Positions 1 to 51,321 of a stretch of 51,321 bases of DNA are shown here, in pieces (positions within the stretch are counted from its first letter, which is position 1; every line of letters begins with the position of its first letter). The notes under the pieces were generated by a model, which was not told the origin of the DNA, ran no database searches, and saw only the letters and a list, made by a program, of their open reading frames with translations. Source of the DNA: Spirochaetales bacterium (GTDB taxonomy: Bacteria > Spirochaetota > Spirochaetia > SZUA-6 > RPPD01). The stretch is from NCBI GenBank assembly GCA_016929065.1, contig JAFGJO010000060.1:1-51321 (forward strand). Reading direction: 5' to 3'. The translations under genes and the position numbers were made by a program.

Positions 1-84
1 CCATATTATTCCTCTCAGCTGTAGTTTACCAAAAAGGACATTTTAATCGAGTTTATAAGGGGACATTATCACAGAGTTTCAACA
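1..84 (-). mobile_element. Terminal end of an IS21-like insertion sequence (partial, runs off the left edge)
   Basis: Read on the minus strand, the segment starts TGTTGAAACTCTGTGATAAT at 84 and contains two spaced copies of an ATAATGTCC/AAAATGTCC motif (plus-strand GGACATT at 36-42 and 61-67), followed by AGAGGAA and an ATG at 4-2 that opens a reading frame leaving the window. A 5'-TG terminus, short repeated transposase-binding motifs and a gene starting about 80 bp inside the end are typical of IS21-family left ends (istA). I see only the end, so family and completeness are inferred. The partner end and target duplication lie outside the window. Confidence 0.5.
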
Positions 85-139
85 TAATTGTTGTCTGCAA
101 ATTTGCGGGATTGTTCTATAAAACAGATTCTATGGTGTT

Positions 140-442
140 TTATCTGATTTTCTCAAGAACGGTTATCAGACGGGATTTTGCCGAATCTGGAAGCTGAACC
201 GTCTTGAAAGAAGAACCAAGACCATGGATAATGCTGATGTCGTTTCGCGGCACAGAAAGTTTTTTTGAGAGAAATTCGATAATTGCCTTGTTCGCCTTCC
301 CTTTTTCAGGTGCAGCCTGAATTCTGATTACAATCCTGTTGTCATGTATTTTTACCAGGGCGGTTTCTGATGCTCCCGGCTGGACTTTAAGGTATACGAG
401 TATGTGGCCGGATTTATCAGTGATTGTTTCTGAAACTCTCAT
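140..442 (-). CDS. DUF167 / YggU-family protein
   Basis: This 100-aa protein matches the UPF0235/DUF167 (YggU) family in length and pattern: an N-terminal beta hairpin with VYLKVQPGASET, then the hallmark RIQAAPEKGKANKAIIEFLS, then the DISIIHGLGSSFKTVQL strand. The family is small, soluble and of unproven function; no catalytic residues are established. It lies 9 bp downstream of hisS on the same strand and is probably the last gene of that transcript. The ATG at 442 has only a weak AAGAG upstream, which fits coupling to hisS. A second long frame on the opposite strand (339-938) is only a shadow. Confidence 0.9.
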   Translation of the reverse strand: MRVSETITDKSGHILVYLKVQPGASETALVKIHDNRIVIRIQAAPEKGKANKAIIEFLSKKLSVPRNDISIIHGLGSSFKTVQLPDSAKSRLITVLEKIR

Positions 443-451
443 AAAACACTC

Positions 452-1762
452 TTATGGATTAAGCAATTCCTTAATTATTACAATCGCTTCATTGAGCATC
501 AGGTGGTCATGGTTTTCACGTTTCCGTAAATCACGGATGTTCACCGCGTCCTGCTGCTTTTCTTGTTCACCGATGATGATGGCCAGCGGAATGTTCTTTT
601 TTTCAGCGAAGGTAAATTGTGATGCCAGTTTTTTCTTCGATGGAAATACTTCAACACTGATGTTTTCACTTCGCAGAATCTCTGCAATTTTATGGGAATG
701 CCCGATAATTGATTCATCGATACAGGTAATCAGTACATCAGCGCCTGAGGGAACAGGCGGGAGCTGTCCAAGTGATTCAAGCGCGGCGATGAGCCGGTCA
801 AGTCCGACAGACGCCCCGACTCCCGGTATCTCTTCTTTGGAATACACTGATACCAGGTTGTCATATCTGCCGCCGGAGCAGACCGATCCGATTTCGGAAC
901 ATCCGGAAAGGAACGTTTCGAATACGATACCGGTGTAATAATCAAGCCCCCGGGTAATGGAAGTGTCAAAATAAAAGAAATTTGCGATGCCGATTTCCTC
1001 AAGAAGGGATGAAATCTCGGTCATTCGCTGCACATGGGGGTTTTCGGCTGAAACAAGTTTTTTTACTTTTGCCAGTGTCTCTGCAAAAGTTGGTGCCGGG
1101 ACAATAAATTCAAGAATTGCGGCACAGGATTTTTTATCGGTAATCGAGGACAATTCTTCTTTTACGGCTTTTTCTCCGATCTTTTTGATTTTATCGACAA
1201 GACGGAGAATATCTACTGATTGATCATGCAGGTCCAATACATCCAGGAGCGCATTGAATATCCCACGGTGCGAGACGTGAATTTTGAACTCCTGTATTCC
1301 GAGTGTTTTCATTGAGCGGTACATTAATAAAGCAATTTCAATATCAGCTGAAGCCGTGTCTGATCCCACCACGTCAAAATCGCATTGCATGAATTCCCGG
1401 TAGCGTCCGGAATGGGGTTTTTCACCCCGCCAGACCTTTGCGATATGATACCGTTTGAAAGGCAGAAGAATTTCATTCCGGTGTTGTGCCAGAAAACGGG
1501 CAAAGGGAACAGTAAGATCAAAACGAAGAGCGACTTCACGTTCTCCCTGATCCATAAATTTGTACACCTGCTTCTCGGTTTCACCGCCGCTTTTTCCAAG
1601 AAGTATTTCTGAATATTCAATTGCCGGTGTGTCAATCGGAAGAAAGCCGCTGAGTGTGAAAACTTTTTCGAGTTTCGCAATAATGTGTTTGCGTATACTC
1701 TCGGTCGAAGGAAGAGAGTCCCTGAACCCTTTGAGCAATTTTGGTTGAATAATATCTTTCAC
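452..1762 (-). CDS. hisS: Histidyl-tRNA synthetase
   Basis: Class II aminoacyl-tRNA synthetase charging tRNA-His in the cytoplasm. Visible family marks are the N-terminal KLLKGFRD motif, motif 2 with RFDLTVPFARFL and VWRGEKPHSGRYREFMQCD, the histidine-specific RGLDYYTGIVFE, the GGRYDNL loop, motif 3 GVGASVGLDRL, and a C-terminal anticodon-binding domain. The open frame runs up to an ATG at 1828, but I place the start at GTG 1762 because AAAGGA lies 6 nt upstream of it and the protein then begins right before the conserved VKDIIQPKLLKGFRD, giving 436 aa, a normal HisS length. The 41 bp further upstream hold a GTGTATA-C-TATACAC palindrome. Confidence 0.96.
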   Translation of the reverse strand: MKDIIQPKLLKGFRDSLPSTESIRKHIIAKLEKVFTLSGFLPIDTPAIEYSEILLGKSGGETEKQVYKFMDQGEREVALRFDLTVPFARFLAQHRNEILLPFKRYHIAKVWRGEKPHSGRYREFMQCDFDVVGSDTASADIEIALLMYRSMKTLGIQEFKIHVSHRGIFNALLDVLDLHDQSVDILRLVDKIKKIGEKAVKEELSSITDKKSCAAILEFIVPAPTFAETLAKVKKLVSAENPHVQRMTEISSLLEEIGIANFFYFDTSITRGLDYYTGIVFETFLSGCSEIGSVCSGGRYDNLVSVYSKEEIPGVGASVGLDRLIAALESLGQLPPVPSGADVLITCIDESIIGHSHKIAEILRSENISVEVFPSKKKLASQFTFAEKKNIPLAIIIGEQEKQQDAVNIRDLRKRENHDHLMLNEAIVIIKELLNP

Positions 1763-1802
1763 AATTGATCCTTTCAGCGAAATCAAGAAGCTGTAAATTA
1801 TT

Positions 1803-1817
1803 GTGTATACTATACAC
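1803..1817. promoter_or_regulatory. Palindrome in the hisS leader (possible operator)
   Basis: GTGTATA (1803-1809), a single C, and TATACAC (1811-1817) form a perfect 7-bp inverted repeat about 40 bp upstream of the chosen hisS start. It contains TATA-like hexamers and could be a -10 region or a small operator. No partner -35 element is convincing, so the role is a guess. Confidence 0.3.
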
Positions 1818-1865
1818 GAATCCATCATGAAATTCCATAGGGGGGATATTCCTTTTTAATTGTTT

Positions 1866-2006
1866 TGCAGTAATTTCTTCAGGAAGTCTTTAGGAGAATG
1901 AAATATTTTTTTCGTCAGCCGGTGCGAGTCTGATGTACCCATCAGTCCGAGCACCGGGGACAAAAAATATTTCATTCCCAATATAGCTTTTAAAGAAATT
2001 ACTGCA
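1866..2006. repeat. 141-bp palindromic element (MITE-like or structured RNA)
   Basis: The arms pair almost end to end. TGCAGTAATTTCTT (1866-1879) matches the reverse complement at 1993-2006; GAATGAAATATTTTTT (1896-1911) matches 1962-1977; CCGGTGC (1919-1925) matches GCACCGG (1951-1957); CTGATG (1930-1935) matches CATCAG (1940-1945) around a 4-nt loop. It has no coding capacity beyond an 11-codon frame. It sits between hisS and the terminator of the next gene. Exact 14-bp terminal inverted repeats suggest a miniature non-autonomous transposon; a long structured leader of hisS is the alternative. No second copy was seen in the window. Confidence 0.7.
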
Positions 2007-2007
2007 T

Positions 2008-2052
2008 AAAAAAAAGAGGCTATCCAACTTGTTGGACAGCCTCTTTTTTTTT
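2008..2052 (-). terminator. Rho-independent terminator
   Basis: A8 followed by GAGGCTATCCAAC, a TT loop and GTTGGACAGCCTC then T9 gives a 13-bp stem (one A/A mismatch) with U-runs in both directions. It lies 16 bp past the stop codon of the minus-strand TPR gene at 2068 and is its likely terminator. Confidence 0.9.
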
Positions 2053-2067
2053 ATATGTTATGTTATA

Positions 2068-3480
2068 TTAATTGGGGACTACAGATTCCATTTCGATTGT
2101 ATTGAGAATCATGTCAACTTTTTCTGTATAGTTGAGTGGATCGGTCTTTTTTGCTTCTCCCAGAGATGTCTTGGCCTTTTCAAAATCATTGTCAGCGTAT
2201 GCATTAACGCCGATCGCATACTGAATCAGTGCCGCAGGAGCTTCAAGTTCAAGCGATTTCATGTATAATGCCTCTGCTTCGGAATAATTTTTCTTGTTGT
2301 AATTGATGAGTCCAAGATAATAATAGGGGATATAGTTGTTCTCTGCACGGGTAAGAGCAGAATTGAATATTTCCTCTGCCTTGTTATAATCCTGACTTGA
2401 ATAGTAGGTGACCCCTTCGGCAACAAGATCGGAAAAAGTCTGCAAAGAAGAAATATAGGTAATAAATTCCTGTTCTACTTTTTGTATTCCAAACCACCCA
2501 AATGCTTTTTCCTTTACCCGTTCCGCATTTTCCTTGACGCTGAGCGCAGAATCAAGAGACCCGATACTGTCCCACAAAATACGGTTAATGTCACGATTTT
2601 CACTGTGCAGGAGGAAATAAACAAGTCCCCATGACTGCGGATAAAATGTTTCGATCTGCATTTGTGCAGATGTTTTATCAAGCGTTAAAAAAGAATCAAA
2701 GGTGATCATCGATTGGGCAGTCGTTCCCGACAATATTTTTTTCAGTGTGGGGAGCCATACCAGTTCGATGGGAAGCGAATATTTGTTTTTTGCTGCATCA
2801 TAGGTTGACTGTTCGAAATAGGCGGCGAGTCCTTCCTGAAGCCATACCGGCGGATTTGAAACAAAAGCTTTTAGGAACTGTACAAATCCCTGGTGGAGCA
2901 GTCCGCCTTCCATGTCCATTGTATCGGCTTTCTGGAATAATACCAGTTCGCATTTTCCAAGATCGGAGTAATGAATATAAACATAATCTTCCCGTGTTTC
3001 GCGGATTATTATGCGAAGATAATTGTCGAAACCGGCCTTTTCTTTAAACACACGGACTTTCAATTTTACCGGCAGTTTTGCAAGATCAAAATGGAGCATT
3101 GAATTGTAGAGCGCAAGACACGCTTCAAGTTTCTGGATAAAATCCTGGCCGTTCGCCTCTGTGCCTTCATAAAAAAGCCGATAGTGATCGGAAACAAGCT
3201 GGGCGAACTGTGTATTCTTTAGTGCGTTGGTATCAACCGGTGTCTTGTCCGGAACAGTTTCTGCAGGAGTTACCTTCACCGTATCAGGGACTTCTTTTGG
3301 TGTCTCTGCCGGAGGAACTGCATCAGGAATTGTGTCAGGCAGGGTCTCCGGAAGTGTTTCAGCCGGTTGTTTCGGTGGAATGGTGTCAGCTGTCCCTGTA
3401 GTGTCAGTCAATACTGCATCTGCTGAAAATGCTGAAAAGAGCACAGCAAACGACAGGAGAAAAATCATACATATTCTCAT
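2068..3480 (-). CDS. Secreted protein with degenerate peptidase-MA-like domain and TPR repeats
   Basis: Not a named family to me. The start is taken as ATG 3480, which has GGGGG 6 nt upstream and leaves a clean signal peptide (MRICMIFLLSFAVLFSAFSADA); a TTG at 3501 is the only alternative. After the signal comes a proline/threonine-rich linker of about 55 residues with repeated PAET/PDTI units, then an alpha/beta domain of about 250 residues with GGLLHQGFVQFLKAF and PPVWLQEGLAAYFEQ. That arrangement is typical of DUF1570/peptidase-MA proteins, but the expected HExxH is replaced by HQGFV, so proteolysis is doubtful. The last 130 residues hold two or three TPR-type helix pairs. Probably periplasmic, binding rather than cutting. 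Followed by a strong terminator. Confidence 0.7.
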   Translation of the reverse strand: MRICMIFLLSFAVLFSAFSADAVLTDTTGTADTIPPKQPAETLPETLPDTIPDAVPPAETPKEVPDTVKVTPAETVPDKTPVDTNALKNTQFAQLVSDHYRLFYEGTEANGQDFIQKLEACLALYNSMLHFDLAKLPVKLKVRVFKEKAGFDNYLRIIIRETREDYVYIHYSDLGKCELVLFQKADTMDMEGGLLHQGFVQFLKAFVSNPPVWLQEGLAAYFEQSTYDAAKNKYSLPIELVWLPTLKKILSGTTAQSMITFDSFLTLDKTSAQMQIETFYPQSWGLVYFLLHSENRDINRILWDSIGSLDSALSVKENAERVKEKAFGWFGIQKVEQEFITYISSLQTFSDLVAEGVTYYSSQDYNKAEEIFNSALTRAENNYIPYYYLGLINYNKKNYSEAEALYMKSLELEAPAALIQYAIGVNAYADNDFEKAKTSLGEAKKTDPLNYTEKVDMILNTIEMESVVPN

Positions 3481-3666
3481 ATGCAACCCCCAATAAATCA
3501 ATAATAGTGTTTCACGAAATCGGTGTCAATTTCTTTCTCTATATTATACATCGGTACAGACCATGCTTTTTCATTACCAAAATATTATAGATTTTCAGGA
3601 GAAAAAACGGTGATGGAGCATTGGGTAACGGATATTTTCAGTATACAATGTATTTTCTTAAATCGG

Positions 3667-4536
3667 TTATGTATCGACTTTTGCGATTATGATATCAACC
3701 TTTGAAAGGGATATCCCGGTAAAATTTTCAATACTGTCTATTATATAGTTTTGCAAAGCAGGGATGGCGTTGGTGAGTTTTGTTCCGAATGTGACCTTGA
3801 GGTGAATTTCAAGAATATAGCTTTTTACATCTTTTTTCACCACAACTTTTTCAATCTGCAGAACAGAGTCATATTCCCTGACACAATGAATTACCATCTG
3901 GCTCAATGCGGATTCTGAAATTGACAGACTCCCCCGTTTGCTGAATTCAGGCCGGACAACGGTCTTCTCAAAAACATTCTGCTGGTTTTTACGGAAAAAC
4001 CGTTTCTCCAGAAATATTTTAATCGTTTCATATATCAAATGAGGATAATTTTGTTTTACCTCGAATGCGGGAACAGGAATAATATGTTTTCCCTCGGTCT
4101 TTCTGGCATTCATGGCCTGATCTATTTCCTGTTCTGTGGCAATATCTTCAATATTGATAATCCGGTGGGGTTGGGGCAAGTCGAGCCTCCGGGATATTCT
4201 TTCCACCATGCCGACCGATGTCCCTATAATGAGAATACTTTTAAAATCCTCGTTTTTCAGGGCACTTTTTACCTGTCGCGCATGTGCATCATCATTAAAT
4301 AGTGCAGTTTTAATTGCGCCAAGGTATGCCTTTTCCTTTTTTGCCGATTTTCCGGCAATGATCTTCTGGTCACGAATTAAAAGTCCGTCATCGACAAGCA
4401 ATTCAATATTGTATTTCTCTGCCAGAAGCATGGCTCTGAAACTTTTTCCGGTTCCGCTCCGGCCGACCAGGGCAAAAACCTGGACTCCCCGTATCAGCCA
4501 GCGGAGGTGGTGAAAAATATAGGTAACGGGATTCAT
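3667..4536 (-). CDS. P-loop ATPase fused to an Asp23/Gls24-like domain
   Basis: The protein has 289 aa. Residues 20-35 carry a Walker A motif (FALVGRSGTGKS), and SILIIGTSVGMVERISRRL near residue 105 continues a P-loop NTPase fold. The last 85 residues (SLSISESALSQMVIHCVRE ... TGISLSKVDIIIAKVDT) follow the Asp23/Gls24 pattern: a helix, the strand pair IEKVVVKK and YILEIHLKVTFGTKL, the amphipathic helix and the TGxxxxxVDI strand. Asp23 domains occur in membrane-anchored envelope-stress proteins, mostly of Firmicutes. A kinase-like P-loop plus Asp23 in one chain is an architecture I know only as hypothetical. The start at 4536 has AGGAAGAAGG upstream. It lies 100 bp downstream of the pseudouridine synthase gene on the same strand. 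Confidence 0.7.
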   Translation of the reverse strand: MNPVTYIFHHLRWLIRGVQVFALVGRSGTGKSFRAMLLAEKYNIELLVDDGLLIRDQKIIAGKSAKKEKAYLGAIKTALFNDDAHARQVKSALKNEDFKSILIIGTSVGMVERISRRLDLPQPHRIINIEDIATEQEIDQAMNARKTEGKHIIPVPAFEVKQNYPHLIYETIKIFLEKRFFRKNQQNVFEKTVVRPEFSKRGSLSISESALSQMVIHCVREYDSVLQIEKVVVKKDVKSYILEIHLKVTFGTKLTNAIPALQNYIIDSIENFTGISLSKVDIIIAKVDT

Positions 4537-4636
4537 GAAAACCTTCTTCCTGCTCAGCTTGTGACATGTAATATCCTGAGATGATTGTTTTGAACATACA
4601 GATTTGCAGAAGTATATGTCAAGGAAATTATTCTCC

Positions 4637-5605
4637 TCATTTGTTTAAATTTTTGATGGTTTTGTCCAGTAATGCAATACTTTTTTCACCAAAAATATTT
4701 TTCAGCAGTTTTTCGGATTCTGCAGGCATCGGTGCGGTTAGAACCCCAAAAGGATATTGCGGATCAACAACTGTTAATTGACCTGCGTGGAGCAGATACC
4801 AGGGGAATCTGCGGCTGCCGCCATACTTTATGTCTCCGGTAAGGGGAAATCCGTGAATTGCAGCCTGAGAGCGAATCTGGTGAGTTCTCCCGGTTCGGGG
4901 AAGGAAGAGTGCCAGAGTATGGTTGTCTGCCGATATCACCGGAAAAACCTTTGTTATGGATGTTTTTCCCTTCGATGTTTTACTATTGCCGGTAATCCGG
5001 GCAGCCGGATTCCGGACAAGGACATCCTCCCACACAGCATCATGCTTGAGAAGATTATCCATAACGCCTATGTATATTTTTTGTATTTTCCTCTCACGAA
5101 ACAGTCTGGTGAACATCCTTGCGCCGTGGATCGATGCAGAAAACAACTGTAAACCTGTTGTGTTGCGGTCAAGCCGGTGAATGGGCCCGGGATGAAATGA
5201 AAGTGAATGGTCATTGCGTTCAGCCCATAAAAAGCGCACCTGGTATTCAAGCGATCCATGCCCGTGCACAACCAGTCCGCGGGGTTTGTTGAAAGCAATG
5301 ATATGTTCATCTTCATAAATAATCATGTTACAAAGTTCCCTGAGGGGAACCTTTATATCGTCTCCGTTGGAGGATGAAGCAGTACTGCCCGGTTTGTTTA
5401 TGGAAAAAAATACCAGAATGGAATCATGAGCATGCACCCGGGTTTCGGGAGTGCACTTTTTGCCGTTGAGCGTGATCAGTCCCTTTCTCAATGCCCGAAA
5501 AATATTTCCCCGGGTAAGCTGGGGAAATGCCTGAAGCAGAACACGGTCAATCCGTTTGCCGTCGTCATTCTCGCCGGCGGTAAATACATTAGTTGCTTTT
5601 TTCAT
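4637..5605 (-). CDS. RluA-family 23S rRNA/tRNA pseudouridine synthase
   Basis: The N-terminal 60 residues form an S4 RNA-binding domain (GKRIDRVLLQAFPQLTRGNIFRALRKGLITLNGK). The catalytic domain has FNKPRGLVVHG and the RluA signature HRLDRNTTGLQLF with the catalytic Asp near residue 146, then TGRTHQIRSQAAIHGFPLTGD near the end. It isomerises uridine in RNA; which site cannot be told from sequence. I use ATG 5605. A TTG at 5617 lies only 3 nt after a GGAGG and is possible. The gene overlaps the end of mlaD by 17 bp and is probably cotranscribed with the mla genes. Confidence 0.9.
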   Translation of the reverse strand: MKKATNVFTAGENDDGKRIDRVLLQAFPQLTRGNIFRALRKGLITLNGKKCTPETRVHAHDSILVFFSINKPGSTASSSNGDDIKVPLRELCNMIIYEDEHIIAFNKPRGLVVHGHGSLEYQVRFLWAERNDHSLSFHPGPIHRLDRNTTGLQLFSASIHGARMFTRLFRERKIQKIYIGVMDNLLKHDAVWEDVLVRNPAARITGNSKTSKGKTSITKVFPVISADNHTLALFLPRTGRTHQIRSQAAIHGFPLTGDIKYGGSRRFPWYLLHAGQLTVVDPQYPFGVLTAPMPAESEKLLKNIFGEKSIALLDKTIKNLNK

Positions 5606-6395
5606 TTTTCGGAACAATATCCTCCAGAATAATTTCGAGATCTCTGGTGATAACGGTCAGGCTTTCGGATATTTTCTGAAGATTGGAAATGGTTTTTTCT
5701 ATATCCTGCGAACTTTTTTTACTGCTTAATACCGATACAACCGAATCGTCAGAGGCAAGACTGTCGGTAATTTTATCAAGGCCGTCCATAACCCGTGCAA
5801 AGCGTTCGAGAACCGATGGATCACCCCCGTCAGCGGTGACGAGATACTGCTTGATGGCATCCGAAGATTCCCTTATGTTCTGAAGCGTTGTACTGATATT
5901 GTCCTTGTTGTCGCGGAGAATTTCGGAAAGAATGCTCATGGATGTGGTGAAATCCTTGATGAGTGTATCGCTTGAAAGTAGAAACGAATCAAGATTTTTG
6001 ATTGGATCACCTTGTACATGATCCCCTTCCTGGATAAATTCAGTTGAGTCCGCAGGAATGACTTCCACATATTGATCACCCAGCAAAGATCCGGACATAA
6101 TAATAAACCGCGATCCTTTCAATACTTTTTCCTTTGGGTATAAACTGATTTCCGCGATGACACTTTTCCGATCCACCTCATTTATTTTTATCGCGGTAAC
6201 ACTACCAATTCGCACTCCCGCAGTTCTGACTACGGCTCCGACCGGCATAGAGCCGATGTGGTGAAAGGTTATATAGAATCTTGTCCCGACAAAAAACTGG
6301 GTCTTGCTTACCAGAAGATACAATCCGACAATAAAGACCAATGCGATAAGGATAATAATGACAGATTTCCGAATGTTCTTAGAATTGATTCTCAT
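5589..6395 (-). CDS. mlaD: MCE-domain lipid-binding protein (MlaD type)
   Basis: The protein has one N-terminal membrane anchor (residues about 11-29, SVIIILIALVFIVGLYLLV) followed by an MCE domain with FYITFHHIGSMPVGAVVRTAGVRIGSVTAI and the LLGDQYVEV strand. A long helical C-terminal half (residues about 130-268) is likely coiled coil. MlaD proteins form rings that shuttle phospholipids across the periplasm with MlaF and MlaE. It is the third gene of mlaE-mlaF-mlaD, overlapping mlaF by 17 bp. No mlaB or mlaC homologue lies in the window, as is common for stripped-down Mla systems. Confidence 0.92.
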   Translation of the reverse strand: MRINSKNIRKSVIIILIALVFIVGLYLLVSKTQFFVGTRFYITFHHIGSMPVGAVVRTAGVRIGSVTAIKINEVDRKSVIAEISLYPKEKVLKGSRFIIMSGSLLGDQYVEVIPADSTEFIQEGDHVQGDPIKNLDSFLLSSDTLIKDFTTSMSILSEILRDNKDNISTTLQNIRESSDAIKQYLVTADGGDPSVLERFARVMDGLDKITDSLASDDSVVSVLSSKKSSQDIEKTISNLQKISESLTVITRDLEIILEDIVPKNEKSN

Positions 6396-7134
6396 TGTTT
6401 TTATGCACCCTTTCTCTGTTGCTGATAAAATGTTTATATATTACAGATGTCGGCAGAAAAGCGGTTTCTTTTGTCATGATCGTGGTGATCGTTCCGTTTT
6501 CGAGCAGCGCTATTTTTTCACCCACATATTTGGCCAGATCAATATCATGGGTGACGATAAGCGATGTAATTTTCAGTTCCTGCTTTAATTTCAGAATCAG
6601 CGACTCAACAATTCCTGCGCTTTCCGGGTCAAGCCCTGATGTCGGTTCATCGTACAGCAGATATTTTGGTTCCATAATCATGGCCCGGGCAAGTGACACC
6701 TTCCGCTTCATGCCGCCGGAGAGCTCAGCCGGGAACGAGTGAACAAATTCCGACATCTCGACCAGATCAAGAAAACGGAAAACTTTTTTTCTTATTTCAT
6801 TCATCGGTGCCAGTTTATGATAGATCAGGGGAAATGCAACATTTTCAAAAACATTCATGGAATCAAAAAGTGCTCCTTCCTGCAGCACCATTCCGATTTT
6901 CCAGCGAATTCTCAGCAAGTCATTTCTGCTTGCAGCGGTTATATCTTCATCATCAATATAAATTATTCCTGTATCTGCATCAATAAGCCGGGTAATACAT
7001 TTAAGAAGAACAGACTTCCCGATTCCGCTTTTTCCCACAATGACAAACGTATCAGCATCTTCGATGTCAAGTGAAATATTGTCCAGAACTTTATTGGTTT
7101 CAAATGATTTATGGACGTTTGAAATTCGAATCAT
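6379..7134 (-). CDS. mlaF: Mla lipid-transport ABC ATPase (MlaF type)
   Basis: This 251-aa ATPase has Walker A GKSGIGKSVLL near residue 35, Q-loop LQEGALFDSMNVFENVAFPL (the MlaF-type spacing), signature ELSGGMKRKVSLARA, Walker B YLLYDEPTSGLDP and switch His in IVTHD. It powers phospholipid transport through the MlaE permease. Its start overlaps the mlaE stop by 4 bp, so translation is probably coupled. Both components are complete, with no missing motif. Confidence 0.95.
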   Translation of the reverse strand: MIRISNVHKSFETNKVLDNISLDIEDADTFVIVGKSGIGKSVLLKCITRLIDADTGIIYIDDEDITAASRNDLLRIRWKIGMVLQEGALFDSMNVFENVAFPLIYHKLAPMNEIRKKVFRFLDLVEMSEFVHSFPAELSGGMKRKVSLARAMIMEPKYLLYDEPTSGLDPESAGIVESLILKLKQELKITSLIVTHDIDLAKYVGEKIALLENGTITTIMTKETAFLPTSVIYKHFISNRERVHKNNENQF

Positions 7135-7991
7135 AGGGCATCCGTAAAAAACCCGGTGAGCGTCAATAAAATCTGGGTAATCAGCATGATGATAAGAACA
7201 TAGATGAAATTGATAACGATTGACTTGGTCGTTGCTTTCCCAAGTTCGATTGCTCCTCCGTTGAAATAAAAACCGGCAGCACAGGCATTTAATGAAATAA
7301 AAAATCCAATAAGGGCAATCCGGACAAAAGACTGGGTAACAGTACCTGATTTCAAAAAAGTAAATGCATTGTCAAGAATCGTGCTGGGAGCTACCTGAAA
7401 CCATAAATTGAGAAAAAGGGTCGTTGAAATCAGGGAGATTCCATTTGAAATTCCCAATAGGAGAAGAATGCTGAGAACTGAGCCGACCACTCGGGGAATA
7501 ACAATCAGCTGGATTGGTTCGACTGCCATCATCCGCTGTGCATCAAGCTGCCCGCTCATTGCCATCGATCCGATTTCAACAGTAAAAGCTGTCCCGACCC
7601 GGCATGCATAGAGCATTCCGACGAGGAGAATGGTGAATTCATGAATAATCCCGAAGGTTGCGGTAGGGCCGATCAGATTGATTGATCCGTATAAACTTCC
7701 GAAATATCCGCCGAGCCAGGCAATAAACATCCCCATGACCACTGACCCGATAATAATCGTCACAAATCCTTCGATGAGACACCGCATGAACTGTTCTACA
7801 ATCTGGATTATTTTAAACGGCCGGTGAAACAGCCAGTAAAAAAAATTCAGATATATCCTGAGGATACCCCTGGCGGTTACTGACCATTCTTTTAATGTAT
7901 TCTCTCTTGATTCTGTCACAACATGGTAAATTCTATACTTTTCTGCGATGGTGTCAATCACTTCAGTCAAAAACTGTCGATAATTTGACAA
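7131..7991 (-). CDS. mlaE: Mla lipid-transport permease (MlaE type)
   Basis: The MlaE permease family is recognised from the hydrophobic core with GSVVMGMFIAWLGGYFGSL, EFTILLVGMLYACRVGTAFTVEIGSM, QLDAQRMM and PRVVGSVLS, with about five membrane segments. The product has 286 aa, about 25 longer at the N-terminus than typical MlaE. The first start is TTG 7991, two codons after an in-frame stop and without a clear ribosome-binding site, so the true start may lie downstream. It is the first gene of the mla transcript, divergent from the PAP2-like gene. Confidence 0.93.
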   Translation of the reverse strand: MSNYRQFLTEVIDTIAEKYRIYHVVTESRENTLKEWSVTARGILRIYLNFFYWLFHRPFKIIQIVEQFMRCLIEGFVTIIIGSVVMGMFIAWLGGYFGSLYGSINLIGPTATFGIIHEFTILLVGMLYACRVGTAFTVEIGSMAMSGQLDAQRMMAVEPIQLIVIPRVVGSVLSILLLLGISNGISLISTTLFLNLWFQVAPSTILDNAFTFLKSGTVTQSFVRIALIGFFISLNACAAGFYFNGGAIELGKATTKSIVINFIYVLIIMLITQILLTLTGFFTDAL

Positions 7992-8015
7992 TTTCTATTG
8001 ACAAAACAGGATACT
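7985..8015 (+). promoter_or_regulatory. Possible promoter of the PAP2-like gene
   Basis: Two TTGACA boxes stand at 7985-7990 and 7998-8003. The first is followed after 19 bp by GATACT (8010-8015). The 56-bp divergent interval must hold promoters in both directions; this is the best plus-strand candidate, but the spacing is long. Confidence 0.3.
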
Positions 8016-8047
8016 CTCTGGAAACTGTATTCTTGGAAAATACATTT

Positions 8048-8506
8048 ATGGAATACATCAGGGAACTCTTTTTAAATAAGATTTTTTTGTCTGCGATTTT
8101 CAGTTGGTTTATTGCTCAGGTCATGAAGTCTGTTGTGGAAATAGTAAAGAACCGGCCGCGCAGTGCGGTCAAAATTCTGACCTATATGTTTTGGGCGACA
8201 GGCGGCATGCCCAGCAGTCATTCTTCGGTAGTGACCGCGATTGCAGCAGGTATCGGGTTTGTAAACGGGGTGGGTGATCCCCTGTTTGCCGTGACCCTTT
8301 TTTATGCATTACTGGTCATTCGTGATGCAATGGGTGTCCGTCGGTCAACCGGCCTGCAGGCGCAGACGATCAACAGAATATTATCCGTCATCGACACTGA
8401 AAGAAAAATTAAACCGGTAAAAGAAATTCATGGCCACAGCACTGCCGAAGTTTCCGTCGGTATTCTTTTGGGTTTTTTTATCGCTGCCGCATTTTGTAAT
8501 CTTTAA
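8048..8506 (+). CDS. Divergent PAP2 family membrane protein (DUF212)
   Basis: With ATG 8048 the protein has 152 aa, the usual size of this family. Family marks are KSVVEIVKNRP at the first segment, the GGMPSSHSS motif (residues about 52-60) that resembles a phosphatase SxxxH core, DAMGVRRSTGLQAQ, and GHSTAEVSVGILLGFFIA. Three to four membrane helices are predicted. The family belongs to the PAP2/acid phosphatase superfamily, but substrates are unknown. The frame is open further upstream to 7895, but that would cross into the mlaE coding region and adds no family sequence. Confidence 0.88.
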   Translation: MEYIRELFLNKIFLSAIFSWFIAQVMKSVVEIVKNRPRSAVKILTYMFWATGGMPSSHSSVVTAIAAGIGFVNGVGDPLFAVTLFYALLVIRDAMGVRRSTGLQAQTINRILSVIDTERKIKPVKEIHGHSTAEVSVGILLGFFIAAAFCNL

Positions 8507-8564
8507 CTGAAACAATCGTGTGTGAAAAAAGAAAGAATGTCGTTCCCGGAATGTTGACTGGACT

Positions 8565-10163
8565 ATGAATTACTTGAAAAAACTCAACACCATTTCACGT
8601 CTCAAGAATATATTGTCTTTTGTTCTGCTCGGCAGTGTGGTGTTTCTCTTTCTGCTTTTTACTGTTCCCGCTTTCAATCCCCAGCTTTTTAAAGGGTATT
8701 ACACACTGTATTTTTCCGGATCTGTAGGTGAACAGGATATTGTTGCATCCCTCAATGCTGATCCTGGTGTTGATGTGGTGATTTCAGCTTCATCGGCCTG
8801 GGTTTCGGTGAGTAATCTGACAGGAATTGAAAATATTCCTGTCGCAACAATTCACGCACGCTTGGAGCCGGATGATCCCCGGCTTGACGGGTATATGAAA
8901 CAAATCGGCAAATATTTCAGAATTAATGACGAAAAGAAGACATGGAACATTATCTATATAAAGACTCAGCAGAATGCAATTTATTTATCAATGGTCATCA
9001 ACCGGATCACGAAGGGCGCAACAATAGACTGGCATATTTACGAGCAGGAATTCAGTGAAATTGTGTATATCGTCAGTTTTATCGGAACGGCATTTATAGT
9101 GCTTCTTCTCCTGCTTTTTACACGGCCCCTGCACAGAATACTTCTTGTCGCGGGGCTGCTCCCATGGATCACTGCACTCGTTTCAGGCGGGATTACCCTG
9201 TTTATTCTTTTCTTTCTCTTCGCGCTCGTCTGGGCGGTATTGCTGGATGAATATATTAAATATTTTCTGAACAGGTTGAAAAACCGGTGGGAAGATCCTG
9301 ATTCAAAAAAACTCATGCTGTCCTTCTGTATGTACTGTGTTTTTTTAATTGCAGTGATTGTCCTCGGTATACTTCTTGATACGGCGATACATCAGATTTT
9401 TATAGCCATGGCACTGCAGCTGCTGATTCTGGGCTTGTACACCGGATACAAGGTTTTTCTGTACAGGATTGTGTATCCGGGAAAAAACAGACATGTCCTG
9501 TATTCACCGGTTGAGATGGTCAAAGTATACAAACCACGCTGGAGTCTGAAAAACAGGCACTCACCGGTTTTCATGTTCCTGTTCTGTATCATCGCACTTT
9601 TCCCGCTGATTCTGCTTTTGCCAGGGAGTACGCCGAAAAAGAATTTACCGGTTCCGGAAAGAGTGGATTCGGTTCCCCCCGGTGTCTCCATGGAAGCAGC
9701 AAGGCAGCTTGCATCCATGACGCAGGAAGACGGGCTGCCGAATCTGCATGATTTTGTTGTGCACCGGTCATACCAGGAACGAATTGCCTATGGGAAATAT
9801 GAGTATCAGTTTCCGGTAAAAGACGAGGAAATTGTCCTCGCAACTTTTAAAAAAACACAAGCTGGCCCCATCGAAAAATCACATACAGTCGTCAAACGGT
9901 TCGACAGCAGCTGGTTTTTGCAGATGATTGACTCGGTTCATCCGGCGTCTATAGAGAAAATGCTGATAGACCAGAAAGCGGCAGTAAGCGTCAAAATTCG
10001 CCAGGCACGCTCATTTGAGCATGATTTACAGTCGGTCTGGACAATCATAATAAATTGGTGTATTCTTCTCTGTCCTGTATTATATCTTAATCACCGATTC
10101 ACACGCATTTTCATCTATGGTGTGAAGAAGGACATCCAAATATTACTTAGGGAGCTTAAATGA
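8565..10163 (+). CDS. Unrecognised polytopic membrane protein coupled to rnfC
   Basis: I do not recognise the family. The 532-aa product has an N-terminal membrane helix (residues 15-35), a soluble segment of about 130 residues with VDVVISASSAWVSVSNL, then a block of about five helices between 165 and 297, another helix at 334-354, a hydrophilic domain of about 130 residues (360-490, with QERIAYGKYEYQFPVKDEE), and a last helix at about 495-513. There are no metal-binding Cys clusters. Its TGA overlaps the rnfC ATG (ATGA), which argues for cotranslation with the Rnf complex, so an assembly or regulatory role there is my inference. No clear ribosome-binding site precedes the start. Confidence 0.8.
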   Translation: MNYLKKLNTISRLKNILSFVLLGSVVFLFLLFTVPAFNPQLFKGYYTLYFSGSVGEQDIVASLNADPGVDVVISASSAWVSVSNLTGIENIPVATIHARLEPDDPRLDGYMKQIGKYFRINDEKKTWNIIYIKTQQNAIYLSMVINRITKGATIDWHIYEQEFSEIVYIVSFIGTAFIVLLLLLFTRPLHRILLVAGLLPWITALVSGGITLFILFFLFALVWAVLLDEYIKYFLNRLKNRWEDPDSKKLMLSFCMYCVFLIAVIVLGILLDTAIHQIFIAMALQLLILGLYTGYKVFLYRIVYPGKNRHVLYSPVEMVKVYKPRWSLKNRHSPVFMFLFCIIALFPLILLLPGSTPKKNLPVPERVDSVPPGVSMEAARQLASMTQEDGLPNLHDFVVHRSYQERIAYGKYEYQFPVKDEEIVLATFKKTQAGPIEKSHTVVKRFDSSWFLQMIDSVHPASIEKMLIDQKAAVSVKIRQARSFEHDLQSVWTIIINWCILLCPVLYLNHRFTRIFIYGVKKDIQILLRELK

Positions 10164-11479
10164 ATGCTATAAAAACCTTTCCAAAGGGTGGCGTCCATCC
10201 TCATGGAAACAAGGCGGCAAGTTCATCTCAGCCGATAAAAAATGCACATATACCGCAGCAGGCGATTATTCCCATGAGTCAGCATATTGGTAAACCCGCA
10301 GAGTGTGTCGTGGCAATAGGCGATGCAGTCAAAGAGGGAATGCTGATCGGAAAAGCATCAGGATTTGTTTCTGCAAACATTCATTCGCCGATTCCCGGGA
10401 CGGTCAAGGATATTATTGAAATGTATCTGCCGCAGGGAATAAAGACCTGGGCGATTGTCCTGGAGTTTCAGGGAGAATTTGAACGTTCCGGCAAGCTGTT
10501 TGAAAAAAGAGACTGGAAAGGGTACAGCGCTGAAGAGCTGAATTCGATCGTTGCTGAAATGGGCGTTGTCGGGCTCGGTGGTGCAACGTTTCCCTCTCAT
10601 GTAAAATATGCAGTAAAACCCGAACAAAAAATAGATTCACTGCTCATTAACGGCGTTGAATGTGAACCGTTTTTAACCGCTGATCACCGCCTGATGCTTG
10701 AAAAACCCGAAGAACTTCTGGAAGGGATAAAGATTATCCAGAAAATGGTCAAGGCAGAGCATGTCTACATCGGCATTGAAGTAAACAAACCGGATGCGAT
10801 CTCATTACTGCAGCAGAAAATAAACGATGCAAATCTGAAATTTGAAGTAGTACCCCTGAAAGTACGGTATCCGCAGGGGGATGAAAAAATGCTGCTCAAA
10901 GCAGTTCTGAACCGCGAAGTACCATCCGGAGGCCTGCCGCTTGATATCGGTGCTGTTGTTTCAAATGTCGGAACCGTTTATGCCATTTATGAAGCTGTTG
11001 TATGGGAGAAACCGCTTACCGAACGGATTGTTACCGTGACCGGGTCTGCTGTAGTCAGGCCCTCCAATTTGAAGGTGCGCATTGGAACAAAAATAAGCGA
11101 AGTCATTGAGGAATGCGGCGGATTTAAAACCCCACCCGGGAAAATTGTCCTTGGCGGGCCGATGATGGGTTTTTCCATTGCAGATGTGGACATGCCGGTC
11201 ACAAAAGGGGTATCCGGTATTCTGGTTTTATCAAAAAAAGATTCACATATATATCAAAATGATCCATGTATCCGCTGCGGCAGATGTCTGAAAGCATGTC
11301 CCTGGAACCTGATGCCCACGGTACTCCTGAAGGAGATCGAGAGTCAGAATTACAAGGCGGCATTGGAATTGGGGCTTATGGACTGTAAAGAATGCGGCTG
11401 CTGCACCTATGTTTGTCCGTCTTGTATTCCGCTTGTTCAGACATTCAAATATGGAAAAATATTAGCAAGAAAGAAATAA
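10160..11479 (+). CDS. rnfC: Rnf complex electron-transport subunit C
   Basis: RnfC is the peripheral NADH-reacting subunit of the ion-pumping ferredoxin:NAD+ oxidoreductase. The sequence shows the N-terminal GGVHPHGNK barrel, the flavin/NAD-binding GVVGLGGATFPSHVK (about 137-149), LLINGVECEPFLTAD, an SLBB-like region, and two complete 4Fe-4S motifs at Cys370/373/376/380 and Cys409/412/415/419. It is 439 aa and ends right after the second cluster, so it lacks the long Ala/Lys tail of proteobacterial RnfC. AGGGAG stands just upstream of the ATG. It is the first canonical gene of rnfCDGEAB. Confidence 0.97.
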   Translation: MNAIKTFPKGGVHPHGNKAASSSQPIKNAHIPQQAIIPMSQHIGKPAECVVAIGDAVKEGMLIGKASGFVSANIHSPIPGTVKDIIEMYLPQGIKTWAIVLEFQGEFERSGKLFEKRDWKGYSAEELNSIVAEMGVVGLGGATFPSHVKYAVKPEQKIDSLLINGVECEPFLTADHRLMLEKPEELLEGIKIIQKMVKAEHVYIGIEVNKPDAISLLQQKINDANLKFEVVPLKVRYPQGDEKMLLKAVLNREVPSGGLPLDIGAVVSNVGTVYAIYEAVVWEKPLTERIVTVTGSAVVRPSNLKVRIGTKISEVIEECGGFKTPPGKIVLGGPMMGFSIADVDMPVTKGVSGILVLSKKDSHIYQNDPCIRCGRCLKACPWNLMPTVLLKEIESQNYKAALELGLMDCKECGCCTYVCPSCIPLVQTFKYGKILARKK

Positions 11480-11491
11480 GGATTGATAGAA

Positions 11492-12643
11492 ATGGAAACA
11501 CGTGAACTGTTGATTTCAACTTCATCACCTCATTTACGGGAAGGCTCCAGAACATCCGCGATCATGTGGTTTGTCTGTCTTGCGCTTTTTCCCGCGAGCG
11601 TATGGGGCGTTGTTGTATTTGGCTGGTACTCTTTGATTGTACTCGTCGTAAGTATTTTTACGGCACTTCTTACAGAATTTGTCATCACTGCAATCAAAAA
11701 AAAGATGACATTATTTGACGGCAGTGCGTTTTTGACCGGACTGCTCATCGGCATGAATATGCCGCCGTCCATTCCGGTGTACATACCGGTATTCGCAACC
11801 ATATTTGCCGTTGCAATCGTCAAACACGCGTTCGGCGGGCTGGGACGGAACTGGATGAATCCGGCGCTGGCCGGGCGTGTCTTTGCCATGTTTTCCTGGT
11901 CAAAATCGATGGCGACATGGAGCCTCCCCTCAACACTGGCATCGGTCCCCGGTGCTGATGCGGTTTCAGGCGCATCACCGCTGGGATACATCAAGGCCGG
12001 CCTGCTCGGACTTTCGGTTCAGGCAGATTCTCCTGCACAATTATCAGACGCGCTTGGTTCGATCGGCGGTCCGATGAATTATCTGGCCTCAAAGAATTTT
12101 CCTGTTTCATCATTTGACCTTGGTGCTTCGGGATGGCTGAAATCAGTCTTGAATATTGATATCGGCAGAGGCTACATTGATCTTTTTGTCGGGAATGTTG
12201 CCGGATCAATCGGTGAAGTTTCTGCTTTGCTGCTGCTTGCGGGGGCCTTGTTTTTGTTTATTAAAAAAATCATCAGCTGGCATATTCCGGCCGCCTATCT
12301 GGGTACATTCGCGTTTCTCACCTGGCTGCTCGGAGGATTCCAGTTTTCCCTTGGCTTGTTTCAGGGGGATGTTTTGTTTCATCTGTTTGCGGGAGGGCTC
12401 ATGCTGGGGGTCTTTTTCATGGCAACCGATTATGTGACGACGCCCCTCACACCAAAAGGGATGCTGATATTTGGTGCCGGAGCAGGGTTGTTGACATTCC
12501 TGATCCGGTTTTACGGCGGTCTGCCCGAGGGCGTCTCGCTTGCAATCATCATCATGAATATGTGTGTTCCGCTTATTGACCGGTTTACGAAACCGAAAAT
12601 ATTCGGGTCGATGAAGAAAATCAAAAAAGGAGCCGAAGCATGA
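11492..12643 (+). CDS. rnfD: Rnf complex subunit D (covalent flavoprotein)
   Basis: Membrane subunit with about nine helices, homologous to NqrB, that carries a covalently linked FMN. The start is ATG 11492 with AAGGA 9 nt upstream; TTG 11483 lies too close to that site. Marks are SSPHLREGSRTSAIMW near the N-terminus, LTGLLIGMNMPPSIP, GRNWMNPALAGRVF, and ATDYVTTPLTPKG near the C-terminus. The flavinylation site reads DAVSGASPLG, so the acceptor is Ser162 instead of the usual Thr. The [ST]GA[ST] recognition pattern of the ApbE flavin transferase still holds. No apbE gene is in the window. The end overlaps rnfG by 4 bp. Confidence 0.96.
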   Translation: METRELLISTSSPHLREGSRTSAIMWFVCLALFPASVWGVVVFGWYSLIVLVVSIFTALLTEFVITAIKKKMTLFDGSAFLTGLLIGMNMPPSIPVYIPVFATIFAVAIVKHAFGGLGRNWMNPALAGRVFAMFSWSKSMATWSLPSTLASVPGADAVSGASPLGYIKAGLLGLSVQADSPAQLSDALGSIGGPMNYLASKNFPVSSFDLGASGWLKSVLNIDIGRGYIDLFVGNVAGSIGEVSALLLLAGALFLFIKKIISWHIPAAYLGTFAFLTWLLGGFQFSLGLFQGDVLFHLFAGGLMLGVFFMATDYVTTPLTPKGMLIFGAGAGLLTFLIRFYGGLPEGVSLAIIIMNMCVPLIDRFTKPKIFGSMKKIKKGAEA

Positions 12644-13383
12644 AAGAATTATTAATACCCGGCGTAAAGCTCTTTACCATATGTCTGGCTGCCGCACTTC
12701 TTCTTGGGCTGATCAATGCTGTGACAAAGGGACCCATCGCAGATGCTGAAAAACAAACTGTAGAAAAAGCGCTGAAAGAAATTAAGTTTGACGGTGAACG
12801 CGGAGACTACCTTGTCGCACCGCCGGTAGAGCTCTCAAAGGAAATCTATGAAAAAACTGTACTGGCAAACACAACGGATACGGTTTCGAAAGATACGATC
12901 CAAAAACTGTATACAGGAAAAGATGAAAATACAGTGATGCTGACAACCACGCTCACCGCAGCAGATATCATCAGTGCTGCAGCTGTTTTTACTGCGATAA
13001 AGGAATATAAACCAAAGGGCGCGGTGCGTGCAATGTTTCCCCTGAAAAAAGGCGATGAAATATCCGGTTTTATTCTGGAGATATGGGGTGTCGGCTACGG
13101 CGGCGACATTAAAATGTTCGGTGTCTATGACAAGGATGGAACGGTCCGTGACGCATTGATTCTCAAGGATGCCGAAACACCCGGGCTTGGAAAAAAAGCC
13201 AGGGACAAGGGGTATATGGACAAGTATATTGGAACAAAAACAAGGACAGTACCGGTCATCAAGGCAATGCTTGATAATCCCGACGCGGTAACCGGCGCTA
13301 CCATCACATTTACCGGTGTTGGCGATGCCCTGCGCAACGGTTCGCGCTACATTAGCATGTTTGGAGAAAATAATGAAAATTAA
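12640..13383 (+). CDS. rnfG: Rnf complex subunit G (FMN-binding)
   Basis: One N-terminal membrane helix (residues 8-27) anchors a periplasmic FMN-binding domain. The C-terminal half shows GFILEIWGVGYGGDIKMFGVY, DAETPGLG and the flavin site DAVTGATITFTGV, with Thr221 as the acceptor. At 247 aa it is about 40 residues longer than common RnfG; the extra part is the hydrophilic stretch from 62 to 128. It overlaps rnfD by 4 bp and rnfE by 11 bp. Confidence 0.95.
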   Translation: MKELLIPGVKLFTICLAAALLLGLINAVTKGPIADAEKQTVEKALKEIKFDGERGDYLVAPPVELSKEIYEKTVLANTTDTVSKDTIQKLYTGKDENTVMLTTTLTAADIISAAAVFTAIKEYKPKGAVRAMFPLKKGDEISGFILEIWGVGYGGDIKMFGVYDKDGTVRDALILKDAETPGLGKKARDKGYMDKYIGTKTRTVPVIKAMLDNPDAVTGATITFTGVGDALRNGSRYISMFGENNEN

Positions 13384-14077
13384 AGAATTTACGAAAGGAT
13401 TGTTTCGGGAAAATCCAACCTTTGTCATTATGCTCGGACTGTGTCCGACACTCGCAGTATCAAATCAGGTAGTAAATGCAATCGGTATGAGCGCAGCAGT
13501 TCTCTTTGTTTTGCTAGGATCAAACATCATTATATCGTTGCTGAAAAACTTTATTCCGGACAAGGTCCGGATCCCTTCCTATATTATTGTCATTGCATCA
13601 TTTGTGACGATTGTTGACCTGGTCATGCAGGCATTTATCCCGCCATTGTCGGAAAGCCTTGGGGTGTTTGTTCCACTGATTGTGGTGAACTGTATTATTC
13701 TTGGAAGGGCTGAAGGCTTTGCAAACCGTCATCCGGTGAGCAGTTCCATTCTGGATGCTCTGGGGATGGGGCTTGGTTTTGCTATGGGGCTCACTCTTAT
13801 TGCCCTGTTCCGCGAAATTCTCGGCGCGGGCATGATTACCCTGTTTCCCCTGCCGTTTGATTTTATCGATGAAAAAGGACAGATATTTATCCCCGCACTT
13901 CGCGATGCGCCTGCGGGAGTGTTTATTGCGCCGGCCGGAGCATTGCTGGTCATTGGCCTGTTAAAAGCATTCTTTAACCAGATTGAATTGAAACAGGAGT
14001 GGATCAGGGAAAAAATCAGGCGGCTTGGCAAAAAAAAGCCATTTTCCCCGAAAGAAAAAAAAGGAGCTGAAGCATGA
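13373..14077 (+). CDS. rnfE: Rnf complex subunit E (membrane)
   Basis: RnfE is homologous to NqrD, with six membrane helices and symmetry to RnfA. Marks are NPTFVIMLGLCPTLAVSNQVVNAIGM near the N-terminus, VPLIVVNCIILGRAEGFA and GLGFAMGLTLIALFREILG. In this subunit family conserved Cys residues in the two half-repeats (here LGLCPTLA and VVNCIILGR) hold an intramembrane Fe centre with RnfA. The start is ATG 13373 with GGAG 6 nt upstream; the frame is open to 13316, but that only repeats rnfG sequence out of frame. The C-terminus is Lys-rich. It overlaps rnfA by 4 bp. Confidence 0.96.
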   Translation: MKIKEFTKGLFRENPTFVIMLGLCPTLAVSNQVVNAIGMSAAVLFVLLGSNIIISLLKNFIPDKVRIPSYIIVIASFVTIVDLVMQAFIPPLSESLGVFVPLIVVNCIILGRAEGFANRHPVSSSILDALGMGLGFAMGLTLIALFREILGAGMITLFPLPFDFIDEKGQIFIPALRDAPAGVFIAPAGALLVIGLLKAFFNQIELKQEWIREKIRRLGKKKPFSPKEKKGAEA

Positions 14078-14664
14078 CCTATATAGGCATAATCATAACA
14101 TTTGTATTTATTACGAACTTTATTTTTACCCGGTTTCTGGGCCTGTGTCCCTTTATCGGTGTTTCAAAAAAAGTGGATTCTGCCGTGGGTATGGGTTTCG
14201 CTGTGATATTTGTATCATCGATTGCTGCACTGGTTACCTGGGTAATTTTTAATTTAATTCTCGTCCCCCTGAATATTACCTATCTGCAAACGATCACCTT
14301 TATTCTGGTTATTGCCGCACTCGTTCAACTCGTCGAAATGATGATTCAGAAAATATCCCCGGAACTGTACAGGGCCCTGGGCATATACCTACCCCTTATC
14401 ACGACAAACTGCGCAGTACTGGGCATTGCCCTCATCGCTGTACAGGAAGAATATGGCGTGATTGAAAGTTTTGTTGCCGGATTCTCGGCAGGTGCAGGGT
14501 TCCTGATGGCAATTCTGCTGATGTCTGCTCTTCGTGAGCGGCTCGATCGTGAAGACATTCCAAAGGCATTCAGGGGCGCCCCGATTGCCTTTATCTCTGC
14601 AGGGCTGATGGCCTTAGGGTTCATGGCTTTTGACATGACATTACTCAAGAATTTGATTGGTTAG
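14074..14664 (+). CDS. rnfA: Rnf complex subunit A (membrane)
   Basis: RnfA, 196 aa with six helices, is the partner of RnfE (homologous to NqrE). Marks are TNFIFTRFLGLCPFIGVSKK at the start, LGIYLPLITTNCAVLG in the second half-repeat and AGFLMAILLMSALRERL. The two conserved Cys are in FLGLCPF and TTNCAVLG. The length is normal for the family. It starts 4 bp inside rnfE. Confidence 0.97.
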   Translation: MTYIGIIITFVFITNFIFTRFLGLCPFIGVSKKVDSAVGMGFAVIFVSSIAALVTWVIFNLILVPLNITYLQTITFILVIAALVQLVEMMIQKISPELYRALGIYLPLITTNCAVLGIALIAVQEEYGVIESFVAGFSAGAGFLMAILLMSALRERLDREDIPKAFRGAPIAFISAGLMALGFMAFDMTLLKNLIG

Positions 14665-14673
14665 GAGAATACT

Positions 14674-15486
14674 GTGGATTTATTGCAGGAACTGTTACTC
14701 ATACTATATGCTCTGATCGGTGTTGCGGGACTCGGCATTCTCTTCGGAATCGGGCTCTCTCTCGCATCGCGTTTTCTGGCTGTCCAGAAAAATGAAAAGG
14801 TTGAACTCATTGAAAAGGCGCTGCCGCAGGTAAATTGCGGTGCATGCGGATTTGCAGGCTGTGCAGCGTATGCCGAGGCAGTTGCTTCAGGAAATGTCGA
14901 AATCAATTTATGTACCCCCGGCGGAGCGGAAACTCTCAAGGCCATCGCGCATATTATGAGTGTGGATGCTCCGGAAATTGGTGAAAAAAAAGTGACACAG
15001 GTCCATTGTAAAGGCGGGCGGGGAACCGCGGAATACAGTTTTGAATACAGCGGGGTAAAAGACTGCAATGCCCTGTTCCTTATCGGAGGAGGCAACAAGG
15101 TATGCAAGTACGGCTGTCTTGGACTTGGCAGCTGTATCAAGGTCTGCCCGGTCGATGCAATTTCATATGACGATATCGGCCTGGTTGTTGTCGACAAGGA
15201 TGTTTGTATCAGCTGCGGAAAATGTATTGATGTCTGTCCGACAAAAGTGATGAGATGGATTCCGTATTCTGCTGATTATATTGTTGCATGCAATTCAAAT
15301 GACAAAGGTCCGGTAACAAAAAGGGCATGTAAAGTCGGCTGTATCGGCTGCAAAATATGTGAAAAAAAATCGCCGGAAGGCGGGTATGTTATTACTGATT
15401 TCCTGTCCGTTATTGATTATTCACAGACAGGTGACCGGAATGAGGGCGCAGAAAAATGTCCGCCGAAATGTATCATCAAAAATTGA
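14674..15486 (+). CDS. rnfB: Rnf complex subunit B (polyferredoxin)
   Basis: RnfB accepts electrons from ferredoxin. It has one N-terminal membrane helix (about 5-27), an Fe-S domain with VNCGACGFAGCAAYAEAV and a downstream Cys in NLCTPGG, then ferredoxin-type motifs CKYGCLGLGSCIKVCP, CISCGKCIDVCP and CKVGCIGCKICEK, and a final CPPKC. The start is GTG 14674 with AGGAG 6 nt upstream. The gene order CDGEAB is the one known from clostridia and spirochaetes rather than the proteobacterial ABCDGE. Confidence 0.96.
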   Translation: MDLLQELLLILYALIGVAGLGILFGIGLSLASRFLAVQKNEKVELIEKALPQVNCGACGFAGCAAYAEAVASGNVEINLCTPGGAETLKAIAHIMSVDAPEIGEKKVTQVHCKGGRGTAEYSFEYSGVKDCNALFLIGGGNKVCKYGCLGLGSCIKVCPVDAISYDDIGLVVVDKDVCISCGKCIDVCPTKVMRWIPYSADYIVACNSNDKGPVTKRACKVGCIGCKICEKKSPEGGYVITDFLSVIDYSQTGDRNEGAEKCPPKCIIKN

Positions 15487-15501
15487 ATTTCGTAGGGGAA
15501 C

Positions 15502-17517
15502 ATGAAGTCTATTCATCTGGTTTTTGGTGCGCAATGGGATATTATTCCAGGGAGTACTGAACAGGAATTTGAAGAACTCTATCAAAAAACACTCAAACCG
15601 TTTGTCAGTACGCTGTACGAAATTGAAAAGCTCCAGGTAACGCTCTTTTTTTCAGGCACTATTCTCGAACTCCTTGAAAAACTGCACCCCGAGTTTTTCA
15701 ACATTCTCGACGAGATGATGAAACGGCAGCAGGTTGAGCTTCTGGGCGGAGGATATTACAGCCCTGCATTTTCCATCATCCCGCTGAACGACAAACTCGG
15801 CCAGATAGAAATGCTGACCACATACATCCGTTCGCATTTTGGAAAACGGCCAAGGGGGTTCTGGTCTTCCCAGCCGTTTTGGGACATACATTTTCCGACA
15901 ACATTGTCCAGCTGCGGCCTTGAATATTGTTTTTTGAATGATTATGCCTTTCAGTCCTCAGGTGTGAAGGCAGACGATCTGTTTTATGCGCACTATACCG
16001 AAGAACTGGGAAAGAATATTTCCATTCTGCCTCTTTTGTCGGAGATACAGCAGGATGTTTTTCTTGCAGATCCAAAATATATTATACGGGCTTTAAAAAT
16101 GAAATCGCGGCTGAATAACCGCGGTGTCGTTTCCATTATTGCAGATGGAACACAGTTCCAGAAAATGATGCAGCCGGGAAATAATAACCGGAGAATCGAC
16201 TGGCTCAAGGACCTGGCCCAATGTCTTGAGTCGTCAAAAAAACATATTCGTGTTCTGACAGCCGCCGAGTATATAAAAAGATTTCCCCTCACCAGAAAAG
16301 TGTATCTTAATGGAAATTACTCGAAGAGTTTTTTTCATGCACTCTATAAAAACGGAAAAAACAGAGTGTTTTCAAACGGTTATATTAAAAGTACACATTT
16401 CAAGCAGTTTATGAACAAATATCATGAAAGCAATCTTCTTTATGCGAAAATGATGTATACCAATGTCAGTGTTGGACAATTACGGGGAGATAAATACCGG
16501 AAGCTGAATGCAAAAGAAGAACTATGGAAGGCGCAGAACCATACGGGATATTGGCATGGAGACCATGAAGGAATCTATTCACCCCGTCTCCGCAGTGAAC
16601 TGTATAAAAACCTTATTAATGCGGAAAAAGTGACCAGAGTGAAAGGGGTATTTTTTACCTCGATAATATCAACGGATTTTGATTTTGATGGAGAAAATGA
16701 ACTCCTGTATCAATCCAATGAAATGAATGTTTATGTACATTTGAATGGGGGGATTGTTTTTGAACTGGATTATATTCCGGTTTTGCACAATTACGGCAAT
16801 TCCCTTACTCGCCAGCATGAACACTATCACAAACAGTCCCTCCTGGCAAAACTGATACAAAAACCGAAGGCGGATATTTCTGTTGATTCATACCCCCGAA
16901 AAATATTTTGCGATCATTTTTTCAGTCACGCTGTTACTTTTCAGGGTTGGAAAAGCGGCCAATTCCAGGAAGCGGGTGATTTTCTCAATACCCATTACAC
17001 ACTCAAGGACCTGAAGCGCGAGCAGCGGCAAATCACTCTTGAACGGACCGGGATTATCCGTGTAGGGAAATCCCAGTGTCCGGTATATGTGGAAAAGAAA
17101 TATATTTTCAAAAAAAACACAGTGCAGATTTGCTACACACTCATCAATAAATCACCCAAAACATTCGAGATTGCATTTGCCTCAGAACTGAATACATCTT
17201 TTGCATCGCCGAACAAGGATGATTACTCTTTAATCGACCAGTCAGGGAAAACCCCCGCGCTCTGCAACAGCATAATGTCGGAAAAGGACCAGATGACCGG
17301 TATGGTCATGGAAGACAGGATTGCCGGGACAAGACTGAACTGGAACTCTTCTGTTACTTTCTCGTTGTGGCATCAGGCAGTATACGCGAATATTTACAGA
17401 AGCGGAATCATGATTGATTCGTATCAGCATATGTGCGACATGCTGGTCTGGAAAATAAGCCTTGTTCCCGAAAAGGAGTGGCAAGTCACGGTTGAACTGG
17501 TCTTTGAAAAGGTATGA
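15502..17517 (+). CDS. GH57-family glucanotransferase-like protein, catalytic Glu replaced
   Basis: The 671-aa chain lines up over its full length with the GH57 4-alpha-glucanotransferase type (Thermococcus litoralis enzyme, recalled from memory). Similarities include LVFG at the start, FFSGTILELLEK, VELLGGGYYSPAF, DYAFQSSGVKADDLFY, YWHGDHEGIYSPRLRSELYKNLINAE and the beta-rich C-terminal domain. Family-critical sites differ: the HNHQP region is AQWDIIP, and the nucleophile motif LTERVW reads SSQPFW, so the Glu is Gln124. The acid/base motif DDGEKFG is ADGTQFQ, with Asp215 kept. I infer a non-hydrolytic glucan-binding or regulatory protein. The gene follows rnfB by 15 bp and is convergent with the next gene. 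Confidence 0.75.
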   Translation: MKSIHLVFGAQWDIIPGSTEQEFEELYQKTLKPFVSTLYEIEKLQVTLFFSGTILELLEKLHPEFFNILDEMMKRQQVELLGGGYYSPAFSIIPLNDKLGQIEMLTTYIRSHFGKRPRGFWSSQPFWDIHFPTTLSSCGLEYCFLNDYAFQSSGVKADDLFYAHYTEELGKNISILPLLSEIQQDVFLADPKYIIRALKMKSRLNNRGVVSIIADGTQFQKMMQPGNNNRRIDWLKDLAQCLESSKKHIRVLTAAEYIKRFPLTRKVYLNGNYSKSFFHALYKNGKNRVFSNGYIKSTHFKQFMNKYHESNLLYAKMMYTNVSVGQLRGDKYRKLNAKEELWKAQNHTGYWHGDHEGIYSPRLRSELYKNLINAEKVTRVKGVFFTSIISTDFDFDGENELLYQSNEMNVYVHLNGGIVFELDYIPVLHNYGNSLTRQHEHYHKQSLLAKLIQKPKADISVDSYPRKIFCDHFFSHAVTFQGWKSGQFQEAGDFLNTHYTLKDLKREQRQITLERTGIIRVGKSQCPVYVEKKYIFKKNTVQICYTLINKSPKTFEIAFASELNTSFASPNKDDYSLIDQSGKTPALCNSIMSEKDQMTGMVMEDRIAGTRLNWNSSVTFSLWHQAVYANIYRSGIMIDSYQHMCDMLVWKISLVPEKEWQVTVELVFEKV

Positions 17518-17526
17518 TAAGGTAAT

Positions 17527-18759
17527 TCAATTATTTTCAAAATTGAGTTTGTGAAAGCATTCATCAATCCATCGCTGTGACTGCTGGTAATAGGCGTCTT
17601 CGGCGAGGATAAAATCTATCAATGCGTCCTGATATTGCGCCAGATGGTAATATGCCTGTCCCCGGTAGAAGTGTATACGTGCCGTTAATGACGCATCATG
17701 CTCTTTTGAAAGAAATTCAGTCAGCGCTTTCTCTGCTTCGGTATAACGGAATTTCAACAGCATGTTGGAAATAATAGCAGACAACTCCTTGTTTTCTCCT
17801 TCCAGATTATCCGCACTTTCTTCTGGAAGAATCTCGGGCGAAAGTGATGTGCTGTTGAAATGAAGCCTGGAGATCAATGCATTGACACGGTCGGAACTGT
17901 CTTTTGAAAGAGATGATTTGGGGGGGAGCAGGAACGGAATGGGCGGAAGAAGGGTGTCGCCCGATTCAACACCAAATATTATATGCGGTGCCGGGAGCGG
18001 AAATGTACGGGACACAAAAACATTCTCATGCACAGGCGTCTCTGCAACAGCAACAGAAACCGGAGCTATTGTCGTGTTTTTTCCTGATTCTATTTCTGCT
18101 TTGCCGGTGCGGGATTTTTCGGCATCTACAATCGTGTAATAATAATCGACACCGGCGATGACCGTATCGGTATATGATGTCGTGTCGCCCGGAAGGGAAA
18201 CAGAAAACTCGGTTTCTGCAAGGTCCTGTGTGGAAATAATTGGTTTTGTGCTGCGGTACAGAACAATGTCCCTGTTTTTGTTTGCATTACTAAAACTGAC
18301 TATTACCATCTGGCCTGATACCGTTGACTGGATATTGGAGATTTCGGCGAATGATTCTGTCGGTACTGCAGTGGAGATTGTCATTGGGACAGTGGTTTTG
18401 TTACGATAGGGGATGAGTATTTCATATACCGAACCCTTTTCATCTTCCAGCAAAACAGCATAAAAAACTGGTGATCCTTTCTGTGGTTGGTCGGTAAACG
18501 ACTGAACATCTTTTCCCACACGTGCGATCATCTCGGCCTGTTTTAAATTGGTGTCGGTGATTTCTTCACGAAAGCGGTATATTTTTTTGCTCCCGGTCAG
18601 GTCTTCGGAGTTTTTCCATGTCAGGATAATTGAATCATTTTTCTGTTCTGTATGTATTCTGGAAACAAATGGAGCAAACACATTCGACGCATTATCCTGT
18701 GAATAGACGGGAAGCAGTAAACAGAGGATGGTGACTGTGAACAAAATATACTGTTTCAT
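17527..18759 (-). CDS. Secreted protein with Fn3-like domains and C-terminal TPR
   Basis: No family name recognised. A signal peptide (MKQYILFTVTILCLLLPVYSQ) is followed by two beta-sandwich modules that look like fibronectin type III: IILTWKNSEDLTGSKKIYRFRE ... VFYAVLLEDEKGSVYEI, then MVIVSFSNANKNRDIVLYRSTKPI ... SYTDTVIAGVDYYYTIVDAE. A low-complexity linker with PLPAPHIIFGVESGDTLLPPIPFLLPP follows. The last 100 residues hold TPR-like helices (FRYTEAEKALTEFLSKEH, ARIHFYRGQAYYHLAQYQDALIDFILAED). It is probably periplasmic or outer-membrane associated. It ends 9 bp from the convergent GH57 gene, with no terminator visible between them. Confidence 0.7.
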   Translation of the reverse strand: MKQYILFTVTILCLLLPVYSQDNASNVFAPFVSRIHTEQKNDSIILTWKNSEDLTGSKKIYRFREEITDTNLKQAEMIARVGKDVQSFTDQPQKGSPVFYAVLLEDEKGSVYEILIPYRNKTTVPMTISTAVPTESFAEISNIQSTVSGQMVIVSFSNANKNRDIVLYRSTKPIISTQDLAETEFSVSLPGDTTSYTDTVIAGVDYYYTIVDAEKSRTGKAEIESGKNTTIAPVSVAVAETPVHENVFVSRTFPLPAPHIIFGVESGDTLLPPIPFLLPPKSSLSKDSSDRVNALISRLHFNSTSLSPEILPEESADNLEGENKELSAIISNMLLKFRYTEAEKALTEFLSKEHDASLTARIHFYRGQAYYHLAQYQDALIDFILAEDAYYQQSQRWIDECFHKLNFENN

Positions 18760-18894
18760 ACCTCAACTATCGGAAAAAACCAAACAAAAACCAAGAAAAA
18801 CAATATTGGAGTACATGAAATTCGTCTTTCCTGATTATTTTGTTATGAATATAATTATACCATTTCCTTACAAAAAAACAACCAGATTCCAATA

Positions 18895-20361
18895 CTACAC
18901 GAATGTTTTTTTAAGAGTTGCGGGATTGCCGGAAAGTGTGTAATGACGGAAGATTCTGTCTGCCGGTAATTCCTCGGGAAAATGTGTTGCGACGACGACA
19001 GGGCAGGGGTGAATTTTCCATAATTCCATAAATACAGTAAAAAGCTGCTTTCTGGCTTTTTTATGAAGACCGTTAAACGGTTCATCAAGAAGGATGCAGT
19101 CATTGCGGGCAGCAAAACAGCGTGCCAGACATGCCCGGCGTTTCATCCCCCCGGAGAGTTCATCAGGAAAAGCAAGCATCGCATTCTGGAGACCCACCTG
19201 TTTCAGAAGTTCAACTGCTTTTCTGTAGGCCGGTTCTCGCGGAATTCCGTTTTCCAGTAGTGGAAGAGCAACATTATGAATGACCGAATACCAGGGCAGC
19301 AGGCGGTCATCCTGAAATAAAAATGAAGAAGACAGCTGTTTGGTACAAGTACCGGCATCAGCATGAAGAATACCTGCTATGATTTTCAGTAATGTTGTTT
19401 TCCCGATTCCCGAATCGCCGGAAATTACTGCAGTGGTTTTTTCCCTGACAGTCAGGCCAATCTTTTCAAGAAGGATGCCGTCCGGCTTGCCATGACGCGA
19501 GTGCCATGAGAAACTGAGGTTTTTGAGCTCAACCGGCCGGAGAGGCAGTATTTCATCCGTGATTCTCTTTTCACGGATGTCCGGAATAAATAAAAGGCTT
19601 TTTTCAACATCGCGGATACGCTTTTTGTTGAAGCTGAATAGTGTAAACAAACCATCCAAAAGTCTGTTGAAAATAAAAATAAGAAAAAGGATAATCAGTC
19701 CCCAGGTGAACAGCAGGGGGATATCCGCAGAATAACCGGCAGTATTGATCATAAATCCAATACCATTATTGGCGGTAAAATATTCAGCTGCGACAGATCC
19801 CTTAATTCCCAAAATCAATCCAAGGCGTATTGATGATGACAAATAGGGGAAGAGAACGGGAATAACCAGGTTTCTGATATGAAGTTTTTTTCTGGATGAA
19901 AAAACCCTGAGCATTTCATAATACTCCCCGGGAATTGCTTTTACCCCTTCGGTCACATTTACAGCAATCAGGGGAAGAATAATCAGTGTGATAACAATTA
20001 CCGGCGAGACCGGGATGAAGCCGGTGATGAACAGGAGCGGGATCGCCCACAGAATTGGAGGGATTCCCTGGAAGAAACTGATAAATGGAGAGGTTGTGGA
20101 TTCAATGAATGGATGAATCCCTCTGGCAATGCCGAGAATCGTTCCTGCAAAAAGTGCCGCCACAAAAGCGGCGGTCACTCTGAGTACAGTAGTGACAACA
20201 TGCAGCATGGCATCCGTGTTCAGCAGTAACCCGCCGGCGGCGATACAGATCTGCCATGGTGCGGGAATAAGGCCGTCCCCGATAATGAACGAGGCACCAG
20301 TCCACAACGCAAGTACGGCAGCAATTCCTGCAGTTTTTTGAAGAATACTTGTCTTCATCAT
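18895..20361 (-). CDS. ABC importer, permease and ATPase fused in one polypeptide (SsuCB/nitrate type)
   Basis: Residues 1-240 are an inner-membrane permease of the nitrate/taurine/sulfonate class with six helices and the coupling motif EYYEMLRVFSSRKKLHIRNLVIP. Residues 275-488 are a complete ATPase: Walker A SGDSGIGKTTLL (314-325), Q-loop LFQDDRLLPW, signature ELSGGMKRRACLAR (401-414), Walker B CILLDEPFNGL and switch His in VVATHF. Normally these are two genes. The Q-loop text and EAA motif fit importers for small organic or oxyanion solutes, but the substrate is unknown. The gene starts 12 bp after the binding-protein gene, without its own clear ribosome-binding site. Confidence 0.9.
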   Translation of the reverse strand: MMKTSILQKTAGIAAVLALWTGASFIIGDGLIPAPWQICIAAGGLLLNTDAMLHVVTTVLRVTAAFVAALFAGTILGIARGIHPFIESTTSPFISFFQGIPPILWAIPLLFITGFIPVSPVIVITLIILPLIAVNVTEGVKAIPGEYYEMLRVFSSRKKLHIRNLVIPVLFPYLSSSIRLGLILGIKGSVAAEYFTANNGIGFMINTAGYSADIPLLFTWGLIILFLIFIFNRLLDGLFTLFSFNKKRIRDVEKSLLFIPDIREKRITDEILPLRPVELKNLSFSWHSRHGKPDGILLEKIGLTVREKTTAVISGDSGIGKTTLLKIIAGILHADAGTCTKQLSSSFLFQDDRLLPWYSVIHNVALPLLENGIPREPAYRKAVELLKQVGLQNAMLAFPDELSGGMKRRACLARCFAARNDCILLDEPFNGLHKKARKQLFTVFMELWKIHPCPVVVATHFPEELPADRIFRHYTLSGNPATLKKTFV

Positions 20362-20373
20362 TTTTTGATTATA

Positions 20374-21372
20374 TCATCTCTTTTGAAAAAAGAATGAATT
20401 ATTGAATCCCTGTGATTTGACGGGAAGATAGGATTTGATGATCTCGTAATAATCCAGCATAAGCTGTTTGTGTTCGTCAAATGGTGCTGCAATGAAAGAA
20501 GTATGCAGTAAAGACTCTTCGATTACCCCTGCGGGCAAATTGAAATCTTTTTGGTATTTTTCAGCATATACTTTTGGGTCATGTTGAATCATGGAAATGG
20601 ATTTGCCGAGTTCGTCATGAAGAGCCGTCGCAAAGTGGTTCAGGCGGTTCAGTTTGTCTGTGAGTCCAAAAAGAGTTACCTGGGGCGAAAAACCGTCATT
20701 CCCGGTAACGCCTTTCCACGCATCAACATATTCAAAGAGCCTTGTCAGCCCTTTGTTTTGAACCATATTTGTTGCAAGGGGTTCAGGCAATGCAACCGCA
20801 TCGACTTTTTCCTGCTGCAACAGCCCTATCGATGCAGTAAAGGCAGAATAAACAATTTCAACATCGGAATCCGGTTTTAAACCGGTTTTTGTCAAAATAA
20901 TTCTTGTCTGAATGTCCAGCGGAGAATTTTTAAATGGGAGGGCTATTTTTCTGTTTTTCAAATCATGGATTGAGCGAATTGCAGTATCTTTGATACAAAG
21001 CGAGGATACTCCCCAGACATAGCTTGAAACTGAAGTAATGGCATTTCCGCTCCAGTAGCTTTCCCATCCCTGTGTTGTTCCGGTTAAGATGAAATCAGCA
21101 TCGCCTTTTAAAAGGAGCGCAAGCGCCTGCGGATGCTGCGTAAAGGTTTTTACAATGATGTCCGTTCCTTCAACAGGATCCCTGTCGGCAAGGTCATAGA
21201 AGGGGATTGAAGACGTTGAGGGAGGGACCAGGATGACAATCTGTTCAGGATTGACGGTGTCATTACTGCATGCGGTGAAGAGCAGCGCTGCAGAACCTGT
21301 TACAAATAAAAAAAACACCATATATGGAAAAATCTTTTTTGCGACTGAGGATATTGAAAATAACTGAGCCAT
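20374..21372 (-). CDS. ABC transporter substrate-binding lipoprotein (NMT1/SsuA-like)
   Basis: This periplasmic-binding-protein-like fold has a lipoprotein signal: a hydrophobic stretch PYMVFFLFVTGSAALLFTAC with Cys35 as the lipidation site. FTAC is a relaxed lipobox of the spirochaete kind. Further marks are VEGTDIIVKTFTQHPQALALLLKGDADFILTG, SLCIKDTAIRSIHDLKNRKIALPFKNSP and KVDAVALPEPLATNMVQNKG, as in NMT1/SsuA proteins. The start is ATG 21372 because GGAG lies 7 nt upstream; ATG 21384 has none. It delivers an unknown small solute to the fused ABC protein encoded next. Confidence 0.87.
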   Translation of the reverse strand: MAQLFSISSVAKKIFPYMVFFLFVTGSAALLFTACSNDTVNPEQIVILVPPSTSSIPFYDLADRDPVEGTDIIVKTFTQHPQALALLLKGDADFILTGTTQGWESYWSGNAITSVSSYVWGVSSLCIKDTAIRSIHDLKNRKIALPFKNSPLDIQTRIILTKTGLKPDSDVEIVYSAFTASIGLLQQEKVDAVALPEPLATNMVQNKGLTRLFEYVDAWKGVTGNDGFSPQVTLFGLTDKLNRLNHFATALHDELGKSISMIQHDPKVYAEKYQKDFNLPAGVIEESLLHTSFIAAPFDEHKQLMLDYYEIIKSYLPVKSQGFNNSFFFQKR

Positions 21373-21462
21373 TGTATACTCCATTTTTTTTCGGGGGATT
21401 TGACTAAATAAGGAACAATGATAACATAATGCCGAAACCGGGCAGAATCAATTGAAAACTTT

Positions 21463-21744
21463 TTATAATTCTTCAAAATAATCGATGACTTTCAAAATAA
21501 TGGCATCATCTGCAAATTTAAGCCCGTTCAGTAAAATCCATAAATACGGGTCCTCGTCATACCACCGCTGGTTTCTTGTTTCGAGTGGATATTCTTCGAC
21601 AAATGAATCAAGGAGTGCAGGATTGTGTTCCTTCACCAGATCCATAAGGTCATGGACAATATGATTGCGAAGTTCTGGATCAATATCATGAAGACTTTCG
21701 ATATACGTGCGGAGTTTTTCATTCTTGTCATACCATCTGTTCAA
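21463..21744 (-). CDS. Uncharacterised 93-aa acidic protein with two RWYD motifs
   Basis: I do not recognise it. The protein is short, acidic and mainly helical, with RWYDKNEKLRTYIESL at the N-terminus and a second RWYDEDPYLWILLNGL near residue 59, which suggests an internal duplication of a tryptophan-rich helix. The start appears to be TTG 21744, with GGGAG 9 nt upstream; the ATG nearby (21753) is out of frame. It lies 40 bp after the following uncharacterised helical protein on the same strand and may share its transcript. Confidence 0.6.
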   Translation of the reverse strand: MNRWYDKNEKLRTYIESLHDIDPELRNHIVHDLMDLVKEHNPALLDSFVEEYPLETRNQRWYDEDPYLWILLNGLKFADDAIILKVIDYFEEL

Positions 21745-21784
21745 TTGTCATTTCTCCCGGAACAGGTTACGCATAGTGTCTCTT

Positions 21785-23386
21785 TCAACTCCCCTGTGGT
21801 TTTGACAGTTCATTATTGGGGTGTATAACCGTAAAATGGCGCATTGCCTCAAGAAATATGGACAATTTTTTACTGGCACCGGCAAGCTGCTCAAGAAATT
21901 CATGGTTTCTATCACCGCTGATTACCCTGATATTGCTGATAATGGCCGGCGCGTGCTGTTTTGAATCATCTATCAGCTTTGAAAAAGCAATAAAAAAGGA
22001 ATAAAAATCATTTGTAATATCTTCAATCAAATCCCTGGCTCGGGTGTTCAATGATTCAATGCAGTTTGAAAGAGATGCCCCAACCTGTTTCCCTTTTTCA
22101 TGTTTTGAAAGGTATTCTTTTATAGAGGGAATACTTTCTTCAACAGCTTCAAACAATGAATCTTCGAATGAAACAATTTTTTCAATAGCACTCTGTGTCG
22201 CGTGAAATAATGAAATAAAACTGTCTTTGAAAGACTTGTCCTCAAAAAAACTGTTGATGACCAGTTTTTTCAATGTTTCCTTGATACTTGGTTCAAAAAA
22301 ATAAATCAAAAAACTTTTCAACACACGAAACGGAAGTAAATGGGAGAAAATGGGGAATCCGGAAAATTCAAGGAGATTTGAAAGCGCATCATCATAGCCT
22401 TTTATTTCGACAAGTTCTTTGTCTTGAAAAATATTCCGGAGTTCATTGCGGAATTCAAGCTGGTTCCTTTCCCTGACTGCCTTTTCTTTACTGAGCTCAA
22501 ATCGTGACAACAGTTTGCTTCGGTACAGCTCCAGAAAGGTGCGCGTTCCCCTGTCAGCTTCAAGGACAAGGTTCGGATCACTGTGGATTGCCTGCAGAAG
22601 GTACTGGAAAATTGAAGCCGGGAGCTGTTTTTTATGAATTGAGTCAAGCTTGGAAATTATGCGGTGAATTTTATCAATTTCAGAATCAGTCACTGTGGTT
22701 TTTAGTTTTTCGAGTAACCGGACGACATGGTCGCTGACACCGGTCTCTAAATCTAGCTCGGCAAAAAGAAAATAAATGTCCATGAGCTCCTGGATCATAT
22801 GTGCGCCAATCGCGGGGCTAAAATGAACGGACTGATCCTTACTGCGAAGATTTATGTCAGGATCAAAAAAAGACAACAGCTTTTCAAAATCATGCCGTGA
22901 TAGCGCAGCAAGCCGGTCAAGCTGGGTGAATCCGCTGTCAAAATTGAGAAATTCAGGTGAATCGAAGGCCTTCATGAATTCACGGAATCTGTTGTTTATT
23001 TCTTCCAATGCTGATTTGATGGACATGCTGGTTGACAGCTTTGAAAAAACAGCCTCGAATGTGAATTTCTCCTTGATTCCAAGCGTTTTGTCATCAAGCT
23101 TTGATTCAAGAATATAATTTTTAAAAGACTCTGCAATTTTACTGTTTTCATTAAGAATGGTTTTTGAAAAAAGATCTTCAAGAGTACGGACCTGGATGGC
23201 AAATTTGTAAACAGAATCGGCAAATGCGGGCAGTACTTCGTTTGTTGAGGCACGGTAATAGTGAAACGGCGGTTTTCGCAATTCACGATAAATTTTCCGA
23301 AGTTCACGGCGCTTCATGACTTCGGGAGTCTCGCCGAAAAAAAGGGAAGAAAAGAAAGTTTTGATTGCATCAATCAAATCACCCAT
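21785..23386 (-). CDS. Large alpha-helical protein, DUF5312-like
   Basis: This is a cytoplasmic, almost entirely helical 533-aa protein without signal peptide or membrane helix. It starts with IKTFFSSLFFGETPEVMKRRELRKIYRELRK, which resembles spirochaete proteins called DUF5312. That match is from memory and I rate it as moderate. The chain is rich in Phe, Leu, Lys and Glu, with no enzymatic motif. I choose ATG 23386: the only earlier start, GTG 23413, lies inside the -35 box of the likely promoter. No ribosome-binding site is visible, and the -10 box ends 4 nt before the ATG, so the mRNA may be leaderless. Confidence 0.6.
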   Translation of the reverse strand: MGDLIDAIKTFFSSLFFGETPEVMKRRELRKIYRELRKPPFHYYRASTNEVLPAFADSVYKFAIQVRTLEDLFSKTILNENSKIAESFKNYILESKLDDKTLGIKEKFTFEAVFSKLSTSMSIKSALEEINNRFREFMKAFDSPEFLNFDSGFTQLDRLAALSRHDFEKLLSFFDPDINLRSKDQSVHFSPAIGAHMIQELMDIYFLFAELDLETGVSDHVVRLLEKLKTTVTDSEIDKIHRIISKLDSIHKKQLPASIFQYLLQAIHSDPNLVLEADRGTRTFLELYRSKLLSRFELSKEKAVRERNQLEFRNELRNIFQDKELVEIKGYDDALSNLLEFSGFPIFSHLLPFRVLKSFLIYFFEPSIKETLKKLVINSFFEDKSFKDSFISLFHATQSAIEKIVSFEDSLFEAVEESIPSIKEYLSKHEKGKQVGASLSNCIESLNTRARDLIEDITNDFYSFFIAFSKLIDDSKQHAPAIISNIRVISGDRNHEFLEQLAGASKKLSIFLEAMRHFTVIHPNNELSKPQGS

Positions 23387-23390
23387 GATT

Positions 23391-23418
23391 AGTATAATTC
23401 TATGGATTTTCACTTCAA
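23391..23418 (-). promoter_or_regulatory. Sigma70-type promoter of the DUF5312-like gene
   Basis: On the minus strand TTGAAG (23413-23418) and TATACT (23391-23396) are separated by 16 bp. The ATG at 23386 begins 4 nt after the -10 box, so transcription would start at or inside the start codon. A second exact TATAAT lies further upstream near 23428 but lacks a good -35 box. Confidence 0.5.
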
Positions 23419-23448
23419 AGGCAAATTATTATAAAAGGAAAATAATGA

Positions 23449-24444
23449 TTATTGATCGAGATGCCGTGCAAGAAATCCGTTCATCATGGCTTCATATTCG
23501 CGGATGGTCTCAATACTGTTTATCCTGTGCCGAATTTCACTTGCCCCGAATAAGCCTTTCACATAATGGGCAATATGTTTTCTCATCTCACGGCAGGCAA
23601 CATTCTCTGGTTTGTAAGCACACATCATTTTCAGCTGTGATAAAGCTGCAGAAAGACGGGTTGCCGCTGACGGGTTGCCGCTGACAGGGTCGTCTCCATT
23701 GAGCAGCGATTTTGTCCTGGAAAAAATAAAAGGGTTGCCGATTGCACCGCGGGCGAACATGACACCATCAATGTGTGTTTCCCGAAGCATTTTTTCCGCA
23801 TCTTCCGGTGTAAACAAATCGCCCGAACCAATAACCGGGACGGATATGTGCTTTTTCAGTTCGGCCAGATGTGTCCAGTCTGCTTTTCCGGTAAAACCCT
23901 GGGACCTTGTTCTCGGATGCAGGCTCACCATTGACGCTCCGTTTCGAACTGCTGCTTCGGCGGCTTCGAGGTATGAAATCGAATGGATATCCCAGCCGAG
24001 ACGCAGTTTGACAGATACCGGAATGGAAACTGTATTGACGAGTGCTTTTACCAGTTCGCCGATAAAACGGGGTTTCTGCAAGAGTGCAGCACCGGCTCCG
24101 GATTTAAGAATTTTGGGAACCGAACATCCGCAGTTAATGTCAATGATAAAGGGCGCTTCTTTTTCAATGACCTGTGCACACGAAACAGCGGCCTCAATAC
24201 TGGAAGTAAACATCTGAATACCAAAATCCCGTTCATTGTCGCCGCGCCGGATGAGTTCCAGTGTTTTTATACTGCCCCGATAGACAGCCTCGGCTGAAAT
24301 CATTTCAGTAAAACCGAGTGCAGCTCCGTATTCAATGCAGAGACTCCGAAAGGCAGCATCAGTATAGCCTGCAAGGGGAGCGAGCAGGATATTGCCGTTT
24401 ATGGGTTTTCCTGCGATGTTTATGGTTTTATAAAGAGTGTTCAC
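23449..24444 (-). CDS. dus: tRNA-dihydrouridine synthase (Dus family)
   Basis: This FMN-dependent TIM-barrel enzyme reduces uridine to dihydrouridine in tRNA. Marks are ILLAPLAGYTDAAFRSLC at the N-terminus, FGIQMFTSS, IDINCGCSVPKILKSGAGAALLQKP with the catalytic Cys (the usual NxGCP reads NCGCS here), VKLRLGWD, LHPRTRSQGFTGKADW, VIGSGDLFTPEDAEKML and MFARGAIGNPFIF. The C-terminal helical domain includes MRKHIAHYVKGL. The length of 331 aa is normal for DusB-type proteins, though the subfamily is not certain. It starts at GTG 24444, 17 bp after tatD, and is likely cotranscribed. Confidence 0.94.
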   Translation of the reverse strand: MNTLYKTINIAGKPINGNILLAPLAGYTDAAFRSLCIEYGAALGFTEMISAEAVYRGSIKTLELIRRGDNERDFGIQMFTSSIEAAVSCAQVIEKEAPFIIDINCGCSVPKILKSGAGAALLQKPRFIGELVKALVNTVSIPVSVKLRLGWDIHSISYLEAAEAAVRNGASMVSLHPRTRSQGFTGKADWTHLAELKKHISVPVIGSGDLFTPEDAEKMLRETHIDGVMFARGAIGNPFIFSRTKSLLNGDDPVSGNPSAATRLSAALSQLKMMCAYKPENVACREMRKHIAHYVKGLFGASEIRHRINSIETIREYEAMMNGFLARHLDQ

Positions 24445-24461
24445 AGCCAGTCAATTAATAA

Positions 24462-25244
24462 TCATGCAAAATGTTCTTTAATGCTGAAAAAGTTTACACT
24501 GTTTTCAAACAGTTTTTCAGCCAATTCCTCGACATCCATATTTCTGAGTTCAGCAATAAACTTGATTGTTTCAACCAGGTATGACGGCTTGTTGCGTTTC
24601 CCTCTATAAGCTGCAGGGACCATAAACGGTGATTCAGTCTCGATCAGCATTCTGTCAAGCGGCATGTTCAATGCTGTTTCATGAAGATTTTTTGCATTCC
24701 TGTAGGTCACATTTCCGGCAAAAGAGATAAACAGGTTAAGTTCGAGTGCTTTTTGTGCATAGGCATAATTTTCCGAATAGCAATGGAGAATTCCGCCCTT
24801 TGCCGGCAGTTTTTCACGCAGTATATTCAATACATCTTCTCCCGCTTCCCTGTTGTGGATAACTACAGGAAGATTGTATCGTTCTGCCATTTCAAGTTGA
24901 TGAATAAACAATTCTATCTGGGAATCCTTGTCGCCGAATTTATGGTAATAGTCAAGCCCGATTTCACCAATAGCAACAATGCGTTTCAGTTTTGTCCCTT
25001 CTTTTATTTTCGATTCCCAGTCGGGGCCGGGGTGTGCAACTTCGGAAGGGGAAACTCCGATTGCGTGAAAGACATGTGATTCGGTCTTTAAATTTTCATA
25101 TATTTGAAAAAAATCCCGCAGATTGTTTGAAATACTGACGATTGCCTCTACCAATTCCTGTTTTGCTTCCTGTACGATAATGAGCTGTTCGATTGGGTCT
25201 TCGTTAATAAGGCCGATATGGGCATGAGTATCAATTAGACGCAT
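24462..25244 (-). CDS. tatD: TatD-family metal-dependent nuclease
   Basis: This 260-aa TIM-barrel hydrolase carries the TatD metal ligands: His7 and His9 in DTHAH, Glu94 in GEIGLDYY, His130 in VVIHNRE and His154 in ILHCYSE. The last catalytic position, normally Asp in ETDxP, is Glu204 (IETESPFM). The family acts as a 3'-5' DNase; the Asp-to-Glu change keeps a carboxylate but could change activity. It heads the tatD-dus transcript. The divergent interval upstream holds candidate promoters. Confidence 0.92.
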   Translation of the reverse strand: MRLIDTHAHIGLINEDPIEQLIIVQEAKQELVEAIVSISNNLRDFFQIYENLKTESHVFHAIGVSPSEVAHPGPDWESKIKEGTKLKRIVAIGEIGLDYYHKFGDKDSQIELFIHQLEMAERYNLPVVIHNREAGEDVLNILREKLPAKGGILHCYSENYAYAQKALELNLFISFAGNVTYRNAKNLHETALNMPLDRMLIETESPFMVPAAYRGKRNKPSYLVETIKFIAELRNMDVEELAEKLFENSVNFFSIKEHFA

Positions 25245-25629
25245 GGTTCACCACTTTGTATTAAGGATTTGGAAAGTAATATAGTATCACTTTAATATTT
25301 TATGAAGGAACACCGGTATCCGGTGTTGATCCAAACAACAATACTTCTTCGAATCATGTTGAATAATAATGATCCGATTCCATAAAACTGAGGAAAATCA
25401 ATATTTCCACAATTCTGTTTACAATACCATGATCCCAAACCAGAGTCAACAATTTTTATTTGACAAATAAACCAGTACATGATAGTTTTTAACGAGGTAA
25501 TTGTGTGAAAATATTATAAATTTTTATACATATAGTTATATTTCTTTATTAAAAAGGTTGCTTTTTTCTGGATGATCATGGAAATCAGAAGGGGTGAACC
25601 ACTTTGACGATATCTTAGGAGCGAGTTTT
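25245..25629. other. Divergent intergenic region between tatD and the M23 gene
   Basis: This is an A+T-rich gap with no convincing ORF. It holds an 8-bp inverted repeat AACACCGG-TAT-CCGGTGTT (25309-25327), a GGAAA/TTTCC mini-hairpin near 25393-25410, and a plus-strand promoter candidate with TTGACA (25460-25465), 17 bp, and TAGTTT (25483-25488). The AGGAG at 25617-25621 is the ribosome-binding site of the M23 gene. The CCGG repeat lacks a U-run in either direction, so it is not an obvious terminator and may be an operator. Confidence 0.5.
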
Positions 25630-26667
25630 ATGTCTCCCGTGCATAATTATAAAAAAATTGAGAATAATCTGATAGGCAGTGTGGGCAGGAGCCTGCGGAC
25701 AGTCACTCAGGCAATAATTAATTTTTTCAGACGTATCCATCACACGGGGAAACAGCGTTTTACCGTGATGTTTATTCCGCACTCAGAAAAAAAGATCTTC
25801 AATTTCCAGATTTCCATCTACTCACTTTCTTTTTTCCTTGTTCTCGTTGTCATGATTGTCGTCGTGATATTTTTTCTTTCAACACAGATGACCTATTCAG
25901 ATGTGCTCATGGCAAAAATGGTTGAACAGCGAACAAAAGATGAAATATTTAAAACGGATTTTCGTGAAGAGATGATCGACATGAACAAGGAGAAAGAAAA
26001 TTTCAAGGAACTGGTTGGAGACCTTCTTGTTCTGGTAGATCCTGAAATGGCAAAATCATATCTGGCGACAGGAATCGGGGGAAACACTCCGTCATACAGC
26101 GAGGGAAATGCAATTCCGGAAAGCCTGCGTGAACTCAATGACCTGAAAAGCCTTCTCATATTATTGAAAAATGCAGAGCGTCCGCTCAAGACTGCCATTA
26201 AAGGGATTAAAGAGCAAAACAAAATATTCAATGATATTCCAAGGCGCTGGCCACTTGCACAGTCCGGCTTTCTTTCCTTTAGTTTCGGGCCCCAGATCCA
26301 TCCGATATTCGGGTACTGGTATATTCACCGCGGACTTGATATAGTAGCACCAAGAGGGGTCCCTTTGCTTGCAACCGCTGCCGGAAAAGTCATGCGCGTG
26401 CAGTACGATCCACTGGGTTACGGTAATTATGTTGCCATCAGCCATAAATATGGTTTCAGCACATTGTACGCTCATATGGATGCTATTTTTGTGGAAAAAG
26501 GGCAGGAAATACAACCCGGCGATACGCTCGGGACCCTTGGAGCGTCCGGTACAGTCACCGGCCATCATCTGCATTATGAAGTACGTCTGGGGAATCAAGC
26601 CGTTGATCCGGTACTTTTTCTTGATTTGGAAGGAATAAATAAAGTTGGAAGTAATAGAGGAGAATAA
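25630..26667 (+). CDS. Membrane-anchored M23 (LytM-type) peptidase
   Basis: The protein has a cytoplasmic N-terminus, one membrane helix (about 62-85), a helical linker likely forming a coiled coil (about 90-205), and an M23 domain from about 208. Zinc ligands are complete: His233 and Asp237 in HRGLD, and the HLH pair at 313/315 in GHHLHYEV; YAHMD near 280 is also typical. It should cut peptidoglycan cross-bridges or stems. I choose ATG 25630 with AGGAG 8 nt upstream, over GTG 25594. Its stop overlaps the bactofilin start by 1 bp. This pair is the arrangement known from cell-shape loci such as ccmA-csd1. Confidence 0.93.
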   Translation: MSPVHNYKKIENNLIGSVGRSLRTVTQAIINFFRRIHHTGKQRFTVMFIPHSEKKIFNFQISIYSLSFFLVLVVMIVVVIFFLSTQMTYSDVLMAKMVEQRTKDEIFKTDFREEMIDMNKEKENFKELVGDLLVLVDPEMAKSYLATGIGGNTPSYSEGNAIPESLRELNDLKSLLILLKNAERPLKTAIKGIKEQNKIFNDIPRRWPLAQSGFLSFSFGPQIHPIFGYWYIHRGLDIVAPRGVPLLATAAGKVMRVQYDPLGYGNYVAISHKYGFSTLYAHMDAIFVEKGQEIQPGDTLGTLGASGTVTGHHLHYEVRLGNQAVDPVLFLDLEGINKVGSNRGE

Positions 26668-27143
26668 TGGCTGATTTTTCAGTATCACAGCATACAGAAT
26701 CAATATATTCGATTATCGGTGAGGGGACAAAGTTCAAAGGCGAATTTGAAGTGAACGGCCTGCTGCGGATTGACGGCGATTTTATTGGCTCAATCAAAAC
26801 AACAGGAAAAGTACTGGTAAGTAAAAACGGCAGGGCTGAATGTACTATTAATGGAAGCACAGTCATCATTGGTGGACTTGTCAAGGGGACAGTCATCGCG
26901 ACAGAGAAGGTGGAAATATTGAGTACTGGTATGGTCTTTGGGCACATTGAGACACCCCGGCTCGTTGTACACGAAGGAGTACTGCTTCATGGGACCTGCC
27001 AGGTAAACAATGGTTCGGGTGCAATGCCTCAGGAAATAATTTCTTTGAGTGAGAAAGAGACTTCTGATTCTTCGGCAGGAACTGCAACACCGGAAATAAT
27101 GCAGCATCCTGAACTGGAGCTGCTTGAAAAGAAAATCATTTAG
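26667..27143 (+). CDS. Bactofilin (polymer-forming cytoskeletal protein)
   Basis: The bactofilin beta-helix core is clear: YSIIGEGTKFKGEFEVNGLLRIDGDFIGSIKTTGKVLVSKNGRAECTING, then IGGLVKGTVIATEKVEILSTGMVFGHIETPRLVVHEGVLLHGTC. The core is flanked by short disordered ends. These proteins self-assemble into membrane-bound filaments and often recruit M23 hydrolases to set cell curvature. The ATG sits in TAATG with the stop of the peptidase gene. At 158 aa it is of normal size, with no transmembrane segment. Confidence 0.95.
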   Translation: MADFSVSQHTESIYSIIGEGTKFKGEFEVNGLLRIDGDFIGSIKTTGKVLVSKNGRAECTINGSTVIIGGLVKGTVIATEKVEILSTGMVFGHIETPRLVVHEGVLLHGTCQVNNGSGAMPQEIISLSEKETSDSSAGTATPEIMQHPELELLEKKII

Positions 27144-27157
27144 TCGGCAATAGGTGT

Positions 27158-27640
27158 ATGGATAAAATTGATTCTGTCGGTGAATCGTTCGCATATAAAC
27201 AGCTTAAAAAAAAATCCGGGCAAAAGAAAAGCGGGAAGGTTAATAAATTCTCCTCACTTTTAAACAGGATTGAAGAAACCGGCCGGAATGCAGAAATGAC
27301 TGCAGATGAGGAAAACTTTGCTGATGATTTAAATGAGTTGCTGGATGATATTTCTGATTTTGGCGAAGAGCTGTCCAAGCATCCGACATTACAGAATATC
27401 AAACAATACAAAGAAAAAGTCAAACAGTTTATTGCCTATCTTGTACGAAATAATCTTGAAGTTCAGGAAAAAACCTCGGGGGGCAATATTATGAAACGTA
27501 AAAAATATATGGTAATCAATATCATTGATGGAAAGCTTGAAGAACTCGCCAAAGTATTCCTGATGGGGCAGGCGGATTCGCTGAAAATCCTTGAAAAGGT
27601 GGAAGAAATAAATGGTCTGCTCATCGACCTTATACAATAG
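27158..27640 (+). CDS. YaaR-like (DUF327) protein
   Basis: The 160-aa helical protein follows the YaaR/DUF327 pattern: a basic N-terminus, then LLDDISDFGEELSKHPTLQNIKQYKEKVKQFIAYLVRNNLEVQEK, a basic GGNIMKRKKYMVINIIDGKLEELAK segment and the end IEEINGLLIDLIQ-like stretch (VEEINGLLIDL). Function is unknown. In Bacillus subtilis yaaR lies close to yaaT, and here it directly precedes the YaaT/PSP1 homologue with an 8-bp gap, which supports the call. Confidence 0.8.
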   Translation: MDKIDSVGESFAYKQLKKKSGQKKSGKVNKFSSLLNRIEETGRNAEMTADEENFADDLNELLDDISDFGEELSKHPTLQNIKQYKEKVKQFIAYLVRNNLEVQEKTSGGNIMKRKKYMVINIIDGKLEELAKVFLMGQADSLKILEKVEEINGLLIDLIQ

Positions 27641-27648
27641 GGGAAAAT

Positions 27649-28728
27649 ATGGAAGATAATATACATACCAATGGGACGAATGAAGAAACTGCTGTAGAAC
27701 AGGAAAAAAATGAAAATAAAACCACAGAGGCAGCACCGAACAAACGGCATGACGGGAAATTACATGAAACAAATGGTTCTCTGCAGCATTTGCAGGATGA
27801 TCACAACCATCACAACCATGATGATGCTCACAGACTGGATATTAAATCCCTGTCACTGGAAGAGGTGAAAGGACGGCCGCTCTACCGTGTAAAAATACTA
27901 AGCTCCAATGAAACCATATTGTCAATTCTGGAAGAAGGGGTTGCTGTCGCGGTACAGGATCATGTGGTGGTGACAACACGATACGGAAAAGATCTTGGTT
28001 TTGTTCAATGCGGCCCCTGTAATATTGATGCTGCCGAAGGAATGGAAATTTATCCCATACACCGAAAGGCAACTGAATCGGATATGTCCCGGAATGCGGC
28101 GCATCATGAAAAAGAAATAGAGGCGTTCAGATTGTGCCTGGAAAAAATCAATGAACATGATCTGGATATGAAACTTGTCGCGACTCATTATCTTCTGGAA
28201 GAGCCAAAAATACTTTTCTTTTTTACTGCAGAAAACAGGGTCGATTTCCGTGAGCTGGTAAAAGATCTGGTATCCATATTCAAGATGCGCATAGAGCTGC
28301 GTCAGATCGGTGTACGCGATGAGGCACGGGTGCTCGGCGGTGTGGGAATTTGCGGCAGAAATTTCTGCTGTCATTCTGTTACTGACAAATTGAATCCTGT
28401 ATCAATAAAAATGGCAAAAGAACAGAATATATCGCTGAATTCATTGAAAATATCAGGTCCTTGCGGACGCCTGCTCTGCTGTCTGGGATATGAATATGAT
28501 TTTTACCATCAGGAAAAATCATGCCTTCCTGATGAAGGAAAGCGTTTTGTCATAGAAAAAGAAGATTATTATGTTTCGGAAGTGAATGTGCTTACCAATA
28601 AAATAACTCTCAGGGGTGCGGGTGGCCGAATTCTTTCCTTTCCGGTACATGTATTCAAGAAAAACAGCAATGGAGACTGGATAATCAACCACGGTCTGCT
28701 TGAAGAAAATATTGAACAAAAATTATGA
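27649..28728 (+). CDS. PSP1 domain protein (YaaT/RicT-like)
   Basis: Residues about 75-330 match the PSP1/RicT family: GRPLYRVKILSS, VVVTTRYGKDLGFVQCGP, LVSIFKMRIELRQIGVRDEARVLGGVGICGRNFCC and ISGPCGRLLCCLGYE. The six clustered Cys (235, 240, 241, 272, 277, 278) are those that bind Fe-S in the B. subtilis RicT complex, which acts in mRNA processing by RNase Y. The N-terminal 65 residues are a disordered extension with a His/Asp-rich tract DDHNHHNHDDAH that may bind metal. No RicA or RicF homologue is in the window. Confidence 0.9.
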   Translation: MEDNIHTNGTNEETAVEQEKNENKTTEAAPNKRHDGKLHETNGSLQHLQDDHNHHNHDDAHRLDIKSLSLEEVKGRPLYRVKILSSNETILSILEEGVAVAVQDHVVVTTRYGKDLGFVQCGPCNIDAAEGMEIYPIHRKATESDMSRNAAHHEKEIEAFRLCLEKINEHDLDMKLVATHYLLEEPKILFFFTAENRVDFRELVKDLVSIFKMRIELRQIGVRDEARVLGGVGICGRNFCCHSVTDKLNPVSIKMAKEQNISLNSLKISGPCGRLLCCLGYEYDFYHQEKSCLPDEGKRFVIEKEDYYVSEVNVLTNKITLRGAGGRILSFPVHVFKKNSNGDWIINHGLLEENIEQKL

Positions 28729-28762
28729 CTCAACAAAGTCTGAAAAAGGAATACTGTAATAC

Positions 28763-29824
28763 ATGATCGTAGATGGAAAACACATCCGGTCCGTATGGTG
28801 CGAAAATGGTACGGTGCGGATAATTAACCAGACAATCCTTCCCCACCGGTTTGAAATATTTGAATGCCCGGACCATCAGAGGACAACACGGGCTATTCTT
28901 AATTCAATTGTACGGGGAGCCGGGGCAACCGGTACTGCAGCAGCATATGCAGTTGCGCAGGCTGCTCTGGAAGCGCCTGAGAAGGATTTTATACCCTATA
29001 TTGACGAAGCAGTCCGTGAACTCAAGGATACGAAGAAAACATTGCGGACATTATTTTATTGTGCTGACAAGGTTTATAATAAAATAAAACGATCCCAGAA
29101 CCCCGAGATTGCCAAAAAGGCAGCCATGCTGGAGGCGGATTCACTCGCCGAGGCTGATGTCGCTGCCTGCATGAAAATCGGAAAGATCGGAGCTGCACTG
29201 CTTCACGACGGCACCAGAGTGCTTACCCATGGATATGCAGGCTGGCTTGCTGCAACAGACTGGGGAACTGCACTTTCACCAGTGTATACGGCAAAGAGGG
29301 ATGGGAAAAATATCTTTGTATTCATTGATGAATCCCGCCCGACATTTCATGGTGCCCGCCTGAATGCATGGGAGCTTGGTGAAGAAGATATCGAATATGC
29401 ACTTATTGCGGATGCCGCAAGCGGCTATTTCATGCAAAAAAAAGAGGTTGATATCGTTGTCGTCGGAGCGGAACGTATTGCTGGCAATGGCGATGTCGCT
29501 GCCAGGATAGGGACCTATGAAAAGGCAGTTCTCGCAAAGGCAAATAAAATACCTTTTTATGTGGCCGCTCCGATCTGGACTATTGATGAAGAATGCAGAA
29601 CAGGAAAAGACATTGAATTGCGGGATCGTGATGAGGATGAACTGTTAAAGATTACCGGGCGGGATGAAGTAAACAGTATCCGTACGATAACTGTTGTTCC
29701 TGAAAAAACACATGCCAGAAATCCTGTCTTTGATATCACTCCGTCAAAATACGTCACCAGCTTTATTACTGAGCAGGGAATTTTTTCTCCCGATCAGATT
29801 AAGTCAAAGTATTTAAAAAAATAA
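28763..29824 (+). CDS. MtnA/eIF2B-fold protein with both catalytic residues replaced
   Basis: The whole 353-aa chain resembles S-methyl-5-thioribose-1-phosphate isomerase: IVRGAGATGTAAAYAVAQAA, LTHGYAGWLAATDWGTALSPVYTA, DESRPTFHGARLNAWEL, DIVVVGAERIAGNGDVAARIGTY, PFYVAAPIWTID and NPVFDITPSKYVTSFITEQG. Family enzymes have Cys in THCNAG and Asp in GADRI as catalytic pair; here these are Gly157 and Glu237. Substrate-shaping residues near them also differ (Tyr158 for Asn). I therefore doubt MTR-1-P isomerase activity and would not use the mtnA symbol. No other methionine-salvage gene is near. AAAGGA lies 14 nt before the ATG. Confidence 0.8.
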   Translation: MIVDGKHIRSVWCENGTVRIINQTILPHRFEIFECPDHQRTTRAILNSIVRGAGATGTAAAYAVAQAALEAPEKDFIPYIDEAVRELKDTKKTLRTLFYCADKVYNKIKRSQNPEIAKKAAMLEADSLAEADVAACMKIGKIGAALLHDGTRVLTHGYAGWLAATDWGTALSPVYTAKRDGKNIFVFIDESRPTFHGARLNAWELGEEDIEYALIADAASGYFMQKKEVDIVVVGAERIAGNGDVAARIGTYEKAVLAKANKIPFYVAAPIWTIDEECRTGKDIELRDRDEDELLKITGRDEVNSIRTITVVPEKTHARNPVFDITPSKYVTSFITEQGIFSPDQIKSKYLKK

Positions 29825-29845
29825 CTGTTCTGTCGGAACATGTAC

Positions 29846-30289
29846 TTACGGCAGGGTGACTCCGGAAACAAGGTGCAGTATACAGTCGAGAAGTGCATGC
29901 CATGCAAGTGTCGCACATTTCAGACGAACGGGCAATTTTGCAACACCGGCAAGACAGACAAGATCCTCAAATGTGTCCAGATTGTCTGTTGGCAGTTCCC
30001 CGCGCATAATTTTGAGAAATTTAATGATTTCTTCCTGTACCTGAAAAACATTTTTTCCTTTCAGATATTCACTCATCAATGATGCCGAGGCAGTACTGAT
30101 TGCACAGCCGTATGTTTCATGCTGGATTGATGTTACCATTTCATTGACTGAAGTTATCTCTATTTTAATGGCATCACCGCAGGTGGGATTTTCATGGATA
30201 CGTGAGTCCGGAATATGGGATAAATCAGCGGCATTCCGTGGATGACGGTAATGATCCATCAATATTTCCTGATACAATTCATCAAACAT
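29846..30289 (-). CDS. sufU: SufU-type Fe-S assembly / sulfurtransferase protein
   Basis: The 147-aa protein belongs to the SufU branch of the IscU/NifU scaffold family. Zinc/cluster ligands are Cys37 and Asp39 (NPTCGDAI), Cys62 (YGCAISTASASL) and Cys125 (RLKCATLAW). It has the extra segment between the second and third ligand typical of SufU, which takes sulfur from SufS. ATG 30289 has AGAGG 7 nt upstream; the frame is open to 30334, but that adds sequence overlapping sufS. It is the last gene of the suf operon, overlapping sufS by 8 bp. Confidence 0.94.
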   Translation of the reverse strand: MFDELYQEILMDHYRHPRNAADLSHIPDSRIHENPTCGDAIKIEITSVNEMVTSIQHETYGCAISTASASLMSEYLKGKNVFQVQEEIIKFLKIMRGELPTDNLDTFEDLVCLAGVAKLPVRLKCATLAWHALLDCILHLVSGVTLP

Positions 30290-31502
30290 AAAAAAACCTC
30301 TCTGCTTCTTCCAGAGCTGTTCTAAAACAATCAATTTCGGATTCTGTGTTGTAGAAATAAAGACTCACCCGTGCACTCGCAGGAATTTTGAGCATGCGAT
30401 GCAGAGGTTGCGCACAGTGATGACCGGCACGGATGGCGATTTCTCTGCTGTCCAAATATTGAGCCAAATCATGAGGATGTATGATTTTATGTACAAAACT
30501 GAAAATTCCATGTGTTTTCTCACTCGTTTCCAAAAATTGAATGGAATCAATATCCCGTGTCGCCTTATAAAAGTAATCTGAAAGCGTGTAAATGCGATCT
30601 GATATCGCAGTAATGCCAATCCTGGAGAGATAGTTCATTGCCTTGCCAAGACCGATGGCACCAACAATGTTGGGTGTTCCCGCTTCAAATTTACAGGGAA
30701 GGTGGGCATACGATGATTTATCTTTCCATACTGAGTGAATCATGTCGCCGCCGCCCCTGTAGGGGGGGAGCTGTTCGAGCAGCCGCTCTCTCCCATATAA
30801 AACCCCTGTTCCCAGCGGACCGCACATTTTATGGCCGGAAAAAGCCAGAAAGTCGCAGTCCATAGCCTGCACATCAATCGGGATATGTCCCGCAGACTGG
30901 GCAGCATCAATGAGTACGGGCACGTCATGTCCATGTGCATGGGAAATAATGCTTTTAATATTGTTTTCAATTCCAAGTACATTCGAAATATGAGAAACAG
31001 CCGCAATTTTGATTGTGTGCCACGGAAGCTTCTCCAATGCTTCCGTATCGTAACTCAAGTCATCCCTGAGCGGAACAAAACACAATGTTGCCTTCTTTCG
31101 TGATGCAATCAGCTGCCATGGGACCAGGTTGCTGTGATGTTCCAACTCTGTAACAAGTATAGAGTCACCTTCATTAATAAATTTTTCGGCAAAAGCAGAT
31201 GCGACCAGATTTATCGAGTCTGTGGTCCCTGATGTGAAAATAATTTCCTGTACTGACCGGGCATTGATAAAATTTCGGACGCGTTCCCTGGCATCTTCGT
31301 ATTTCGCTGTTGCTTTCTCGCCAAGCCGGTGAATGGAACGGTGAACATTTGCATTCGTATTTTTATAAAAATTTGAAATTGAATTGATCACCTCTACAGG
31401 TTTCTGGCTTGTCGCTGCATTGTCAAAATAAACGCATGTATCAAGGATGGGAAAATCTTTTCTTATTGTATGTACAGGCAGTACACTCGTCAGCTGTTCC
31501 AT
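30282..31502 (-). CDS. sufS: Cysteine desulfurase SufS
   Basis: This PLP enzyme removes sulfur from cysteine for Fe-S assembly. The PLP lysine is Lys225 in FSGHKMCGPLGTGVLYG. The active Cys is Cys363 in RAGHHCAQPL, with the short loop typical of group II (SufS/CsdA) enzymes. Other marks are YFDNAATSQKP at the N-terminus, FTSGTTDSINLV, ELEHHSNLVPWQ and LIDAAQSAGHIPID. At 406 aa it is of normal length. It overlaps the Rieske gene by 13 bp and sufU by 8 bp. Confidence 0.96.
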   Translation of the reverse strand: MEQLTSVLPVHTIRKDFPILDTCVYFDNAATSQKPVEVINSISNFYKNTNANVHRSIHRLGEKATAKYEDARERVRNFINARSVQEIIFTSGTTDSINLVASAFAEKFINEGDSILVTELEHHSNLVPWQLIASRKKATLCFVPLRDDLSYDTEALEKLPWHTIKIAAVSHISNVLGIENNIKSIISHAHGHDVPVLIDAAQSAGHIPIDVQAMDCDFLAFSGHKMCGPLGTGVLYGRERLLEQLPPYRGGGDMIHSVWKDKSSYAHLPCKFEAGTPNIVGAIGLGKAMNYLSRIGITAISDRIYTLSDYFYKATRDIDSIQFLETSEKTHGIFSFVHKIIHPHDLAQYLDSREIAIRAGHHCAQPLHRMLKIPASARVSLYFYNTESEIDCFRTALEEAERFFYV

Positions 31503-31795
31503 AAAATGTACACTCCGTCCGGCAGTTTCTTTATCTCATAGACTTTCAAAGGATCGGTCGCCGGCAATGTTTTCGGTATTCCGGTGATGATGTCAAAACA
31601 GGCACCGTGCTTTGGACAATATATATCACCGTTCTCATATTCGCCATCAGAGAGCCTTGCTTTTTCATGTGAACAGATATTTTCGACACAGTAAATTTCA
31701 TTATCCGCATATCCCAGCAGGAGCTGTACCCCGTTATATATCAGCGCTTTTCGGTCAGAAAAATCAAAATCTGAAATCTTGATCCATTCAGACAT
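31490..31795 (-). CDS. Rieske-type [2Fe-2S] ferredoxin
   Basis: A small 101-aa Rieske protein with Cys41/His43 (CSHEKARLSDG) and Cys60/His63 (YCPKHGACFDIITG), the complete CxH-x16-CxxH ligand set, and a beta-rich fold ending in LKVYEIKKLPDGVYIL. It resembles the soluble ferredoxins of dioxygenase or nitrite reductase NirD type. Its position inside the suf operon between sufD and sufS suggests it gives electrons to cluster assembly. That role is known as a gene association rather than proven. It overlaps both neighbours by 8-13 bp. Confidence 0.92.
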   Translation of the reverse strand: MSEWIKISDFDFSDRKALIYNGVQLLLGYADNEIYCVENICSHEKARLSDGEYENGDIYCPKHGACFDIITGIPKTLPATDPLKVYEIKKLPDGVYILWNS

Positions 31796-33008
31796 CTGAA
31801 ATCTTCTCCCTTATTATTTTTCTGAGTTTGTCTGCTGTCCCTCCGGACACGTGTGAAAACACATCTTCGAAAAAGGCCTGCACCAGTATCTGTTCAGATT
31901 CTTTTTCTGACAGTCCCCGGCTCATCAGATAAAAGAGCTGGTTTTTGTTCAGTTTTCCGGTCGTTGAACCATGACTGCACCGGACATCATTATTGCGTAT
32001 TTTCAGGCTCGGGATTGAATCGGAGCGTGCAGTATTGCCCAGAATAAGATTTTTATTGGTAAGGTACGCATCTGTTTTTTTTGCATGTTCTGCAACTTCA
32101 ATCAGTCCCTGATACACTGTCCGCGCAGTGCCGGATGCGGCCCCCTTGTAATACGACCTGCTGTGGGCATTATTTGCATTATGATGCTGTATTGTCCCCA
32201 GGTCAAAGTGCTGGCTCCCGGTTCCGAAATATATGCCTCGAAGCCATGCATCGCTGCCGGAGCCGTCAAGCGCTGCATCCAGCATGGTTTTTGCGATGGA
32301 TCCTCCTGTATGTGCTTCAAAATATTCCAGAACCGCATTCGAACTCAATGATACTTTCCCTGTTGAGAAAAAGTATGACGCTTTGCTGATATTCTGGACA
32401 ATGTTCACCCTGCACTGTGCGTTTTCATGCAGAAAAACGGTGAGTCCGTGAATATACACATTATTATTATTTATACTGTGCTCGATGGTAATATCTGTGC
32501 TGGAGTTTTTCCCGGCGATAATAATCGTATGGGGGGATGCCAACGCATGTGTTCCCAAAAAATTGTATCGTATGGTTATTTCGTTCTGGATCGTAGCGTT
32601 TTCCGGAATATAAATAAAATATCCGGCATTAAAAAAACTCAGATTATAGACTTCAAAAATATCCGTGGCGGTCTCGACACGTTTCCTGATCAGAGGGACT
32701 GCAGTACTCTGAAACAGAGCGGTATCACGCATCATAATGTTGTCCAGAGACAAAGCATGTACCGAATCGGGAACATCAATTTCATGCGCCCCGTCAATGG
32801 CAAACGGATTATACCCTGGAATATCCACCTGGGTAATGTCCGTACGCCGCCATTGCTCATCGGTGGGTGTTGGCCATGATAGCTGTGTATAGCTCTGGAA
32901 TGCCGCTTTTCGGATATCAGCGCTCCAGCTTGACTTTGGTGTTTTGTTCAGCTGATAATCAAACAACACCGATTTTTTGTTTGTGTTTACAATGCCCTTG
33001 TCATCCAA
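31788..33008 (-). CDS. sufD: Fe-S scaffold component SufD
   Basis: This is a SufB/SufD superfamily beta-helix protein. Marks are [14 protein letters not shown] near the N-terminus, [17 protein letters not shown], and the C-terminal [47 protein letters not shown] typical of SufD. It pairs with SufB and SufC in the SufBC2D complex. The open frame reaches TTG 33026, but I choose TTG 33008 since GGAGG stands 6 nt before it, giving 406 aa. It overlaps sufB by 8 bp. Confidence 0.93.
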
Positions 33009-34398
33009 CTGAGCCCTCCATTTCAAGCTGAATTAATCTGTTCAGCTCAACAGCGTATTCCATTGGAAGTTCTTTCACCAAAGGATCAAGAAACCCATTA
33101 ATAATCATCACCGATGCCTCCTGTTCATCCAGCCCTCGGCTCATCAGATAGAACAACTGGTCCTCCGATATTCTGGAAACCCGTGCTTCATGTTCAATTG
33201 ATACATCCTGTGAATCAATTTCCATGGTGGGGTATGTGTTGCTTGTTGATTGTTCATCCAGAATCAATGCATCACATACTACATGCGACCGCACATTGAT
33301 GACACCGGGCTGTACTTTCAGAAGCCCCCGGTATGAGGAAACTCCGCCGTCCTTGCTGATGGATTTTGACGTTATGACGGATGATGTATTGTCAGCGGCA
33401 TGGATGATTTTGCCGCCTGTGTCCTGTTCCTGACCCTTTCCGGCAAACGCGATTGACAGGACTTCGCCATGGGAATGCTCTCCCAGAAGATACACCGAAG
33501 GATATTTCATCGTCCTCTTGCTGCCAATATTGCCGTCTACCCATTCGACAGTGGCGTTCTCGTATGCTATTGCACGTTTTGTCACAAGGTTATAAACATC
33601 CCCCGACCAGTTCTGAATGGTCGAATAACGAACCCTGGAGTTCTTTTTTGCAATTATTTCAACTACCGCGCTGTGCAGGGAATCGGTTGTATATATCGGA
33701 GCAGTGCATCCTTCAACATAGTGCACGAAACTGCCTTCGTCAGCAATAATCAGGGTGCGTTCAAACTGTCCGAAATTTTCAAGATTGATCCGGAAATATG
33801 CCTGGAGCGGAATATCGACAGTCACTCCCGGCGGCACATACACAAAACTGCCTCCTGACCATACTGCAGAATTGAGCGCGGCAAATTTATTGTCCATAAA
33901 CGGAATAACGGTGCCAAAATACTGTTTGACAAGTTCGGGGTATTCACGAACTGCGGTCTCGGGATCGCAGAAAATGACCCCTTTTTTTGAAAGTTCGTCC
34001 TTTATGTTGTGGTAAACCACTTCGGAATCATATTGCGCCCCCACTCCGGCAAGAAATTTTCTTTCGGCCTCGGGGATGCCGATCCGGTCGAATGTCTGTT
34101 TGATGTAGTCGGGGACATCATCCCATGACTTCTTTTGTTCATTGACCGGTTTTGCATAATAATACATTTCATCAAAATCAAGATGCGACAAATCAGCTCC
34201 CCATGAGGGCATTTCCTTTTTGTAAAATGCTTTTAATGCTCTCAACCGGTAATTCAACATCCAATCCGGTTCGTTTTTATATGCAGATATTTGCCGGACG
34301 ACGTTTTCGCTCAATCCTTTTTCCGCTTTAAAGACCGATGTATCGGGAAAAGAAAAGCCATGCTTGTATTCGCCGATGTCAATTTGTGGAGTACTCAT
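33001..34398 (-). CDS. sufB: Fe-S scaffold SufB
   Basis: The 465-aa scaffold has the SufB-specific N-terminus ([21 protein letters not shown]), [49 protein letters not shown] (conserved Cys) and the C-terminal [32 protein letters not shown]. It assembles the nascent cluster with SufC ATP hydrolysis. The start has GGAGG 6 nt upstream and lies 20 bp inside sufC. It is complete, with normal length. Confidence 0.97.
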
Positions 34399-35158
34399 GT
34401 GCTTCCTCCTCTATCAGATTGTATTCTTTTTTAATCCAGTCATATCCCTTTTCTTCAAGCTGTCGTACAAGTTCCTCACCTCCGGATGTGATGATTTTTC
34501 CATTATACATGATGTGGACAAAATCAGGACGGATATGGTCAAGGAGTCGCTGGTAGTGGGTAATAATCAGTGCTCCAAAACCTGAACCGCGCGCCCTGTT
34601 CACTCCACGTGCAACAATTTTAAGCGCATCAATATCCAGGCCCGAGTCGGTTTCATCAAGAATGGCAAATCGGGGTTTGAGCATCAGCATTTGAAGTATC
34701 TCCATGCGTTTTTTTTCTCCACCTGAAAATCCGTCGTTAACATACCGGTTGATAAAATCCTGGTCCATTTCAAGAAAATCCATGGTCGTGCGGAGGTCTT
34801 TAAGATAATCGCTGACATTCATGCCGGAAATTTTCGTCTCCAGGGCGCGTTTCAGGAATTTACCGACAGTCACACCCGGAATTTCCACCGGGTACTGAAA
34901 TGCCAGAAATATCCCTGCCTGTGCCCGTTCGTGAATCTGCATCTCCAAAAGGTTCTGCACATCAAGGGTGATTTGGCCGCCGGTCACTGTGTATTCCGGG
35001 CTCCCCATCAAAACATTAGCCAGAGTACTTTTCCCTGAACCGTTTGGCCCCATGAGAGCATGAATTTCTCCGGAGTTAATCTCCAGATTAATTCCGTTTA
35101 AAATTGGTTTATCCTGAATCTGCGCTTTCAGGTTGTGTATCGTCAGTGCATGTGCCAT
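34379..35158 (-). CDS. sufC: Fe-S assembly ATPase SufC
   Basis: ABC-type ATPase of the SufBCD scaffold. It shows Walker [19 protein letters not shown]-loop [13 protein letters not shown] (the SufC-specific form), signature [15 protein letters not shown], Walker [17 protein letters not shown] and switch His in IITHYQRLL. The start is ATG 35158, which has AAGGAGG 4 nt upstream; the frame is open to 35191 but without a site. The length of 259 aa is normal. It is 10 bp downstream of the sufT-like gene. Confidence 0.97.
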
Positions 35159-35168
35159 AATTCCTCCT

Positions 35169-35468
35169 TTATACCGGGTAGCCGAGGCCAATTTTTAGTT
35201 CCTCGCTCATCATCAGCGGGTTCCAACAAGGTTCCCAAACCAGAACCGGTTTTACTTTAATGTTAAATTTGTTTTTAAGAGTCATAATCATATCTTCTTC
35301 GATAATTTCTGCTGCCGGACAGCCAGGAGAGGTGAGGGTGTATTCGACGCGGATTTCATCTTCGGCAATCATTATACCGTACACAAGACCAAGCTCGACG
35401 ATGCTGTATCCCATCTCAGGATCTGTTACTGCACTGAGTGCCTTCCATACAAGATCTTTTGTAATCAT
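35169..35468 (-). CDS. SufT/MIP18-like Fe-S maturation protein (DUF59)
   Basis: The 99-aa DUF59 protein has VWKALSAVTDPEMGYSIVELGLVYGI, VEYTLTSPGCPAAEIIEEDM with the conserved Cys, and VLVWEPCWNPLMMSEE. Such proteins (SufT, PaaD, Cia2/MIP18) help deliver clusters to target proteins. It begins 1 bp downstream of the rrf2 stop region, with AGGAG 9 nt upstream, and precedes sufC, so it is part of the operon. Confidence 0.92.
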   Translation of the reverse strand: MITKDLVWKALSAVTDPEMGYSIVELGLVYGIMIAEDEIRVEYTLTSPGCPAAEIIEEDMIMTLKNKFNIKVKPVLVWEPCWNPLMMSEELKIGLGYPV

Positions 35469-35469
35469 G

Positions 35470-35889
35470 TCATCGATCTCCTATCGCCGCTGATTTGCGC
35501 GCGATAAAATCTTCAAGCGTGAGGCTGAAAAAATAGTCATTCACAACGTGGTGAATGTGTTCCATGTTCTGTCGGATATTGCACTTTTTTGACTGGCGGC
35601 AATTCCTGTGGGTAAGACAACTTACTGTCTCAACCGGATTTTCAAGAATCTGAAGGAGCCTGCCAAGATTGATTGAATGAGCAGGCTTCTCAAACATATA
35701 CCCGCCCTGCGGGCCGTGTATTGAGCGCAGAATCCCGTTTTGAGATAATTTTTGCAGAATCTTGGCAAGCAGTTCAAACGGAATGTTGAAATATTCGGCC
35801 AATTCCCGTGCTGAATATTTGTTGTTGTCCTGTACGAATTTAACCAGACAAATTAAAGCATACTCGGTTTCTTTTGACACTTTTATCAT
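35470..35889 (-). CDS. Rrf2-family Fe-S regulator of the suf operon
   Basis: Winged-helix regulator of the IscR/NsrR/CymR family, 139 aa from ATG 35889 (AGGA 6 nt upstream). It has EYALICLVKFVQ in the first helix, the recognition region NIPFELLAKILQKLSQNGILRSIHGPQGGY and the wing, and three Cys at 91, 97 and 103. The spacing equals that of the [2Fe-2S] ligands of IscR. It therefore probably senses Fe-S status and controls its own operon through the 9-bp inverted repeat at the promoter. It could also sense nitric oxide, as NsrR does. Confidence 0.93.
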   Translation of the reverse strand: MIKVSKETEYALICLVKFVQDNNKYSARELAEYFNIPFELLAKILQKLSQNGILRSIHGPQGGYMFEKPAHSINLGRLLQILENPVETVSCLTHRNCRQSKKCNIRQNMEHIHHVVNDYFFSLTLEDFIARKSAAIGDR

Positions 35890-35900
35890 GAACGTTCCTC

Positions 35901-35955
35901 TATATACGACTAAAAATCTCGTATATAACATACTGAAAGAAATATACAGGGTCAA
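35901..35955 (-). promoter_or_regulatory. suf operon promoter with inverted-repeat operator
   Basis: On the minus strand TTGACC (plus 35950-35955), 17 bp and TATGTT (plus 35927-35932) form a sigma70-type promoter. Directly downstream, over the expected start point, lies a perfect 9-bp inverted repeat: TATATACGA (35901-35909), spacer CTAAAAATC, TCGTATATA (35919-35927). The position would let a dimeric repressor block RNA polymerase. The Rrf2 protein encoded first in the operon is the obvious candidate. Confidence 0.7.
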
Positions 35956-35981
35956 TAAAAAATAAAACCATATTTTTTTGA

Positions 35982-36010
35982 TTGACAGGCTGCTTTTCTC
36001 CTCATATGGT
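35982..36010 (+). promoter_or_regulatory. Promoter of the flavodoxin-fold oxidoreductase gene
   Basis: TTGACA (35982-35987), 17 bp and TATGGT (36005-36010) give a good sigma70-type promoter. The ATG at 36017 lies 7 nt after the -10 box, exactly at the expected transcription start, and no ribosome-binding site is present, so the transcript is likely leaderless. Confidence 0.6.
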
Positions 36011-36016
36011 ACAAAT

Positions 36017-36601
36017 ATGAATTGCATGATTATTGAATGTCACCCTGACGACCACAGTTTTTGTCATGCCATAGCCATGACGATAAAGGAATATGTAATC
36101 AGCCAGGCACATTCAGTATACTATCATTCCCTGTATCAGGAGAATTTCTCTCCGGTTCTTTCTCTTGAAGAATTGAAAAGGGGATTCAGTCTTGATGAAG
36201 AAATTCAGCAATTTACCAACGGGATCGAAAAATCGGAATGTGTTGTATTTGTACATCCCGACTGGTGGGGTGGACCGCCGGCAATGCTCAAAGGCTGGAT
36301 AGAGCGGGTATTCCGGTCTGGTGTAGCGTTTGAGTTCAGGGGAGATGATTTTGAAAAGAAACACCATCAGTCCCTTCTGGAAAACAAGACCGCGTTTGTG
36401 TTCTGCACGTCGGACCGGCAGAAACCGGAAGGATACAGCGTTATCGAGGAATCATGGAAAGACGTTTTTCGCTACTGCGGGATTCAGCGCTCGCATATTG
36501 AATTGTTTTACAATGTACATGATTCAACCTATGACGAGCGGCAGGCATTTCTTCGGGAGATAAAACAGATCATCCAAAAAAAAATGCCGGCACAAGAATG
36601 A
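36017..36601 (+). CDS. NAD(P)H:quinone oxidoreductase-like flavoprotein (flavodoxin_2 family)
   Basis: The protein has a short flavodoxin-like fold of the MdaB/KefF/NQO family. Marks are an early IIECHPDDHSFCHAIA phosphate-binding loop, then CVVFVHPDWWGGPPAMLKGWIERVFRSGVAFEF, which is the family hallmark WWxxPxxLKGWxxRVF, and FCTSDRQKPEGY. It should bind FMN or FAD and reduce quinones or similar acceptors. Starts at ATG 36017 or 36026 are possible. It is divergent from the suf operon with 127 bp between starts, so it may respond to the same redox signal. Its last codons lie inside the terminator of the next gene. Confidence 0.87.
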   Translation: MNCMIIECHPDDHSFCHAIAMTIKEYVISQAHSVYYHSLYQENFSPVLSLEELKRGFSLDEEIQQFTNGIEKSECVVFVHPDWWGGPPAMLKGWIERVFRSGVAFEFRGDDFEKKHHQSLLENKTAFVFCTSDRQKPEGYSVIEESWKDVFRYCGIQRSHIELFYNVHDSTYDERQAFLREIKQIIQKKMPAQE

Positions 36602-36609
36602 GCCGGCAT
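36576..36609 (-). terminator. Terminator of the sugar kinase gene
   Basis: ATGCCGGC (36584-36591) and GCCGGCAT (36602-36609) form a perfect 8-bp stem with a 10-nt loop. On the minus strand it is followed by a run of nine U (plus-strand A at 36576-36584). It overlaps the 3' end of the converging oxidoreductase gene. Confidence 0.85.
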
Positions 36610-36628
36610 GAAAAATAAAATGAAATAA

Positions 36629-37726
36629 TTATCGGACAACCCGTGCCGTGCCGCCTTTGAGCGCGCGTTCGACTTCCTTGAGTGATGCCATGGTTGTGTC
36701 GCCGGGGGTTGTCATGGCAAGTGCGCCGTGGGTTGCCCCGTAGTTGACTGCTTCTTCCGGTGTTTTTCCTGCGAGAAATCCGTAAATAAGCCCGGAGGCG
36801 AAGCTGTCGCCGCCGCCGACCCGGTCCCAGATTTCCAGGTTTTCGCGCTGCACTGATTCATAAAAATTACCGTCTGTGTAAAGAACAGCTGCCCAGTCAT
36901 TGAATGTCGCGGTTGTTGCTCCGCGCAATGTGGTCGCAACGGCCTGGAAGTTTGGATATTCTTTCACGACCTTTTCAATCATTACTTTAAATGCCTTTGG
37001 GTCAAGCTTTGAAAGGTTTTCATCAACGCCTTCTACTTCAAAGCCGAGTGATGCAGAAAAGTCTTCTTCATTTCCGATCATCACATCGACATATTTTGCG
37101 ATTTCACGGTTCACTTCCTGCGCCTTTGCCTTGCCGCCGATTGTTTTCCAGAGTGACTCTCGATAATTCAGATCGTAACTGATAACTGTCCCGTTTTTTT
37201 TCGCCGCTTTCATGGCCTCTATGGCGACTTCTGCAGTGGTTTCGGAGAGGGCGGCGAAAATACCTCCGCAGTGAAACCATCTGGCTCCTTCTTTGCCGAA
37301 TATTGTTTCCCAGTCAATGTCACCGGGCTTTAACTGCGATACCGCAGTATTCCCCCTGTCGGAAATACCAAGAGCACTCCGAATGCCGAAACCGCGTTCA
37401 GTGAAATTGAGTCCCAGCCGGGTTGTGCGGCCGATGCCGTCATACGGCACCCATTTGATGTGCGATGTATCAACGCCGCCCTGAAGTATCAGGTCTTCGA
37501 GAAGCAGACCAAGGTCGTTTTCCGGAATGGCTGTGACCACCGATGTTTTCATGTTGAAACATCGCCGAAGCCCACGCGCTACATTGTATTCTCCGCCGCC
37601 TTCCCAGACACGGAAAGTGCGGGCGACTTTTACTCTTTCATTACCCGGATCAAAACGGATCATGATTTCGCCGAGGGATATTTCATCCCAAATGCACGAT
37701 CCTGCCGGTTTTATTTTGAGTGCCAT
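36629..37726 (-). CDS. PfkB-family sugar kinase (2-keto-3-deoxygluconate kinase-like)
   Basis: The 365-aa protein belongs to the ribokinase/PfkB family. It shows GEIMIRFDPGN at the N-terminus, the GGGEYNVARGL substrate-binding loop, ISYDLNYRESLW, NEEDF and the C-terminal signature VGGGDSFASGLIYGFL with catalytic Asp307. The N-terminal LGEIMIRFDP and YDLNYR pattern is like KDG kinases, but close relatives phosphorylate fructose or other sugars, so the substrate is open. AGGAG lies upstream of ATG 37726. It is transcribed alone, with a terminator at 36576-36609. Confidence 0.88.
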   Translation of the reverse strand: MALKIKPAGSCIWDEISLGEIMIRFDPGNERVKVARTFRVWEGGGEYNVARGLRRCFNMKTSVVTAIPENDLGLLLEDLILQGGVDTSHIKWVPYDGIGRTTRLGLNFTERGFGIRSALGISDRGNTAVSQLKPGDIDWETIFGKEGARWFHCGGIFAALSETTAEVAIEAMKAAKKNGTVISYDLNYRESLWKTIGGKAKAQEVNREIAKYVDVMIGNEEDFSASLGFEVEGVDENLSKLDPKAFKVMIEKVVKEYPNFQAVATTLRGATTATFNDWAAVLYTDGNFYESVQRENLEIWDRVGGGDSFASGLIYGFLAGKTPEEAVNYGATHGALAMTTPGDTTMASLKEVERALKGGTARVVR

Positions 37727-37987
37727 ATAAGTTCTCCTCTATATTTGTGCGGAATGAATAATCTCCTGACATCGCAGCACCGATTTTTAGAGATTAAAGT
37801 AACTATAGAAAAATCAATGTGAATCGTCAAGAGTGTCATGCTATGAGCTGCGGCCGACAGATAAAGCAGGCAAACCCTCCATGACGCAGCACGATGGCAT
37901 AAAAATGGATTCTGTTTTTCATTTCATCAGACTTGCAGATGGTTGTATTTTCAGATATTCTGATAACTCATTCAAGGAGAATATTTC

Positions 37988-38470
37988 ATGGAAAGATGCC
38001 CCTGTGGATCAGAAAAAGACTACAAACAATGCTGCGGCCCATATCTATCCGGACAAGCGGACGCCCCTACTGCAGAACTCTTGATGAGGTCACGCTATAC
38101 CGCGTATGTAAAGCATCATATTGATTACATAGAGCAGACCCATGATCTTGGGGAGCGGGATGAGGAGTCAAGAGAAGAAACCAGAAAATGGTCTGAGAAT
38201 TCAACCTGGCTTGGCTTGGAGATTCTGGGTACATCGAAAGGTTCTGCTGAGGATGATACCGGTACAGTTGAATTTATTGCAAAATATAAGCAATCAGGAC
38301 AGATTCATGAACATCATGAAACGAGTGAATTTCAGAAAATAAACGGCAAATGGTATTTTAAGGAAGGGAAGCTGTACAATGCAACTGTTGTTAATGCCGG
38401 TCCCAAAATATCGCGGAATGCGCCGTGTCCCTGCGGGAGCGGGAAGAAATTCAAGAAATGCTGCGGATGA
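37988..38470 (+). CDS. YchJ-like protein with N- and C-terminal SEC-C zinc motifs
   Basis: The 160-aa protein starts with [21 protein letters not shown], a zinc-binding SEC-C type motif, followed by [23 protein letters not shown] and an NTF2-like middle domain (WLGLEILG ... [36 protein letters not shown]), as in UPF0225/YchJ. It ends with a second SEC-C motif [17 protein letters not shown]. The architecture is typical for YchJ, whose function is not established. AAGGAG lies 8 nt upstream. It stands alone between convergent and divergent neighbours. Confidence 0.92.
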
Positions 38471-38790
38471 TAGAGAAAATTTTTTCACCACGAATTATAC
38501 GAAGCTGGCCACTCAACCGGGGATTGAGTGGCCGGCGAATCACGAAGGAAAACAGTCAGACAGAATGAACAGGTTTTGCGGAATAAAAAAAAGGTGTTTG
38601 CACTTTTTTGTAAAACATCAAGCATAAATCAAAAGGAGTTCTCCTGCGGCATGATCAGGCGATTTGTTTGAATACAAATCACCCATTGCTGATTCCACAG
38701 ATTATCGCTGATGTTTTTTATTTCTTCGGCAGTTCTTTTTTTATAGTGCTCTTTGTGTGAAATTTTTCCTTAAAAATTCAACTTTTCATC
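38471..38790. other. Intergenic region with two hairpins, no gene
   Basis: There is no credible ORF. A 10-bp perfect stem GGCCACTCAA/TTGAGTGGCC (38507-38533) follows the SEC-C gene by 36 bp but has no U-run, so it is at best a weak terminator. It is flanked by CACGAA repeats. A second hairpin GATTTGT/ACAAATC stands at 38661-38680. The rest is A+T-rich and leads to the promoter at 38791. Confidence 0.5.
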
Positions 38791-38829
38791 TTGACATACT
38801 CTGAATTATATATGATATTATTGCTATCA
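38791..38829 (+). promoter_or_regulatory. Promoter and possible operator of the rrf2-cysK operon
   Basis: TTGACA (38791-38796) is followed after 17 bp by GATATT (38814-38819). An inverted repeat TGATA-N7-TATCA (38813-38817 and 38825-38829) overlaps the -10 box and start point, a good place for autoregulation by the Rrf2 protein encoded next. Confidence 0.5.
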
Positions 38830-38856
38830 ATTTAGTAGTAATTAAGGGAGTGTTGA

Positions 38857-39300
38857 ATGAGAATATCCAAGCGCACACGGTACGGCCTGCGGCTTATGAT
38901 TGAGCTTGCACTTAATTATAACAAACCACCGCTGAGCATTAGCGCCATCGCCGAAAACGAGAAAATATCGCCGAAGTTTCTTGGGCAGATTATTATTCCC
39001 CTGAAAGGCGCCGGGCTTCTTCAGGCCGAGAGGGGAGCGTATGGAGGCTATTCTCTTTCAAAAAATCCAAAGGAAATTTCTCTCTATGAAATTTATACCG
39101 TACTCGAAGGGGAAGCAGACATTGTTGAATGTGTGAACGATGAAATGGAATGTTCCAGGGCTGGCATCTGTGTTGCCAGAAATATCTGGACAGACCTGAA
39201 TGACACTGTTGTGAAAACACTGTCATCCATTACACTGGCAGACCTTGTTCAGGAAGCAGAGCACATACGGGGAAGTATTTCTCCAAGTTATCAAATTTAG
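38857..39300 (+). CDS. Rrf2-family regulator (CymR/IscR-like) of cysteine genes
   Basis: The winged-helix protein of 147 aa shows [50 protein letters not shown] and a three-Cys group at 92, 99 and 105 (C-x6-C-x5-C), so an Fe-S cofactor is possible. In Bacillus and Staphylococcus, CymR represses cysteine synthesis in complex with CysK. Here the gene is directly upstream of cysK, which suggests the same logic, although CymR itself lacks the Cys group. AGGGAG lies 7 nt before the ATG. Confidence 0.9.
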
Positions 39301-39316
39301 AAAAAGGAGGGCGCGG

Positions 39317-40234
39317 ATGAAAATCGCAGAATCGGTAGTGGATCTGATTGGAAACACCCCACTGGTTAAACTGAAAAAACTCTCAGCGGGCATAGAAGCA
39401 ACGGTTGTCGGCAAACTGGAGTTCACCAATCCCTGTTCGAGTGTCAAAGACCGGATCGGGAAAGCCATGATCGAAGCCGGTGAAAAAGCAGGCCGCATTG
39501 ACAAAGACACGGTTATTATTGAACCGACAAGCGGAAACACCGGAATTGCCCTCGCGTTTGTATGCGCGGCCCGTGGGTATAAACTTGTTCTCACCATGCC
39601 GGAAAGCATGTCTGTCGAGCGGCGAAAGCTTCTTGTCCATCTGGGTGCAGAACTTGTTCTGACACCGGCGCCGGAGGGGATGCGGGGCGCCGTCCAGCGT
39701 GCAGAAGAATTGGCGAAAGAAAATAAAAATTCTTTTCTCCCGCAGCAGTTCAATAATCCGGCAAATCCGGAAATACATCGGCAAACAACAGCGTCGGAAA
39801 TCTGGAACGATACCGATGGTGCGGTCGATATTTTTATCGCCGGTGTCGGGACAGGCGGAACATTAACCGGTGTCGGAGAGGTTTTAAAACAGAAAAACAA
39901 ATTGGTGAAAGTGATTGCCGTGGAACCGGAGGATTCACCGGTCATTTCTGGCGGGAAACCGGGGCCTCACAAGATTCAGGGAATTGGAGCCGGTTTCATC
40001 CCTGATAATCTGAATACAAAAATTATTGATGAAGTGATAAAGGTAAATAATGATGATGCAATTGCCATGGCAGTCCGCCTTGCGAAAGAAGAGGGCGTCC
40101 TGGCAGGTATTTCCTCCGGCGCAAATGTTTTTGCGGCACTGCAGATAGCAAAACGTCCCGAAAACAAAGGAAAGCTGATAGTCACCGTAATTTGCGATAC
40201 CGGTGAACGCTATCTTTCCTTGTGGTCATCATAA
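39317..40234 (+). CDS. cysK: Cysteine synthase (O-acetylserine sulfhydrylase)
   Basis: PLP fold-type II enzyme making cysteine from O-acetylserine and sulfide. Marks are [27 protein letters not shown] with PLP Lys44, [14 protein letters not shown], the phosphate loop [30 protein letters not shown] and [17 protein letters not shown]. The length of 305 aa is normal. ATG 39317 has AGGAGG 6 nt upstream; the frame extends upstream inside rrf2 but is not used. It is the middle gene of rrf2-cysK-O-acetylhomoserine sulfhydrylase. Confidence 0.97.
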
Positions 40235-40261
40235 CAGGAAAACAATAAAAGGAGACATCTC

Positions 40262-41548
40262 ATGCCAAAACAACTCAAATTTGAAACTTTAGCACTGCAC
40301 GCAGGGCATGTCCCTGATCCCGCAACGTTAAGCAGGGCAGTACCGATATACCGTACAAGTTCATTTGTTTTTAAAAATACTGAACACGCGGCAAATCTTT
40401 TCGCCCTGAAAGAACTGGGTAATATCTACAGCCGTCTGGGTAATCCGACCCATGATGTGCTCGAACAGCGCATATCCGCACTTGAAGGCGGGGCTGCATC
40501 GGTCGCTGTCGCATCAGGAACTGCGGCAATTTTTAATGCGATCATTACCCTTGCCTCTGCAGGGGATGATATTATTTCTGCGAATAATCTGTACGGCGGG
40601 ACATATACACAGTTTTCTTCAATCCTCCCGCAGATGGGAATTAAGGTGAAGTTTGTCAATCCAATGGACCCTGAAAACTTTAAAAAAGAAATCGGGCCAA
40701 AGACCCGTGCTCTGTATATCGAAACAATAACCAATCCGGTGCTTGATTTCAATGATATCAGCGCTATTGCAAAAATTGCGCATGAAGCAAAAATTCCTCT
40801 CATTGTGGATGGAACGTTTACCACACCGTATCTGCTCCGCACAATAGAGCATGGTGCTGATATCGTGATCAATTCGTTGACAAAATGGATCGGCGGACAC
40901 GGGACAGCGATTGGCGGTATTATTACCGATTCCGGGAAATTCGACTGGAAGGCATCAAAAAATCCGCTTTTTAACGAACCGGATTCCAATTACCATGGCC
41001 TGCGCTGGGCGCATGATTTGCCCACTGCACTTGCGCCAATCGCCTTTGCACTTCGTGTGCGGACAGTCCCTCTTCGGAACCTGGGTGCAAATACCTCGGC
41101 TGACAATGCATGGTATTTTCTGCAGGGACTTGAAACCCTGTCCCTGCGAATGGAACGTCACTGCGAAAACGCGGCCGCGGTTGCACAATATTTGTCAAAG
41201 CATCCAAAAGTTGAGTGGGTGAGGTTTCCGGGCCTTGAAAACGATCCTGCGCACGCAGTCGCAAAAAAATACCTTACAAAAGGATTTGGCGGTATGGTGG
41301 TCTTTGGGGTCAAGGGCGGTGCAAAGGCCGGAGAAAAGTTTATCAACAATGTAAGGCTTTTTTCCCATCTGGCAAACGTTGGTGATGCGAAAAGTCTTGC
41401 CCTGCATCCGTCAAGCACCAGCCACTCACAGTTATCAGAAGAAGAACAGAAAGCGTCCGGGCTTACTCCTGAACTGGTACGGCTTTCTATCGGCATTGAG
41501 CATATAGATGACATTATTGCCGATCTGGAACAGGCGCTTGACGCCTGA
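40262..41548 (+). CDS. O-acetylhomoserine aminocarboxypropyltransferase (sulfhydrylase)
   Basis: Cys/Met metabolism PLP enzyme of 428 aa. It starts FETLALHAGHVPDPATLSRAVPIYRTSSFVF, typical of O-acetylhomoserine sulfhydrylases (MetY), which are longer than MetB/MetC. The PLP lysine is Lys208 in INSLTKWIGGHGTAIGGI. LFSHLANVGDAKSLALHPSSTSHSQL near the C-terminus is also characteristic. It makes homocysteine from O-acetylhomoserine and sulfide. AAAGGAG lies 7 nt upstream. Together with cysK this is the direct sulfide-assimilation route. Confidence 0.95.
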   Translation: MPKQLKFETLALHAGHVPDPATLSRAVPIYRTSSFVFKNTEHAANLFALKELGNIYSRLGNPTHDVLEQRISALEGGAASVAVASGTAAIFNAIITLASAGDDIISANNLYGGTYTQFSSILPQMGIKVKFVNPMDPENFKKEIGPKTRALYIETITNPVLDFNDISAIAKIAHEAKIPLIVDGTFTTPYLLRTIEHGADIVINSLTKWIGGHGTAIGGIITDSGKFDWKASKNPLFNEPDSNYHGLRWAHDLPTALAPIAFALRVRTVPLRNLGANTSADNAWYFLQGLETLSLRMERHCENAAAVAQYLSKHPKVEWVRFPGLENDPAHAVAKKYLTKGFGGMVVFGVKGGAKAGEKFINNVRLFSHLANVGDAKSLALHPSSTSHSQLSEEEQKASGLTPELVRLSIGIEHIDDIIADLEQALDA

Positions 41549-41568
41549 GTAACCCCATTTTTGTTTTT

Positions 41569-41602
41569 AAGCCGGTAAGCGGTCATGCCTGCCGGCTTTT
41601 TT
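41569..41602 (+). terminator. Terminator of the rrf2-cysK operon
   Basis: AAGCCGG (41569-41575) and CCGGCTT (41592-41598) form a 7-bp stem, followed by T6 to 41602. It lies 20 bp past the stop of the O-acetylhomoserine sulfhydrylase gene. Confidence 0.85.
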
Positions 41603-41873
41603 GTCAATGAAAGCAGGAAAAAAAATTTATAAGGAAGCCATGAAAACTGCAAAAGAGCAAATAAGGAAGGAATACAGGAAAAAGAGGGGCTGAGCCATAG
41701 AAATAAAGTGATATTAAAGCGCGGAGAGGTCATTTTATTTTCCTGCCTTTCCTGTTTTTCCGTATCCAATTTTCATGGATTCCTGTTCCTGATTTTACTT
41801 TATGAAAAAAACTCTTTTACTGCATTGCATCTCATGATATAGTTTTGTATCAGTATATCGCAGGGGGTAAGAA
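41603..41873. other. Intergenic region with a 153-bp imperfect inverted repeat
   Basis: No gene is supported. AGGAAGCCATGAAAACTG (41632-41649) pairs, with two mismatches, with the complement at 41767-41784. Inside it GGAATACAGGAAAAA (41669-41683) pairs imperfectly with 41755-41767. The left half is purine-rich and the right half pyrimidine-rich. The end (41845-41873) should hold the promoter of the symporter gene; no clear -35/-10 pair was found. Confidence 0.45.
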
Positions 41874-43253
41874 GTGGAATCAAAGAAGCTGTCTTTGGGA
41901 ACCAAACTTGGATTTGGTATCGGCGATATCGGCGGCAACATGCTGTTTCAGATTATGGGTTTTCACCTGATGTTTTATCTGACAGATACTGTCGGCTTGA
42001 GCAGTGCTTTGGCAGGCACGGCTTTAATGATCGGTAAAATATGGGATGCGGTGACTGATCCTGCTATGGGGTATATCTCTGACCGAACAAAATCCAGAAT
42101 GGGAAGGCGGCGGCCGTATCTTTTGGCCGGGGCTGTTCTTGCTTTTATTGCTATGGTCGTTATGTTTTTTAACCCTCATATTGGCAAAGAAAACGAAATG
42201 CTGCTTTTTGTCTGGGCGATCGGCGCGTTTTGCCTGCTCTGCCTTGCTTTTACCATTTTTAATGTTCCCTATTCAGCACTCACCCCGGAATTGACATCGG
42301 ACTACCAGGAAATAACCTCTGTAAACGGTTTCCGGATGTTTTTTGCTCTCATCGGTACTTTGATCGGCGCGGGAGTATTCCCCATATTCGTATCAATTTT
42401 TACCCCGGAGGGAAGTAAAGACAGCAGTCAGGGATATTTGGCCGCTGGTATAATTACCGGTCTTATCATCGCATCCGTCACCCTCATAACATTCTTCAGT
42501 ATCAAAGAAAAAAAGCGGGAAGTCGAAAAGGTAAAAACGGAGGAAAATATTTTTGTTGCATATCTGAAAACCTTCAAAAACAAATCATTTGTTTTTGTAC
42601 TTTTCGCATGGGTATTCAACATGGTCGGGATCACCATAATCAGCGCGATAATGAACTATTATTTTACCTGGATACTGGGAGATACAGAATTGACCAAGAT
42701 TGCCCTTTTTATACTGATTGCCACAGCAATGGGGAGTATGGCAATATGGGTAAAAATAATAAAAAGGCTTGAGAAAAAAATAGCGTATGCAATTGGACTT
42801 GGCATCCTTGGAGTGGTCTGTCTGATTGTATTCTTCTTTGCCGAGTTTTTTGGTGTATGGTTTATGTTTGTTATGGTGGGGATCGCCGGGATTGGATTGG
42901 CGGTGACGTATGTATCTCCATGGTCTATGGTTGCAGATACCATAGAGGAAGATCATGTTCGTACTGGTAAAAAGAAAGAAGGGACCTTCTATGGTTTGTG
43001 GACCCTGATTTCAAAAATTGGACAGGCAATTGCCTTTCAGATTATGGGAATAATTCTGTTTGTGAGCGGTTATATTGAACCGGAAAAAGGTCAGATTGTC
43101 GTACAGCCTGAGTCTGCACTCACGGCTATAAAATTCCTTCTCGGTCCGGTACCCTTTATTGTTTTAATAACAGGAATTGTTATCGTATTAAACTACCCGC
43201 TGAACGCAGCGAAATATGACGAGATAAGAAAACAGGCAGACGCCATGAAATAA
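41874..43253 (+). CDS. GPH-family sugar:cation symporter (MelB-like)
   Basis: This twelve-helix major-facilitator transporter has 459 aa. GPH marks are LGFGIGDIGGNMLFQ, WDAVTDPAMGYISDRTKSRMGRRRPYLLAGA (the family signature between helices 2 and 3), FNVPYSALTPELTSDYQE and SPWSMVADTIEEDHVRTGKKKEGTFYGLW. Such proteins bring in oligosaccharides or glycosides with Na+ or H+. The substrate is unknown. GTG 41874 has AGGGGG 6 nt upstream. It is a single gene ahead of the nucleoside phosphorylase. Confidence 0.92.
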   Translation: MESKKLSLGTKLGFGIGDIGGNMLFQIMGFHLMFYLTDTVGLSSALAGTALMIGKIWDAVTDPAMGYISDRTKSRMGRRRPYLLAGAVLAFIAMVVMFFNPHIGKENEMLLFVWAIGAFCLLCLAFTIFNVPYSALTPELTSDYQEITSVNGFRMFFALIGTLIGAGVFPIFVSIFTPEGSKDSSQGYLAAGIITGLIIASVTLITFFSIKEKKREVEKVKTEENIFVAYLKTFKNKSFVFVLFAWVFNMVGITIISAIMNYYFTWILGDTELTKIALFILIATAMGSMAIWVKIIKRLEKKIAYAIGLGILGVVCLIVFFFAEFFGVWFMFVMVGIAGIGLAVTYVSPWSMVADTIEEDHVRTGKKKEGTFYGLWTLISKIGQAIAFQIMGIILFVSGYIEPEKGQIVVQPESALTAIKFLLGPVPFIVLITGIVIVLNYPLNAAKYDEIRKQADAMK

Positions 43254-43394
43254 AACAAACTGTTTACTGAAAAAAATGAAAACAGACTGAAAATATCATT
43301 TCCAGTACACGGGAGGCGTGCGATGCAAATAAATTGTATGCTTTCCTTATTTTTGATTCGGCCTGAAAATTATTTGAAATCCGTCTCCGTTTAC

Positions 43395-43424
43395 TTGCCT
43401 GTCATGGGTGTTCCATACTATAAT
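43395..43424 (+). promoter_or_regulatory. Promoter of the nucleoside phosphorylase gene
   Basis: TTGCCT (43395-43400) and an exact TATAAT (43419-43424) are separated by 18 bp; transcription would start near 43431, about 30 bp before the chosen TTG start. Confidence 0.6.
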
Positions 43425-43462
43425 AGTTTTTAAACGACAGAGTACGATTGGAGAGACCTGGA

Positions 43463-44782
43463 TTGCGCGCGGTTGACCTCATTATAAAAAAACGTGAAGG
43501 AACGGTTCTTACAAAACAGGAAATTGAATACCTCATTTTCGGATATATCCAGGGAGATATTCCCGATTATCAGATGTCCTCATTCTGTATGGCGGTCTAT
43601 TTTAACGGGATGACCACCGAAGAAACACATGCGCTCACAAGCGCCATGTTGTATTCAGGTGAACAGATAAATTTATCTGCCTTGACAAAACCGAAAATCG
43701 ACAAGCATTCAACAGGTGGAGTGGGTGATAAAATATCCCTCATTCTTGCCCCCATTGCAGCGGCCTGCGGCCTTGTGGTTCCCATGATGTGCGGCCGGGG
43801 GTTGGGACATACAGGCGGAACCATCGATAAAATGGAAGCCATCCCGGGCTATTCGACCTGCTTGAACCGTCAGCAGATCGAAGATATCTGCAGCCGGATT
43901 GGTTTTGTCATCATGGGCCAGACTGATACAATCGCTCCGGCCGACAAGATGCTCTATGCGCTTCGTGACGTGTCCGGCACAGTTGAATCAATACCGCTGA
44001 TCACCGCAAGTATACTCTCGAAAAAGCTCGCCGAAGGAGCTGACGGTTTCGTCTTTGATGTGAAAGCGGGAGTCGGTGCCTTTATGCAAGATGTTGCTGA
44101 AGCAACATCTCTTGCCGGTTCACTGGTTTCCACCACCGCTGCGTTCGGCAAACCAGCCGCAGCATGCATTACCGACATGAACGCGCCGCTCGGGCGCATG
44201 ATCGGTAATAGATGTGAAGTCGCTGAAGCCTATGAATGTCTTGGCGGTAAAATGCCCGACGATATTCAGGAGATCACTTTTTCATTGGTTTCAGAGATGC
44301 TTATTCTTGGGAACATTACAGATACCTTGGAGAAATCAGTCAAGCTGATAAAAGAAAAAATAACAGACAGCACTGCCAGAAATCTGTTTTTGGAAAATGT
44401 TCGTCTTCAGGGCGGGACTTGTGACATGTTTTTGCATGATAAAGGCTTCACGCTGCCTGAAAATACGGTTGCCATCAAAGCTCGAAAAAACGGCATCCTT
44501 CACGGAATTCATGCCTGCAAAATAGGAATAGCTTCAATGCTGCTTGGTGCCGGACGGACCAAAAAAACAGATGATATACTCCCCGATGCAGGCGTTGAAT
44601 TGTTTGTCACGCGCGGTGATGCAGTGAAAGCAGGGGATGAACTGGGAATATTGTTCAGTGCACCGCATATACGCATGGATGAAGCTCTGCTTTTGGCTGA
44701 AGAAGCTTTTGAAATACAGGATAAGCCTTTTGTTAAAAAATCACTGCTCCTGGGAAAGATAGACGCTCATGATCTGGATTAA
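43463..44782 (+). CDS. Pyrimidine-nucleoside / thymidine phosphorylase
   Basis: The 439-aa enzyme splits thymidine, deoxyuridine or uridine with phosphate. Marks are RAVDLIIKKREG at the N-terminus, KIDKHSTGGVGDKISLILAP (phosphate/ribose site), GRGLGHTGGTIDKMEAIPGY, LYALRDVSGTVESIPLITASILSKKLAEG and DVKAGVGAFM. I choose TTG 43463, with GGAGAG 7 nt before it, which gives the conserved start; TTG 43448 would add five residues. DeoA and Pdp cannot be told apart by eye. The end overlaps the RecJ-like gene by 14 bp. Confidence 0.93.
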   Translation: MRAVDLIIKKREGTVLTKQEIEYLIFGYIQGDIPDYQMSSFCMAVYFNGMTTEETHALTSAMLYSGEQINLSALTKPKIDKHSTGGVGDKISLILAPIAAACGLVVPMMCGRGLGHTGGTIDKMEAIPGYSTCLNRQQIEDICSRIGFVIMGQTDTIAPADKMLYALRDVSGTVESIPLITASILSKKLAEGADGFVFDVKAGVGAFMQDVAEATSLAGSLVSTTAAFGKPAAACITDMNAPLGRMIGNRCEVAEAYECLGGKMPDDIQEITFSLVSEMLILGNITDTLEKSVKLIKEKITDSTARNLFLENVRLQGGTCDMFLHDKGFTLPENTVAIKARKNGILHGIHACKIGIASMLLGAGRTKKTDDILPDAGVELFVTRGDAVKAGDELGILFSAPHIRMDEALLLAEEAFEIQDKPFVKKSLLLGKIDAHDLD

Positions 44783-46955
44783 AAAAGAAATAGACGGTTC
44801 ACAGGTTAAGGAACTCAGTATAAAATATGAAATTGATATTATTCTTGCTTCGATACTGGTGCGAAGGGGAATCGTTGATCCGGAAAAACTCGTTTATTAT
44901 CTTGAAGACGACATCCGGTTTCTCAACAACCCATTTTGCTTCCTGCAAATGGAAAAGGCAGTTGACAGGATATACCAGGCAATAGAAAAAAAGGAAAAGA
45001 TACTTATCTATGGTGACCGTGATGTTGACGGGATTACCTCGACGGTCTGTATGGTTGAATCACTTACCTCTCTTGGCGCTGATGTCGGATGGGCTGTGCC
45101 GCTTGGAAACGATGATTACGGGTTGTCTCTGACTGACGTGGAAGATGCTGCGAAAAACAATATGCGCCTGCTGATAACGGTTGATTGCGGAATATCAAAT
45201 ATTAATGAAGTGGAATTGGCCATTACAAGGGGCATTGATGTTATTGTGGTTGATCACCACAATCCGCCGTCACTCTTGCCCCATGCGTTTGCCGTTATTA
45301 ATCCAAAAACCGAAAGTTCGGGGTATCCCTTTCGTGAACTCGCAGGCTGCGGCGTTGCCTCTAAGCTCGACTGGGCGCTGAATTTCGCAAAAAGTGACTT
45401 TTATAAAAAGGACAGCCTACTACTCAGTTGTACCCCCTTGAATGAATCATATTTATTGGAAGCAGTTGTAGTCCGCAATTGCGTGGAAAAAAAGCGTTTC
45501 AGGGAAAACGTTGTCCCCGGCATCGGTGCGGCGATTCTTGGAAAACTCACTGAATTTGCCGGCAATACTGATATCTATCTGTTTGATAAAGCTGAACAGC
45601 TCAAACTGTTCGGGAAAGCCTTTACTGTTTCCTGGCCTTTCAAAGAAGCCCTGAATTTTCAGGATCTCCTGAAGGAGGTATTTCCCGCTCTTGCAGGAAA
45701 AAGTCTGTTAAGAATAAAAGAAAAAAGCAGAATCGGGAAATATCAGCGAAAAATGATTTCCGAATTTGAGATGTTTATCAGTCTTTATATGTCTGCAGTC
45801 CTGAAAAAAGAGAAACCATGTATCGATGCGGCCCTGCAGCGGCTTGATCTGGTTGCACTGGGAACAATTGCAGATTTAATGCCGCTGGTCAATGAAAACA
45901 GAATCATCGTGAAAAAGGGTCTTTCTCTGATCAGTTCCTTTTCGCGGGAAGGGCTTCGTGAACTTCTTGTAAAGAAAAATTTACTGGGAAAAGAGATTTC
46001 CACTACCGAAATATCGTGGCAGATAAGCCCCATTATTAATGCTTCAGGCAGGCTGGGAGAACCAAACAAGGCTGTCGAATTGTTCCTTGCAAAAGAGCAG
46101 CGTCATCTCGACGAATTATCAGAATATATTTTTGATTTGAATGAACAGCGGAAAGATATAGGCGATACGTTATGGCGGAATATCCAGCGCGAAGCCCGTG
46201 AATCGTATGATAAAACAAATCAAAAATTCGTCATCGTTGCAGACAGGTCGATTCATCGCGGGGTGACCGGGATTCTGGCAACCAAGCTGGTGAATTATTT
46301 CAAGGTACCTGCATGCATTATTTGTCAGCTGCCGGAAAAGGCAGTCGGATCGATGAGAAGTACACCGGATTTTCCGTTGACAAGATTTCTTGACCAATTC
46401 AAACCAATTCTGACCGATTATGGCGGACACGATATGGCTGCCGGTTTTAACCTTCCAAATAACAGACTCGATGAATTTTTACATCAGCTTCATGATGTCA
46501 TCGAAACTACGGTATTTCCCGAAGAACAGGAAAAATTTCTGCTGGTTGATGCAGAAATCCCGCTCCGGTTTCTGTCGCCGGATCTTTATAACAATGTAGT
46601 GAAACTTATGCCGTTTGGAGAGGGGAATCCTCCGGTACTTTTCTTCACACCGGGACTGCTGGTGGAAAAATGTGATGTGGTTGGAAAAAAAGAACAGGTT
46701 CACATCAAGCTGCTTCTTTCTTCTGACAGGTTCAAATTTCCCGCCATGCTGTGGAATGGTGTCGAATTATATAAAACGCAATTTTCTGTCGGAGAAAAAG
46801 TTGATGTTGTCTACAAAATGTCAAAGAATACGTTCATGAATACAGAGACCATACAGCTGGTTATAGAAGATATTGCCCGTCATGGAGAGAAAAAGCTTTC
46901 TGTAGACCGGCAGGAAACAACTATATTTGATGAAAATGTATTTTCAAAATATTAA
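44769..46955 (+). CDS. recJ: RecJ-like single-strand DNA exonuclease with large insertion
   Basis: DHH/DHHA1 phosphoesterase of 728 aa. DHH motifs are YGDRDVDGITST (81-92), ITVDCGIS (137-143), VDHHNPP (161-167) and LVALGTIADLMPL (361-373), followed by INASGRLGEPNKA. The DHHA1 signature YGGHDMAAGF lies near residue 555, and a C-terminal OB-like domain (PFGEGNPPVLFF ...) completes the RecJ layout. Unlike classical RecJ, about 135 residues (205-345) are inserted between the third and fourth DHH motifs. The inserted part looks helical and has no known motif. It may be a spirochaete-specific extension. The start overlaps the phosphorylase gene. Confidence 0.88.
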   Translation: MIWIKKEIDGSQVKELSIKYEIDIILASILVRRGIVDPEKLVYYLEDDIRFLNNPFCFLQMEKAVDRIYQAIEKKEKILIYGDRDVDGITSTVCMVESLTSLGADVGWAVPLGNDDYGLSLTDVEDAAKNNMRLLITVDCGISNINEVELAITRGIDVIVVDHHNPPSLLPHAFAVINPKTESSGYPFRELAGCGVASKLDWALNFAKSDFYKKDSLLLSCTPLNESYLLEAVVVRNCVEKKRFRENVVPGIGAAILGKLTEFAGNTDIYLFDKAEQLKLFGKAFTVSWPFKEALNFQDLLKEVFPALAGKSLLRIKEKSRIGKYQRKMISEFEMFISLYMSAVLKKEKPCIDAALQRLDLVALGTIADLMPLVNENRIIVKKGLSLISSFSREGLRELLVKKNLLGKEISTTEISWQISPIINASGRLGEPNKAVELFLAKEQRHLDELSEYIFDLNEQRKDIGDTLWRNIQREARESYDKTNQKFVIVADRSIHRGVTGILATKLVNYFKVPACIICQLPEKAVGSMRSTPDFPLTRFLDQFKPILTDYGGHDMAAGFNLPNNRLDEFLHQLHDVIETTVFPEEQEKFLLVDAEIPLRFLSPDLYNNVVKLMPFGEGNPPVLFFTPGLLVEKCDVVGKKEQVHIKLLLSSDRFKFPAMLWNGVELYKTQFSVGEKVDVVYKMSKNTFMNTETIQLVIEDIARHGEKKLSVDRQETTIFDENVFSKY

Positions 46956-46973
46956 TAACGAATAGTATTGAGC

Positions 46974-47002
46974 TTGACAGAATACGGGAATATCAGTATA
47001 TT
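46974..47002 (+). promoter_or_regulatory. Promoter of the zinc-ribbon gene
   Basis: TTGACA (46974-46979), 17 bp and TATATT (46997-47002) give a near-consensus sigma70-type promoter about 60 bp before the ATG at 47065. It is the strongest promoter match in the window and suggests high expression of the small protein. Confidence 0.75.
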
Positions 47003-47064
47003 TTTACAAAATCAAAATCCATACATATTGAGTTGATCCAAACACAATCGGTAGGAGGAAAACC

Positions 47065-47238
47065 ATGGCCGAAATTAGTAAGAATGCACGTATTGGTATC
47101 GTTACCCAGAAATTTTTCTGCGGGTGCGGTGGTGAAGTAAAGATGAAATCAATTTTTACAAAAGGCAAATTGAAAAATCTTGCAGAATGCACTCAGTGTA
47201 ACCGGACAGAGCGCCGGCCAAGTGATTTTCGGGCATAG
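47065..47238 (+). CDS. 57-aa zinc-ribbon protein
   Basis: A small basic protein with MAEISKNARIGIVTQKFFC at the start and four Cys in a ribbon arrangement: CGC at 19-21 and CTQC at 42-45, separated by a Lys-rich hairpin (KMKSIFTKGKLKNLAE). It ends RTERRPSDFRA. It is not ribosomal protein L33 or L36 by sequence. The expression signals are strong: AGGAGG 6 nt before the ATG, a near-consensus promoter and its own terminator. This suggests an abundant RNA- or ribosome-associated protein, which is inference. I know of no described function. Confidence 0.85.
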   Translation: MAEISKNARIGIVTQKFFCGCGGEVKMKSIFTKGKLKNLAECTQCNRTERRPSDFRA

Positions 47239-47262
47239 TCTGCGAAAATAACTGTTGTAATC

Positions 47263-47326
47263 AAGGGGCATGTAAAAAGTCATGGTTTCAATGCCATTAT
47301 GACTTTCAAGACATCCCCTTTTTTAT
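47263..47326. terminator. Shared terminator hairpin between the zinc-ribbon gene and plsC
   Basis: AAGGGGCATGT (47263-47273) and AAAAGTCAT pair with ATGACTTT and ACATCCCCTT (ending 47320), followed by a T-run on the plus strand. A long, slightly bulged stem of about 20 bp lies between two convergent genes and overlaps the last codons of plsC. Confidence 0.75.
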
Positions 47327-48066
47327 TGTTTTCGCCAGTCATTGATCTGGATTTGAATATCGTGTTTGATCGTGTTAAGAAGTTCGGAAATATCATTTTT
47401 TCCTTTTACATTTGGAAATACCTTCAATACCTTCGTCCTGTATTGTAATCCCCTGATAAATAGAAAATCATTGAATGTTCGTATTTTGTAACCACCGTCG
47501 ATTGCAACGGAAACAACCGGTAAATCGGAATTGCCGATTAAAAAACGTGCTCCTGCCTCATGAAATTTACCCAATTCCCCGTCACGCGAACGTGTTCCTT
47601 CAGGGAATAATACCGGCGTGATATGTGGCCCTGGGAGGGCGAGAACCCGGTCGAAGGATCGCTTGGTAGACCTGAAACTGCCGCGTCGGGTGACAAAAGC
47701 ATGATTCCCGTGTCTGAGACCGACAGAAACCGAAGGTATCCAGTACTTTAATTCTTTTTTGGCGCTGAATTTAAGGTCGTGTTTTGGAAACACGCTTACC
47801 AGAATTGGAATATCAGCAAGGCTCTGGTGGTTGCTGATAAGGATAAATTTATCAGGGAGTGTTTCAAGAGGGATGGCTGATTCATGGATAAAATTGATAC
47901 CTGCATAGAATTCAGCCAGTCTTTTTGAAGAGTTGCTCATTGTGCGGAAAAAATCATTCCAGAATTCACCGTACTTTTTTCTGTTGAAATAACGCATTAA
48001 TTTTGATTGTATATCCCATACGACAAGACAAAGCACTAATGTTAAAATAAAAATGATACTACCCAT
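47323..48066 (-). CDS. plsC: 1-acyl-sn-glycerol-3-phosphate acyltransferase
   Basis: Membrane-bound LPLAT family acyltransferase of 247 aa. The catalytic NHQSLADIP holds His80 and Asp85 (HX4D), and the substrate motif is VLFPEGTRSRDGELGKFHEAGARFL. One N-terminal hydrophobic helix (about 3-20) anchors it in the inner membrane. It makes phosphatidic acid from lysophosphatidic acid, upstream of the PgsA step encoded 2.5 kb away. It is transcribed alone on the minus strand. Confidence 0.92.
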   Translation of the reverse strand: MGSIIFILTLVLCLVVWDIQSKLMRYFNRKKYGEFWNDFFRTMSNSSKRLAEFYAGINFIHESAIPLETLPDKFILISNHQSLADIPILVSVFPKHDLKFSAKKELKYWIPSVSVGLRHGNHAFVTRRGSFRSTKRSFDRVLALPGPHITPVLFPEGTRSRDGELGKFHEAGARFLIGNSDLPVVSVAIDGGYKIRTFNDFLFIRGLQYRTKVLKVFPNVKGKNDISELLNTIKHDIQIQINDWRKQ

Positions 48067-48208
48067 AAACTGTGGTTACTTTAAATTTTTTTCATTAGTT
48101 TGAACAGGGATTTTGAGAAATATTATGAAAAATAAGCTATTATATGCATATCTGATTGACAAAAAGCTTTTTTTTATGCAATGTTGACAACCGAACATTT
48201 TTTTAACG

Positions 48209-48221
48209 AAAGGGGGTGATC
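48209..48221 (+). promoter_or_regulatory. Extended Shine-Dalgarno of rpsU, complementary to the 16S rRNA 3' tail
   Basis: AAAGGGGGTGATC matches the complement of the usual bacterial 16S 3' end (GATCACCTCCTTT) over 13 nt with one G:U pair. Most genes here show 4-6 nt sites. The GTG start usually called for rpsU lies within this element. Confidence 0.75.
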
Positions 48222-48428
48222 ACTATCGCATACGTAACCGTTAACGGCGAAGAACCTCTTGAAAAAGCGCTGAAACGTTTCAAGCGTGAAGTAGAGAAGG
48301 AAGGCATAATCCGCGAATGGAAAAAGCGTGAATATTTTGAAAAACCTTCAACAATCAAGAATCGAAAAGATAAAGCGAATAAAAGGAAGCAGGAAAAAAA
48401 GCTTCGGAAAAGCGGTCCTTCCCGATAA
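48216..48428 (+). CDS. rpsU: Small ribosomal subunit protein bS21
   Basis: Basic 70-aa protein with [55 protein letters not shown], a standard bS21 with a longer basic tail. It binds the 30S platform near the 16S 3' end. The canonical start is GTG 48216, but that codon overlaps the ribosome-binding site. A better-spaced start is ATC at 48225, 8 nt after AGGGGG, which gives the bS21-like beginning M-AYVTV. Use of ATC would make it a rare non-canonical start like AUU in infC. It is followed by a clear terminator. Confidence 0.93.
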
Positions 48429-48499
48429 AGTGATGAACACCCTGTAAATTTGTATGGAATAAATACATACACAGAATAGTAATTATTGATAAAAAGCAT

Positions 48500-48535
48500 G
48501 GCAGTGGAAAACTCTTTTTTCACTGCCTTTTTTTT
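48500..48535 (+). terminator. Terminator of rpsU
   Basis: GGCAGTG (48500-48506) and CACTGCC (48521-48527) form a 7-bp stem extended by A:T pairs in the loop, followed by T8. It lies 71 bp past the rpsU stop. Confidence 0.85.
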
Positions 48536-48539
48536 ATAA

Positions 48540-48574
48540 AAAAAATCCCGCATCCAGAATGTGGAGTGCGGGAT
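48540..48574 (-). terminator. Terminator of tRNA-Phe
   Basis: On the minus strand, ATCCCGCA/TGCGGGAT with an inner TCCA/TGGA (48545-48574) forms a 12-bp stem with one bulge and is followed by T7. It starts 3 bp after the tRNA 3' end. Confidence 0.85.
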
Positions 48575-48577
48575 ACA

Positions 48578-48650
48578 TGCCGCCGATCAGAATTGAACTG
48601 ATGACACGTGGATTTTCAGTCCACTGCTCTACCGACTGAGCTACAGCGGC
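48578..48650 (-). tRNA. tRNA-Phe (GAA anticodon)
   Basis: Read on the minus strand, the acceptor stem is GCCGCTG with CGGCGGC (one G:U pair). The D arm contains AGCTCAGTCGGTAGAGC, the anticodon arm GTGGACTGAAAATCCAC has anticodon GAA, and the T arm is ATCAGTTCAATTCTGAT. The discriminator is A, and CCA is not encoded. It stands alone, with a terminator directly downstream and a 17-bp hairpin 2 bp upstream of its 5' end. Confidence 0.97.
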
Positions 48651-48652
48651 TT

Positions 48653-48930
48653 GAGATAAAATAAAAAGGTTTGATACCTTTTTATTTTATCTCTTTTTAA
48701 TTCCTCGAGTTGCATACAACTCTGCGAAATTAAAAATAATAAGGTATATTTCTGAAATCCTCAATAGGATTTCAGAAATGAAAGCTGTTTAAAATCCTCA
48801 ACAGGATTTTTATTGCTCATTCCTCGAATTACTTTGTTCTTCTTCGGAATAAAAAAGAATAATTGCCGGAATTATTGTGTAATTCGGGACAATTACGAAC
48901 ATTCCGGTTTCTTTTAAAAACCAGAATGTA
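48653..48930. repeat. Cluster of hairpins between tRNA-Phe and the FliG-like gene
   Basis: At least six inverted repeats occur in 280 bp without a gene. GAGATAAAATAAAAAGG pairs perfectly with 48677-48693 (17 bp, 7-nt loop); GAGTTG/CAACTC (48707-48722); TTTCTGAAATCCT/AGGATTTCAGAAA (48749-48778, 13 bp, CAAT loop); AAAATCCT/AGGATTTT (48791-48810, CAAC loop); AATTA/TAATT flanked by CCG/CGG (about 48862-48885); ACATTC-GGTTT/AAACC-GAATGT (about 48900-48929). Two of them share the core AATCCTCAAyAGGATT. Function unknown. Confidence 0.75.
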
Positions 48931-49066
48931 GAATGAAAACTATCAGTATTTTTTTTATCTGTCAAGTGGTTTCATCAAAAATACCGGATTCAATCTGTTT
49001 TTTTCCTTGACAGAGAAAGAGAATTTACTACAGAATAATATTATAAAAAGCAGGGAGGGGACTCCG

Positions 49067-50134
49067 ATGGATCCCGAAAAAAACACATTACCGTCTGATG
49101 TATTGAAAAACAATGGTTTCCTGAGAAAAATTGACCGGGAAAAGGGATTCAGGAAGGCTGCCGAATTTCTGCTTCTCCTTGACAAGGAGAAGGCATCAAA
49201 AGTTTTGCATGAGCTTAACGAAAATGAACGTGAAGGTATTGTTCAGGAAATTATCAGTATTCAGAAGATTGACACAGCTGAAGCAGAACGGGTTCTGGAA
49301 GAATTCGGGATTATAAAAAATAAAAAAAGACAGGAAGATCTTTCAGTAAAAGGAGGGATTGACCGTGCCCGTGAGATCCTGACCGCCGCAATTGGCCATG
49401 AAAAGGCGGAAGGCATTCTCGATAAAGTTTCCTTTCGCATGCAGGTCAATCCATTTGACTTTTTAAATGAATCTGATGAGAATCAGGTCACTGCGGTCCT
49501 CGGGAATGAATCGGTACCGGTGTTATCGCTTGTTTGCGCACACTGTGACTCACGACTTGCCTCCGGAATCATTTCGAAACTTCCATTTGAAAAACAAATT
49601 CAGGTCGTAAAAAGAATCGGGAGGCTTGAAAAGCTTGATCCTGCAATTGTGCGACAGACAGCAGACTCTATTAAAAAGAAGCTGTACATGACGTCACCGA
49701 TTACCAGCCAGACTGTTGACGGAAAGACTGCATTACTGAATATTCTGAAACAGATGGATTTTGGAAAAGAGCGCCTGATCATCGACGCCCTCTCGGAAGA
49801 TCAGCCGGAACTTTCGCAGGAAATCGAGAAACAGCTATACAGCATGGAATTGTTCCTGAAAATACCCAAAAAACAGCTTTCAATGTTCTTGCGGGAATTG
49901 TCCGACACACTATTTGCCATGATGATAAAAGGTGAATCAGATGAAGTCCGAGAGTATCTGCTTGAATGTGTTTCAGACAGGCGGCGGGAATTGATTCTTG
50001 AAGAAAGTGATATTATAGGCGAAGTGAAAAAAAGCCGGGTGCGTAAAGAACAGGAAGATGTTTTTTCCCTGCTTCGGAAAAAAATTGAAGAAGGTGAAAT
50101 CAGTATCCTTGAGAATCCCGATTTGTATGTATGA
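49067..50134 (+). CDS. FliG-like flagellar motor switch paralogue
   Basis: The 355-aa chain follows FliG layout: an N-terminal helical domain (FRKAAEFLLLLDKEKASKVLHELNENEREGIVQEII ... VLEEFG), the VKGGIDRAREIL linker, a middle domain with FLNESDENQVTAVLGNESVPVLSLVCAHCDSRLASGIISKLP, and a C-terminal domain. The canonical EHPQTIA motif of the middle domain is degenerate (NESDENQVTAVL), and the charged torque helix is not clear. This suggests a second, non-canonical FliG like those in spirochaetes (FliG1 of Borrelia). The start is ATG 49067 with GGGAGGGG 6 nt upstream. No other flagellar gene is in the window. Confidence 0.78.
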   Translation: MDPEKNTLPSDVLKNNGFLRKIDREKGFRKAAEFLLLLDKEKASKVLHELNENEREGIVQEIISIQKIDTAEAERVLEEFGIIKNKKRQEDLSVKGGIDRAREILTAAIGHEKAEGILDKVSFRMQVNPFDFLNESDENQVTAVLGNESVPVLSLVCAHCDSRLASGIISKLPFEKQIQVVKRIGRLEKLDPAIVRQTADSIKKKLYMTSPITSQTVDGKTALLNILKQMDFGKERLIIDALSEDQPELSQEIEKQLYSMELFLKIPKKQLSMFLRELSDTLFAMMIKGESDEVREYLLECVSDRRRELILEESDIIGEVKKSRVRKEQEDVFSLLRKKIEEGEISILENPDLYV

Positions 50135-50235
50135 TACGCTTAAAACAGTCAATGTTCGTTTCATTTGCATTTATTCGGCTTTTTGATCAGAATATATACA
50201 AGCAGATAAATCAGTATAGTTTGGATCCATTAATA

Positions 50236-50264
50236 TTGAAACTGATTTAAAAATATGGTATGTT
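50236..50264 (+). promoter_or_regulatory. Promoter of the 47-aa ORF and pgsA
   Basis: TTGAAA (50236-50241), 17 bp and TATGTT (50259-50264) lie about 75 bp before the ATG at 50341. The remaining interval from the FliG-like gene (50135-50235) shows nothing else. Confidence 0.5.
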
Positions 50265-50340
50265 GTTAAGAATAGAACAGTTATCCAGACCATAAAAAAT
50301 ACAGACAGAAGCAGAGACAGAGTGTGGAGGTTTCAAGAAG

Positions 50341-50484
50341 ATGTCTTTTTACAAATTAGACGGGGCGAAATTCCCATCAATTGAAGAGTTAAAAGAGGCA
50401 ATGTGGCCCCTGTATCAGGATAAAATGTCAGAAGAAGAATTCAATAGATTTGTTGAAGAAAATGCAGAGGTGATCGACGGATAG
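50341..50484 (+). CDS. 47-aa acidic protein, uncharacterised
   Basis: ATG 50341 has GGAGG 10 nt upstream and opens a 47-codon frame ending at TAG 50484. It has a composition typical for coding: SFYKLDGAKFPSIEELKEAM, then a helix with MSEEEFNRFVEENAEVIDG. It is acidic, soluble and without Cys or membrane segment. I do not recognise a family. It lies between a promoter candidate and pgsA, 32 bp upstream of the latter. Confidence 0.7.
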   Translation: MSFYKLDGAKFPSIEELKEAMWPLYQDKMSEEEFNRFVEENAEVIDG

Positions 50485-50516
50485 TCAGTGTTTATACTTT
50501 CGTCGTTCAATAGTGT

Positions 50517-51116
50517 GTGGAAAAAAATAATAAAACTTCAATAGCGTCACTATCAAATATCATTACCTGTTCAAGAATATTTCTTGCACCGGTTTTTTTA
50601 TTTGTTGTTCTGTCAATAAACCATCTCCCTTTTGATACGTTAACTTCCGTTTATTTAATATGGGGCATTTTTATTCTTATCGAGATTACCGACTTTTTTG
50701 ACGGATTTGTCGCCCGTCTTTTAAAGCAGGAAAGTGAGTTGGGTCGCATTCTTGACCCGTTCGCGGATTCTCTTGCACGGCTTACTTATTTCCTGGCTTT
50801 TATGCTATTGGGCATCATGCCTGTCTGGATTTTTGTTGTTGTTTTATACCGGGACTTGTGGATCGGATTTGTCAGGCTTTTGCTGTCACGAAGGGGGATT
50901 ACACAGGGCGCGAGGATGAGCGGGAAAATAAAAGCCTGGGTGTATGCAATCGCAGGAGTTTTTGGAATACTAACAATTTCTGCTCAATACATCTTGAATA
51001 ATTCCGAAGCATATGATATACTTTACTTCTTGACTCAAATAGTCTTTTACGTTGTTGTCGCTGCGGCAATATGGACGTTTTTTGATTACACGGTTAAATT
51101 AGTAAAAAAAGTTTAA
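50517..51116 (+). CDS. pgsA: CDP-alcohol phosphatidyltransferase (PgsA-like)
   Basis: Integral membrane enzyme of 199 aa with about five helices. The active-site motif DGFVARLLKQESELGRILDPFADS matches DG-x2-AR-x8-G-x3-D-x3-D completely. It makes phosphatidylglycerophosphate from CDP-diacylglycerol and glycerol-3-phosphate in the PgsA subfamily; another CDP-alcohol transferase is possible. The start is GTG 50517, two codons after an in-frame stop and without a clear ribosome-binding site. It is probably cotranscribed with the 47-aa ORF. Confidence 0.88.
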   Translation: MEKNNKTSIASLSNIITCSRIFLAPVFLFVVLSINHLPFDTLTSVYLIWGIFILIEITDFFDGFVARLLKQESELGRILDPFADSLARLTYFLAFMLLGIMPVWIFVVVLYRDLWIGFVRLLLSRRGITQGARMSGKIKAWVYAIAGVFGILTISAQYILNNSEAYDILYFLTQIVFYVVVAAAIWTFFDYTVKLVKKV

Positions 51117-51123
51117 AAAACGC

Positions 51124-51248
51124 TTGACGTATGGTTCATTTTGATTATACATTATACCTCACGCTTTGAGCATCTGCTTAAGGAATATTGAGCAACAATG
51201 CGTGTTTTTTTTTGCTCTGTAACGTGGAGTAAAATTGTTCTTTGAAAA
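51124..51248 (+). promoter_or_regulatory. Likely rRNA operon promoter and leader (box A-like)
   Basis: TTGACG (51124-51129), 16 bp and TATACA (51146-51151) form a promoter. Downstream are GAGCA...TGCTC, a TGCTCTGTAAC element (51213-51223) resembling box A of E. coli rrn leaders, and TTGTTCTTTGAAAA (51235-51248), a sequence very common just upstream of 16S rRNA genes. The 16S gene itself would lie beyond the right edge. The rest to 51321 is purine-rich without an ORF. Confidence 0.55.
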
Positions 51249-51321
51249 TAGAGGGAAGGGAAAAGTAAAGAGGAAAGAGATTGAGTGACCTTTGTAAAAG
51301 GTAAAATAGGATAAACTCCTA

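Follow-up and report, generated by a model that had tools for sequence, protein, structure and literature searches.

The stretch of DNA analysed here (the window, 51,321 nucleotides) covers positions 1-51,321 of contig JAFGJO010000060.1 from a Spirochaetales bacterium (GCA_016929065.1), and all coordinates refer to it. While the Rnf complex is usually treated as a six-gene pump, the window's complete rnf set (C, D, G, E, A, B in this order; Pfam and NCBIfam) is directly preceded by a gene for a 532-aa membrane protein, the subject of this study. The respective features are as follows.

7895..8506, plus strand: DUF212 membrane protein (divergent PAP2), opening the cassette (Pfam E 2.6e-40)
8565..10163, plus strand: 532-aa membrane protein gene, the subject (ORF from ATG)
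8682..9044, plus strand: predicted periplasmic domain A, residues about 40-160, ferredoxin-like alpha/beta (AlphaFold2, fold matches, conservation)
9054..9473, plus strand: predicted helices TM2-TM6, residues 164-303, little conservation (AlphaFold2, alignment)
9630..10016, plus strand: predicted periplasmic domain B, residues about 356-484 (AlphaFold2, conservation)
10149..10154, plus strand: AGGGAG, likely rnfC ribosome binding site, within the 3' end of the subject gene (sequence)
10160..10163, plus strand: ATGA stop/start overlap of the subject gene and rnfC (sequence)
10160..11479, plus strand: rnfC (TIGR01945 E 2.9e-162)
11483..12643, plus strand: rnfD (TIGR01946; flavin motif DAVSGASPL)
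12640..13383, plus strand: rnfG (FMN_bind, Pfam; motif DAVTGATITF)
13316..14077, plus strand: rnfE (TIGR01948)
14074..14664, plus strand: rnfA (TIGR01943)
14674..15486, plus strand: rnfB (TIGR01944)
15502..17517, plus strand: GH57 alpha-amylase/4-alpha-glucanotransferase-like gene, last of the cassette (Pfam)

That is, the cassette, which we call type 1, reads DUF212 - subject gene - rnfCDGEA(B) - GH57. The open reading frame is present exactly as originally predicted, including its end in a shared ATGA: the stop codon TGA (10161-10163) overlaps the rnfC start codon ATG (10160-10162), and the AGGGAG precedes this ATG by a few bases. From such coupling, production in a fixed ratio with Rnf had been proposed and may follow. 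Three further observations concern the surroundings. The listed GTG start of rnfE (13316) is probably too early, as an ATG near 13373 yields the usual overlap with rnfG. The flavin-attachment motif of the window's RnfD carries Ser at the position of the usual Thr, and the same Ser is seen in several other type-1 operons. Finally, the minus strand holds an Mla-type cluster (5589-7991), for which the MlaD domain was found by Pfam and the ABC ATPase and MlaE-like permease were assigned from sequence only.

An AlphaFold2 model of the protein, built with 23 sequences, has a mean pLDDT of 74.9, with both soluble domains at about 90. It shows 8 long hydrophobic helices (residues 2-33, 164-186, 188-207, 210-239, 246-270, 275-303, 333-350 and 488-508) in the predicted order TM1, domain A (about 45-158), TM2-TM6, cytoplasmic loop, TM7, domain B (about 360-480), TM8. 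This agrees with the about eight helices and two extramembrane domains of the original prediction, and both domains are alpha/beta. Based on Lys/Arg counts, domains A and B are predicted outside and the 294-333 loop as well as both termini inside. Domain A resembles ferredoxin-like domains of the PDB in fold searches, while the strand/helix order of domain B in the model (beta-alpha-beta-beta-alpha-beta) is that of the ferredoxin-like fold. A profile comparison of the first with the second half of the protein revealed no internal repeat.

Residue conservation was measured over 86 homologues. The soluble domains hold the top-conserved residues and the helices are the most variable part of the protein. 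In domain A, these are the motif DPRxD at 104-108 (D104, P105, R106 and D108) as well as F118 and Y131, domain B shows conserved P362/P364, P392, H400, Q404, P417 and W450, and the cytoplasmic loop contributes H310 and position 313. Neither a Cys cluster motif nor an [ST]GA[TS] flavin site is among the conserved positions, which makes a role as electron carrier appear unlikely. In family f17, the helices are shrunken and the motifs of domains A and B retained; natural short forms miss most helices. A 229-aa form (G060, L130) was considered as proof of a dispensable membrane part and dropped, since its branch adjoins five genomes without the gene and it may thus be a decaying copy.

With regard to known families, neither Pfam nor NCBIfam matches the 532-aa protein, in line with the earlier statement that it contains no known motif. 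Pfam searches with 26 homologues gave nothing credible (DUF5693 with E 0.36 in one member), a PDB sequence search with the family profile gave chance matches only, and a viral fold library search with the model returned nothing. Structural fold searches are led by RND exporters, SecDF and NPC1-type proteins (Z 7-8, large rmsd). Here, Foldseek reports E 6e-4 to 7e-3 (the N-terminal half matches CusA with 6e-4), while VIA scores such as those of the RND proteins (Z 7-8) are commonly reached by chance background with models of this type, and the whole-length rmsd exceeds 6 A. On the profile level, a spirochaete MMPL profile reaches an hhalign probability of 49% over 84 columns, compared to at most 2.2% for seven control families and 0.4% for SecDF. 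The aligned columns cover the last part of the porter domain as well as TM2-TM3, i.e., a topologically equivalent place. The first half of the protein fits the layout of an RND half (TM - porter domain - five TM), but the second stops after one further TM. Since TM2-6 contain no conserved acidic column (35% or less), in contrast to the invariant Asp of the spirochaete MMPL set, RND-type proton coupling is unlikely. We conclude that the architecture is RND-like, with RND membership at most putative. A clear match to a known unrelated transporter family, which the original prediction had named as the outcome speaking against it, was not found; an RND-like architecture with weak scores is the marginal part that stands.

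Using a profile of 26 homologues, we identified the protein in 205/297 genomes of the class Spirochaetia. Among genomes drawn from the whole phylum, all that match (33/33) belong to this class, and no homologues were detected outside it; the named records matched by a second, five-sequence alignment are all from spirochaetes. For the neighbourhood survey, loci were chosen solely by presence of the subject gene, and 88 of them had at least 800 bp downstream. Directly downstream of the gene lies rnfC in 83/88 loci (82 rnfC plus one rnfC split into two frames), i.e., it is encoded in an rnf operon as a subunit gene would be, and 58 of the 83 measured pairs overlap by 4 nt. Adjacency and overlap thus exceed chance. 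Orthologues located mostly away from rnf, the second outcome that had been named as adverse, were not observed, since the rnf link, the overlap and the absence of a known family hold class-wide.

Linkage is nearly as strong for the outer cassette members: DUF212 is directly upstream in 63/85 loci and GH57 follows the type-1 rnf genes in 21/23 testable loci. Linkage alone is therefore insufficient for subunit status, given that DUF212 and GH57 are themselves unlikely Rnf subunits, and the protein may be a subunit or assembly factor of Rnf as a candidate from its gene context. The gene is under purifying selection (dN/dS 0.08-0.32 in close pairs). DUF212 can outlast it, as seen in the T. pallidum-like genome, G008 and G018.

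Many genomes carry a second (type-2) rnf operon without DUF212, subject gene or GH57; the subject gene is absent from 14/14 type-2 loci read. An rnfC tree built from 110 sequences, unrooted and with long branches, unites the type-2 copies in one group (SH-aLRT 99), while gene-linked and gene-lost copies spread over the remainder with at least five changes. Presence of the gene is thus not Rnf-complex-wide, as it is missing from type-2 and several type-1 operons. Intact type-1 operons that lack it are those of Sphaerochaeta-like families, G008, G018, the g27 genus and others; it follows that the gene is not essential to Rnf. Conversely, five genomes (G051, G063, G085, G131, G160) keep the gene without adjacent rnf. 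For the G131/G160 pair, a dN/dS of 0.30 indicates purifying selection. G063 (L310) retains a 65-codon rnfC stump with the 4-nt overlap intact, although the rest of rnf is deleted.

In Treponema-like and other families (L123-L139, L162, L163, L168, L171, L174, L178), type-1 Rnf is degenerate: the flavin motifs of RnfD/RnfG are unrecognisable, the cysteine motifs of RnfA/E are gone and RnfB is usually gone as well. RnfC retains its two cluster motifs in these copies, and the subject gene is still adjacent. An ORF of 140-190 aa often takes the rnfG position, mostly without a flavin motif. The Borrelia-like genomes (G162, L120:5304-10161; G177, L121) encode DUF212, the subject protein, an RnfC-RnfD fusion of 773 aa without Fe-S cluster motifs and one RnfA-like protein; RnfG is not recognisable there. 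The respective copy of the subject protein starts lipoprotein-type, and its gene shows a dN/dS of 0.08-0.12 between close species. A release-factor gene follows next after this relic cassette. The T. pallidum-like genome (G098, L122) lost the subject gene and kept rnf. Here, we infer the labels Borrelia-like (G162), T. pallidum-like (G098) and Sphaerochaeta-like (f14).

Based on synteny and lipoprotein annotation, the Borrelia orthologue is probably bb0071, a locus number that rests on BB0074, which we take to be prfB. No literature naming BB0070-BB0074 together was found. Transposon mutants of bb0071 are missing from fed larval ticks according to Tn-seq (PMC6516651). A tentative and rather doubtful reading is that the protein and the degenerate type-1 Rnf of Borrelia-, Treponema- and several other lineages form an Rnf-derived membrane machine that, with no RnfD/G flavin sites, RnfA/E cluster or RnfB, would have lost transmembrane electron transfer and be under selection for another job, e.g., in conducting ions, in sensing or in organising the envelope. 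The job of such a relic machine would matter in the tick, provided that bb0071 is the orthologue (PMC6516651).

Our preferred explanation, to which we assign a probability of about 0.5, sees in the protein a non-redox partner, specific to Spirochaetia, of the membrane module of type-1 Rnf, acting via its two ferredoxin-like periplasmic domains. Both domains would rest against the RnfD/E/A module (plus RnfG where present) on its outer side, held in place by the membrane helices, and could stabilise or gate this module. The contact might be made by DPRxD of domain A together with H400, Q404 and W450 of domain B. Translation coupled to rnfC would supply the protein together with RnfC, while Rnf catalysis as such would proceed without it. 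For a partner speak the survey picked by the subject gene alone (rnfC next in 83/88 loci, most of them with the 4-nt overlap), the gene's stay beside type-1 Rnf after loss of redox sites and RnfB, and the separate type-2 clade that lacks it within the same genomes (14 loci). Against it stand the intact type-1 operons without the gene, the five genomes that have the gene without adjacent rnf, and the strong linkage of DUF212 and GH57.

The latter observations would fit a bystander, which is the chief alternative, if on the unlikely side. That is, the protein would have its own envelope function, alone or with DUF212 (a PAP2-like membrane phosphatase), within an ancestral cassette inherited intact. 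GH57 and DUF212 hold their places though neither is plausible as an Rnf subunit, Rnf operons outlive loss of the gene, and the gene remains under selection in the one pair tested that lacks adjacent rnf. However, no joint of the cassette is tighter than the 4-nt overlap with rnfC, DUF212 is non-adjacent in 22/85 loci where rnfC is still there, and precisely the rnfC/D and rnfA-like remnants are retained together with the gene in the Borrelia-like genomes.

RnfD and RnfG carry flavin on the periplasmic side, i.e., the side on which the model places both domains. An assembly or maturation factor, e.g., for RnfD/RnfG flavin attachment or RnfA/E cluster insertion in an ApbE/NqrM-like role, would fit this, and a position first before rnfC as well as the absence from some intact Rnf operons are compatible with a helper. 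But the gene is kept where the flavin motifs, the RnfA/E Cys motif and RnfB are gone, and also in the Borrelia-like genomes that lack a recognisable RnfG, such that we regard this role as improbable. A pure flavin-maturation factor in particular is weakened by the gene's persistence beside Rnf without flavin motifs. Least probable of all is a half-size exporter that has diverged within the RND superfamily, perhaps transports lipid and is paired with the DUF212 phosphatase: the helix - alpha/beta domain - helix block does begin twice in RND fashion, RND proteins top the fold searches and the MMPL profile stands out from its controls, but the Z scores are common background, SecDF profiles give nothing, the invariant Asp has no counterpart and natural short forms miss most helices.

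If the protein is indeed a partner of type-1 Rnf, an overlapping seventh gene of class-wide age (from free-living spirochaetes to Borrelia) means either a missed component or a dedicated partner, and its persistence beside Rnf without redox sites provides a handle on Rnf relics in reduced-genome spirochaetes. No description of the protein family was found in the searched literature, which included few subscription journals, and a seventh partner of the well-studied Rnf may thus have been overlooked. A review of Rnf and Nqr does not contain the words 'spirochaete' or 'Treponema' (PMC12174285).

Among known systems, the RND superfamily (MMPL, SecDF, AcrB/CusA) shares the helix - ferredoxin-like periplasmic domain - helix block and weak fold and profile similarity, but has 12 helices in contrast to 8, and the protein lacks a conserved acidic relay residue and a significant family match. 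RseC is likewise encoded directly before rnfC in Clostridium ljungdahlii and relatives, where it affects Rnf genes (PMC9124969). It belongs to PF04246, though, which Pfam does not find in the 532-aa protein. RseC of the window genome is located on another contig, and homologues of RseC are encoded at other places in these spirochaete genomes; a replacement of RseC by the subject gene was therefore rejected. NqrM and ApbE, whose genes accompany those of Nqr/Rnf-type pumps (PMC12174285), are accessory proteins that mature cofactors, whereas the 532-aa protein persists where cofactor sites are lost. For Treponema pallidum, a non-canonical RNF was proposed as a redox pump, which is probably the same type-1 operon without the subject gene (L122); the passages considered here do not mention the gene (PMC7512555). 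A further known system is RnfH, an additional, cofactor-free subunit of Azotobacter vinelandii Rnf1 for which other complexes have no homologue (PMC12174285), and the 532-aa protein is likewise a non-redox candidate for an extra Rnf component. While RnfH is cytoplasmic and structure-resolved, the spirochaete protein combines 8 predicted helices with two periplasmic domains and is seen in no Rnf structure.
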